In this document: piece by piece, positions 1 through 64,000 of the stretch
Layout of the letters: every line of letters begins with the position of its first letter
Numbering within the stretch: position 1 is the stretch's first letter
NCBI GenBank assembly: GCA_026929865.2
Contig: CM049418.1
Location: 6,595,501 to 6,659,500 of the forward strand
Direction: 5' to 3'
Origin: Hyperoplus lanceolatus
Lineage: Eukaryota; Chordata; Actinopteri; Uranoscopiformes; Ammodytidae
DNA: 64,000 nucleotides
Position numbers and translations under genes: made by a program
Notes under the pieces: model-generated
Database searches by the model: none
Told to the model about the DNA's origin: nothing
What the model saw: only the letters and a program-made list of their open reading frames with translations

Positions 1-2969
1 ACAATGCATTTCTCCTTTATATTCCTTCAAATGTGTCTTTTTACGGATTAATTCTGCAGTTACACCTTTCTGGAAAATCAATGTCTCTTTTTTAGAACTA
101 CAGCTTTTTAAAAAGGCTTTTGATTCAAACATATACAAAAATAAGTGTGTATTGTTTTCCATCAAAACATGAACCTGGAGAGAAAGACATAAATGAAAGG
201 GTTTATAAATAAATAAATAAAGTGTTGCATACCTGTGTTACATCTATGCTAAATGTGTATTTTATTTTGAAAAAAAGCCATATAAAGTCAGTCAAATACA
301 CAAACATTGGATCAGATTGACAGCCTTCAATACATCAGCAGCCACAATCGTCACCCATGTCTCTTAACGCTAGTCCATAATCTCCCTCCTTGCTTGTATG
401 AATGTGTGATAGTATCGGTCATCATTCATTCCTATGGGACCTATTATTTGTAGTCAAGCCCCTGCGTGTTTTATGTGGTGCTGCAGAGGGTGACCTCTGT
501 AAGAGAGACTAGACATGTGAGATTTAGTTTGAAGGGCACGGTGGACAGTTGTGTTCAAGGCAGTGAATAAAACCGACTTGGCAAAAAACGAAACACCACA
601 GATGTCAACACCAAAAGATTTGAATCTTTGCAACTTCAACAAGCCTGACAGTCATGGCAGTCAGCTCTGGGATCAGACACTGAGCAAACCCTTGCTATAC
701 TGTGTGTCAACAATACATTATATTTTTTCTTTTTGCTCTATGACCTTAAAATTTAAAGAAAACACGCCACTAGTTTAAGTGCTGCCACTTCAAACCATAC
801 ACAACGCCTCCCAGTTACTTAAGCCATGTGTTATATTTAAAAGTGACTGATCATATCAAATTCATAACAATGAGGCATGAGGTAACAACATAGAATGATT
901 CCTGCCTCACGGTTCACAATGAGGCACCCATATTTAGCTGGTAACAACAACATACAACTTTGGCTAAACTAAAGGAGTGCTTTCATCCCCTGCAAACAGC
1001 TAGATTTGCAACACTCCATTCCTCTTTGTACTAATTAACTCAACACCGAAAGCCCTCTCTTCTCTGCTTCTTCATGCCCATTCTTATGAAAATTCTTTTC
1101 AAAATGGCATAGCACAAACGGGAGAAGTCTGGCTGCAATTTACCAGTAACCTTGAGGGAAAACTGCTGTAAATTAACTGCACTCGCAACACGATTCAAAA
1201 TTAAATAAGGTATGAATATTTGGAAATGGCTTTTTGTATTGTAATATAATAGCTTTTTAATTAGCAAACAGAAAACTGAAGACTTTGATTCGGTAGCTAT
1301 ATCAGATATGTTGCATATCAGAGTATCTTTATCTCTATCTCTCTGCCCCATCAGTAAAAATGCCATTTTAGATTTCCATGTGTAGGTCTGATCCCGAGCA
1401 TGTACACTGCTATGGTTTGAGTCAAAGTCAAATGCAAAATTTGTAAATGTTAGGTTTGTTTTGGTGTGATTTTGACACAGACAACCACCAGCTGATAACA
1501 AAGATATTAGAAAAATACATCTAAAATAGGATCACCTGTGATATTATATATATATATGTATGAAATGTATATATTTAATGACTGCCCGTTTAATTTCCAA
1601 TATCCTGGGCTTCTATGCAACTGTTTGCTGATTATTCAAAGATTATGATCACACTTCTTGAAGATTGAACACAATTTTGCTCTTACCACAGAAAAATGAC
1701 TGAGTTCTTGAACATGACTACAATGGACTTTAGAATGTATCATAGAGAAAACCAAATGAAATACACTTTGAGGGAAGCCCATTATCATAATTATCATTGA
1801 GCATTTCCCCATTATGTTCATTCAAATGAGCTATTCCTCCAAAACAAATTATGAACATATTTCTTAGGAATGAGGGTTCGTCTGCACCGTCCTATCTTCT
1901 TTTTAAATCAACTTTTTTTCTCCTTTGTGGGAAAATAACATACATTGGAAAAGAGGGATGAATCTATAGAATAGAGCAAAAATGTATGTAATGAAATCAT
2001 AATAAGTCTTAACATATTGCTGTAAAAACCAGTAAAAGTAGTAAAAGGAAGCTGGGATATTTAAGCATAGGGTTTTATCATTTGAGAGGAGTAGGTTCGA
2101 AATATTCATGTCTCACTATATTTCTAAATAATGAGGTGTTAAACAGTCCGAAGCAGCTCATTGTGATACTGTGTTGTGGTTAAACTTGTGTTTGTTGAAG
2201 TTGTGGACCCGACTGTGCTTGTGTCTCTTCCTTATCCCTCCAAACTTATATCTGCCTTCTAGTAATGAACTGCATATCTGTGCCATTGCCCTCCTTTGTC
2301 ACGCCAAAGGGATGGATCTGTTCTTTATCTCCAATGTTCCCCCGAAATAAATTACACTGCGCAAGTAAAAGACAAGCAATTCTTCTGCTGCAGAGATTGC
2401 CTTGTGTTTGTCCGGAGCGTGTTTTTGTAATGCTTTTGTTCTGGCACTGATCTTTTTAAGAATTGACTTGAACAGCTGGAAATGCGTTCCCCACCCCCCT
2501 AGCCCCCCACACACCCCTCTCCAAAGTTAAACATGCAAAGTGTTTGTTTCTATCATTCATGTTGTGTTTGCGAAAAACAAAAGTGTACACGCAGATAAGC
2601 AAACAGAGCTTTTCCTCCGGGCAGAAGCTTAAGCAGTCGACTTTGTTCATTTTTCATCAGCGGTGACTGAAATTTTAAAGGGCTGTTGTCAGATAAATAA
2701 ATGAAACATGTAATCACACAAATTCTTTTTAAGAATGAAAGAGGCTGTTTTTAATATATGTTACCCGTGTTTTTTCGAATAAATGATCACCAAACTTCAC
2801 ATTACGATTGTTTTTTTTGCGTTTGCTTTTCTCTTAGGCTTTCAGGGAACACTGGTAGTGGTGGGTCAGCCAATGACAAGTCATTTATTTTAAATAAAAA
2901 TATATTTAAAGTATCCTAAATAGGAACTGGAAGGCTACATATACTGTTATACTGTTAAAGCAACAATAA
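1..2969. other. AT-rich noncoding stretch, no gene supported
   Basis: No frame shows codon bias, domains or splice-flanked structure. The longest frame (minus strand, 1040-1501, 153 codons) has an unstructured composition and resembles no family I know. Small simple repeats are present: an AAAT run at about 205-221 and a TA run at about 1545-1558. I see nothing else that can be supported. Confidence 0.6.
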
Positions 2970-3110
2970 GCCATGCCAGCAGCTCTGAGGGGCTGTAATT
3001 AGGCACTTAGGGGATTTGAGCTAAATGCTAATGTCATGTGCTCCCAATGACAATATCGACATGTTCACCTTTTAATCATGCAGAATGCTTAAGAGAATGT
3101 AATTCGTACA
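2970..3110 (-). repeat. Decayed dispersed fish repeat, copy 1
   Basis: Seen: phrases such as GCCAGCAGCTCTGAGGGGCT, followed by TTAGGCACTTAG, TTTGAGCTAAATGCTAATGT and CCCAATGACAATAT, in that order. From memory these correspond to the minus strand of a repeat very common in percomorph genomes, built of 'gctagcatg / atgctaacat / tttagctcaaagcac' words. The same words occur on the plus strand near 9.41 kb. The copy is eroded, has no open frame, and its ends are uncertain. Confidence 0.5.
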
Positions 3111-4625
3111 GGCCTTACTACTACTACTACCAACAGCAGTACACTATTAGCCAGGCATGTTAGCTTATTTTAGACCAGATAAGATTGAATTACAATTTTG
3201 CCTGTTGTGTTTTTGGTTTTGCAGTTGGAATTGATTGAAGAGAACACTAACCAATTTATATGCAGAGCCCCCATGTAGGCTGTTTCAGCATCCAGAGCTA
3301 TCTAAAGGTCAACATGCCTGCCGCAGCTAGTTATGGTTGCTAAGTTATGACCTAACAATCGCTGTGTTGCTAAACTACGATTAAACAATTACTGTCCAGG
3401 CGGGCGGGGTTTTGGCAAGGGTCATTTACAAAGCCTGACCTTGAGGTAATATGTTGTGCAAAAGTCTGCACAACTTAATTTGGACCACATGGATGCAAGA
3501 TATAGAATGTCATTTATCAGCCCCAAATGCCACGACATTAATATATGTTTTATTCGCCCCCTATAATAAATATGTTTGTGTTGAAAAGTAGAAGGTGTAA
3601 TTTAAAAGAAATAACACCATGGAAGGAATGTGCCCACCTGACGCTCAGCTCAGCTCCCAAAACTCTTGCAAATCTTGTAAAAACTTCTGGCCTGGAGTCT
3701 CGTAACAGACTTCCTCGGCTTCATGAGCAACTGTTATGGGGGAAAGCCGGTTAAACGTCTGAGGAAGTTCAGCATTGTGATGGAGGGGAGAAAAAAAGAT
3801 TCTTAAAAAAGTTATCTGTCATCCCTGTGAGTCAGACGTGCAGAGCTGCCCCGTCTGGCTAGAGGGAAAAAAAAAAAAACAGTCATAAAGTGTCAGCTTC
3901 ACTCGTCATCTTCAGAATTCAATTTTATAACAGCCGATGAAATTCCCCATTTACTGCTATTTTTAGATAGCACATATACAGTATTTACTCATTTCCGTAT
4001 GCAAATGAATCCATTAAAACAGTTATGAGGGGGGAAAATCCATTATGCCCACATTACAATGGCGGTTGTTATTCAGGTCAAAGTTTTGGCTGTGCTATTA
4101 TGTCTGCTGTGCAACAACATGCCGGAAAAGCAAGGCACTGGTGAGCTTTCATCACTCGCTCATTTACCAACGTATAACATTTGGGATGGTGCTGTTTATT
4201 TCCATATAAATAAAGCACATGCATTTAAATTGGGGTCTGAATTTTAATCTAGTGGCAGGTTTATCTGCTATGTCACCCCCCCATTATTTATGGGGGGAGG
4301 GGAGAAAAAAAACAGCTACTGTCTGCTCATTATTTTTGTTATATTTAATTCATGTTCGGCATATTTTTCCAAGCAGATTCTTGCACTAAAAAGATTTATA
4401 GAAGGAATAACTTTTTTTCAGGCACAAAGTGGATGATCATGACATGCACACAGAGTAAGTGAGCCACGGATTTGGGGCAGTATTCATGAAAGCAGCAGAC
4501 AGTCACATTTGATCTTTGAACGGGTTTGCGGCCTGAAAATTTCAACAAAATATAGACCGTGACCGAAATGACCTCTCCCAAAAAAAGAACATCTTGGGAG
4601 CCGTTTTGCTGCGGCAAAATCGCCT
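3111..4625. other. Noncoding stretch, no gene supported
   Basis: AT-rich sequence with a TAC microsatellite stub near 3117-3131 and A-runs near 3860. Short open frames are present but without coding character. Nothing else supportable is seen. Confidence 0.55.
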
Positions 4626-4641
4626 TCTCTCTCTCTCTCTC
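4626..4641. repeat. (CT)n microsatellite
   Basis: Eight CT/TC dinucleotides in a row, immediately before the CpG-richer block that starts at about 4642. Confidence 0.9.
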
Positions 4642-4910
4642 GCTTGCATTTCGCCATCTCCAAGAAGCAAAGGTCAAACCTAATCACGGCTAACAATGAT
4701 TCTGAGTGGTGCTTCTTGGCTTTCCATCTCCGAGATGACAGCGGACAGAATTATGCATCAAACACGGCTCCATCCGTCTGGGCGCACTTTAAATTTGGAT
4801 CACGCCGGATTACCCATAAGGCCGTGGCATATTCCGAGCATCGTTTGTCATCCAAAACGACTTATGCCTTGCTCGTAGTGACCAAGAAGAAAATGCGTAA
4901 GGGGAGGCAC
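4642..4910. other. CpG-richer complex block, candidate regulatory element or exon
   Basis: About 270 bases of complex sequence, distinctly richer in CpG than the AT-rich surroundings. Two plus-strand frames are open across much of it (4644-4916 and 4696-4878). Neither product resembles a family I recognise, and no convincing splice signals bracket the block. In fish gene deserts such blocks can be conserved noncoding elements or exons. Which applies here is inference and cannot be settled from one sequence. Confidence 0.25.
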
Positions 4911-7622
4911 TTCTAAAGCATGATGTGCTGTGAGCCTGCTGAATATCCTGATTCATTCTTTGAGCTTGTATGCAAATCTACTGGCTTTAGGCTGCTTTTG
5001 TCTCGTCCACAGCAGGTGTGTAACCTGTGGCAGCTGAATGTACTGTCCGGGGAAAAAGATATGTATCATACAAACAAGAGCTCTGTATTGCTGGCATGCT
5101 CCAACCTCCTTCTGTTCTCTCTTGGGCTGTGTGAAGTAACTCAGTCTTTGAGTTTTGTTTCTGATGCTCTGTTGCAGTCTTTGTGATCACTAATACCACG
5201 CAGCATCTGTTGTATACTGATGCCTTGCTAGTGGTGGGCGGCGGCGATGTTTTTTGTCATTTTTGAGAGTCCATTTTTGATTTAGAACCAATTAAAGGGG
5301 AGGATTACAAATCAGGCCTTATGCTGTTGATTTCAGTACTAAAGTTATTATATCAGTTAATTAATAACATTCATCGCAGAGCTAAATGTGGTGGTGGGGG
5401 CGGGGGGAATTATCTGTCAACACTTCAAGTAAATTAAAAAGAAACACTTAAAAAAACAGTGAAATTGCTGTATGTGTCTTTCAAATTAGTTTGAATAGTT
5501 GCACTTAAGGTTCCAGCCGAAAAATAACAGTAGAAATGTTGTTCACTAATGAAGTACTTCTATGTCTGGATATCTATTTGTATAGAGGAGAAAATGTCAC
5601 CGTGAGTATTTTTAATAATGACAGGGACCAACAGGACTACTCTTAATGGACTTTTAGAAAAACTTTGTCCCGGAAAGTTGACAAAGTAAACCGGGGACTT
5701 TAACTTAGTAAAACAATTATGTAAATATATAATGAAATAATGATTTTCAGTGTGCACACAGCTAAAATAATAAAAAGGTTGCTGCACTAATCTTTGCAGT
5801 TTGCACTTGTAAAATGTAAATTATACAACTAAATAATGACATATCAGTGTGACACAGTTACCCTGTTTCACCTTCATGACAATGTGTAACACTAGCACTG
5901 CACTATGTAGCTATTACCCGTGTTCTTACATAGTAATTGTGTGTTAAAAGTGTTTTATCCATACCCCGTGTATACTAAATAATGGCATGTCATTTATGGG
6001 CTATAATGTTAAGTGTCTTAAGTGCAGCAAACTTCCATGTTTGTTTCCACGTTTGAATGATGCTTATCACTGATGGGAAATAGGTCAATTCATTGCATTT
6101 AAGACTCATGAAACTGCAATGTTTCTAAGAGAGGCTGGGTGAACATAATCTATATATGCACTATAAAATAGAATGGATGGTAGAATAGAGGAGTCAAACA
6201 AAGAGAAAAAAGCACAACACCAGCCCACACAATAGATCAGCGCACCAGTAACAAAAGCAGTTCCTTCAGGCTTTACTGTGAAGATGGAAGGAACAAAGTG
6301 AATCTGGGGAGGGTATTCTTTTTTCTGACCCAAGGGCATTTTAAAGCCCTGTGTGAAGCAACAACCCGCTCCACTGAACTTTTAACTCGAACCACGCATT
6401 CAATCTCGGTTGGTGAATTAAATAAATAAAAAAAGAACACATGATAGCGCCGCAATTAATATTTCATGCGCCGCAGAGACGTGTGGTGCTACAAGTCCCC
6501 TTCCCAGCATGCAATTGGCACAGGACACATACACGGTGGCAGCAGCTCTGAGTTATTCAAATACAAAGGGAGAGGGAGTTTTTTTCTTCTGTGTAGATCG
6601 TTCAATCTAACAGTTAGAATGCTCATGCTTTGCTGTAGATGGTATTTCCACTGAGTGCAATACAGTTCTTAACATTAAAATGAACCATTTCCTTATATAT
6701 ATTTTCCTTCTTGTAGCAAGATGCCCGAGATGGATCACAGCATGTAGCCCTGCCTCACACTGTCACCTTCACCAGCACAACAGTTCCCTTTTATACAAGA
6801 CAATAAATGTTCAATTTAAAGGCGCCATATAAGGAATTAGAAAGGAGATTTATTTGGGTTCTCTTAAAATTGTGTGTAGCATCATAGCTACATAAATCAT
6901 AGTATTTTAATAGCACTGTAATATGCTTCCAATCAGTTATTTATACAATATCCCATTCTGAAGTCTATTCCCCATTTGTGTTTTTCTATTTATTACCCTC
7001 CGTTGTCAGGGCAGCTATTACAATTAGTACACCACACAACATTTTGTCTGTGCAACGCATTCATAACATGAATAATAAAAATAATAGTCTGAATCATTTG
7101 TTGCACTGTGGTGCAGCAGCGGCATCAATACAAAAAGGTGACTCCTGATTTTACCTTTGAGCAAATTGTTTCTAATTATTAATCTTCATCTTTGATACTG
7201 AGTGTATCACCACCTGATACGAGAAAACGATCAAAACTCTTCAGAGACTTTGTTGTCAATAGGTGAAGACAAGACAAGAGGCGAGTGGCCAGTCCAGACT
7301 AGCAGTCGTTGCAATTCTGGCAACGCCCTGCTCTGCCTGTCTCTCTAATGAACCCGCCGCATATTAATCCCTATCACTAATGATAAGCTTCCCCAGCATT
7401 CACTAATGAACACATGTTAACGCTGGCCGGGCCCTCTTGCTCAGCACTGGTAGGACCGGCCTGAAACACACTGTATGTCTGCAGACCAAACAAATCACAG
7501 TCAACAACATGACACGATTTACCTTTTGAAGCTACAAGGGCAAATAGTGAATAATGAGCCAGGGAATCAGGAGGTTCTTCCAACATGGCTACCACCAATG
7601 CTCTCCATCTTATCTGTTCATA
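4911..7622. other. Noncoding stretch, no gene supported
   Basis: AT-rich, with G-runs near 5393-5407 and two copies of the word GCGCCGCA near 6447-6476. No frame looks coding. No inverted-repeat element with clear ends was found. Confidence 0.55.
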
Positions 7623-7760
7623 TTAAAGGGTCAGTTCACCCAAATGACAGAAAATAAAATGTATTTCTCTGCTAGAAAGTAATCCCAAAACTGTTCAGAA
7701 AGATGTCTGCCTTGTGACCAGGGCTGTTGTCTCTAGAGACAAGTTCATGTTGAGTTTCTC
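7623..7760 (+). mobile_element. 5' fragment of a TTAA-type miniature transposon
   Basis: Starts TATTAAAGGGTCAGTTCACC, the characteristic left end of a very abundant fish miniature element ('ttaaaggg-(a/t)cagttcaccc'). Downstream words near 7691-7715 (CTGTTCAGAAAGATGTCTGC) also match my recollection of that family. The complementary right end was not found downstream, so the copy is truncated or eroded. Family recognition is from memory, not a search. Confidence 0.5.
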
Positions 7761-9404
7761 CATATGTAATTTTTGGATGTGGAATTGGAAAGCGGCATAT
7801 TAAACACTACTCTAACCAGCTGAAGGAGGGTAAGTAGGAGCAGGGGGGGTTCAATGCCAAGTTTTTGACTTGGAAAAAACGGACCAATAAACCATCATCA
7901 TTGACAATCCACTTAAAAATGTAAAAGGAAAATTCCCTTTTTCGAGAAATGATGTTTATATACAGTACTACTAATACATGTCTCGGGAAATATAACTGCT
8001 GCCTATATTACAGAATGTCCAATGGCTATTTTCCAGTGGAGTAAGCCACTGAGGTGTCCATGTTATTAGTGAACATTATGTTGATTTTTTTTTTAGTCAT
8101 TTGGCTTTATGACTTCTCTACAAAACTATTTGCTCATGCAAAATTTGTATAAAATCAGTTTTTCGAGCAGTCGTGGTTGAACAACTGCATGGTTTGATAG
8201 CTGAATGTTGCACCTGTTTAAAATAAGTAACAGATATGAAAAATAAAACGCAGAGGACGTTACCTCTCTGTCCTTAATGCTAGTCATCCCGCTATAAAGT
8301 ATTTCATTGAAAAGCATTACCAAACAGGATGTTTTCCATTAGTGCAGGTTGCAGCAGAATGTCTATTTCTCCGGTGTCACATTGTTTGTGACAACATGAC
8401 AATTGTTACTACTTCAACACATTACATATTTAACATTTACATGCAGTGTTAACGGCTTCATTTTCATTGTGTGTGTGAGTGATGATATAGCCCACTACAG
8501 CCCACATGGCCTGTGCTAGAATGATGGATTTTTCGAGTTGCAGTGATGTGTGGGCCCGAGTGTAGATATACACACCGTGGCATCAACCTATCGCTCGCAT
8601 GCTGTTTGATGGGTAAGTCGAAGCAGTGTGACACAGAGGGTGAAACACCAAATGTATTGTCCTGGCAGGATGTTTTAGGCAGGCTTTGATGGACTGGTGA
8701 TCTGGCAGGCACATTACGGCCTCCTGGGTCCTTTCAGGCACATAAATCAACCCTGGGGGAAGTCTTCCTGAGGATAGCACACCCTTAGCTGCACACTGAA
8801 ACACAAACTGCCCTTGGACGTATGCTATTATTTTTAAAAAATACAAAAAACCTCCATATATGCTACCATCCCACCTCTGTAAATGACCATCTGAGCTGGC
8901 TAAAGTTATTTTTATGGATGCCAAATGGGAACCTATACAAATATTGGAAGTATCTCTACATCAAGGCACAAACAGAGGCAAAAAGCCCTCCGAGCACCAG
9001 ATGTACACATACTGTATGAAGCAGCTGTCACTCCAATACCTTGTGGCAGCTCTGACAGACAGCAAATGCTGCAAGAGGAAAGAAAAGGGGAGGAGAGAAA
9101 AATGCGAGGGAAGTCACATATCAATGTCAGCCTACAGGGGTTAAGACTCCCCACCTGCAATAAAACATTTGGATCACAAAATTGTCCTTTCCAACAATCA
9201 AAGGTGTTGTGACAGTTGACTCGTTAAGCTGTTTGTTGACAAATATTCTCAACGTCTATTCAGACACTTCATTTAAAAGCGGATGAATATTTAGAATTAT
9301 AATTCTGATGGGTCTAAAATGTTGATTTCCCTGGTTCCTCTCCAATGTACTTCTGTCCTACTTTTCAGCAGCTGTTTGCACAGTCTCCTCGTTCTAATGA
9401 TGAC
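7761..9404. other. Noncoding stretch, no gene supported
   Basis: Several short frames overlap on both strands (around 8.46-8.92 and 8.91-9.21 kb), but none has recognisable domains or consistent splice boundaries. No repeat ends were identified. Confidence 0.5.
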
Positions 9405-9515
9405 AGGGCTAAAATTTGAATAATAGCATTTAGCTTAAGGGACCACAGTGCATAACTGCAGCCTCACACAACTGCTAACTTGGCTGTACATTCATAGTCG
9501 CAGCCATGGGACATA
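9405..9515 (+). repeat. Decayed dispersed fish repeat, copy 2
   Basis: AATAGCATTTAGCTTAAGGG, CCACAGTGCATAACTGCAGC, CTCACACAACTGCTAACTTG and GCTGTACATTCATAGTC occur in order. This is the plus-strand counterpart of the words in copy 1 at about 3.0 kb. The copy is degenerate and has no coding content. Confidence 0.5.
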
Positions 9516-12500
9516 AAGTGCAATAATGGGACATTTATCTTATTTGCACTATTTGAACTATAAAAACCCAAGAGACGTATCACTCCTACTGTGTAATCAG
9601 ATGCACATCCTCAGTGAGGTGCTAATGACAACACTGTCAGGCTCCATGTGGTAAGCAGCTTGTTAGCTAGCTTATATTTTGAGAAATTTCATAGAAAATG
9701 CATTTTGAATAGAAGTTCAGGAGTCTTGCTGGGAAAGAAAAACATTTTATTACCGAGTGACTACATTCATTTCCTTTTCACTTACCTGTACACTTATTGC
9801 TTCAAGGTTCTGAATGAAAGCATATTTCTATACTTCATACAGTACCTACAGTACATTACCAAAGGATTTCTTTTTTACAGTTTAACCAATAATTGGAGCC
9901 CAGTCTCCCTGCCTGCCTCCCACATCTCTATATCTGCTGCCATTCATCTGCATCAGCGTGTAAAGGTTGGCTTCATTATGTCGCTCTATGACATTTCCAC
10001 TAACCAGTGCGGCTGAAACACAGGTCAGGTCATGTTGCAGTTAATCCCTTTTCATTGAATCCTCTGTCACACATAACGTCTTTCACCAAAGTCTCCAATA
10101 ATACTGCTGTAAAAAAAAAATCTTTAGCGAACACTGATCCTCTTCGCTATGTATGGACACCAAATGTCAGTAGATATTGTGCTCACCCTGGAGTTATTTC
10201 TGGCCATGGACATTGTTCAGCATTTAAGCCGCTCTGTGAGGCAGCGATGCAATTTATATGATACCTTGACATTTTCCAGCCATGGCCCTTACATAAGGTG
10301 AGAAGTTTTAACAAGGTTACACAGCACCACTTTTGTGAAAATGAAGGAATTTGGAACATGTACTTTTTAGTCTGGCGACACCAAATTAACAACCAATATT
10401 CAAAATGCCATCGTTCAGGTTAATAATACACTGCAATCCTCAACTTGTCCGCTATACTGCCGCTACGCATGCTGAATCAGAAATAGATTCACAACCACTT
10501 TTACGTCACTGTGTCAATGACTAAAAGCTAAAAACACAATCAACTCGCTCCTGTGAAAACATAAAGCCGGATGCACTTGCCAAACAGTCGTAGAAGGCAT
10601 TATAGTCCTCTACAGCAGCAATGCCTATTCCCAAAAACACACCTACGTCCTCATATCACTATTTCAAAGTCAATTGTTGGTTTAACACATTTTTGTGTTA
10701 ATGCATCACAGGGAAGGGGGAAAGGTGTCCATGTGAAAGTAGGCCATTGGGAAGACTGATGGATAGCATTACGCCAAACGGGCCATTATGAGGGAGCTGT
10801 GGATCATAAACAAATGACATAACGATCACGAGGTGGTGTAGGAGTGGAGGGGAAGATGGGTATTCTATCAGGCTACACTAAACGCAGCAGTTAAAGTGTT
10901 TCACTTATGATAAATCAACGAAGGCACTGAAGGAAGGCCAGGCCAGTCCACTACTTGTGCTCTTCAACAGTCTGCCAGGGCTGCTTGTATCTGTCCATGT
11001 TGCTTCCTCTTTCATTTCCCCTGTAAAACACAGAAAAACACACGCCTCTCCTTCCATCTTCTTCTCAGTCTTTGTAGCAGCAGTTGAAAAGCAGTGGAGC
11101 GGCTCGGTCATTCATGGGGCTCCATGATCTATGTTGATGACACTGACTTGCAAGCACCTACAGTCCCACAAACTCCATTTGGCGTGACCTTAGTCATAAC
11201 CCGGTCTCAAACCGCTGGCTCCGATAGATACCATCATTTATCATAAAGGATCTTCCAATTGGCCTTCTGACAATGACTTCCACTTCACAAATTAGTAAAT
11301 CAACAACTACATACATAAGGAAATGTACAAATCGCTGTAATTACCTTCAGGGTGGGTGATTATCAATCATAATAATGGGTTGTGCCAAGGTGGTGGAGTT
11401 GTTAAAAGGGACCGTCCCATCACCAAAAGGTTTAGGAGTCCTCACAAGGTGTCCTTTAGCAGGGTGCAGCATTCAGGCTATCCATTCAGTCATAATCAAG
11501 TTTCCTTGCATGAAAGTCATTGTTGGATTATTGAGCCTACCCTTATGAGGGATGCTAGCTGCATCGCTGTATAGATGGCTAAGTAAGCATGTTTGCTGGT
11601 CTACCACTTTGCTGGACTACAATATCTATATAAAAAACTATTTAAGCACTTCCATAAGACCTTCAAAACTTTTTCTCTTATAGGCGTCAAGATTATGTAA
11701 TATGAGCTGTTTAAGGTCCCTTGTCCACTCCATGTTGTAATTAAATGGTGCATATTCACAAATGTGCCATTGTTCAAATCGAAAAAAACAGTGCTGTCGC
11801 CGCCACTTCTCAGTCGGTGATCCATTTCTGATAGAAGTATCAATTAAATAAGTAAATGCAATATAAGTGTTAATCAAATCAAATCTGACTAATCCTGTCC
11901 TTGAGTTTAAGTGTTTAAGTGTTTAATGTGCTACACCTCCTCAAGAACCATTACTTCTTTGAAGTCAGACTCAATTTGTACTTGTAAAACTCTCTTATTT
12001 TTTAAATTTTTTTGCTATAAGTTTCAATGTTTTTTTGCATAAAGTCACGGCCAAAGGAGCTAATCAGAGACCGTTTCAAAGTACCTTCAGTGGAATTAAC
12101 AAATCAGCCACAGCTTTCTGGTGACATACTGTGCTTGAGATGGTCTCAGCACTGTCTTCCTCACCTCACTGGCCAACCCAGCTGTCGAGTGTCTGTCAAT
12201 CAAACCATAGACCCAAGAGGAAGAGACATCTCAGTCCAACAACTGTGGGATATAGTGACTTCTTCCCATCCACTTTGGAAATAGCTGAGCAAATTCAATA
12301 GAATCCAAATGAGTTCAATTAATACTTGATGTAATCTAATTTGAGAAAATATTATGCCGGGGCCATTATTAATATACTGTAGCTCAACATTCCAAGTCCT
12401 CTTTGAGCTTCACAAATGAGCCACGGTTGAAGTTGGAGCCATTTCCAAAGTTGCACAGAGGCTTCGCAGTGTCTTTTGGGTTCTGTCCCCAAAGTCCCAT

Positions 12501-15500
12501 ACTGGGGGAGAGCAGCAGAGGAACTATGAATGTATTCATTCTCTCTCTTTCTGTCTCCTCGCATTCACAGCCAGTCATTGCTTGTAACCCCTACTCCCGT
12601 TTGAAAAGTACCATGTGTCAGAAATATGGATTCAACTGCCAGTCGGCTATATTTTGTGCCTATATATTTTTATTTTTTCTCAAACTGTCCACCAAAAGTA
12701 TTATTGTTTCCCTCAAATGTACTGGATGGGGAAGTCTACGGAAAAACACCAGGCAATTGTGATTGATGAATGATAAAGTCTTGAAGGCGGACTGACCTGT
12801 CCCGACTATTTGGCGTCGGGAGAACTTTGGAATACATTATGGAGATTAAAAAGCAGGACTAATTTACTATAAGATCATTTGACGGCTAAATGACTAAATA
12901 AATGTGCAACAAGAACATATTCTTTATTTTTTTGAAGGAGCAGCTGTCACATAAGCAGTGGCAGACCAGACTCTCAAAATCAACCCAAAGAAACCCTAGG
13001 GCTGGGGTGAACAGGAATCGATAGCAATGTTCTCGCTTTCAGCCAACGTAGCTCAACGTCCTGCCCTGGAGGAAACTGTGTATACGTTTGAGAGATTAAA
13101 AGTATAAATATTATCCAGCCTCTTTTCTCCATCTTTAAATTTCAATATTGAGTCACAGGTTCATTTACAAGTGGTCACTACAGAAAGAGTTTTTTTTTTT
13201 TATGAATGGCAGCTGAAGAGTAGCATATATCAACATGTGGGAAAAAGGAGCAGTGCATTTAGATTATAGATAGTTGTGTCTGTTTGCTCTGAAGGCATAA
13301 CACTGACGCATGACTCCGTTTGCTGCTGCAGATGTCCTGCCATCGCTGCCGGCGCGGTAAATTGCACACTTGAAATTCACTCACTTATTCATGTTGTTGT
13401 AATGTGTCAGTTGAGGAAAAGCAGTTTTTTATAATACTAATAAATCGTATATTTTTCTCTTTGTTGCAATGTCCACTTTCTTCCAGTTTAAACATGGAAC
13501 TTCACAAAAATATGGTCCGTCCTTAGCGGTGTTCAATTTTCACAACAAAAAGTGCAACTTAAATTGTTTCTAAACACCAGGTACAATCAGGTCCACCCTT
13601 TAGGAAAATCCAACATGAACACTTTCAATTCACACGTTTTTCAAATACAAATTGTCAGCGCACCAAATCCTGCAATTTTGATTGAAATTGCTTTCGCACC
13701 GGATTGCCAATTACTACAAGTGTGTGATTACAGTGCTGGTTTTCCCCAAAAATGACCGTCCCCTGGATGTGCTGTCACTCTCTGGCACATTTAATTAAAC
13801 CATTCAGTGTGAGTGTAATGCTTGCCTCTCAACTAATCATCACACAATCACACAAACAGAGAGAGTCTCTTTTTCAATTGTCTGTGTGCCTTTTTATTGG
13901 AAGGCTAAACCCCTACTGTGGTTAAATATGTTATGTTGCTGATATTCTGTATATCTTTTGATTAAAAAATAAATATATGGACACTTCATCTTTCCCAATA
14001 TTATGTGTATTTTATGACATGACAAGACTCAATTGCTGTAATTATTTTGACATTTTGCCAAAAGAACAATTTGTTTTATTCTTTTGGTTAAAATGATTAA
14101 AATATGCTGCGTTAATGTTTGAACTTGAACTTAGAAGTCGACACAACTCCGTCCCAAAACGAGGCTGCCGGAACTCAAAATGTCCCGGATCTCTTTAATG
14201 GCTTAAGTGTACGGAGGGGAAAACAAATTAGAGATTAAATTGTCTGTCTTTGTGCTAACAGCTGAAAAACAGTGGGAAGAAGACAAACATCAATTATCTG
14301 TGGCAGGAGAGCACAGTGGTAAAAATCCAATAAAAGGGTTGTGAAAGCTTAACACAAATTTGCTTCCCACTTTCTTCCCCGCTCCTTTCTGTTGTATCAC
14401 CTTTGTTCTCCGATCATTACATTGACCATTAGGAAAAAAATACAACTGTTTATTATAATCTTTGTTGAAAATCAAACAATAACTGTAGAAAAACAAGTTT
14501 TAGACATTCTTATATATGACTGCAGTGATCTGAAGACCTTCAAGTTTTTGAAAACAACTTCTGACTCAGTGTTCAACTAGTCCGCGTTTAATAGCCACTG
14601 CAAACAACAAAATCCTGTCATCGTCCACTGTTTATTTCTAAGCCTCAGGCCATTTGCCCAGAACACTTAATTCATCACTGTAAAAGCTGTTGTTTGAATC
14701 TGGGTGTGGTCCAGAAAACACAATTGAAAAATGTACCACTACTACTACCTTTGCATCAGGCAAAACTGGTGCAGTCCACTACCAGTCCAATCAGATGTGA
14801 AAGCCATCAGGTCCCACACTGGACTACATGATGTCATTGGTTAAATTTGCTAAATGGTTAAATAAATGTTGAGTCATTATGCAGAGGCAGCAGCAATCCA
14901 CCGTGTGAGAGGGATGTTGTAGTCTGCAGTCCAGACAGGATCGGCTCTGGCTATTTGCAGTAAAAGTAACAACATTAAAGGGCTGACTGACCAGCGCCTA
15001 TACACATAAAAGGTCAGTTTTACTCATCGTTCGGAGCACTTAGACTGTGAAAACAGTTGTGCAGTGCTTTATAAAAACAACCCATGATGATGTAACCTAG
15101 GAAAAGCCTGCATCGCCACATTCGCCAACTTGATAATAAGTCTCTCTTTGAACATTGTAACAGCTACAGCTACCCTAGAAGGAGAGTTCAAGTCTAAATG
15201 AATGGCGGTTAACACAGAAATGTATATTTTGATGCATGATCTACAGTGCTGGTGTGTATTGGACATGTATTGGAAGCCCCTTCAAACACACTTGATTACA
15301 CTGATATTTCCCAGCTTTGAGGGAAAAGAAATAAGTAATCAGCTTCACTTTGACCGAATGGCCTCTGCCAAATCCCCTTTTTCTCTGTGGAGGGAAATGA
15401 TCTATGGCACGTTGATTGCCATACATTCTATTGATATCCATCATCCTTGTTTCCATTTTTCTCTCCGCTGAGCTAAATATGTTGCCGTCTGGCAAATGTC

Positions 15501-16399
15501 ATGACTAATCTGTCCGGTGTGCAGCGGTCACAAAAGTGCGGTGGTGTGACCTTTCCTCGTACTTGTGAGGGGCACTTTTTACAGAGGATTTGCACAGGAA
15601 TTTAGCCACCCCTTCTTTCATGTTTTCCAATTTTTTCAGGATGGCTGGAAAAAAGGCTTTCATTCAAAATATGCATTCAAATATAATCACTTATTTGATT
15701 GGCAACTTCGGCCTCTGGTTGACTAATACATCAGCGAGAACTGTAATGTAACCCAGGACCATGTAGAGTGAAAAAACCGGCTAACATACACAAAAAGCAA
15801 AGCCACCGCACACAAATAAATCACAATATGCTAATTTAAACAGATAAATTACAAGTACAGACTGTTTGCCAACATGTGCACAGACACAGACATACATTTT
15901 CTAGGTTTATTATCCGTCTTCTCAGTTTTAAATGTAATGTCATTACATAAAGAAACAGATGTAATGTATTTCGCAAATACACAAGAATGTATGCTACACT
16001 ATTGTACTTACAGAAGCAGTTTTTCTTGGTATGATCAGACCTTTGCACATTGCTACCCCGTCTGTTGTTTTAAACTTTGCTTTAGCAGCGCAAAAGACCC
16101 TGCACCCTGGGAAGACTTTTAAAATCTTGAGTAAGGAGATGATTTCAAAATGTTTGCATTGCATGTTTAAATGAATGTATATTCTGTGTCACACATTGTA
16201 CTTGTTTCATCTACAGAGGTAAAAGCAGCCTTCTGGGTTAGTTCACAGTCTGCATGAAATGGAACATCAGTTTTGATTCAAAACAAGAACCGAAAAATCC
16301 TAATTGAAGTTCAGAATATAGCTGATTCACATGAGAAGCTAGGATTAGCATTCATTTGTTCATCCCACTTACTGTACATTTTCTATCATGAATATTGGC
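9516..16399. other. Long AT-rich noncoding stretch, no gene supported
   Basis: About 6.9 kb with only chance-length open frames; the longest is 9648-10016, with no recognisable product. Minor features are a short tandem of GTTTAAGT units near 11905-11927 and a T-run at 13191-13201. No transposon ends, RNA genes or promoter-like CpG islands were identified. Confidence 0.55.
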
Positions 16400-16660
16400 A
16401 AACATGCTGGAGTGGAAACACGGCGCACTGTTTTTGCGACTAATGTGCCAAATTAGTGTTTGAAATCATTGCGCGGCGCATTGTAAAGTCAGGATAAAAT
16501 GCCCCTAATAAACCACCTCTGAGGAAAGGCACACTTGCATTTTCGCAGGTTATAAAATATTCAATGCAAAATAATGAGCTGTTTCACTATGAAACAAGAG
16601 CTATTGGTGAAATTGTGCATCTGCCAGACTGGGGGAAATACTCAGCTAGATGTTATGTAA
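16400..16660. repeat. Possible relic of a GC-ended miniature element, or complex noncoding block
   Basis: Contains CGGCGCACTG near 16421 and GCGCGGCGCA near 16472, with phrases like TGCCAAATTAGTGTTTGAAA between them. This recalls fish miniature elements built of 'gcgcaatgcgc / caaattagcg' words. No clean terminal inverted repeats or target duplications could be delimited. A conserved noncoding element is the alternative. Confidence 0.25.
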
Positions 16661-18662
16661 ATGAAGGTGCTGCATGAATAAGAAAAAAGGCAAAAACATG
16701 TGACATACTGTACTATATGAAATGAGGTGGATTCCAGGATGGTGTCTTATAAAATTGTTTCAGAAATGGAGCAGAATTACTTTTCATGTGAGGAGATATT
16801 TGCTCATGCAGACACTTCACACTGCTTTCATCTGTTCTGCTTTTGATCATTGTTTAAGCCATTTATCAATCTGAAATGCCAAACACGCAAGATTTTGCTG
16901 CTTTTGTCTGTTTTTAATTGTTGCAGATTAAATATTATGAGGCTTTCGCCTATTAATACAAATTGTAGTGATTAGCATTTGTAGTATAATTAATGCTTAG
17001 TTCATCATGATTTCAACACGTGGTATTTAACCAAACACATGTGTATTGGTTTGACTAGTCAGACATGATCAGTCATAACTCAAGGATCATGATAATTGAA
17101 TGTACCTTACCTGTTGCATTAATTCATGTATTGTTCCTGTGTTAAATCATGCAAGAGATACCATTAATCCCAGTTAATTACTGATAGTTCATGAAGTACA
17201 AGGAAGTCATGCATTTTCATGTTAATGTACAATTAATATAGTGTTACCAGCGAGGAAGATAATGATTTGGTGTGTCTAGACTAGACCAGACACTGTATAT
17301 AAAAGAAGTCTAGACTGACTGGACTCAAATTCTACTGCTTATCTCTTTCTCAAACTCCATTTTAATTGGATGTTTTTAACATAGTTGACCTCAGTAATTA
17401 TATAACGAAAATGTGTGGAGGTAATATTTCTGATTCAGAGACACTGAGTGTCTGAATGGAAAAGCACTAAGTGGGAGAAGTGCATACACTACCTGCCTTT
17501 GAATGACTGAAAATCAGATACGGTAATGATTTTGAGCAACTTGTCTTTTAAGAACGCCTTCGGAGGAAAACTTAAACCAAAAAACTAAAATCACATCTTA
17601 GGGTGCCGTATGCGATTCTAAAAAGCAGGCATGCATAATAAATGGATTTTATTCAAACAGTTCTCCCTGCGGATTATGTAACTCACCCTGAGCATAGCAA
17701 AGGGCAAATATATGAAAAAGATGATTACAATTACAAAAAGAATGCAAAATAAATTAATTTAAGTGAAATGGCAGACAAACTGATACATGACTGAATCTTT
17801 TTCTGAACATGTTCAAAAGCAGCTCTCACCCACAACTTTGATTAAGTTGCACTTGTGTGCCAGTCTGTAAAGGCCCTTCCATGCATCATCCACATCACTT
17901 CATTTGTAATTCTGCAGCTACAGTTTGTTCTGTGAGCCCTTTGCATACTTTGTGACCAATTCAGTGTCAGATTGCAGCAGGTCTGAGATCATAACACAAA
18001 GATATGTTGACTCACCGTTTGTGTGATGAAAGGGTATAAATGAAAAATTAAACAAGGGAAAGTTCAGCAGTATGCCACTGCTTGCTTCTGATGTCATGCT
18101 TTGGGGTTGAAGGAGATCTTAACTCTGCTCTTGAAGCAAAGTTTACAGTGCATATTGTTACCGCTTTTTCCTCATAATGCATTATGGGTGACGTGGTTCA
18201 TTTTGCTGTACAGTTTTACAGGAAGGTTTAGCATGTATATGGAGACTTTGGATACATGGTAAATGGGTTGCACTGCTCTTTCCTTACTTAAACAAAAATA
18301 AGCCTTGCACAATGTCGGCCATAAATCTATTCATACACACCAACCCTGATTTCCAGTAATAATATTTATATACTTGCAATTTTTTTCCCCGAGTACAGTA
18401 CAGTGTAAATAGAAATATAATAGCTGCCTGGATTATGTTTGTTTTTTTGACTGAAGAAAGTTGTTTATTTTTGTGGTGGGTGGTGGACATTTACCACTTC
18501 ATTACAACTGTACAATTGATCATACATCTGTGTAACAGCTCTGCCATACATTCTACCATTGTGAAGATTGTCATGTTTTTGTTTTGTTTAGATGGTCTGA
18601 ATTCAATTAAAACCACTGTCTTAATAATTACATCAGATACAGTAAATCATCACTAAGAGTTA
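16661..18662. other. Noncoding stretch, no gene supported
   Basis: AT-rich, with many short palindromic words between 17.0 and 17.25 kb and a perfect 12-bp palindrome ATAATGCATTAT near 18174. No coding evidence and no delimited repeat. Confidence 0.5.
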
Positions 18663-18666
18663 TTAA

Positions 18667-18788
18667 AGGTGTAGTTAACAATTCTGGACTTCCCTTGTTC
18701 CAGGTAGCTGATCGTGAGGAGATATTCCCTGATTTTGACAGAAAGTGATTTTGACAACAAGCCTTCTCCAGAATCGCTGACTCCACCT
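18667..18788. mobile_element. TTAA-flanked miniature inverted-repeat transposon, short copy
   Basis: The 122-bp element is flanked by TTAA at 18663-18666 and 18789-18792. The left end reads AGGTGTAGTTAACAATTCTG and the right end, on the other strand, AGGTGGAGTCAGCGATTCTG, so the ends are imperfect inverted repeats. It shares the internal phrase GATCGTGAGGAGATATTC(A/C)C with the longer copy at 23443-23770, which shows they are one family with an internal deletion here. TTAA duplications fit Kolobok- or piggyBac-type transposition in trans. It has no coding capacity. Confidence 0.8.
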
Positions 18789-18997
18789 TTAATGCACCGA
18801 ATGACCACATGTTTAAGACACACACGTGCAAGTTTGGAAACAAAGTTTCCCCGAGACTGAGAATATGTATCTGCCTGTCTACATGGTAAATGGGGCCACT
18901 TTTTTAAAACCCATTCCTCCATTAGCAGCACCAGCACCTCTCACTCCCCTAGTTTCCACACACACACCAAAGGCCATGGAGCTGCCATGTAAGACCA

Positions 18998-19070
18998 CGG
19001 CCAATTTCGAGGTTCAGTGTTTCGCTCAAGGGCACACTGACATGTGGCAATGCAGCAGGAGCCAAGGACA
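18998..19070 (+). repeat. Fragment of a dispersed fish repeat ('gttcagtgt-cttgctcaaggg')
   Basis: GAGGTTCAGTGTTTCGCTCA, AGGGCACACTGACATGTGGC and AATGCAGCAGGAGCC occur in order. I recall the same phrase order from a repeat scattered through fish genomes. The ends are not defined. A related phrase occurs near 57745. Confidence 0.35.
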
Positions 19071-22000
19071 ACAACACACTCCACCCGTCAATCAATCCTT
19101 TCTTGATTCATTCATTCATTGAATTCACTTTAAAAAACACAATGGCCAAAGTGAAATGATTTGTTTCCAATGTCCTTATCCATACAACACTGTCGAACAG
19201 CAACACGTTTTCTAAAGCAGCTTCTTTGGGTTCTGGCTCTAAATTCTTTTGGAAACTAAAACAGCAGATTACGCCATAATGAAGGTAATGATTATTAATT
19301 AATAGTATTATTATGTTTCTATGTATTGCAAAGCATCCCTAAAGAATAAACGCCAATTCAAACAAAATGACTAGTATCCAGGCCTGCTATATAGAAATAA
19401 ATCTAAATATGCATTGACAAGGTGTACAGACAAAATGAATGTACACAAAAGAGACTGGAAAAAGGTGCGAGAGGGAAAAGTGGAAATGCATTGCAGCTTT
19501 GACAAAGGCAAATAATGTCTAGAATCTGGTGATCAACATTTTACCCAATTTTCACCCTGAAAGTCATAATGCCATTATTATTTTTGACCTCCTTTTTTTT
19601 ATGTCGACAAGGCATCCTAGTTGAAATCTAACCCCATTTAAAACCACCTCACTTTCTCAGCTGTGAGACATTTCTGAAAGGAAAATATTTTGGTCTGGCG
19701 TGTTATTTGTCAACATTCAGGTGAGAGGAAATTGTAGAATAATTGTAATTGCTATTTTCGTCAAAGGGTAGCGTGAAATAATGGGTGCCGAGAAGCTGAC
19801 TGGCTCAAAAGGTACACAGTAACCACATGTGGGGAAAATGAAAATGCCATGCTAAATGGGCAGTTGAATAGAGAATTATAATAAGCCACCAACAAACACC
19901 AATATCTACTGTGATGATTACACAGTTCCTTCTCTACAAAGAGAATACAAACTAAATTACTTTGAGCAAAAAAGATCTTACAGGAGTGAAAAAAGGGTTT
20001 GATTGTGGAAACAAAAGGAAATTGATATACATATTTGCTACTACTTTCTGACACCCAGCCACAAATAAAACATTAAGTCGCCATATTGAACATTTGCCTG
20101 ACAGATTATTAAATCAACATGATTAACCCTGTCAGAAGTGTTCTTCTTCCCCCTCAAACATAGAAATGAGGCCACATTTTCTAAAAGGCTGCCCGCTTGG
20201 TTGCATATTCTGCATGTCCATTACATTTTGTATGAGACTGTGAACAAGGAAGACGCATGGGTGAGGATTTTGAGATTTGGGGGAATGCGTTTCTTTGCTT
20301 TAATGCCGGGATTAGATGACCAAGATATATACCTCTCTCATGTCTGTATGTTAAACAAGCAAACAATGCCAAAGCCAACGGTGGCTTATCTTGAAATACA
20401 GCATAGAGACTGTGTAGTGCATTTCCCAAAATGTTCAGCTATGCCTTAAAAATGTCTTGGCTGTAAAAGGCAATGACCAATACATTCTGCAGCTGTAAAC
20501 CCTAGAAATAAAATATTATGGAGTCAACATGATTACCTGGGCATTAACTATAGATACAGTAGGATCACTTCAATTCCTTAAAATAAATCTTTAATATCAT
20601 GAATTTGCCAAATGAATGCTAAACCTAGTTGAAAATAAGTTTATTTTATCTTTAAGGGGTTAAAAAACTTCCCTGACATTGATTTATGTGCCCTGCCTTA
20701 CTCTGTCAATTTAGTACAGACACCAGACATTTATTGGTCAGATACAATCTAGTAAATCACTTAAAACAATGCATTTTCATTGCAGGGTCCAATAAATGTC
20801 CAACAATATTAAGAAATGCTATGTTTTCATAATATCATATTGGAGCTTGTTCTGGTTATGATGGATTTAACAACTGTTTACAGGCACAGTTGAAAACCAG
20901 CCAATACCCGCCACTGAGCCAAAACAAAGGCCGTTAAATAACCCCCGTCTCTTGAGCAACATTAAATATTGGTTCTGCCTTTCCTCTTTTTGTGATGCCC
21001 TATTGGTCCCAACAGAGAGATAGATGAATCAGCATCTCATTCAATATGGACCAAGGTTAATACTCACTGCAGGAAAGGTATTCTAGATGTTATGTGTGGA
21101 ATGTGTTGGGGCCACAAACAAATATCTCAGATATAAACATAAGCAAAAGTCTGAGAACTATCCAGTGTTGTGATCTTTGAAGTTGACTTTTGCATATTAG
21201 GTTCGCGGGCCAGGTCTTGTGAGTGGACAGCTGGTCCATAAAAGTTGGCCAAAACTTTTTCATGCCAAGCGGTTTTTTTTGTATTTATAATTTTTTTGAC
21301 ACTGCTTCAAATAAGAGCCAAAACACAAATCTTATTACTACGACCAACATACGGAGAGAGCAAAATCCAAACAGCGAATTATCATGAAATGAAATCTGCC
21401 AAATAGTAGTTTTGTTTTGTCTCAAGCAGCTTTTCCTCATTAATTTAGTGGCACCTGCTGTGAAATAATCTTGGGCATCTCAGAGGCAAATATCAAATTC
21501 GAAATTGTATGCAACCAAAGCCTCGTTTGGCTCCAACGTGAAAGAGTAAAAGTTGTGAGCACAAGACCTAAAGGAGTAGTGAAGAATCAACAATAACCTC
21601 CAGGAAATTCTGAGACTTTTTCATCTGCGAATGGGTTTAACAAGAAGACCATGTAGCGCTTGGTTTGTCTGGCAACACAAGTCTTGCAGGGAAGTAGTCA
21701 GAGGTTTTTTTAACAATTAATTTTTAATGGAGGTGCTGAGCTACGTCCAACTTACTTGGGTGTACACACACACACACACACAGAAAAATTGCCTCAAGAC
21801 AATTAATTTATTTGTAAATTACATTTAATTTGTCCCAGCTACTTTCAGCATTAACATTTCATTAACTTGTATATTTAAAAACTGTTCACATTATTAGCTG
21901 ACATTTTGTCAATAGAAAAAGGAGACCTAAGGTGAGGCAAGATGTTGGTATTCCTCTTTCCAATTAAAAAATGGACAATAATAATTTGCTGGAGTTCAGG

Positions 22001-22529
22001 CTCAAACAATAAAATCAGACAAACAAGAGAGAGAAGAATTTTAAATTTCCCTCAGGATCTCATCCAACTTTAATAACCATCAAATGCTACTTTGTTGCCC
22101 TGAGCTGAGACTCCCAGGTAGAGCTGTTCATCTGTGTGCTCAAACAACCTGAGATGTCAACACCTAATGACAATAACGTTGAATAATCATTTAGATATGC
22201 TCTGAACCCCTGCAGAAATGTACTTCCTAAACCTTAGATAATAGTGTTTGTAATTCTATCATTGTTTCTCTATCAACAGCAGCAGACAAATTCTAGACTA
22301 CAGTCGAGCAGACATGAATTAATAAACAAGCCTTAAGCTGTGGTTAAAAGTCTGTCTCCTGCTCTTCCAGACCATTGTAAAGATTAGATGCAATTTATCA
22401 TCACACAAAGATGCAATGTACAGAAAGTGTTTTGAAAGTGATATTTGGCTCATTGGATGAATTACTGTGATACTCAAAGCTGTCCAGCTTTTAGTTCATT
22501 TTTGGCCATTTTTCACCACTTTGGTTCAA
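19071..22529. other. Noncoding stretch, no gene supported
   Basis: AT-rich; chance open frames only (for example 20138-20449). A short CA microsatellite lies at 21764-21782. No other repeat ends were identified. Confidence 0.55.
21764..21782. repeat. (AC)n microsatellite
   Basis: About nine AC dinucleotides in an uninterrupted run. Confidence 0.9.
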
Positions 22530-22645
22530 CGAAAATCTCAATAACCTTGTGATGGACTGCCATGAAATTGGTACAGCCATGGTACCCAGGAGTTGAAGGG
22601 AAGTTGGTATCCTATTCCAACATGAAACTTTTAAAAATCAGAACA
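22530..22645 (+). repeat. Decayed dispersed fish repeat, copy 3
   Basis: AAAATCTCAATAACCTTGTG, ATGGACTGCCATGAAATTGG, TACAGCCATGGTACCCAGGA and GTTGAAGGGAAGTTGG match, in order, a repeat phrase I recall from many percomorph sequences ('tctcaacaactattggatggattgccatgaaatttggtac'). I believe it belongs to the same composite family as the copies near 3.0, 9.4 and 47.6 kb. Degenerate and noncoding. Confidence 0.5.
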
Positions 22646-23442
22646 AGTCAAATTCATGTTACTCTTTCCCAGTTAACTTTCACACCCTGTACCTTGATAA
22701 CAAAAAACTAAACTCCACCATTTTACATCATCAAATACTCGTATGGAAAAGTAATTGTATATAGAGTGTGCTCCATTCCCTTCATGTAATAAAAGGCAAT
22801 GGGGATGCAGTTTGGAGGACCAACAATCTAAATGGAATCTGGTAGTTCCCCCTTAAACGTTTTCCTCGCAGGCCTTACTCTCCATGGAGCGGCTGATACG
22901 GCTCAGACAGAATTGAGGATAAAGTTCAGCAATGAGGGAGAATTCTTTTTGTTATACTCTCTCAGTCGCAGTTGATGGCCATTCTCTCATACATGGTTGG
23001 CTGCCGTTTACTGGGGCGTATTGCCTCCAATGTCTAATACTATTCACCGATGACAAAGCTGGTATAGTTAATTTGACTCATCACTCACTTTGACTGACAG
23101 TATCGCGTCTGTCACATCTGAACCAAATACAGAATGGGTTTGGGATGATTAAGAGACAGGCAGAAATGTACGGCAAAAGCTAAAGGCAAAAGGTTCATGA
23201 ATCGGGGCGGGTCCCTCTCCTCCCTAGAGTTGTTAGGCTTGTCAGAATCATTCAGGGCTGACTGAACAGGACTACCAGGTTAAAGCCCAGGAGGACCCAG
23301 TGGACCAGAGCTCTCTGTATGAAGGGAATGAGTTAGCATTTTTCTCACTTGGAAAGTGAAATAAATGACTTGTAAGAGACACAAAACAACCACAAAGTGA
23401 TGCATAATAACCACAGGAGACATAATTACTATTTGGCATTAA

Positions 23443-23770
23443 AGGTGGAGTCAGCGATTCAGGAGAAAGCTTGTTGTCAAAATCACTTTTAGTCAAAATC
23501 AGTTAATATTTCCTCACCATCTGCTACCGTACTGTCTGTGCGCTGTAATAAAAAAATCCAGTGTTAATACACACCCTAGGCTCCGTAAACTTGTATGTAA
23601 ACAAACGGGGCTCTACGTAGCTAGTAACATATCAGTTTACAGAGCCTAGGCTGTGTATTTACTATGGATCTTTTTCACAGTACGAACAGGTAGTGGATCG
23701 TGAGGAGATATTCACCGATTTGCACAAACAGTTTTTTTGAGGACAAGAATTTGAATCGCTGACTCCACCT
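23443..23770. mobile_element. TTAA-flanked miniature inverted-repeat transposon, long copy
   Basis: The 328-bp element lies between TTAA at 23439-23442 and 23771-23774. Both termini begin AGGTGGAGTCAGCGATTC when read inward, an 18-bp perfect inverted repeat. A second inverted pair sits inside: CCTAGGCTCCGTAAACT at about 23575 faces AGTTTACAGAGCCTAGG at about 23634, so the transcript could fold as a nested hairpin. It is the longer relative of the element at 18667-18788. TTAA target duplication suggests Kolobok- or piggyBac-like mobilisation. No open frame of note. Confidence 0.88.
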
Positions 23771-23774
23771 TTAA

Positions 23775-24655
23775 TGTGTTCCACAAACAATGTTACCAGC
23801 AATAATGTACAGTTCATCGCTGCAGAAAACAAGGGCTTGAAATGTGATTCAATATTTTACTCATTACAAATGTGCCCCACTCTGACCCCCATACAACAGA
23901 TTTGAAGTTTGCCTCTGTTCTTGAAGTGGGAAAACATTGAATGCAAGGCTGCCTCCACTTTGCAAGGTAAGGTCACGTTCCCCTGATGTCAAAACGTGGA
24001 AGACATTCATTTGTTTTCTGAACTCTAACCCCCTCTATAATACATGCTTAACCTTTCCTCTTCTGGGGAAAAACATAAATCTATCAAAAAAGGGCTTCAC
24101 ATTAGACCATTTCATTTTTCTGTGTGTTCTAATGGACCCCATTTCAAACATAAATGTCACACTCACACAGAAGCACACACAAGCAAATCATAATCATCGA
24201 TTTGAAAGAAAAAAATCAAATCTGTTATGACATAGTCAATTTCTTCTGCTTTTTCTTTCACTTGGTGTGTCCGTCAAAAATGGAAACAGAGGCTGGGTTA
24301 TATCATTGTCCCCTGGTTAGCACTCTGCTCTAGCTCTGAGGCAATGATCCATGACACAAATGATTCATGAGAGCGTGACATGTAATGTTTTATATTGCTG
24401 CAATGAAACTTTTATAAATGTCACCCAAAAAGAAAGAGAGAGAAAAAAACGTCAGGATTTCCAGGCAGAGCAGTGCTATTTATAGATGTAGATACTAGAG
24501 TGAGGGCTGGGATTGGGTGAACCTGGGCAAATTATTGATAGGAGATTTTGCTGTAATACAAAAGAGCCGCTTTATGTAAAAAGGTATTTCCAAGTAGAAG
24601 GATATCAGGAGTCGCACGCAGGGTCAAACACCCAATGTCACACATGAGTTGTATC
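23775..24655. other. Noncoding stretch, no gene supported
   Basis: Chance open frame at 23937-24230; otherwise AT-rich sequence without repeats that I could delimit. Confidence 0.55.
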
Positions 24656-24722
24656 TAATTTAAATAATAAATTCAATTTGTAAAGCACTTTTCAATGTTA
24701 AAAAACAATCCCGAAGTGCCAA
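24656..24722 (+). repeat. Fragment of a retroelement-like repeat ('tttgtaaagcacttttca')
   Basis: AATTCAATTTGTAAAGCACT, TTTCAATGTTAAAAAACAAT and CCCGAAGTGCCAAGT resemble the '...tataaagcacttttca...caaagtgctttaca...' segment of a dispersed fish repeat. A better-preserved relative begins at about 32966. The fragment is short and its ends are uncertain. Confidence 0.35.
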
Positions 24723-27700
24723 GTGGAGATAATATGGACTAAATACAGTATGGCTTGTTTTTTAATGTGAGTGCAGAAAGCTGTTCTGTCACAAGAAAAG
24801 ATGGTAGTAGGTGGGGGGAAGAGTAGCAGAGGTGTCAGTTCAGCAGAAGCTAGGATGTGGCAAGGTCACCGCATCAAACATGATGTGTTTGCCCAGTAAA
24901 CACTCAGGTGCAAACAGTCCAATGCTGAAAAATGCATCTTCTATCAGCCATTTTTAACCAGCTGTTGGGACATTAAACCTACCACAAAACTTATTCAAGT
25001 CATTACTCATAAGGCCACAATATTACCAGTTATATACATCAGAGAACCGGAACGAAATCAAACCCACAGTCCCTGTTAAGAAGATTATTTTAGAGATTAA
25101 TTCTTAATACCTACAGCCAGGATTATAGTTTTCAGTGATTTTGAGCAAATAGTTTAGTTTTTTAAACAAAGCTTCATCCATGGGAGTCACAGATCAACTT
25201 TATGAAGCCAGAATATTTGAGCTCCTCGATCACAATGAGCTTTCTTTAGTTATACTGCTCCCAGTTTTTATTTTTTAACCAACAAATTATTAATAATGTG
25301 CCCACATCCCTTTCAAACCTCCTCAGGCAAATTCACTTTAACTACAAAAAAAAGTTGGTCCGGCTTCCTCTGACAGCACAGAAGAGCAGCTCCAGATTTT
25401 TTTTCCTTTTGATGATTTCTTGGCTCGGGAGCTTGTGTGTGGAAATCTAGGCTAAGATTACAAAAATAACACATTAACTCTGCCACAGATGGATTTCCTT
25501 TCAGTCCCATAAGGTTCTGAAATATATGCATCAGGGCATTTTATTTGGATTCAAATGTGAAACGCGCGCCGGCTGATTTATTTTGAGGCAGGAGTTCCAC
25601 TTTTTACTCTACTTTTTTATCCAACTCTTACCTGCTGTTTTTACAACTGATGTTTATCTGTGTTCAAACTGATCTCAAGCAGGTTACCATTTAAGAAATA
25701 TATTTTTTTTTACAGATGTCAGACTTTAAAGTGCAACAGATTCAGGTGCCCTTTGCCTATACAGCAAGGTTATGCAAATATATTGCTGAGGTGTCCTTTA
25801 GCTAGACACAAAATTTCTCCGACCATAATGATTATGTATTTGCATGTGGTCTCCTTTTCTGAAGTATCAGGCTAGCCCCCTAGTTCACTGGCACTCTACT
25901 GTAATGAGACGCACTGTTGACTCTCATATGGTTAAGGTAAACCGTGGCACTTGTTTATGACAACTTATTGTATCTGCATGGCACACCTGTCCTTAATGCC
26001 CCAGCAGCACTAGTAATTACAAACCTGATTTTACAAGCCTGATTATCTCCACACCGTGTTCGGAGAATGAGGCCCTATTGTCTCCACGATTAATTTTTTG
26101 TCTGTTTCAATATTTCACTCACAACTGAAAAAAGCAGCTTGTACTCATGAGAGGCGGATAAAAACAAAACTGCCACCATAATAACTTAATTGGTTGCCTG
26201 ATTAAAATTACATTGCACATATTACTAGTTCTGTTTTGCAGTGTGGCGGCTTCCATTGCGGCTGGCTTGAGACTATGACTAAAACACCAGGTGGGCATTT
26301 GAATATTGGGGTCTAATGAAGAAGTTTGATTAAAATCAGTGGGTTATCAGAGTTGTAGCATGGCTAAAAAGTGTCCTACATTCATAAAACTATCATAATA
26401 AAGAATTATGAAGAGGCCTCGATCCTCTTAGGTGCAGGCAGTGTGCTACAGGATGTCAGCAGGAACGACAGACAAGACACAAGCCATTACATATTCATAC
26501 ATCAACAACATTTCGAGGAACCTCTGCTCAGCAGGAAACAGAAAATTCAAAACTCCCTCGCAAAGAAAGCTACCCAGTTTCCTGCGTCTCCAAATTTAGT
26601 TCTAAAATAAAATCAAGGAGCCTGACAAGGGTAAACATTCTACATCTATAAAAAGGTTTAATTATGCCGGGGTAAAAAATTGTTCAATGTGTGAAAAACC
26701 TTTTAAAAGCTATAATTTACTCCGTTTAGGCCTGCAAACAAAAAGGGTAAATGTTAATATCGGTCACAGGCATTTTCCAATGTGACAATGAGAAAACATT
26801 GCGCCAGTCAAGAAGCAAGAAATTAAACACTAATGTACTTGGGGTGGTATGGAATCAATTGATGAAAGGCAGAGTTTGACTCTATAAACACTGTGGTCTC
26901 ACCCACATCAACCAACACCGTTTGAATAATTCAGAGCTGTGGGCCACTGAAACTGATTTGAAATATTAATGAAATAACACAAGTTTCTGAATCCAAGCAA
27001 TTAACTTGAGTCCTCTCATCTCTCTGGAGTGGCTCACCCATGTGGGAGGGTGAATATAACCACGCGCTGCATTTGAGATGTTCAGATGTTAGGAAAAAGA
27101 AAGTGAACTGCAAACGAATTGGACTGAGGTGGTGTTTATCTTGGAGTTTACTTTAGTTAATTATTACTTTGAAAAAAACATAGAGTTCACACTATTGGTG
27201 CTGAAAAGAACCTTAGTGGCATTAGTTTAGTACATAGACTTTAGAAGGAAAAGTGTAACCGCTCACCTGTTTACCATTATGAAAATTTCGTACCCACATA
27301 AGAAATACCTCACGTGCCTTTTTTTAATGACACATTTATTCGCCGGAATTCAACTCGCACTGTTTATCCAGTGTTCCTCTAAAAGTGAGATTATGTAACT
27401 TTTGCTACATGACGGCCACACATTGCAATTACAGCATAGTACAGAAATTAATCTTCCTTCATTTTCAAAGATTCCAAAATACATCATGTTTATCAGTGAA
27501 ATTTAAGTAGTACAGAGAAAGGGAAGACTAAAAACCAGAAGGGCAGAAGACCTAACTTGTAACCATTACGTCATCACACGCCTCTTGCTGAGTGACACAG
27601 GTCAAACATGTGCACTCTGGTGAACTACCATCATCAGTGGACAGGGCAACTGAATTGCCAGAGAGTTTGGTAAATTGAGGATCCAGTTTGCACCACTCAC

Positions 27701-30700
27701 CTGAAAACTAGTGTTGAAGGAAAGCTTGTCAAACACGTTTCTCGTTTTGCTAGTAGAGCCACGGTGAAAGATGTAGTAGTTTGTTGCCTCACTGTCAGTG
27801 AATGTTGAATATTGGTTTATGACAGATCAACAAGCAGCTAGTACATTATGCTCCATATTGCTGTTATTGTTGCTCCGAATTTGACTTCTGACCATCATTT
27901 GTCATCCAGGTAAAATGATAAAGGGGAAGGCTCATTTGATCACATAATTTATGAGCGAGAGACTAAGTTTTTTATCCTCTTTGAGTATCTGATAAACAAA
28001 GGCATTTGGCAGGGATGCAAAAAGAACACAATTAAACAGATGGTAAAGCTCTCCAATTTTAACTGGCAAAATGTCCAATCACTACCCACCATACACAGAC
28101 AAAAGGCTAAATATAAGAGCATCTCCACTCAAAGTCTCTACTGCGAAAAAAAAATAGCAGCTCACAGGATGTAGAAGGCTTTGTTATCAGATTGCTCTCC
28201 AAGAGGAACTTGGCCACAGTTTCACCCAAAGGCTGCACTTTTAACATTTAGCCATCACAAAAGCTCATGATTTGTCAGCCAGGGTGATTTCGGGGAAAAT
28301 GAAAAACTATTTTTTTTCTCTTTTCCCCTCTTGCAAACTATGACAGGCATCAGTTAGTGTTGGAGAACTTCTGCCTCGCCACGAGGGCCTTTGTAAGCAT
28401 TTTTCTCTTTGACACAAACTGCCAGTCAAGTAGGGGTCACCTTAAGATCCCTTTAAGAAGCCTCTGGACTCCCCACCGGGCTGCACAGCATCCTGCCCTC
28501 CTTGAAATCAGCTCCAAATGTCAACTTGTAGCAGAAAATAGAGATAGTCGGGGAAACTAGACCTTTTTTTTCCTGTGGTACACACTACTGAAAATAATTA
28601 AAAAGTTAGTGAATCCAGATATCCGGTAATGATTAACTCCTCTGGACATCAGTTGTTTTTTGATAAGCTGCCTTTTTGCTGAGTCCTGAAAAACCTTGCT
28701 TTGGGGGGCAGGCAGTGCCAGTCATTTTACAAGGGCTGATCCTCCTCCTCCTAAGCGGATTGGGGGGGGGTTTTTTTGACGTTTTTGCCACGTTTGGTCA
28801 GTGATAAGGATGACCCGGTCATCTCACAGCAAGCTTCTATACAACACAGTCTTTTCTACAGAGGAACACACTCTGTCCTTAGCGAATGTCCTATGACAGC
28901 AAATTCAGTATGCATTTTCTTTTTTTCTTTTAAATATGTGGCTTTTCTGTGTTGCCGCTATAAAGGCTACTGATAACAGATGAAAGAAGGAGTTAAGCCT
29001 CAGGAAAAGCGAAGAAAGCCAAGGTGAGCTGAGGCATATCTTCAGCCAAACTGACAGTTTCTCTTTTTTTCTCCCTTTTTCTTAGCTTTCATCTACAACA
29101 GTTACTAATTTGGAAAGCTCGGCAGCCTACATAGCACTCTGTATGAGGTGTCACAAATGGAACAAACTGCCAGCCTCGCTCAAATGTTGAGCTGTTCTAA
29201 GCAACAATATTGTGAAATCAATTGGTCAAGTAAGTTGTTCTGAGAACAAGTATGTAGAGCAACAGAACACGGGCATAAAAAACTATTTGATGTGGTCTGC
29301 ATTGAGAAGTCAGAGAGCATGCTTCTTTATACTGAAGATGTGATTTTAATTTGAAAGCAAAGCAGAGGAGACAGAGCCTTTCAATGCTCTGCACTACGTT
29401 CTAGGAGGAAGTGGCACTAATAATGGCCTTGAGTTGGGGCGTCTGTCAAATCTGCATTCTCCAAAAAACGAAATTCATTCTTTACAAAAAGCGGGACGTG
29501 ACTCGTACTCTTTTGAATGTGGCCAGCACTATCTTATCATTTGTTAGATTTTTTTTCACCAATGAAAGGGTGCCAATTTGTGGAGCCAGGAGAGGAATTT
29601 TAAGTTTGGCAGAAATCACATCTGCTTCGGCCACAGCAAACCTCTACAGTCCTGATCTAGACCCCATGAAGGATTGTGATTCACAACATGAAAGCTCTAT
29701 AGAAAAGGAGCATTGATTAAACATATTGTGCAGAGTGGTGTTAAAGGTGCTCTGGAGAACTTTAAGTTTGTGTTCATTCTTGCACCCCTTTGGTCAAAAG
29801 AGGTAGTGTTTTTACTAGGCCAGCTGTAGTTCCTGCGTGCTACCCATGACAAAGGCATTAGGAAAAACCATATAAAAATAGCATTCTTTGCACCCATGTG
29901 GTCTCGTTTGCTGTTAGATGTCATTTATCATCAAAGAAAGGTTAGACTGATTCAGAAATATTTATCGCAAATAAAGCACCTGGGCGAGTGCTTGATATCT
30001 TTTTTGCAGGGCCGGACCATAACTTTACTTTAATTTTTCAGTTGAGGGTTTCATAACTGTAGGTTGGGGCTCTGTGCTTAAGACACAACAAACAAAAAAA
30101 AAATTATTAATTAGTTAACAGATTAACAACGTATCAGAAAGAGAAAAATAGACTCCAAATTTAACAGCTGTAACAATAAGCGTGACCTAGAAAATGCATT
30201 CATTATGAAATGATGTTCTGTATAAACACTTGCAGCTGTGCCACGTGACTACAGTCAAGTTAACCTGATGAATGAGTAGAATTTCACAGAAAGCCTGTGT
30301 CCTTGGTGGGCGCAGCTTGTGTTAGTCTTTGGCCGCGCTGATTGATAGTGGCGGATGCTAATTCCATGGCAAATGATGCTATTATTCAGGGGCTCAAATT
30401 AAATTACTTCATCCATTGGATCTGCTTAACATTTTTCCCTGTGGAGAGTTTAGCAACCAGTGTAATCTCCCCTACTTACTTACGAGTCCCGTTTGTCATG
30501 CCCGGTCTTTCTGTCTCTCTCCCTCCAAGATGTTTTCATCGCAGTGTTCGAATCATTATGCCCGCACACTAAAGACCTGGGGGCTGCCCAGTAATGTCGA
30601 AGGCTTCAAAGCAATCAGTTTTTTTTGACAAGGACACCTGTGTAACCTTGTAGTCATATCACTCAGCACTTTTAGAGAACGTCACCAAAAAAACAGGGTG

Positions 30701-31841
30701 AATTTCAAGTGTTTAATTTTAATTTAAGCTTAGTTTTTTTCCCCATTTTGCATCAAATCGATTTGTGAACATAACCCGTTTCTATCATTATTCTTCTATT
30801 ATAACTACGTAGAGATGTGTAAACATGATGGCAGTTTTACACGTTGATCTAAGGTCTGAATAATTAACAAATTCAATACCACAGCAGTCTTTTTAGTTTA
30901 GACTAAGTATAATTTCCATAAGGCTTATCACATAAAACAAGTCTTTAATTGAATGGAGTAATTAGTTTGCATGCATGTAGTGATGATGTAATACTTTCCC
31001 TGTACAAGTACATATTGACCACGCTGCTTAACGAGACTGTAAGGGATGCTGACGTTTTTTTTTTTACCAGGGAATACATTTTGCTGACAGGATGGTTGAC
31101 TATCTGTACCAGGTTTAGCAGTGTTCCTAGTTTCAATAAGGCCCTTCTAGTATGTAACAGCTACTGTCAAATACTGATGTCAATGGATGTATACTATAAA
31201 TATAGTTTTTCTGAGTATCAACATCACTCCAGTGTAAAGCACTTTGATTTGGGCAACACATTCATTAAGTGAACCAAGGGAAACATTGCAAATACATGTT
31301 TGAAATAAGGATGAAAAGCGTACCCTGCAGAGATGATGATGCATTTCAGAGGACAGGTTCTGAGCCCTTTGATGGCTGATACAGAAAAACACCAGTTAAG
31401 GGCCATTACTGCATGAAGCCAATTTTCCAACAAGAGCTTTGACATTGAGATCCCCGCATGAACTCCCATACAATCCTCTCAGGCTCTGTGATATAGAGAT
31501 ACAACTTAAAAATACAGCGGTTGGAGAAGTCCCCGCATGGCCCCTGGCAGTTGAGTTGAATTTGTGAGGTAAAAATTGCTGAGCAATGTTTGCATTAAAA
31601 GGGCTTTACTGCATTAGCCCCCGGAATAGGTTAAAATGCGTTCACAGACTGGAAAAATGTATCCGTGCCTTGACTGAGAGGATGATCCTCTCTAAATCTG
31701 TGGTGGAACATGATATTTAAAATAAATAAATAAATAAATAAATAAATAAAAGAGCAGCAATGCAAACTCGCAGCAAGCAAACGGAATAATTCACACCAAG
31801 CCAATAAAAAAAACTGATCCTTCTTCAGTGAAAACGAAGAG
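24723..31841. other. Long AT-rich noncoding stretch, no gene supported
   Basis: About 7.1 kb with only short, unrecognisable frames (for example 26371-26610 and 29411-29716). A G-run followed by T-run lies at 28761-28777, and an AAAT microsatellite at 31718-31751. The block around 30.30-30.45 kb is more complex and CpG-containing but shows no delimitable feature. Confidence 0.55.
31718..31751. repeat. (AAAT)n microsatellite
   Basis: About eight uninterrupted AAAT units. Confidence 0.92.
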
Positions 31842-32135
31842 TCAAGTTACTATTGATAGATTTGTACCTTCTTTATCATTTTCTTTCCATGAAGTAATGA
31901 TCTTTTTTAAACCTTCTTGATGGTCATTTAGAGCAATGGCAGCAGCACCGGAAAGTAAAAGGTATTTATCAGGGGAAGACTTTAAAAAAAACTCAAACTC
32001 AACTTTAAAGCATACATCGATCAGAAAGTAATTAAGTGAAGGAAAAAAATCATTTTGAACAGAGACTGTCAATAGGGCAAACTCCACCGAGTAGTCTGAT
32101 GGAACTTTCCAGATAGAGCTAGTAATAAGAGACAT
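31842..32135 (-). CDS. Weakly protein-like open frame, possible exon or pseudogene remnant
   Basis: A 97-codon ATG-to-stop frame. The central part (about residues 40-80) is rich in alternating hydrophobic and charged residues and contains KYLLLSGAAAIALNDHQEGL, which reads like part of a helical protein. No domain, signal peptide or catalytic motif is recognised. The frame is closed by stops on both sides, and no convincing splice sites were found. A frame of this length can occur by chance in 64 kb of AT-rich DNA, so I rate it as more likely chance than gene. Confidence 0.15.
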   Translation of the reverse strand: MSLITSSIWKVPSDYSVEFALLTVSVQNDFFPSLNYFLIDVCFKVEFEFFLKSSPDKYLLLSGAAAIALNDHQEGLKKIITSWKENDKEGTNLSIVT

Positions 32136-32556
32136 ATTATGAAAAACTGACGATTAAAGGGGGTATTCAACATCGATGGAAAGACTCCACCATTAAAGCT
32201 TAACACTTGATAGTTAACTGCCTACATCTGTTCACACAAGAGGGAGGCCTTACTTTTGGGTAACTAATAGTACAAAGTAATGTGTCAATTATAAAGCTGT
32301 TCCAGTGTTAGTGTTGTATTATAACAATGGCTCAAAAGACCACAGTATGTGTTACGTGAAAGAAGGCTATGCAGCAGAGAAGTACCTACACTATGATAAA
32401 TCTGCACTACATTAACTGCTCAGCACCAAACATTAAGACGGAACACTCACAGGTGGTGGCCAAAAACATACTCCAAATTACTGCTTATGTTACATGTTTG
32501 CTGGGTTGTAAAATAGACAAATAAAGCACACAGCGTGTAGCCAAAAAATATCTATT

Positions 32557-32585
32557 CCTATAGGGGAAGGTGGGGTGATTTGTGC
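32557..32585 (+). repeat. Left terminal inverted repeat of the ~4 kb transposon
   Basis: Perfect 29-bp reverse complement of 36505-36533. Contains one copy of GGGGTGATTTGTGC. Confidence 0.93.
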
Positions 32586-32929
32586 ATTTTGGAAGTTGCA
32601 AAACCCCTTGTTTCTAGAAAACCGTGGAAGAAATTGGAAATGTGACCACATATTTAAGAAGAGCCATCCATTTGACTCATCCTGTAAAGAAGGGAGACAC
32701 AAGGAATAAGATATAAGCACATTTAAGCTCAAAAAACTGTGTTTTGCCTTTCAAAGTAAAATTTCCATGATCAAGGTTTTTTGATTATTGTGTCTGAACA
32801 ATTATAGACACGTTTGAAAACATTTGACACATGTTTTAGTGCTTTGGTATGCTACACTTTGAGTCTATATAGTTAGCACAATGTCAACCCTAAATTGCTG
32901 CATCATGCCTATTATCCAAAATTCTGGGG

Positions 32930-32946
32930 ATGGGGTGATTTGTGCG
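32930..32946 (+). repeat. Subterminal copy of the 14-bp transposon motif
   Basis: GGGGTGATTTGTGC followed by GC, in the same orientation as the left terminus and about 360 bp inside it. Repeated subterminal motifs are typical transposase-binding sites; that role is inferred. Confidence 0.75.
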
Positions 32947-32965
32947 CAAGGGCCTGGGTGAGTTA

Positions 32966-33145
32966 TAAGTAAGTAAGTAAGTAAAATGTATTTATAAAAG
33001 CACATTTATGACAGTTTGCACTGTCCAAAGTGCTGTACATAGTGCATTCAGTAGGTAAACAATGAAGGTAAAATAACAATAACCAAAATAAAAGACGTAA
33101 AGCCCATACATCCACATAAACACAGATAGTAGTGCAGAGGTAAGT
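32966..33145 (+). repeat. Retroelement-like dispersed repeat, left part (split by insertion)
   Basis: Begins with a (TAAG)n run, then AAAATGTATTTATAAAAGCA, TTTGCACTGTCCAAAGTGCT and GTACATAGTGC. This phrase order resembles a dispersed fish repeat ('tatagcacatttca...caaagtgctttaca'). Its continuation appears at 35983-36150, where GGGTTTTGAGCCTTGATTTA, AAGGCAGAAATG, GTTGGTTCCACAAGCACGGA occur in the order I recall for that repeat. The two halves are separated by the 33146-35982 insertion. Confidence 0.55.
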
Positions 33146-33196
33146 ACAGGCATGCAAACTCATAAGCCATGAAAAAGGTGAGCAGTCCAAAAACAA

Positions 33197-33300
33197 ACCC
33201 CGGTAGGGAGGTCTGGGGGCATCCCCCCTCCCCCCCAGAAGATTTTTTTTGTGATTTGAACATTTAAGAGAAGCAATTTGGTGTATTCTGGTGAAGAGAA
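33197..33300 (+). repeat. Direct repeat A, first copy (GGGG-tCTGGGGGCAT... segment)
   Basis: GGTCTGGGGGCATCCCCC, then CCAGAAG, a T/A-run, and GGTGTATTCTGGTGAAGAGA. It aligns in order, with divergence, to 34408-34503. Both are in the same orientation inside the 2.8 kb element. Confidence 0.6.
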
Positions 33301-33465
33301 TTGAGGATAAAAAAAACCTTGTCAGATGAATAGTGAAATGAGCAAAACAAGTTAGTCAGCCTACCTTCTTGACGTTTACAAAGTGTGTAGGTAGCCTATT
33401 TACTAAGAAAAACGTTAAAAATAGCTTAGAAAAACGGTTAAAAATGCTGGCAAAACCAGCTTTAA

Positions 33466-34071
33466 AGAGGACCTATTATACTACTTTTCTGGTCTTAATT
33501 TCTTGTTTTACACTGCTATAGAGCAACCTGACACGAATCACATCACAACAAACTATGTAGATTTTCGGGAAGCTCTTTCTCTTATTTTGGCGATCCAGCA
33601 CGTCCTGTCAACACTTGAGTGTGTGTGCTTCGGGCATCTCCGCTCCCTCCGCCTGTGCTTCGGCGATCTCCGCTCCCCCCCCCTCCCCCCCCTCCTGCAA
33701 ACCCCACTCCGTTGTGATTGGTTACCTTCCTTCCGGAACACTTTCAGTGGCGGGAAGCGCGAGCATGGACCTATAAGGGCGCGAGGCAGACGCGAACAGG
33801 GAAGTGACAGCATTACCATACATGGAAACATCCGCGTGGTGACTTCACAAAGTTTTATGCGACGTCACAAATTATGAAAGGGTAGACCGTGACTTCTCGA
33901 CTGGCTAGAATAGTGTTTAGTGCTCTGCACAGACACCCCAGACGGTCAGCAGGGAATATGTCGAAATGCATGTAAGTCATTATTTGATAATTTAGTATGG
34001 TTAAGCATGACTATGAATCATCATAACAACGTTCATAGGTCATTAAAGTCAAAAAGCATCATAGGTCCTCT
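33466..34071. mobile_element. TTAA-flanked miniature transposon (AGAGGACCTAT ends)
   Basis: 606 bp between TTAA at 33462-33465 and 34072-34075. Left end AGAGGACCTATTATACTACT; right end, other strand, AGAGGACCTATGATGCTTTT. These ends match a common fish family ('agaggacctattatg') that I associate with Kolobok-like elements. The interior has a GC-rich part with a local duplication (GTGCTTCGG-CATCTCCGCTCC repeated near 33627 and 33655) and a C-run at 33675-33692. An open frame at 33503-33877 lies wholly inside and has no transposase features, so it is not annotated as a gene. Confidence 0.85.
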
Positions 34072-35337
34072 TTAAATAAGACAGAAAATAACATGGAGCC
34101 TCAAATCAATCACACCAAATTCCCTTACAATAAACTAACTATTTATATTGTGGCAAACAGGATTTGCCTTATCTTTACACAACCATCAATATAACACATA
34201 AGAATACACTCTGTCACCATAGTTACTCTCGTGTTCACGCACTCACACACGCGCACGCACACACTTCAGTCGTGCGCAGGAACTTAATGGTGCAAAATGG
34301 GATGTTGAATGAATGTTTGGGGCGGAGGGCTCGGCCATTATTAGGCTACCAGTTCAGACTAACCAGTCTAATGACCTATAAGGAGACTGAGGTGGGAACC
34401 CTGGACCTTGTAGGGGGGTCCGGGGGAATGCTCCCCCAGAAGAAAAAAATGCAACCTTTTAAAGTAAAATTCATCAATCTGGTGCACTTTGAGAAGAAAA
34501 TTGCATGCAACCAGGCCCAGGGGCCCAAGGGGGCCCTAAGCCAGAAATACTGATAGTAACTTTACATGTCACATTGTCAAAGAGCTCAGTCACTCATGTC
34601 AATAACAGGGTCCAAAAAGGAATCGCCTAATATAAGGAAAGAAATCATCATGGGCCCCTCAAATAGTAGGTGAATAATAGAAAAGCAAGTGCAAAACTAA
34701 AGCATTATTAGCTCTGTCTTAGGGGGTTCATGAGGGGCCTTGAAGGCCCCCTCACACATACAGTAATAAGCTTTCTATGTGTAAATTCTATACTGTTCAT
34801 AAAAAGTAGCTATCCACCCTTTATCTGTTGAATAGGGATAGGGAGGAGTGGGGCAGAGGGAGGGGGCTTTAAGAGTCTTTCCACAATATTGTTTTCTATG
34901 TTCGTGGTGAGCATGCACAAGCATTATTTATTTTAAAAAAAAAAAGTGGGGGGCCCCACACTGGGTCTTGAAACGGACCCCGAGATCGTTGAGACCGCCC
35001 CTGCCCGCTGCACTTTCTATCTGCCCGGCCCCGCTCGCCTCTCCATTGACAATGCATTAGTTGGCGCAACAAATGCCTCGGCCCGTGTGAAACGGCCTTA
35101 ACTACTGAACGAAGGAAATCAAATGAGGTTTTGGCATACCCCCCCCCCAAAAAAACGGGACAAATTGTGTCCCGGGAGAGATTTATTTTTTCCCGGGACA
35201 GCGGGTGAAAAAAGACAACAATTCTGGGAAAAACGGGACGGGTGGCAACACTAGTAGGCATATTAACACGGTAAAATAATAGTACAGCGGCTGCGACTAC
35301 TTGAACGCTCCGATGACTCCGAGAGAAGAAAATATTA
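34072..35337. other. Interior of the 2.8 kb inserted element, no gene supported
   Basis: Includes the second direct-repeat copy, a small hairpin GGGGCCTTGAAGGCCCC near 34735-34752, and repeated CCCGGGA/CGGGAC words at 35150-35245. A 160-codon minus-strand frame (34896-35378) crosses low-complexity runs and the start of the first foldback element, so it is read as a chance frame. Confidence 0.55.
34408..34503 (+). repeat. Direct repeat A, second copy
   Basis: TGTAGGGGGGTCCGGGGGAA, TGCTCCCCCAGAAG, an A-run, then CTGGTGCACTTTGAGAAGAA. Diverged counterpart of 33197-33300, same orientation. Confidence 0.6.
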
Positions 35338-35496
35338 GCCTCGTTCGACTTACCCAGGTCTGAGCAAGACCTGCGCAACTATGACGCGCGTCTTGCTGAG
35401 CGCACAACAAAAATGCTGCAAAAATGCTGTGCGCTCAGCAAGCCGAGCGTCATAGTTGCGCAGGTCTTAGCAAGACGGCGACATCTCAAACGAGGC
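35338..35496. mobile_element. 159-bp foldback miniature element, copy 1
   Basis: Almost the whole element is one inverted repeat. The left end GCCTCGTTCGACTTACCCAG mirrors the right end, which reads inward GCCTCGTTTGAGATGTCGCC. The inner arms GCTGAGCGCACA and TGTGCGCTCAGC flank a short A-rich loop near 35405-35428. TA dinucleotides abut both ends (35336-35337 and 35497-35498), matching TA target duplication of Tc1/mariner-type elements. A second hairpin, AGGTCTGAGCAAGACCT, is nested in the left arm. Noncoding. Confidence 0.88.
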
Positions 35497-35498
35497 TA

Positions 35499-35633
35499 TT
35501 AACTTTCCTGCAGACGCTCTGACTGACTCATGTCACCGCCCCTCAATGACAAACACTGTTTCTGATTGGCCAAATGACCGTCACAGCTCATATGATAGGA
35601 GTTAACATGCGTCAATCATAGTTAGTTAGTCTA
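35499..35633. other. Spacer between the two foldback copies
   Basis: 135 bp of non-repetitive sequence containing TTCTGATTGGCCAAATGACC. No feature supported. Confidence 0.5.
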
Positions 35634-35635
35634 TA

Positions 35636-35794
35636 GCCTCGTTCGACTTGCGCAGGTCTGAGCAAGACCTGCGCAACTATGACGCGCGTCTTGCTGAGCG
35701 CACAACAAAAATGCAGGAAAAATGCTGTGCGCTCAGCAAGCCGAGCGTCATAATTGCGCAGGTCTTAGCAAGACGGCGACATGTCGAACGAGGC
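35636..35794. mobile_element. 159-bp foldback miniature element, copy 2
   Basis: Same length and orientation as copy 1, with about seven differences counted by eye (for example GACTTGCG for GACTTACC, and CATAATTG for CATAGTTG). TA flanks at 35634-35635 and 35795-35796. The ends GCCTCGTTCGAC are a perfect 12-bp inverted repeat in this copy. Its own TA duplication at a different site supports independent insertion rather than local tandem duplication of one insertion with flanks. Confidence 0.9.
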
Positions 35795-35982
35795 TACTAT
35801 GATCACTCCATGTCCATGCTCCGCTCCACACACCCACACACAAACAGTGCTGGCCATCAGACCCCACGCCTCCCCCCCTCCAAAAAATATTTTCTCAACG
35901 GATCTCCACGAATCACATAGATGGCCAATTTCGTTTCCAAAACGGCGAATTTCGCCGAAAGGTGACGAGTTTGCATGCCTGT

Positions 35983-36150
35983 AAGTAAGTAGTGCAGAGG
36001 TTAATGGGGAGGAAACACCAGGGTGTACATATGGGTTTTGAGCCTTGATTTAAAGGCAGAAATGTAGGGGGAATCACATTTGTCAGGTGGCAGTTGGTTC
36101 CACAAGCACGGAGCAACTAGTGCAAAGTACATTTCTGAGAGTTGTGCCAG
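35983..36150 (+). repeat. Retroelement-like dispersed repeat, right part
   Basis: Continuation of the repeat starting at 32966, after the 2.8 kb insertion. Key phrases are GGGTTTTGAGCCTTGATTTA (about 36030), GGTGGCAGTTGGTTCCACAA (about 36086) and GCACGGAGCAACTAGTGCAA. The right border with the host transposon is uncertain. Confidence 0.5.
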
Positions 36151-36154
36151 TGGC

Positions 36155-36304
36155 ATGGCTGTATACGCTGGTCACCAAAAGAAAGTGATAGTCTACAGTA
36201 GCTCAGGAGAGAGTGACATCTCAATTCCACTTAACGACACCACTGATGAGAGTTCAGATGGCCAGAAAGATGATGATGGTGACTTTGTCATTGTGACACA
36301 ATGA
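36155..36304 (+). pseudogene. Transposase-like C-terminal remnant of the ~4 kb transposon
   Basis: 49 codons from ATG to TGA. The composition shifts from basic (HQKK) through serine-rich to a strongly acidic tail, DESSDGQKDDDGDFVIVTQ. The frame also runs upstream to 36080 through repeat sequence, with a stop at 36065-36067, so no authentic start is claimed. It ends one base before the subterminal palindrome, where a transposase gene would be expected to end. The GDFVIV ending recalls C-termini of pogo/DDE-1-type transposases, from memory only. No DDE residues are present; the rest of the gene is missing. Confidence 0.35.
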
Positions 36305-36341
36305 CGCACAAATCACCCCACTACGTGGGGTGATTTGTGCG
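36305..36341. repeat. Perfect 17-bp-arm palindrome made of two facing 14-bp motifs
   Basis: CGCACAAATCACCCCAC, spacer TAC, then GTGGGGTGATTTGTGCG. Both arms carry GGGGTGATTTGTGC, the motif of the transposon ends. It begins directly after the stop codon of the remnant frame. It could be a transposase-binding site or a hairpin terminating or processing the transposon transcript; both roles are inference. Confidence 0.9.
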
Positions 36342-36504
36342 ACAAGACAACTTTTTTTCCGAAAGCTATATTTCTTAAACAGTTTATTCCAGATCCAAAG
36401 TTTTTATTGCCAGGGATGCACAACATCCTGAAATATATGTACATATTTGAGTTGGAGACATAACTGTCAAGGCCTCACTTTAAAATCACTTTGAGTAAAA
36501 AGTT

Positions 36505-36533
36505 GCACAAATCACCCCACCTTCCCCTATAGG
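36505..36533 (-). repeat. Right terminal inverted repeat of the ~4 kb transposon
   Basis: Exact reverse complement of 32557-32585, carrying the fifth copy of the 14-bp motif. Confidence 0.93.
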
Positions 36534-36825
36534 TTTAAGATGTAATGTTATATAATAGATTACATAACTCTGCCCATTTGATAAATAAAAATCATGTAAA
36601 TTAGCCTATACAAAAAAAAATGTAAAATAAAGAAATCAAAATCAAAACTCCCTCATAGCACAGAAACTAAATATTGGTATAGTTATTGAGTTCCATAAAA
36701 CATGACGTCTCACCAGTAAAAAACTAAATCACAAACAAAATATAATTTAAACCCGGTGACAGGATCTGGCATTAATGTTTGTATTACTGTCACAGTTCCT
36801 TTAGAAGTTGTTGCTTCCCAGCAGC
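36534..36825. other. AT-rich noncoding stretch
   Basis: Flank of the transposon insertion; nothing supportable seen. A pyrimidine-rich run ending TTGCTTCCCAG at 36811-36821 resembles a splice acceptor for the plus strand. Confidence 0.5.
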
Positions 36826-36829
36826 TTAA

Positions 36830-37081
36830 TGTTTAAGGGAGTGGCTGCTCATCCACCACCGCTTTAACCTGCGAGGTCTATTTGTGAGACTATCCGAGAG
36901 TGATGAACCAGAACGTTTGAATATAGCCACAGAAGAAGCAGCCGTCTTTCGCTTCCAAATGGGAAATCCCAGAGCTAGCGGCCGCCTGTCAGTTCCATCA
37001 ACGCTGGGAGATAATCCCGGAGAAGAGACGGCATTTTCATTGGCCTGTGTCTCGCTCAAGCGCAAAGACCACCAGTCTAAT
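36830..37081 (+). CDS. Candidate exon: CpG-rich segment open on both strands
   Basis: The strongest host-coding candidate. The plus strand is open from 36830 to a good splice-donor match (AT|GTGAGTG at 37081-37082), followed by pyrimidine-rich sequence; a representative stretch is RLSESDEPERLNIATEEAAV. The acceptor-like site at 36811-36821 would put a stop in this frame, so the 5' boundary is unclear. The minus strand is also open (stop at 36826-36828) with an equally plausible product containing ETQANENAVSSPGLSPSVDG, which could be a terminal exon entered near 37080. CpG content is well above the flanks. Neither product matches a family I recognise. Strand, frame and even coding status are uncertain. 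Confidence 0.3.
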
Positions 37082-40000
37082 ATGTGAGTGATGCCTCTCT
37101 CTCTCTTGCCTTCTCTCTATTTGAGGCCGTTTCCTTTACTTACAGCTCTCACTTTTTTCTTCCTTTTTTTTTTATCTTGTCTGACCTCAGGTAGACAGAA
37201 AAGTGTCATATGAAAAAGAAGTGTCTTATTCCAGGGAGATCTTACAGATTGCTGCATAGTATTCTTACGCCAGTTTTTCATTTAAAGTATGAACACAACT
37301 TAATATCTTCAATCAGTGACAACAAATGCATTACATGGTTTATATCTGACTTTTTCTTGCTCAAACTTAACCCTCAACCTCCTTTATTTTTAAGCATATT
37401 CAACTATGGGTTACACACATGCAGGTGGGGGAGGCAACAGAGACAAGAAAATAAAGATGTATTTACTGAAAATACTACTGAATTGTTTGCTGAGAGTCGA
37501 TATAATACAAACAAATCAGATGCTAAAATGTCTGAAAGTCATAAAACAAGCATGTACAATTTATTTTTCTAGCTTACAATATGTATACCTGCTTTACATT
37601 CTGTGTAAGACAACTTAGGCTACCTTAAGAGAGTTTTCTTATACTATGCCTCCACATTGCCTTCTGTGCCAAAAATAAATACATCTTTCTTCCCGCTTCT
37701 GACTGACTGACCACCCACCAGTGTTGAAACAATGCTTGTGAGAGATGAGGTGTGCAGTCGACCTCAAGCCGAAACTGACAAATTGAAGGAAGAGTGTAGT
37801 TGGCAACGAGTTAGTGGGCTTTTTATGAAGCTTATTCATGTGAGTTTATCTCTGAAGCAGTACACTGTACAGTGGCAGAGCCGAGCGTATGATTAATTAA
37901 GAATAAAAAGACTGTGTTTTGCACAAGAGCAATAGCGGGAAGCATTTGTAATCCAGCTAAAAAACAACAACACAAAAAGCAACATAACACTTGTCCACAC
38001 TAATGAGCTCATTTCACATAAAGTATTGCCATTCATAACTGTTCAATTCCAGTCATTGATATAATAGAATAATAGAGGGAAAGGCAGTGTTCAGTTTAAC
38101 TCAAGCCATTATGTGACAGTGGTTATTAGCCATCTGTGGGCCAGCTACGCCAAACGCTGTTTTGCTTCCTCTTGTACTTTACAATCCTCTAAAAGTCTGT
38201 TTCGACACATCAACATGGCTGATTTTCAAATGAGCTGGAAATTGGACTTCTTAATGTTCAACAGCTGGTTCTTTCATTCGCAGCTAATGTTGACTAATTA
38301 GGCAGCCAGTTAGCGGCTAAGGCACATGCAGCAAAAGTACCTGGGATGGCAGTGATCTCCACCGCCCACTTCTCAAAACCTCATTACCTCATCTTAACCA
38401 GTCGCTAACTGTCAGCAAAGTGTCTGACAGCACTAATAAACACAACAGAAGCCCTCAGTAGAGAACATGCTCTCCTCATTCGCTCTGGAAGTTGGAAACT
38501 TACAGAAAGACACGAAAAAATTATACAAGAATTAAAATCAAAATTAGAAATCTGTCACTGCATGTTTCAATTTCTCTGAGTAAAATGCACAGGCAAAATA
38601 TCTAACTGCTGTTTATTCTTTCTTGTTTTATTACATTTTATTTCACTCCAGTCTATATAGTTTGGTTAGTTCAATGGCTTTCACTAAAGCACTTTTAGCT
38701 TATAGCTGAGAATTTATACATACATAGTTATCAAAGGATGAAGGTGGAAATATTCTACATTTATCTAGTAAATGAAAGATCGAAATAAACAAAGAATTGT
38801 ATTGTCTCTATCTAATGCCTGGTATAAAGTAGCTTATACCTCAATATTTCTTTGCACCATATATTATTAGTTAATACAAATATATTAATGAGCCACATTG
38901 GTGACATGTTTGTTATTTCTTTATTATTAGTTTAATTTTGACTCAATCTCACATGCACCTTCCTGCTGCTGTTTATGCTGCACTAACTCCAGTTTGAGGA
39001 ACTTTTGTTGAAATCTATGGTGCCCAGCTGTTTCAGGAAATTACTTTTTAAGCATTTCTAGTGAATCGAGGTTCACATTTGTGAGCCGTTTTTTTTAAAG
39101 GTTCAAGTTTTGAGTCAGAACAAATGTGCTTTGAGCTAAGTGTAACAGACAACTGTGGAAGTCAAGAAGTTTAAAAGGCACGGACTCATTTGTTGACAAG
39201 TGGGACATTTTTAGCATCTTGTTTCCCTCATTTCGGATTCATTTAAATGATGCGGGTTTCTGCGAGAGTCAACATACTGTATAAAAACCACCACATTTGC
39301 AGAAATGCTATTTTACCAACCAAGCAAAAACCAATATTTTTTTCCCCTGCCATTTCTTCCGTCGCATTCTTAATGGATTTTTAATGGGTGTTTAAGAGGA
39401 TCCAAAAAAAGTCTGTACTGGCCTTGCTTGAGTCACGGTGAACAGATGGCATTCCAGTTCCGGAGAAAAAGGGGGAGAAATCAAAAGAGTGTATTGATCC
39501 AGCAGCTTAATTAAACAAGACTGAGTGTCAGTGCTTGGACTGCATAGGTACTGAACTTCACAGCATCTGGTAAGAACCCTATAGCAGAGACGACACAAAG
39601 GCGCCAATGCAAAAAACATGCGCATCATTGTATATATGGAGAAGAAGAAGAAGGAGAAACAAGGTGTAGGACAATACTACCTTCATAAGCTCCCAGAGGA
39701 TTGTGGGATATCTCTTAACTGCAGTACTAACCTAGGTTGCTATGGTGCTACTTGTTTTTGTGCATGTTTATTTTGTGGCTTGATTTCCTTTTAAAATCTG
39801 AAGTCAGCACTGAAAAAATCCTGTCCAACACACTCCGTAAACTGACAAACAAAAATAAAAAAGAGCTGCCATTTTCAACCATGTTTAGGGTCAGCCTTTA
39901 ACACACAAAATCTTATAACGTTGTTGTGAAGTGAAGTCAGTGTTTTAAAAAGAGCGCACACACACCTACACACCTGAGCAGGCCAATATTGAGCTCTGGG

Positions 40001-40166
40001 CTGGGGGGGGGGCTGTCGGAGAGAGACTGATGGAGGCTGGCAGACAGGCGTTTAGGGAGGAGTCCGTCTGTTCCACGGTGGGGCAGAGCCAGCCACCATC
40101 CATCTCCATTACACACATCCACATGCCACTGGGCAGGGAACATCTCCTCTGAGAATGGCCAGAGTA

Positions 40167-40221
40167 GGGGGAAGGAGGGGGGGGGAGTGAAAGGGGGGGG
40201 GGTGCATAGGAGAGGGGAGGG
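40167..40221 (+). repeat. G-rich tract with G-quadruplex potential
   Basis: Five runs of at least three G occur within 55 bases on the plus strand: GGGGG, GGGGGGGGG, G10, GGGG and GGG, with short loops. This meets the usual G-quadruplex pattern. A further G-run lies nearby at about 40005-40013. No gene context is available to suggest a role. Confidence 0.75.
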
Positions 40222-42224
40222 AATGTCTGTCTGTCAACCTCCTGTTATTGTCCGCGTCTCCTGGTCCAGCTTATACATGTCGCAAGTGTGTGAATGACTT
40301 GACAGAGAAAAGAGGAGCCGTCAGAGGCGGGACGTGATTTGAATTCACCCCCTGCTGTGGCATGCTCGGCTGTCCGTCACCTATGTGTATCATATCAACA
40401 GGTTTTTTTATTGATTTCTTTCTGATCCAGTTTTTGACAACACACACTAACTCTATTTATTTCTACTCCTCACTAACTTATCCTCGCTCTGGTCCTGGTG
40501 ACTTCACTGGATACATTGTGAGACTATTTAACTTTCAAACTTTCCTTTGACTGACACATAAAAATAAAGTCATAAAACCCACCCTTGCTCCATTCAATGC
40601 CCTCAGGGGTTTTACTGCTACAGCCTCGCTTGGTCCAATGTGGTAGCTATGGTTAGCTATTACGTCTTATTTATATATTGTTGTTTTATTATTATCATTA
40701 GCACACAAGTAAAACAAGAAGTTGTCAGGTCAGTTCACCAGGAAAAAACATGTTCCTTAACATGTCCTCCAAAGAAATTAATAAAATTGTTTGTTTGCAA
40801 TGAAAAATCCTAGTTATGGTTTGGCCAAAGTGGACGGATATTTTCATCCCTAAGTGATGAAGTAACCATGGCTGAAAAATCCAACATTGACTGTTTTAGG
40901 AGACAAGATGTGACCAGTGCTTTGCTGTGTCAAAGCCACAGGCTTTACGGTTATAACCATCCACCCTGACCTCCTCATTAAGACATTTCAGCAGTGCTAT
41001 AACAATGTCACTTACTTCCACCTTTGCTTCTTACCGAAGAGAGATTATTCCCATTGCCTGAACAAGACATCCTGACCAGGAAAATGTAACAATGGGTCAT
41101 TTCACGCGTTCAAACTACCATAGTTCTTGTTTTTCTCATGATGGCAGTGTGTTTCTTAAACATATCACAGTCGATAATGTGAAATATGTGCAAATTCAGT
41201 CAGCTCAACTCCACAGTAAGTCAACACATTGTCGCAGATAATGTGCAAAGCTATAAATAGTCATTGAGGCGGTAATAAAGGTGTCAAAATAATATCAACT
41301 CAAGGTCTATAACATGAAAAAGCTAGTGAAGCTATTATCCTTCATTATAAAAGAGTTTAATTAAAAATGTAAATATTCCATCATATTAATGTAATCAAAC
41401 ATATGTCTATAATGCACAGTCCTACCTATGTTTTGCCTGTGTTCCGGTAAGTGTGAGGAACAAAGACATAGCAAAACGCTGTCAGACGGAAGGAAAAAGT
41501 GACAAAACCTAAATTGACCACAACGACATGGATCACTGAGCCAGCAGGGAGAAAAACATACAATCTACCTGCTACAGTTCACCTTTTAAAAAAAAAAAAT
41601 CAGAATTTGCCTACAACTATATTTACCTGACTATCTCCTGCCAGCTCGGAGGTACACTTGATGTGTTAAGGGCAATATGATTTGGACGATGTTAATAAGC
41701 ACGGACATTAATGGCTGGATAGGAATATGGTTGCTGTGGCAACAAGAGCCAGAGGACTTCACTGATGGGGGAATTATCAATCACATTAATCAAGTTTCCC
41801 TGAACAAGACTAATTATGGCAAAGCTCTTACGAGTGTTCTCATATCCATACTCACAAAGCGACTGCTGCCGCTGTTGAGGTATCAGAAAATAATACCTTG
41901 AACCAAAAAAATAATAATGTGTATGCATGAGTTCATAGAAAATGCTGTAATTTTTAATGTTGAGCCACTTCAAAAGGAATATCATTTTAGTCGTTTGGCT
42001 GCTAGCATTAGCCTAAACTCTATAATATATATAATAGATATAAGATGCCCAGCCCATTTAACACAACTTGTTACATTTATGTTAACTCACAAAAAAAAAA
42101 CGAAAATATGATTTTATTTCTGAGCTCTTCCAGATATTTAAATTAAAAACAATCCATTTTTTGAGTGGAAATAGTGTCACACAAACATAGACATTGTCAA
42201 AATTAAACTGCCTATTCAAGACGG

Positions 42225-42306
42225 CAAGTTGCATCGATGTTTGGTTGTTGCATCGATAGGGTTGGCTCTTTCACCATTGAATCGATATATGATGTCACAT
42301 CCCTCA
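42225..42306 (+). repeat. Fragment of a hAT-like 'ATCGATA' repeat
   Basis: GTTGCATCGATG, GTTGCATCGATAGG, TTGAATCGATATATGATGTC and ACATCCCT occur in order. Such ATCGAT-rich words ending ACATCCCT are characteristic of degenerate hAT-type miniature elements in fish, recalled from memory. Left terminus not found. Confidence 0.35.
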
Positions 42307-43714
42307 TTTAACGATGAATCTGACGTTAAAGAAGAGATACACACTGTTGGTCACCTTCCTTTTATATTTGCTTGTGTTTGTGGTTTGGGAAAAAAAGGCT
42401 ACAACAGCTTGAGTCATGACTGGACGATTGCCGCTCCAGAGCAATCCTTTTATGTCTTTCTCAATCCGACCATCTCTTTTTCTCACCTTTCTTTCTTTCT
42501 CCCCTTCACAGATAACCACAGTATGAGAGCTAGATTTCCCCCCAGACACACAGGTGAAGGAAGAGGGTCTGAAGTTAAAAATGGAGGCGTGCCAGCTGGT
42601 GTGTAATCACTGTTTTGGGCTGCCTCTCGGTCATTAATCAAAGTCAACACGCTCTCTGGCAGGAGATGGGATCCTCCAGCCTCGTTCCATCCCCCACACA
42701 CACTCACACAGTCTCTCAACCACACAAGGGGGCTGCCCATCATGAGGGGAGATCGGAGACAGGTGCTAATCACATAGCCTACAGTTAAAAAGGCTGCGCA
42801 CCTGAAGAAGTATTTACTGAAATGAGTTTGATTTAAAAAGCCAGTAAGTATTTTAAAGCACAGAGCTTTGCCGGAGGCCAGACTGTCACTTTAACTCTGC
42901 AGTCGTGGAGTGTCATACAGACATGACTTTGTTTGTAAAAGTTGTTTCGTTCGATGTATTTGCAATTTAAATACCTCTACCCAAACATCAGTTTTCTCGT
43001 TGCACTATTTGTGGGTTGTATCTTTAATCTTGCCCAATGGGCCACTAATAAAGGGGGGGGAATAAGCTAGGGTTGCACTGAAGGTCAAATTTAGAGTTAA
43101 TTTGCAATTAATTTGAGTTATCCTATTCTTATTCTTATTATCCTATGATAGTGGCAACTCTGTCTTTCACAAATTATGTTCACACTCTAATTTGTTTTGC
43201 CTGTTAGTTACATAATCATTTTTTTTTTCAAATACAAAAAAAATTATAAAAACATTTCATGAGCTGTGATACAAGAATCTTCAGGGATTTTGAATGTAAA
43301 ATGAATCCAGGGATAAAGTAAAACATGAACAGCCTCATAAAAAAGCACAACGCAAATGTCAACTAAATACAGTCCAAAATCAGTCCAAAAATAATGACTT
43401 ATGTAATTTGTGAGACACATGGGTGGTTGTTTCTGGAATCAAGGTATTTAGGATTTTCAGCTGGGGATTATCAGCTGGTATTAAGAAGCTCTCTGTGTTT
43501 GTTCTTGCTTGTGGTTGTGAGCCTTTTTTTGAAAGTTTTTAAATTTTTTGCAAATCTGTTTTCTACAGATGAATATTTAAAGAGACAACATATTCCACAC
43601 TGCATTGTATAATAACTTTGCATCCTTTTCCTCTGGCGCTCCACAAGACCCTATTTCCTCAGTCATTTCTGATTCACATCATAATTCACTTCTTATTGAA
43701 ACCAGAAACTTATC

Positions 43715-43920
43715 AGCCACTTTAAATCCAGCGCATCTGGGGTTCGGGAACCTGCGACCCCTACAAAAGCTTTGGGATGGAATGCCGCGCAATATAATTC
43801 AGTCTGGCTCCCGAGACATCATTCATGATTTATTTTCATTAGGCAAGGCGCTGCTGTTGTGCAGTTCATTTCTCTCGCAATAAACGCACCCGCCAGCCGA
43901 GCAATCCAGCTTCATAAAAC
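43715..43920. other. Complex CpG-containing block, candidate conserved noncoding element
   Basis: Denser in CpG and more complex than its surroundings, with TTCATGATTTATTTTCATTA near its centre and no repeat signature. Flanked by AT-rich DNA. A conserved regulatory element is possible, but no comparison sequence is available. Confidence 0.2.
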
Positions 43921-46721
43921 ACCACAAGCATCTTCCTGAGCAGCGGTTGTGAAAAATCAAGCCAACGGGCATCAGTAGTTGTGTTTCGCCACCCCTTTCA
44001 TCCACCCACCCACCCGTTACTTCCAACAGTTGTAAAGTATGAAGTGCATTAGTGTGATAACACCTCTATTACTTTTGACAATATTTGCTGCTCCTCTGGT
44101 GGCAACCCGCTGTTTGGTTGTTAGTCACACACACGTATCAACTTTGAACTTGAAGGACAACTTCAAAAGGCGCTCAGATCTGAGCTGAACCGTCAGTCAT
44201 TAGAGAAGAAACAACATATTAGCCTTGCCGTGTTTGATGGCTCCTTTTTCCAGCTTTGAATGACAGGTGTGAAATTAGACTATGCTGATCCGGAACGGTT
44301 CTCCAAAGATTCAACCTCAGGTCGACCTCAGCATATAGGTTTTATATTTTTTTGCATCCTAGTATTTTGAAAGTTCTCACTGCTCTCTTTAGAAATCCAG
44401 CTCAAACCTCAAACGCAGACCTGTATGTCGTTTAGTACAATTTTATAAAGACCAAATTACACAGTTTTAAACCAGAGTGTAGAGACATTTTCAGGGTTTT
44501 TTATAAATTACTATTATATGTCTATAGAAATATCTTTCACTTTTTAGTATCTTATTGGATACATCAATGGATACTTCAGGTAGTCACTACATCCACCCAG
44601 TTAATTAGTAAGATTTAGAGATGCTGGTGGATTTTGTTATAGTGTCTGACAGGGACAGGCTAGCTCTTTCCCCCTGTTTCCAGATTTCATGGATCATAAC
44701 TGATCATTGCTGAATTGCTGAATTGATTTAGTTCTGTATTACTTCTCAATCAATTTGGGAGAATGTGCATGTCTGGAAAACTTTTCATTCATATTTTTAG
44801 CCTACATGTTACATATTTAAGGTGTAGGGTCTTGTTCTGACTATAGCCAAGTGCTGCATGTAAGACTCACCACTACCCTGAGGTAAAACTCAATAGTCTG
44901 AGAGCATTCCCTATACAACTGTGAAGCTGTGACAGTGCAAGGTGTATATCATGTGGATCAAATGACACCATACGGCGCATGATGGAAGTCAAACAAACCC
45001 GAATATACAGCAGATTCCGAATGACAGCTAAACGGTAAGCAATGTTGTCCTACGTCAAAAAAGAAGCATGCCCACATGTTCTCCTGCCGAGGCTTAACAC
45101 AGATTTTGGCAACTCAAGTCAGTACAGAGTAGACCCGGGGGAAATGAGCTGGGATGCCAAGGAAGCAGCGCTGCGTTTAAAGACGTCACTCACAAAACAT
45201 GGGCACGCAGAAGTGACTAAACAAAATCAGTGGCCGATGGGTTTCCAGGGAGAAATACGGATATAATAGACTTACTAGTCAGTATGACACTCACAGCATA
45301 AACAACACTGTTTAATGTCAAGCTTTTTCCTTAGAGTTCTGATATCAAACATGCCAAATGTGTTATTGTTAAAATGTGTCGGTATACTGTACAACTTCAA
45401 CTTCCTCAACCTTTCTCTGTATCGCTGTTTGCAGCTGTGGAGTGCTAAGTTTACTTCCACCGTCCACAAACATGAAAATACCGTAAGGCAGTGTGTGGGG
45501 GAGAGTTTGGTCGAGATAATTGTGTTTGCTGCTCGCTGCCTCTAGGGAGCCCGGGGGAGCACACCACAGTCAGTGCAGCTATCTGAGCAGCGAAGGGCAT
45601 TTCGGACATCAAAACAGCTTATTTAGCCTGAGTCTCTCCAGCCTGTTGTTGTCAGACGGGAAACTAGAGGAGGTGCTTTTTATTAGCCCATTATTTAAGC
45701 AGTGGCAAACAGGAACCATGTGGTGCATAAGAAATAAAGTTGATTGGCTATGTAGAATTAAAATAACAAATTTACCCTCCATAATTCCTTTATTTTTAAA
45801 CAACAAATCTCCCAATGAGACCACAATGGAAAAAATGAATAATGTCTGTACTATGAAAAGCCACAGTTAAATCTATTGAGCCTATGGACATTATTCAGTT
45901 GGTCATGTTCATTCAGTATCTGGTTGGCTTCTATTAGACCATAAAATACATTTTCCAGTGGACTCAATTTTGCTGTACAATCATTTCACATGACTTTGTG
46001 TAGGCCAATTCAACAAGCTCCATTCAATGTGGGGATCTACATTAAAATGTCATACTGTAAAGGCACTCTTAAGAATTTCTATGGCTCAGGCAGGGCATTG
46101 CTTCTGCAGAAATAGGCTATTTTGCGCCAGAACCCTCTGCATCTGTAGCCAGAGGGGACTTTTGAGAAGTGACAATAGAGTGGCTGGCCAGGGTCATGCG
46201 CCATTATAGTATTTTTGAGTGAAATTGCTACATCAATGAGGGCAGGTAGGTTGGAACTGGAGAGGCTTACCAAATGTGCTCCTGTATTCTCTGAAATTCA
46301 GGAGAGGGTTTTTTTTCAGGAGAGGGCTTTTCTTGCTTCTTCCTACAGCGGTGAAAACAGACAGCGTGTGATTATGCAGCAGGAGAATTGGGAGTGGGAG
46401 TGTTGCAGTAACTGGGTTTACAATGGAAAGATCCATTGATTTCTTCCTATGAATCTCATCTTAGTCTTGTCGGCCCAAGTGGGAGCTCTCTCTGCGCTCA
46501 AGTTCAGGACAAAGGCTGCATGCAGCGCTAGCTCGCGAGTAATTCAAAAGATAATGCCGGCAATGTTTTATACATGACTCTCAAAAAGACTGAAGCAAAT
46601 GCATTGATCCGGCTCACAAGTAGATTGTGTGTAGCCAAAATGGATACAGCCAAGTGCTGTCCGCCATTAAGTTCCATTATTGTCCAAAAACTATTGAAAA
46701 CGTGACAGTAAGCTTTATTAA

Positions 46722-47340
46722 CCCATTGATGACTATGGCAATCTAGGATGCATGTCCTTAATGCCTGAGGGTTTTCTGAAAAAATAGTACGAATTGTCAA
46801 GTCTACCAAAACCTTAATATCTAAGCCTGTGTAGCACATAGAAACATGAAATAAAATACATTTAAAAGTTAAGATTCACAGGTTTTATGTAAACATGCTC
46901 CCTTAGCGCTTACAAACCAACAAATATTTCTAAAAATCGTCAAAATTAGATGAATTAGAAAATTATTAAATATTGTTAATAAATAGATGCAATGTGTTGT
47001 GTGATTTTCGTCAGTAGTCTATAGTAGACCTTGATTCTGCGCACCAAACGTCACTAACTGTTCCGTCGCCGACATAGCTCGCGTATTTTTTTTATTATTT
47101 TGTTTAATTTTTTTATTTTTTATTTTTTTGATTTACGTGATTTTCGGCAAACCACACAACTTTTGGGTGGTCACGTGGTCTTAAAAAAATCAACAAAACC
47201 CACCTCATGTGTATTTGAACCAATGACAGTGCATTCTATGCTGGGAATGCCATGAAAATTAGATAAAGTAATAATGCTGCGCGATGCAGCATCAGGCAGG
47301 AGAGCCAATGTGGCATCGCGCAGCAGCCGTCATCAATGGG
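46722..47340. mobile_element. piggyBac-type miniature element (TTAA + CCC ends)
   Basis: 619 bp between TTAA at 46718-46721 and 47341-47344. The left end CCCATTGATGAC and the right end GTCATCAATGGG are perfect 12-bp inverted repeats; TTAA duplication plus CCC ends is the piggyBac signature. A second, inner hairpin lies near the right end: GCTGCGCGATGC (about 47277) against GCATCGCGCAGC (about 47313). A T-rich run occupies 47087-47133. A short minus-strand frame (46528-46839) overlaps the left border and is not a transposase. Nonautonomous. Confidence 0.88.
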
Positions 47341-47344
47341 TTAA

Positions 47345-47584
47345 AAGGCATATTAAAAATAATTTTAAATATTGAGATGATTTAATTAGATTAAAAGTTT
47401 AGGGACCAGGAATGTCATTAGAATTTGCCCTCAAGAGACCTTCAATGTCTGCAGGAAATTACATGAGAAATAATCAAATAGTTGTCTAAAAGCCAGAAAA
47501 TCAGCAAAAGGATCAGCAATGTCAGAAGGCTTTATCCTTCTTGAAGCATGAAATTATATTCAAAATGTCATGGAAACCTATGCG
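47345..47584. other. AT-rich noncoding spacer
   Basis: No gene or repeat supported. Confidence 0.5.
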
Positions 47585-47632
47585 AAAGTTGTTGAAATTT
47601 TCACTCTGGACCAATTGGCCGACTACTTTACT
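47585..47632 (+). repeat. Decayed dispersed fish repeat, copy 4 (3' part)
   Basis: AAGTTGTTGAAATTTTCACT, CTGGACCAATTGGCCGACTA match the phrase 'ttgttgagatatttcagtctggaccaaagtggtggaccga' that I recall as the downstream part of the same percomorph repeat seen near 22.53 kb. Short and degenerate. Confidence 0.4.
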
Positions 47633-50600
47633 AACAAAATGTCATATTGACCCAAATCATGTGGTGGTTTCAACACTACTGAAACTACAGTACCTTTTGT
47701 AAAGGCATTTCAGAAATTTGTTTATGCTTAAAGCAACAAAAAGAAACGTACATCTGTTGATCCTTCAGTAAAAAGTTTTGAAGATCTCCCTTTCTTTTTT
47801 TGAATTTTCCTTATCTCCGTCTCACTGACTAATTTATCCAGTTCCCTGATTATCAGCACTCACTCAAAATCATTCGAAGCCTCACACACACACTTGCTCC
47901 AGTGGGTATCTGGCTTATCAAGGCAAACCTCCATCAAAGAGGCTTTGAGCTGAGACGCTGGAGCACAACTTTTGAATTGTTTAGTTGCCAGCAGCCTCCT
48001 TGGTCTCGCAGGTAAAGACCTTGAGTAGATCAAGGGTGAGCCTGACCATGCTCGCTGTCTGTCCAAGTCCTTTGGCAATGTCTATTATCCCGGTTTCATC
48101 AGGTCAAAAGTACCGTTGAGATCAAAACAATCTTTGATGTCTAAGATGGTCTTTTGATGTCACGAAAAAATCTGGATGACCGATGGTTAACCAAGCAGGT
48201 CTTTAAAACCTGTGAACACTTTTTTTTTTTTGCAATTGTCTAGGGACAAAGTATGTCTCTTTTTGTAGCTCCTCGTTTTTATGGAAACCTGTCAAGGAGC
48301 TGTCATTCCCAATTTTAAAAATGTAACTTCATAAAAGGACAGCTGAAGGTTGCAGCTTGAGAATCTTGAGGAACTGGTTCAGATATCATCATATATTCGG
48401 AAATTTGTATTTGTGCTTTGAGACAAAATGCATGTCTAAAATGAAAATAAAAATGTTCCTGAGCTTGAACTTTATTGGCAAACACATCATGATCTAAACA
48501 TTCTCATTCAGATTGAATCAGTAGCATCTCATGGTGAAAGGAAAGGAAACACAATTCGTACTTATTTCGTTCCACAAGGAGACCTTGATTGTGGGAGACT
48601 TTCGATCGGGGCTGCATTTATTTTGTTCAGCCAGCACATGAATTGAAACCATAATGAGCAGCAATTGATATCAGTGCCACTCAGCCTGACTCTGTATAAA
48701 CATGCTGTAACCTCATTATGACCTTTCCAAATAAATCCACTATCTACTAAGGCTGGCGAAGGTCGAGGATTTTACACAACAGAAGGCCATGTTTTTATTT
48801 CATTTCTCAATTACGGGACTGGGTGAACGCCTGCAAAGGGGACATGATAGCAATGATCAAACGCAAGCAAAGACACATTCAACTTCCCGCGCCCTTTCAA
48901 CTCATTTGTCCTCTCTTTTAGTGTCGGCTATAAAATGTCTAGACTCTATAGCAAGGGTCGTAACGCACAGAGACATATGCATGCTCAAGGAGATAAGGCT
49001 AGAGAAATATTAAAAGTTGTTTGAAGAACTTGCACTACATTAAAGAGCTTTCGAAAGCGGCGATTAGCACATTTGAGAATGAAAACAAAGGAAAAATCAA
49101 CCATCTGCTAAGCCTCTTAAATACTGTTAGCACCTCCTATCAAGCTTTCTGTCATTTCGCTTTTAGTATGCTCACAGCACGGGCCAATTTAATGGTTGAA
49201 ATTCGAAGTAATTATTTGAAACAATTACTTCTTATTTCTCACATAGGTACAGTTCAAGCAGGGGATTTAGCCAGCGTAGATGGCAACTATGGCTAGCAGA
49301 TTGTATCAGCTGTTGCTAGCTAATTAAGGTAACCGTAGCCCCAGGAGTTGGATGAAAGTGCTGATTTTCCTAAATGTTTCCAGCGGGCTCATTTTAAAAA
49401 TTCCAACCCTGCAAAAGTTTCTTAGATATCCATTCAAGATATACAAGATATCACTTTAAAGGACTGGGGCCGAAGCAAAGTTAGCATCCTAACCGAGTGA
49501 TGATCCATAAAGGTAACTTGTTCAGCTAATTAATCCTCGTATTAGATCTTCGATGAGATATCCAATTTTTCCCTGGATCTTTTGCCGTTTATACTTTCCC
49601 TCAGCCAGAGCCAAGTAAAGCAAGTTGTACAAGGAAACACAGTGATCATCAGAACAGAGAGGACGCAGAGAATGACAATGAGGAGAATTCATGCAGCTCC
49701 AGGCAAGATATTTCATAATACTATATATCAAAAGCATGTCATTCATATACTCAGTAGTAGGATATTGATAGTGGCCACAAAGTAAAAAAATGTGCGTTTG
49801 AATAAAACACGTCATATAAAACTACATAACCAGGACTTTTTTGCCTGTCTCACAGGCCCTTATAAAAAGGTATACATCACCGTTAAACAAAATGATCGGA
49901 CTTTGGGCATCTCATGCTACTCTGGTGTTTATTTCTAAATTATTTATTCATATATCAAATTATAATTCTCTCTCTCTCTTGCTAACCGAAACCAGAGGTC
50001 CAAGGCGAACGGCAGTAGACATTTTCTGTCATGAATAAACCATTCCATGGCCTCTTTTAACACCACTATTAAGCAATGTACTGTTATAATCCGTGTAGCC
50101 AATATGCCCTAGCATACCACTGCGGGAAATGTGTTTTACAGAGTCACCCAAGGGTCAAGTTGAAACACAAACACACATTCACACTCCTCTGGGTTTGGTG
50201 TCATATTATATACAATTATGTTTCAAATGTGAAACGTTAAAGGGCATAAAAAACACTAATAACTATCTTCAACAATACTGATATTTCCTTTTCTGAATTT
50301 CTTCCAGTCCACAGAGCTATTCTCCTGTCTTCCCTTTTGAAAATCAGCAGGGTATCTTTTATTAAAGGTTTCTTTGGGAGCACTGTGGCATTACCCCTTA
50401 CCAAATTAATGCACAACCACACTTTGCATTCTTTTCATTTTTCAGCATTACACGAAGCAGTCTGAATTAAAAAAAAAAAAGCAAAACCCCACAATTGACA
50501 CCATGAAATGGGCTTATTTATTTTACTCTAACTGGCTTGTGGACATTATTTTTCTGTCAGTTGAATTAAGTAGAAAAACGATTAAACGTTAAAAATAAAT

Positions 50601-52483
50601 GTACAAATATGATATGGTTGTCAGAGTGCTGACATACTATGCTAAATCAATGGATTCTGGATGTGCTTTTATAGTTGCCATTTGGGGACACAAGCAGAGT
50701 TTTTGGCAGGCTCTGGAATATCAAATGAAAAGATTTTCCAACACCTATTACACAATGTATCAGAAATGCATGTTTTTACATTTTAAAACAACTCAAACAG
50801 AGTTCAAGCGGAATATGTGGCATATACATCGATGAACAGCGCATGCAATACAACTTAAAGCAGATCGATGTTGTAAAGCAAGGAAGCAGAAAGTGGTGTG
50901 TTTTTTTGTGCTTCAAATGCTCCAATATCAAAATGTAGAAATAACAAAAAACTGAAATAAGGAAGAGAAATACTGCTATCACTCTCTATTTACTGCTCTG
51001 TCTTCTGTTTCTCTCTCCTCAGCTCAGTGAGTATCTATCATTCTTGTTTTTCACTCTGAATGCAACAAGAGATGAGGTTGCAGTGCTACTTATATAAATA
51101 TATAAATACACTTTTATACTGTACGTCTTGGGAGATTCATGAAGACGTTGGGCTCAGAAGTGTGCTGAAGTTTATAAACAGATCAAACCCCACAGAAGGG
51201 CAGTACATTCAAAAGACTGCCAAGGAATAAAAGCCTTGAGAAGTAGCTCTGTCAGCCAGAGAACCATGATGCATGTGAGGCGCACATACGCAATTAAATA
51301 TTATATATATATTTCTTGTGGCAGCTCGTGCGCCATGTTATACACTGTCAACCAAGCCCATACCACTCCCGCCACATCTCCTTAAAAAAGTCCTTTAGGT
51401 GACGTCTGCCCACAGCTGCATCTAGTGATAAAAACCTGCCTTACTCTCCACCTGCATCGGTTGTGCTGGATGCACCCCGTGGGGCAGTATTGTCTATGTT
51501 AATTTACACTGGTGGATTATCATAATGCGCCCCGAGTGTCAGTTAACATGTTGCTGTGGATATCGTGCTGTTACGCCGAATTCACGCAGCAGGGAAGCAT
51601 CGCCGAAAGCTGAATCACACCAGACGGACCAAACTGACTGCGTTTTGTTTATTGACAGAACCAAAGCTGAGAGTATGTGTCAGAAAGTGTGTTCATGGCT
51701 CGTTACCAATGACGAGGTGTCTGTTTCTGTGTCTCAATACTTCAACAACTACTTGTCAGACCAAACAACTAAGGATATTTTAAATATTTCTTTAACCAAA
51801 ATTATTCAATTAATCAATTTGTCATGATTTTACTTACATCCTAAGATGGTGATTCCCAAAGTTTTTGACCTATGACTGCTAAAAATCTTCTCCGATCAGT
51901 CTTTTATTTAACAGGAAATAAAAAGTAATAGAAAAGTCAGATAAGATAGAAAAAGAAAAGATAGATTTTTCTTAAGCTGAAATATGCTTTTTCTCGTTAA
52001 TTATTTCACATTACATCATATATATTTTCCTTGTCCGTCAGAAGGCTCCAAAAAGCCTAAGGCCTAAGCAGCACAAGGACGGCAACATTGTCAGATAAGG
52101 GTGAAGTGGTTTGAACCCGTAAATCCAAACAAAGCCAGGCTGTAAGTCAAAGCTATCGCCAATCAAAGCAGACTGAAAAAGTAATGACAGAGTCGGACAA
52201 GCACTGATCACGCTGAGACATTTGCATCATGTCTATCCTCACATACACACACAAGCCTACGTACAATACACAGTCCTTATACAGCCCCCCCCACCCACCC
52301 AGCACACCCCACTGCTGTGCATGTCTCCGAGTGATTAATGGCAGTTCATTGTACCTCATGCTCACCTGCACTCAGCTGTTTGATTGATGGCTGTGTGTGT
52401 CTGACAGATGTGGCATGGTAGAGCAAGCCGACGGGGAGCGACTCGGTCCTGCAGCCATCAGCAGCCACTTCCTACCTATCCAG

Positions 52484-52488
<5 letters not shown>
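47633..52488. other. Noncoding stretch, no gene supported
   Basis: About 4.9 kb of mostly AT-rich DNA. Frames such as 49021-49296 and 51525-51827 lack domains and splice context. A short CT run lies near 49968-49979. The block 51.36-51.65 kb is somewhat CpG-richer, but nothing in it is recognised. Confidence 0.55.

Positions 52489-52537
<49 letters not shown>
52489..52537. repeat. (AG)n microsatellite
   Basis: About 24 uninterrupted AG units. Frames running through it (52372-52629, both strands) encode only RE or SL dipeptide repeats and are artefacts. Confidence 0.95.
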
Positions 52538-52541
<4 letters not shown>

Positions 52542-55534
52542 TTTTTGCCATTTTCAAAGTGCGAATGTCTCAGATTTGGGTTTTTTCTTAATATCACAGA
52601 GAAAACATGAAACAAAAAGTGACATGTGACCAGGTGTACGTGCACTCCGAGGGCAGGTCTTAAACTATTAAGCTTTTTGACAGAAATATACTTGCCTTTA
52701 TGCTTCCTGGTGGCTCGGCTTGATGGCTGGATGCAGTGCTTACTGCATCATCCTAGTTTGAAAAAACAGATTCAAGAAGAAGATGAGATCTGATAGAATT
52801 ATTTTAGAAAGGCAGGCCTTCAGTTTGTACAGGCCGACAGGCAAATAAATCCATCAAGCAAGGCAGACACTGAGGTCAAAAACCAGTAGAGGCAGCACTA
52901 GGGAGTTACAGAAAAGGATGGAAGCTAGATCAACAAATAGACAAACTAGGCAGGATGCTTCCTGTCAGCTGACAGGGCAGGGCAGACTGAGGCCCTCTAG
53001 TGGACAGGAGAGGAAAACTCCCAACCCCAAGCGACATCACTACTGATATAACCTAAGCATGTTTAGTATGTTATGTGGAAAGTTGTTGATAGACATTGTT
53101 GTCCCTTGTGCCATGCCCATCCAAAGTTGGCAGTCGATAGTTTGGTGTTTAGACTCTGGATCCACCCTTGTCATTGAATTCACCACTGTACTCAGTGTAA
53201 ATATTATAAAAGTCAGGGCCATGCAATTACTTTTGATATCCAACAGATATTCGTAAAATAAAACAAATTGAATGCAGATTAAATAAAGAAAGAATCTAAT
53301 AGTATTACAATTTCAACCCACTCCTAACATAAGCAGACTTGATATTTATTTTAAACCAGTCTCATAAAGACACCTTCTTGCTACCATCCATCCATAGCAG
53401 TAAAGCTCAGTGTGCTGAATCTGAGTTACAAGACAGAAGCAGAGAGGGGCTGGTGCTGCTGAAGTGAACGCGCTGGTTTTCTGCAGGGGCGGGCAGACAC
53501 AGCCATAAATCATACGTCTACTAATGGCAGTTCCAAATGAGCCCTCTCATCAGACAAGACAAGTGCCTTGCTATGTGTGCTACTTCGGGCTCCACTACAA
53601 CATCTGTGCGCTCTCGGGCAACTGTGCGTGAGATGTGTGTCGCCCTTGTATTCATTAAGAATTGGCTACTGAGCCCTATCGGTTCAATTTGGCGTCATTT
53701 AAAGCGTATCTGAAAAGCAAGCTGTGACAAACAATCAAGAGCAGGGTATTCTCAGACAGTCCAACATTTGGGGTTTGTTGTCATTTCTACAAAAAAACAA
53801 AATCACATTATCAACTTGAAAGTAAAACTTTTAAAAATGTTATTTTATTTTGATTAAAAACTTGTCATACAACGCAGAGTGTTGGCTTTCAAATCAAAAA
53901 ATGTTTTGATTTAAGAATAAAGCAAAGATATATAGTTCTACAGGTCATTGTAACAGTCATGTAACTTTCTCATGGGATCTTTGTGAAATATTGATGTCTT
54001 AAGACAATAACTAGAGAGAATATATACCGACATGACCATAAAAAATACTGTTGCGTTTTTAAGTGCCCAGTCAGAGAGAGGGTGAGGGCTTTTAAGTGCA
54101 CACATGCCAAGATGAGGATAATCCAGGGGCTGATGCGACATCTCATACTGTACTCTGCAGCCTATAAGACCATGACACAATTTGATGTGTAACCCCAATG
54201 GGGGTCAGTGTCTCTTTTTTTGCGGGCCAAAACCCCTGAATGTTGGGGCTTTTGTTACACTTGGCAAGCGTATAAAGGAGTTTGAGAGGGGTATGCTGGT
54301 GCTGTATGAAGATAGGGGACTGAATGGAGGAGGATGTAATTACTATACCTGTCTATGCAACAATGGCTAACCACCTTTGTCACCCCTCACTCCACTTGAA
54401 AAAAGCCAGACATCAAGTGCTGTTGGACTATGGGAGCACAAAAGCCGCCCTTGCTTTGCGACTCGCAAATCAGTGTCTCGCATTCGATCTCAGGCAAGAG
54501 AAACGGCATGTCACACAGTCCTCTCTAAGAAGAAGATGTGTGTGTCTGGATGTGAATGTCTACTTTTCCAGCAGCACTAGTAGTTTTTTTACTCTCTATT
54601 TAAGTACATTGTTGCATAAAAAAAAAAAAAATTTAAAATGATAGATGACCAAGTAAAGGAAGGAGTGATACGCTGTAGCAGGCATAAAAGTTGCAGACAT
54701 GCAAACATAAAAATAACTGGGTAATAAAAATCACAACTACTTCAAGGGAGAGACGAATATATAAATTGTCTGGTAAAGGCGAAGATGAGTCATAACCCCT
54801 TTAACATCCCATGTTCCCTTTCTCTTTTCCCTATAGACACTTTTAAAATACATTTTATTTCACACTATCTGTATCAGCCTTTTTGCCACACTTAATTGAA
54901 GCTACTGAGTGCAGTGCAGTGTTGAAATCCTAAATGTTTTTAAAGCTGTACCATTACACTATTTCGAATACATTCGGAAAGTATATGCATAGCAGTACCA
55001 GATGTATTTTATCAAACAGGTTGATAATCAGAGACAACTTTCCATTGTAGCTTTGCTTTTGCCTCCTCAAGCGACATAAAATGAAGTGCTCCCCCTCAAG
55101 GTCATTGCTGGTCACTGCAGCCATAATCTAGTGTCAGTTCATATACAGTATGTTTACATCATTTTCTACCCTTCTCCCTCTCTGCTTTATGTTGCATGAG
55201 AAGGGCCAGTTGCTCGTCAGACTAGGCTACATTCCTCCCACCACCTCTGAACAGCTTGTTTGAAATGATGTCATAAGTCCTCTGGGTTATCATGCATGCA
55301 GTGTGAGCAACCTGCCCACTGCAGCCAATTACAGAGAGACACTGTCAATGCAGACAGTGATTAAGCAACATGATAAGAGGGAGGAGTGGAGGGATATGGC
55401 CGATGGTGGTGTTGATTATAGGCATGGTAGGGAATGTTGATATGTCATGTAATATCAGGGATAAAATGAAACAGGACGGTGGAAAATGACATACAATCTT
55501 ACTATGGGCTTTGATCTGCTCTACATTGTTCTGT
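52538..55534. other. Noncoding stretch, no gene supported
   Basis: Contains a more complex, CpG-bearing block at about 53460-53720 without repeat signature or open-frame support, and an A-run at 54620-54632. No gene supported. Confidence 0.5.
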
Positions 55535-55542
55535 GTTTTAAC

Positions 55543-55712
55543 AAGGGGTGGTGAAAAAAAAATCGATTCCTGTAAAAATCGCGATTCCTATCTTTGTAGA
55601 ATCATCATTTTAATTACACATTATTGCAAGCTGTTCATAAAAAGTTATGATCTGTGTCCCCAAGAGTTGAAATTGAATCAAATCAAAGGAAAACAAAAGA
55701 TTCACAGCCCTA
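55543..55712. mobile_element. hAT-like miniature element relic
   Basis: 170 bp. The left end AAGGGGTGGTGAAA and the right end (other strand) TAGGGCTGTGAATC are imperfect inverted repeats of the CAGGG-type used by hAT elements. Flanking 8-mers GTTTTAAC (55535-55542) and GTTTGAGC (55713-55720) agree at 6 of 8 positions, as expected for an eroded 8-bp target duplication. The interior has typical words AAATCGATTCC and AAATCGCGATTCC. No coding capacity. Confidence 0.62.
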
Positions 55713-55720
55713 GTTTGAGC

Positions 55721-56339
55721 CTTATATTGGTTAAAAAGCTATAGACAGCCTGAAGTCTTAAAATCCAAGCACTGGAAGGTTGTCAGTCTATGCAGGTGGA
55801 ATTCAAACAGCACGCCGCTGCTTCACTCACTCCTTGAAGGAGCAGGTGCAGACGCTGTGGCTTGGCAGGTAAAAAATCTACTTGTCTTGTAAACAACAAG
55901 AGTGTTGGGCTGCTTCCAGGAACCTCTGTGTTTTTACTAAATTGTCAAACCATCAGAGTCTGTTGGAAGCGTACCTGCTGGCAAACATAGAGCGGGGTTT
56001 TTCCATTTCCTTATGGTCAAACTGTATCCAGGTTAAATTTTCTAAAGCCTCAGCTTATTCTACTAATGTATTCAGAGTTGATTATTGGTAATACAAAGCC
56101 ACAGTGTACTGTACATCAAACAAGTGACATTTCAATAAGCTCTTATCATTGAGCCTCTTGCTGACTGCAGCTCTTCCCCCGTAAAATCTATTTTATCGCC
56201 GCTTTGACTCATTACAAAATTGATTTCTTAATGTACAAGTTTCTCCCACACAAGGAAAGAGAGTGATATAGCACTCTCTGTCCAAATGTACTTCATTTTA
56301 AATGCATTCTTTTACAGACCTGATTTAGCTGAATACATA
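55721..56339. other. Noncoding stretch
   Basis: No supported feature; chance frame at 55882-56091 only. Confidence 0.5.
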
Positions 56340-56343
56340 TTAA

Positions 56344-56787
56344 AAGGTGCTGTAAGCGGAATGGTCAGTTTAGCTAACTTCCCAACTAACTGCAGTTAGC
56401 AGTCCCCTCCCTCGTCCCCAAGTCACCACATTAATGCACTGCGGTCTTCAAACAGCGAGTGATCTAGCATCATCTAAGATAAGTAAGTGTGATAAAACAT
56501 CAAAACAGATATTGGGAAGGATTTTTACCTGCCCCGCCATTGTAGGCACATACACATTCACCCATATGTGCTCTGCGTGTGCACCGGCAGTGAGACGGGT
56601 GCCAGTTTGTGGCGTTGTGATTGGATATCAGTTTAGGGATCCCCGAAAAGTTTATTTGCCGATTACATGCAGAGCAGGTGACTGAGAGATCGGCTTTATG
56701 AAACGTGCACACTATGAAAGTAATCACTGTATGAATAAATAGCTATTTAACACTTATATTAACATAAATAAATCGCTTACTTCACCT
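56344..56787. mobile_element. TTAA-flanked miniature inverted-repeat element
   Basis: 444 bp between TTAA at 56340-56343 and 56788-56791. Left end AAAGGTGCTGTAAGCGGAAT; right end, other strand, AAAGGTGAAGTAAGCGATTT: an imperfect inverted repeat of about 17 bp. The interior holds an open frame pair (56434-56685 plus, 56500-56727 minus) without transposase features. The ends resemble in style, but are not the same as, the AGGTGGAGTCAGCGATTC family at 18.7 and 23.4 kb. Confidence 0.75.
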
Positions 56788-56791
56788 TTAA

Positions 56792-57730
56792 CTTACATTT
56801 GAGCATTTTTTATCCATAGTTTGGATACTGAGCAGCACAGTAGTCAGACAAATGTTGTTTTCTCTGTACCACTGACATCGAAATTACCTTTAGAAACTGC
56901 TGTAATTAATATCTTTATATGAATCATTGGTGAATTACAATGAAGGTTGCTCATAGTGTTGAACCCCCACATACTTATCACTCAACTCTGCAGCTCTCAT
57001 CAACTCTACGGTGCTTTTTAGACTTTAAAAAGCAACAGATTCAAAAGATACATTTCCCTTAGGAGACTGGTGGAGACCAAAACAGAGCTAACCAGGCAAC
57101 TGTGACAACACCCAAAGAAAAATTAGGATTTTATATAAGTCACAACAACAGTTCCCTTAGTAGTTTAGTAGGTGTTCTGCTTAGCTTACCTCTATCGCGA
57201 GCCAGCAATCCACATCAGGGAAACGGTGGATCATGGGCAAAGTTGAGGTAGAGCAGCAACCACCACAGCTGATTCACCTTTCAATGAAAGAAATAAACAA
57301 AACTTCAAAAAAAATATCATCTTTAAGATGCATGGCAAATATAAGAAAAAGTGGGGCAAGCACTGATAATTAATGATAAACTAATCTTTTCTCGATGCCT
57401 TTCCTTCAGAAGAGCACCATAAACAAAATGTGCCAATATAAACCAAAGTACTCAAATGTTGACTTGAAAAAGGCTGTGAAAGAACCGTATAAATAAGACG
57501 TACACCTATAAGAATATAATTGGCAAAAGTACTTGACAGTTTTCGATTCTCTGCATGGAAACATTTCAGTCTGCGGCAACAAAGTGTTGATGGTTGATAA
57601 AACAACTTTTCAGAACCAAACTTCCTGTGCAAATTGCTGACTTATATATTTGACACGTTGTGGAGTTTCAAGCAACATCTCTATCTGGCTGTCTTGACTG
57701 CAGCTTGTTAGCGTCCTTTCAGCCGATAGG
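56792..57730. other. Noncoding stretch
   Basis: AT-rich, no supported gene. One minus-strand frame (57381-57632) lacks recognisable features. Confidence 0.5.
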
Positions 57731-57775
57731 GGTTTCAGCGTAGTTGCTCAAGGGCACTTCAGCAGGCAGGAAACT
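57731..57775 (+). repeat. Fragment of dispersed repeat ('tagttgctcaagggcacttcagca')
   Basis: CAGCGTAGTTGCTCAAGGGC and ACTTCAGCAGGCAGGAAACT resemble a dispersed fish repeat phrase also seen at about 19.02 kb. Very short. Confidence 0.3.
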
Positions 57776-58643
57776 CTCCTCAATAGATACTTGAGTGTGT
57801 GCTTCTTTATTTCAAGGGTCAGTTTACCCACTGGGCCGACTATTTTGCCATTTTAGCAACTTAAAAAAGTGTCAAGCAAGAACCGTTTTTTTTTCTTTCT
57901 TCTCCGGCCTTCCACATTTTTAGTGTGACAGCTGCTGACTTGGCACATTGTGCATCAGGCTCTTAAACACAATCTTAGCTATGACTGCCAGCGCTGACGT
58001 TGCACAGACACAAAGGACACAGTGGATCTGTGTGGCCCTTTGTGATTGGCCAAAAGATATCAAGTGGAAGGACCAAAGCAAAAAGCAATTTTCACAGAGT
58101 TGAGGCGAATATATTGAGGTCAAGTGAACTTCATTCCCCCCCCCCCCCCCCACCCCACATTCACTTTACATGAAGTCTGGTCTCTAACACCTTGATTATG
58201 TCTGAACAGCGGCCCCATAACAGCTGGCAGCACTGTCCTGAATACCGATTTCCTGGGCTCTCATGATGTTTTCATGAAGCAGTTATGTTGCATGTGACAG
58301 CGGTGGAGACGTCTCAGAGGGAGATGACAGAATAAATCTTTCACTCCATTGTTTTGACTAAAATGTGAAAAATTCAGTGAAGAGTTTTGTTTAGCATTAG
58401 GCAGTTAGCATTAAGTGTCTTGCCTGAGGACCCTCACTCAACCCCTGGTTTTTCAAAATAACCCAATAATTGTTCATATTCTGACCAGTAAGAGATCATT
58501 TTTGTTAAGTGTCCAGCTATCCTTGAAGAGCACTGAAGAGCCCTCACACACCACACCACTTTCAGAGGCAGAGCGACGGAGAGAGAGAGCAAAGGGTAAA
58601 ATGGGCTTGGATGCATGATTTTACAGGCGCCGCTTCGTGGGGG

Positions 58644-58645
<2 letters not shown>
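57776..58645. other. Noncoding stretch with poly-C tract
   Basis: A run of 16 C occupies 58136-58151. Near 57820, CAAGGGTCAGTTTACCC resembles the end of the miniature element at 7.62 kb but without supporting context. No gene supported. Confidence 0.5.
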
Positions 58646-58705
<60 letters not shown>

Positions 58706-58714
58706 GTGCGTGCG
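58646..58714. repeat. (GT)n microsatellite with short GCGT tail
   Basis: About 28 GT units (58646-58701) followed by GCGTGCGTGCG. Frames through it give only cysteine-valine or threonine-histidine repeats. Confidence 0.95.
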
Positions 58715-59914
58715 ATTCTGCAAAAAGGCATCTCACTCACTGGCTTTATTGAGCGGGTCCTTTCTGCCTCGGCTGCAATGACCATCAGATCAGCCATCCC
58801 TTGCTTCACAGTTTATGAACTTCAAAGCTGCGGCGCTACAAGCCAACAGATGATGGAAGGCGGGCGTGTAAAAAGAGAGATAGCAGCAGAGCCCCAGAGC
58901 CAAAGCTGTTTAATTTCAAATGAGGGGGGGATGACAAGGCATCCTGCTGCCAGTTGAAAAGTACGGGTGGCGGATTACATATGACGAGCAAGGCCCCGTG
59001 ATGGTCTCTAAGTGGTAAGTATAGGAGATTCAGGTATACATTTATAGGGAAGAGCAGCAGTGCTTGTTTGCTTTCTTGGATTACTTTTGGCTGGTGAGTT
59101 GAAGCAGCCCAAATATGAAGAGAGTGTTATTATTTAGTGGTGTGGGGGGGGATATAAATTAGATGAAATGGTGAAATTTTGGAGGTATTTCCAAGATGGA
59201 AATATGCCTAGAAGGGAATATTAAGAGTTTTGCGGAGAAATGCTTCTCGGACCTTTTGCAAAGATGAGGATGAGAAGAAAGTACTGTATATACGGGTTGT
59301 TCGTTGTACAGCATGGACTGCAATAAGTGTTTAAAATGAGTTTCCATTCTTATTTCCAAAGGTGAAATTACTTCTAAGTGTTGAAGCAGTAACACAAACA
59401 AAGCAAACATTTGAAACCTGTCGATTAAGAGATTAGGGGAAAGTTTTTTAATATAACATGATGCATGATGGGAGATTTTGAAAAAAAAAACATCAACCCC
59501 CCCGAACCACTACGATAATACAACTGGGCAACTTAAGGGATAAAGACAACAGAAGGCTTTATAAATACAACCAATACACACTTCCGACGATTCAAAGTCA
59601 GGCATCTGGACATCAAATATTTTGAATGTCTCTGCTTTTTTGCTAATTTCAGCCAGACAATTGGAACTGGGGGCCTGTTGCACACGCGTGAAACAGCTTG
59701 TGTCGTGTGCGTAATGAATTTAATGAGTTTGGTCTTTGTGGAGAAAGATGACCTTCTGAAATGACAATGCCAGCTGAAAAGACTCTGCACTCCGCTCAAA
59801 CAAAATAACAGCAAAATGTCGCCTCCGAGGTGCAGCAAGCCGATGATAGGTTTGATGTGCGACTCTCTTTGATTTCTGCTGGGCCTGATTTAAGGAGATA
59901 TACTCTCACTCACT

Positions 59915-59937
59915 CACACACACACACACACACACAC
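59915..59937. repeat. (CA)n microsatellite
   Basis: About 11 CA units, preceded by CTCACTCA. Confidence 0.92.
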
Positions 59938-60709
59938 CTAGATACACAAGATGACACAACTGCACACAGACACAAACAACCACCCAAGTGCACAGATTGG
60001 CTCGTATAAAAATATATACAGTATATATTTAATGCAGAGGAGTTTCCCTTATCAGCAATTCACTCCCTGCTCTGAAAAAGCAGAACATCTACAGTATACA
60101 TCACAACTGAAATAAAGTGATGCAAAGGAGCAAAAGGTCCCCTCATATTCCTCTCAGCGATGCGTGTGTTTGCAGTGCTGATCAACATTATGAGCTCATC
60201 TGCACAGCCATATTGCACTTTGGTACATTGACTGACTGTGCTATTATGTTTTAACAGAGTGTTAAATAGCCAACAGATGTTTCAATGTCCAGCAGTGCAA
60301 TACAAGTCCACTAGAATTATGGCAGCCATCTCAGGCTTATATAAAATGGTCCAGCACTAGTGGTTGACCATTTCAGGTTGACCCCTATTTCCAATAGTGA
60401 CAGTCGTAATCATAGCTTGGCAAAAATCTGTCAAGTTTTTTTTGGATTTCATGAGCGCTGTGCATGATGCTGTAGTAAGAGGGATACTCTCTTTAGAAAG
60501 AGTATGGATGGTGGCTTTGATTATACCCTTTCCAAAGCCTAAAATACAAGAGTAAAACGGTGCATGTGCTCTTTTCATCAGTTTTTTCTGCCCTAAAGCA
60601 AACTAGGCTAACTACCTACAGTCGCAACCCATGTTTACTGCCTAGGCCTGGGAAATTAAAACAACATTGTTTTAAGAGGTTACAGGTAACATGAAGAAAA
60701 AAATACATA

Positions 60710-60727
60710 CATGACATGACATGACAT
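60710..60727. repeat. (ATGAC)n short tandem repeat
   Basis: Three and a half pentanucleotide units. Confidence 0.8.
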
Positions 60728-62497
60728 CCAATGAGCATAATGTTCCCTTAACTCATTAGTCCTTTGTCTTAAAGCCTACTTGAGAATATAAACAGGGCAG
60801 CATAACTCATAAAGTCATAACGTGTGATCTTACATTTTTCCGACAAAACTGTGACGCGATTAAAGACACTTTTTTGCAAGCAAATTGTTATGTCATGATT
60901 ATATCCATTAATATTTTCCTTACAAAATGCACCTTTTTTTCGACAGAAGCGTCTTGTGCACTGAGTTGTACCTGTTTTTCTTCTTCTTCAGGTGATGATC
61001 TCAACCCTCTGTGACGGCTCTCCTCACCCACATGTTCTGTAACAACAAAAAGTAGACCTGATCACACTTAACGTCACATTTTTCTAAGAGTTGATTTCCC
61101 TTTTTATGTCCGCCCCACACTGTCTCACAATTGACTTTTGATTTGCTCATTTCACATTTGCCCCTGCTGCACTATAAACAGGGACTTACAATTGGATTGT
61201 TCAGACATAATGGCTTTGTGGGGGTTGTCCGCTGGAATGGGTCCCAAAACATCACAATGAGGGGAACATAGGTAACGTATTGATCCGGATGAGAGCAGAC
61301 TCTACAGATTGCAAAAGCCTATCAAGCTCCAAGCGTAGAAGTGCACCATTCAAGGGAAGGGAGACACTTCAGGAAGCTTTTTGTGCTGAAACATTTATCG
61401 ATTTGATGTATTCATACAGGCAGTCATTGATTTTAACGAAGATTCTTAAATTGCACATTGTTGGAATTTGCTATTTTCCTCCTATTGCTCCGCAGGTTTA
61501 TCGCAAAAAACAACAACTACAGTAGATTAACTTCAGGGAACCATCTGAAGAACATGTTATCAAATCATATCACTTGTGTACCAAAAAGTTGAGGGATTTC
61601 AAAGTCACTAAAGTAGCCAAACTAGCATTACTCCTTTGTTTTGGTTTTGTTAATGTATATGTTAGAGTATGTAAGTAAATATGTGTCTGAGTGTGTGTTA
61701 TACTAAATATTTTTGAGTACACATAATCTCTTTTTAATAGTTTTTAGTTTGCAAACAGACTGCTGGTTGTGCTGATGTGTTTTGATCCATAAATGAATGA
61801 ATAATGGATTTATTTAATCACAGACTCAATACTTCATCATAACTTTAATTAACTTAAACATCACAACATTATGTGATTTTTCTCAAAACAGAATTGTCGG
61901 AAATTAGAGAACTTGGTGATAATATGAAAACTTGAACTTGAAAGGTTACATGTGTTAAAGTAATCCTGAGATTGATAGACAATAGAGCACGAAAAAGCTT
62001 GAAAGTATTTTGAGCTTCGCTGATAGCCTTCTTACAGTACAAGAAGACGAGCTAGTGCGGCGAATGGAAAATGAGCACACTTGGCCTACTGTATCCCTCT
62101 GTTAAGTGATATGAGCCCCTCCCTGCAGGCCTTTTTAAAGTCTAAAAAACTATAAGATTAGAGGATTTGACAGAGCTGAACAGACTATACCTAGATGCAA
62201 CAAATTGTTTCTTCTGCGGCTCCTCCATTTCTTCTCCTTCTTTTTTATATATATTTTTTTCTTTTAACAATCTTGTTTCTGCTGTTGGAAATAAATATAA
62301 TTTTTTGAGACCTTGAAGTGACTCAGCGTGTCTGCGAAACCCTGGGAAGCAACAGATGAAGAGGCTTGTCTTTTGATGCATCTTCTCAGATGGCCCCTTC
62401 CACCTATTTTAACAATAGACTATATTTAGGCTGCTGTAAATTGCTACACTTGTGGGCACAGATAAGCTTTGCAGTTGAGGATTGAAACATGGAGGGT

Positions 62498-63104
<607 letters not shown>

Positions 63105-63172
63105 TTTTTTGTGAAGCGACCTTGGGTACCTTGAAAGGCGCTATATAAATTCAAATTATTATTATTATTTTA
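63105..63172 (+). repeat. LINE/SINE 3' tail ending in (ATT)n
   Basis: GTGAAGCGACCTTGGGTACC, TTGAAAGGCGCTATATAAAT and TCAAATTATTATTATTATT. The 'gcgac-tttgggt...aaaggcgctatataaat' phrase followed by a short tandem repeat is the characteristic 3' end of L2/CR1-type LINEs and SINEs that borrow that tail in fishes. Family named from memory. It marks a 5'-truncated insertion on the plus strand. Confidence 0.65.
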
Positions 63173-63211
63173 TCAGGTGGCTCTTTTCCCTTGTTGTGTT
63201 TTTCTAAAGTA

Positions 63212-63675
63212 TTTTCAAAATAAAAAGAGTGATTTTTGTGCAGAGACTGTGCATTATAGAGAGTGGGATACGTTTAATCAAAGACCAAAAATACAATCTG
63301 AAATAATATATATCGCCTTATAACTTTTGATAGGTAAGTATAAACTTATCCATATTCAAGGGTTTGAGGCATGATCTGACCTATTTTCAAAATAAAACAC
63401 CTCATGGTCAGACAGAATATATGATGGGGAAATACAATTTGTAGCAGGCTGAAAATATTGACTGAAATAAAACTGACCAGACAAAGATTGTGGATTATCA
63501 AGTGTGGGACACATATTGGGGCATATAAAAGAATACAGTGTGAAATAATATGTGTTTCCCTCATAACTTTTGGTAAAGGAAAGTAGAAACTTCTCCACAT
63601 TCAACAAGGGCATTAGGCATGATATGAATTATTATTTTCAAAATAAAACACCTGATGATCAGACAGAGACTTTGC
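63212..63675 (+). repeat. Diverged tandem repeat, about 2 units plus a partial
   Basis: TTTTCAAAATAAAA recurs at about 63212, 63384 and 63635, each time followed by a GACAGA/GCAGAGAC-like phrase. Unit 1 and unit 2 share in order GAAATAATAT, CATAACTTTTG/TATAACTTTTGATAGG, ACTTATCCATATTCAAGGG against ACTTCTCCACATTCAACAAGGG, and GGCATGATCTGA against GGCATGATATGA. Periods are about 172 and 251 bp; the second unit carries about 80 extra bases. Two chance frames on the minus strand overlap it. Confidence 0.75.
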
Positions 63676-63828
63676 ATCACAGGCTCTAGCCACCCTGTGT
63701 ACCCTCGTTCTTGCATCAAGGGTCCACATCCAGCATTTTCAATTTCTCACATCCTCTCTCTCGCTCTCTCATCTCCACTGTCGCTCTATCTCTCCTGTGT
63801 GCACTTCACTGAGGCAGGAGAACTTAAA

Positions 63829-63860
63829 AACAACAACAACAACAACAACAACAGCAGCAG
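63829..63860. repeat. (CAA)n-(CAG)n microsatellite
   Basis: About eight CAA units followed by three CAG units. The overlapping frame (63655-63909) owes its asparagine-serine run to this repeat. Confidence 0.92.
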
Positions 63861-64000
63861 TGCAGTTGCCTCGCTATGGGACCAACATCAAAGTGTTTTA
63901 GGTGTCTGACAGCTCCCTAATGACTTCTCCCGGCTTCCCATATCCTCCTGCCGTCTGTCTGCCTTAGCACGTCGTATAACGGCCCAGCCCGGCACGGATC

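Follow-up and report, generated by a model that had tools for sequence, protein, structure and literature searches.

A young transposon copy in Hyperoplus lanceolatus that very probably received an already loaded hAT6-like element

A nest of transposable elements in the window (the whole stretch of 64,000 nucleotides analysed here) very probably formed when a fresh, young copy of a TA-flanked element received one cut-and-paste element that was already loaded with one or more other transposons. Every feature that a first-pass annotation had placed in the nest was recovered, at the same coordinates or within about a dozen bases, and its view that the parts belong to distinct mobile families is borne out by copies of those parts elsewhere in the genome. 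The history attached to them, in which four layers arrived as separate events, their nesting recorded the order of activity and the outermost ends were the oldest and had been preserved, survived comparison with those copies only in part. The parts of the nest are as follows.

32561..32562: TA target dinucleotide on the left; 38 of 38 copies have TA before their left end
32563..32586, plus strand: left terminal inverted repeat of the outer element, 24 bp, a perfect inverted match to 36504-36527
32587..32964, plus strand: outer element, left part; a 14-bp motif has an internal copy at 32932-32945, and GAGTT (32960-32964) closes the part
32965..33146, minus strand: LINE-like piece, 3' part, with a (TAAG)n tail; the left TAAGTA makes up the final 6 bases of this part; delimited by LINE-empty relatives (L050-L056)
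33141..33146: TAAGTA target duplication, left copy (a single copy in outer elements that lack the 2.8-kb element)
33147..35981: 2.8-kb non-autonomous element including its inserts, hAT6-like by duplication length, with 15-bp perfect ends; seven other copies were read
33466..34071: TTAA-flanked Kolobok-like element, present in copies C13 and C9 and absent, with a single TTAA, from L005-L009
35338..35496: foldback 1, found among the seven other copies of the 2.8-kb element in C13 alone
35636..35794: foldback 2, missing from all seven other copies
35982..35987: TAAGTA target duplication, right copy, read from the sequence
35988..36138, minus strand: LINE-like piece, 5' part, with a short C-terminal frame at 36004-36171 (minus strand)
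36139..36503, plus strand: outer element, right part, with GAGTT, the end of a frame reaching 36301, and a motif palindrome at 36302-36344
36504..36527, minus strand: right terminal inverted repeat, a perfect inverted match to the left end
36528..36529: TA target dinucleotide on the right; 37 of 38 copies have TA after their right end

A young outer family with a LINE-like piece aboard

The borders of the nest are marked by a perfect 30-bp inverted repeat (32557-32586 and 36504-36533), made up of 24 bp of element ends, the TA target and 4 bp of chance agreement in the flanks; the borders given in the first-pass annotation, 32561 and 36529, correspond to the outermost base of each flanking TA. 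With low-complexity pairs dropped, no exact inverted repeat of the window with its arms within 8 kb is longer, and 20 order-1 Markov copies of the window gave maxima of 13-18 bp within 6 kb. The first 23 bp of the outer end have 1,924 and 1,920 exact copies in the 807-Mb genome (control, 0 and 0), so that the other genomic copies whose absence would have told against the element do exist, at about 1,900 by exact ends. Among the first 100 end sites listed, 94 make 47 inverted pairs, 46 of which span 1,072-1,134 bp, giving a TA-flanked family unit of about 1.12 kb. Two further features were absent from the first-pass annotation. The motif GGGGTGATTTGTGC has five exact occurrences, exclusively in the outer parts, against an expectation of 0.36 for the whole window with 2 mismatches allowed. 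A reading frame ending at 36301 crosses the right outer part; it has 0 matches in PDB, and the ten frames compared with Pfam matched 0 families.

The outer element belongs to a young non-autonomous family of DNA transposons that target TA, and is a fresh copy. The copy in the window carries 0 substitutions in 1,124 bp relative to the majority of 37 aligned copies, several copies are identical over the full 1,124 bp, most of the 37 lie at or below 1% from the majority, and the mean pairwise difference among 19 C1 copies is 0.83%. Because the copy is so young, the identity of its ends is expected and needs no special explanation.

Between two copies of GAGTT, the outer element contains a LINE-like piece spanning 32965-36138; the first-pass annotation had recognized it as a retroelement-like repeat, correctly as to the piece but with its right edge 12 bp too far (32966-36150). 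This piece is a genuine insertion into an older TA element: seven older outer relatives (L050-L056) retain the uninterrupted site with a single GAGTT, and the LINE-free relatives show about 79-93% identity. Its truncated 3' end, (TAAG)n simple-repeat tail and GAGTT target duplication suggest the end of a LINE. The piece is too short for a reverse transcriptase and had no match in Pfam, and its frame gave 20 pattern matches in viral contigs, of which 0 were confirmed. It is present in 18 of the 18 outer copies fetched first, and the outer element and the LINE-like piece are therefore one element here rather than two separate events. That the insertion turned a fading TA-element lineage into a burst, one that may still run, seems to us unlikely.

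By its target and ends, the outer family would be moved by a Tc1/mariner- or pogo-type transposase. Like the non-autonomous elements of the ITm group (Tc1/mariner-pogo), it has a duplicated TA target, terminal repeats below 40 bp (24 bp, perfect) and a high copy number; most pogo families have terminal inverted repeats of 40 bp or less, according to a passage in PMC7386202. Unlike ITm elements, it has ends that start with GGGG, five exact copies of the 14-bp motif and a LINE-like end aboard, and no transposase partner was identified at the 23 loci examined. The search for a transposase covered loci of the DDE_1 family: within about 1.5 kb on either side, none of the 23 was enclosed by outer ends, and 22 had no outer end (17-mer, 3 mismatches), the remaining one (L074) adjoining an outer copy without being enclosed by it. 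L048, a 5.47-kb end pair considered as an autonomous copy, is really an outer copy with another insertion, and the six unpaired C1 ends (L060-L065) belong to outer copies whose second end is changed, shortened or missing, none of them autonomous. Two readings of the termini, a CTATA start and an 8-bp palindromic duplication of P-element type, were dropped when the C1 copies showed TA alone; the former came from the first 18 copies, which were ranked by length of match to the window, and the latter reflects the same bias. The element ends had no accepted match in viral contigs, a match to the TTAA-element end (L001) being an agreement of about 20 bp that was taken as chance, and the outer end had none in prokaryote genome contigs. 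Six end fragments of 14-16 bases were unmatched in literature text, a comparison that lay outside Repbase, and the families may already have been described.

The 2.8-kb element and its inserts

The 2.8-kb element entered the outer element as an insertion of its own. It is missing, with a single TAAGTA in its place, from the same 18 outer copies that carry the LINE-like piece, and its junction with the outer element occurs once in the genome with up to 3 mismatches allowed (control, 0). Its perfect ends measure 15 bp, or 17 bp with the flanking TA counted, and its right end has 91 and 77 exact copies in the genome (168). The CAGG...CCTG ends we take to be hAT-like, and a hAT transposase would have moved the element. 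The 6-bp duplication is exact in five of the eight copies (the window, C9, L005, L008 and L009), matches at 5 of 6 bases in C13 and is not exact in L006 and L007. A 6-bp duplication is also the mark of hAT6, a name given to hAT elements with 6-bp target duplications in a report title cited in PMC12730594; the copies read here differ in containing no transposase, and the likeness is one of ends and duplication length. Dada elements, which a passage in PMC3706591 describes as targeting small RNA genes and lacking terminal inverted repeats, are at odds with the 15-bp perfect ends and with the LINE-like piece as target; there were no tRNA or Rfam matches in the 64-kb window.

Three further elements lie inside. 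The first has TTAA on both sides, AGAGG ends that are complementary at 20 of 22 positions, and a single TTAA in five empty copies; its end plus TTAA has 1,106 and 1,127 exact copies in the genome. In target and AG ends it resembles Kolobok-type MITEs such as T2-MITE, for which a passage in PMC6004289 gives a TTAA target and terminal AG. The other two are foldback elements, with dispersed copies and with long inverted arms, 79% and 81% complementary, that take up nearly all of their length. They are identical to each other at 158 of 166 positions, and a 29-bp probe from foldback 2 has 29 exact copies in the genome, that of the window included. The left flank of foldback 2 is two bases short of the empty site. 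Empty sites of the kind that the first-pass annotation proposed to look for were thus found for the LINE-like piece, for the 2.8-kb element in the outer element, and for all three inserts in the 2.8-kb element.

The order of insertion

The seven other copies of the 2.8-kb element that were read separate by what they contain: the TTAA element is in C13 and C9, foldback 1 is in C13, and the remaining five have neither. Differences from the window copy amount to 6 of 2,668 positions in C13, 33 of 1,858 (1.8%) outside the inserts in C9, and 67-101 of about 1,860 in the five others, and the gains of inserts track relatedness. Since the TTAA element is shared with C13 and C9, its entry into the 2.8-kb element predates the present form of the outer copy. 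At the age of the C9 split, the probability of zero substitutions in the outer copy is 4.5e-5. At the age of the C13 split it is 0.28, and foldback 1 is therefore not datable in this way relative to the landing; it was probably already aboard, unless C13 descends from the window copy, and we infer that C13 does not. The inner parts are accordingly not uniformly later insertions, as had been supposed: the 2.8-kb element is one in the outer element, whereas the LINE-like piece is constant in the outer copies, and the TTAA element and foldback 1 are both present in the closest relative of the 2.8-kb element. Nor does nesting give an order of activity, the TTAA element (and foldback 1, with the same proviso) being older than the landing.

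Three other histories were weighed. The outer copy might be old and look young because gene conversion overwrote it, about 1,900 near-identical donors being available; we consider this very unlikely, as the closeness of most aligned copies to the majority fits a recent burst, and conversion would have to reach the two halves of a split copy and yet leave the 2.8-kb element in place. Still less probable are two independent entries of the TTAA element into one TTAA site, one in the C9 lineage and the other in the lineage of the window and C13. The TTAA family is abundant, and the element differs between C9 and the window at 17 of 613 positions, more per base than its surroundings, which leans slightly towards separate entry, but the C9 insert has the same site and orientation, and outside the inserts C9 is the next-closest copy after C13. 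Building of the nest in place from the outside in (outer element, LINE-like piece, 2.8-kb element, then TTAA element and foldbacks), to which we give equally little credence, accords with the clean nesting of coordinates, with an empty site somewhere for each layer and with foldback 2, possibly also foldback 1, as a local arrival, but is refuted for the LINE-like piece by its constancy in the outer copies and for the TTAA element by its presence in C13 and C9, and the outer copy is too young for the age of the C9 split.

The arrival of a loaded element in a young copy is thus the history we favor, and it draws on what was read directly: copy counts, empty sites, duplications, insertions common to copies, and divergences. 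A LINE-like 3' end would have entered an older TA element ahead of the amplification of the family, and the 1.12-kb composite would then have amplified, with the window copy as a fresh member. Into this copy the hAT6-like 2.8-kb element would have landed, duplicating TAAGTA, with the Kolobok-like TTAA element aboard and probably also foldback 1, and foldback 2 would have been gained in the window copy or in its direct donor.

Nesting as a clock

The inner member of a nest of repeats is commonly taken to be younger than the outer, so that nesting serves as a clock, and a passage of the REANNOTATE report (PMC2672092) uses it to limit the age of elements that lie within an LTR element. The locus described here is a counterexample, and each of its parts is ordinary in kind. 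The rule that the outermost is oldest does not hold for this layer, since a cut-and-paste element landed here with an older insertion aboard. A partial parallel, from a passage of the same report, is INVADER1 in COPIA2, where the inner repeat likewise entered before its host multiplied and the copies share the nesting; unlike that tandem multiplication, the loaded element here transposed into a third, younger element. In a very young outer family of about 1,900 copies, other mobile elements find targets that are fresh and can be dated.

Outer family and its ends

The nest described in the first-pass annotation is real, and its features are present at the places assigned to them:

32563-36527, outer element, the window copy of a TA-flanked non-autonomous transposon of about 1.12 kb
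32965-36138, LINE-like piece
33147-35981, 2.8-kb element inside the LINE-like piece (layer 3)
33466-34071, TTAA element inside layer 3
35338-35496, foldback 1, inside layer 3
35636-35794, foldback 2, inside layer 3

The outer ends form a perfect 30-bp inverted repeat (32557-32586 and 36504-36533), consisting of 24 bp of element end, the 2-bp TA target and 4 bp of chance agreement in the flanks. Across 20 Markov copies of the window, the longest such repeats spanning no more than 6 kb measured 13-18 bp. The motif GGGGTGATTTGTGC has five exact copies, all in the outer parts of the nest, against 0.36 expected window-wide even when as many as 2 mismatches are allowed. Elsewhere in the window, exact 21- and 25-bp inverted repeats at 18742-18795, 23436-23489 and 23752-23776 perhaps belong to another mobile element.

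Across the genome (806.7 Mb, 527 contigs; window at C24:6595501-6659500), the 23-bp outer end has 1,924 and 1,920 exact matches (reversed control, 0 and 0). The kinds of element present would point to a teleost fish. Among 100 matches listed, 6 stand alone and the other 94 make up 47 inverted pairs, of which 46 span 1,072-1,134 bp and one 5,466 bp. With the left outer part as query, the best 40 of 88 candidates were scored, and all 40 came out at 100% identity (rounded), which a best-first list would lead one to expect. In a first genome search, ranked by match length to the window, 18 copies had one half on either side of the layer-3 position (L012-L029). All 18 were fetched, and each aligns in one piece with the LINE-like piece and without layer 3, so that outer copies lacking this inner insertion, as sought by the annotation, do exist. 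They align at 94.7-100% identity, a figure biased towards likeness by their choice as best window matches, and both ends are exact in 17 (exception, L025). A further 20 copies, from the 47 pairs on contig C1 (L030-L049), were picked by exact ends and length only, with lengths deliberately mixed. In all 38 rows (17 + 20 + window) the left end is preceded by TA, and in 37 of them TA also comes after the right end, the exception being L035.

In its behaviour the outer family resembles a cut-and-paste family that targets TA and has no enzyme of its own; a look at 23 DDE_1 loci, with about 1.5 kb read on either side of each, gave no autonomous partner. At one of these (L074, on C14; DDE_1 match 4697257-4697592), an outer copy adjoins, without enclosing, a 378-residue open DDE_1 frame, which looks like chance neighbourhood. 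At L022 (C21:25520900-25523200), a young outer copy directly abuts an older and more diverged one at the latter's right end. Other elements too are inserting into outer copies: L048 (C1:9267900-9273800) is interrupted by another insertion, about 4.3 kb long, at the equivalent of window 36204-36209, with the 6-bp repeat CAGGAG.

Inner layers

The empty site of the LINE-like piece was sought with a 25-base pattern, its two flanks joined by one GAGTT, at up to 3 mismatches, giving 33 genome matches (control, 0), 10 of which were fetched. The site is uninterrupted, with one GAGTT, in seven (L050-L056); L059 is a rearranged relative without the piece, and L057 and L058 are variants with it. The seven LINE-free relatives are about 79-93% identical to the outer parts (pieces of at least 40 bp) and are therefore much older than the amplified outer family. 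The LINE-like piece went into one more copy of the motif, an imperfect one that reads GGGGTGAGTTGTGC in five of these seven relatives. The piece is called LINE-like from its anatomy, a (TAAG)n tail and a short reading frame, and from what LINE C-termini look like; it matched no Pfam family, and no match to its frame in viral contigs was confirmed.

The 21-base right end of layer 3 has 91 and 77 exact genome matches, and seven other copies were read (those on C13 and C9, and L005-L009; L010 and L011 are the C13 and C9 copies again). Exact 6-bp target duplications flank the window copy (TAAGTA), C9 (TAAGTT), L005 (CATAAT), L008 (TACAAT) and L009 (ATTTAG); the C13 flanks are CCATTT/CCATTG, and the duplication is inexact in L006 and L007. 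By duplication length layer 3 fits hAT6, the hAT elements with 6-bp target duplications (a report cited in PMC12730594). Two of its tracts, 33203-33303 and 34410-34503, are weakly related (60% over about 100 bp, E 0.066) and possibly represent a duplicated part.

The TTAA element, whose end together with TTAA has 1,106 and 1,127 exact genome matches, agrees with Kolobok in its target and its terminal AG (PMC6004289). The foldback probe has 29 exact matches. Among 13 foldbacks (11 fetched, two in the window), TA lies on the left in 12, on the right in 12 and on both sides in 11; the left flank of foldback 2 has lost two bases relative to the empty site. Foldbacks occur in close pairs: those of the window (35338-35794) lie 298 bp apart, a pair at C20:1423004 and C20:1423310 (L089) lies 306 bp apart, and in L092 a foldback lies against another foldback-like end. 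Local hopping or self-targeting may be behind such pairing.

Order of insertion

The gains of inserts among layer-3 copies agree with relatedness. From C13, the window copy differs by 6 substitutions of 2,668 and 4 gap runs; from C9, by 33 of 1,858 outside inserts and, within the TTAA element, by 17 of 613; and from L005-L009, in order, by 67/1,877, 74/1,874, 80/1,861, 101/1,846 and 87/1,863. The TTAA element is shared with C13 and C9, foldback 1 with C13 only. Empty sites of the sort that the annotation asked for were found for the LINE-like piece at L050-L056, for the TTAA element in the other five layer-3 copies, each with a single TTAA, and for foldback 2 in all seven; foldback 2 is the most recent inner insert.

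In an alignment of 37 outer copies (excluding L048, and L025 without an exact end), the window copy has 0 substitutions of 1,124 relative to the column majority, and 19 C1 copies differ pairwise by a mean of 0.83% (maximum 2.3%). Half of the C9 difference outside inserts, 0.89% per lineage, is a lower bound on how long the TTAA element has been inside layer 3. For an outer copy of that age, the probability of 0/1,124 substitutions is 4.5e-5, and a Fisher test in which the window lineage is assigned half the differences yields p = 0.0005, both on the assumption of equal neutral rates in the outer part and layer 3. The outer copy is too unchanged for such an age, and the TTAA element was therefore already inside layer 3 before this outer copy came into being. 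For foldback 1 the corresponding probability is 0.28, and as the C13 layer-3 copy might descend from the window copy, this insert may be older or younger than the outer copy. The junction of outer element and layer 3 has one match in the genome, the window's own, and hence nothing suggests joint movement of the two.

Nesting as a clock, as the annotation had read it, thus holds for layer 3, which entered the outer copy; for the TTAA element the order is reversed, and to the LINE-like piece, which was not an event at this locus, the clock does not apply. The outermost element is not older than everything inside it. Every part of the nest is of a known kind, and its shell is young.
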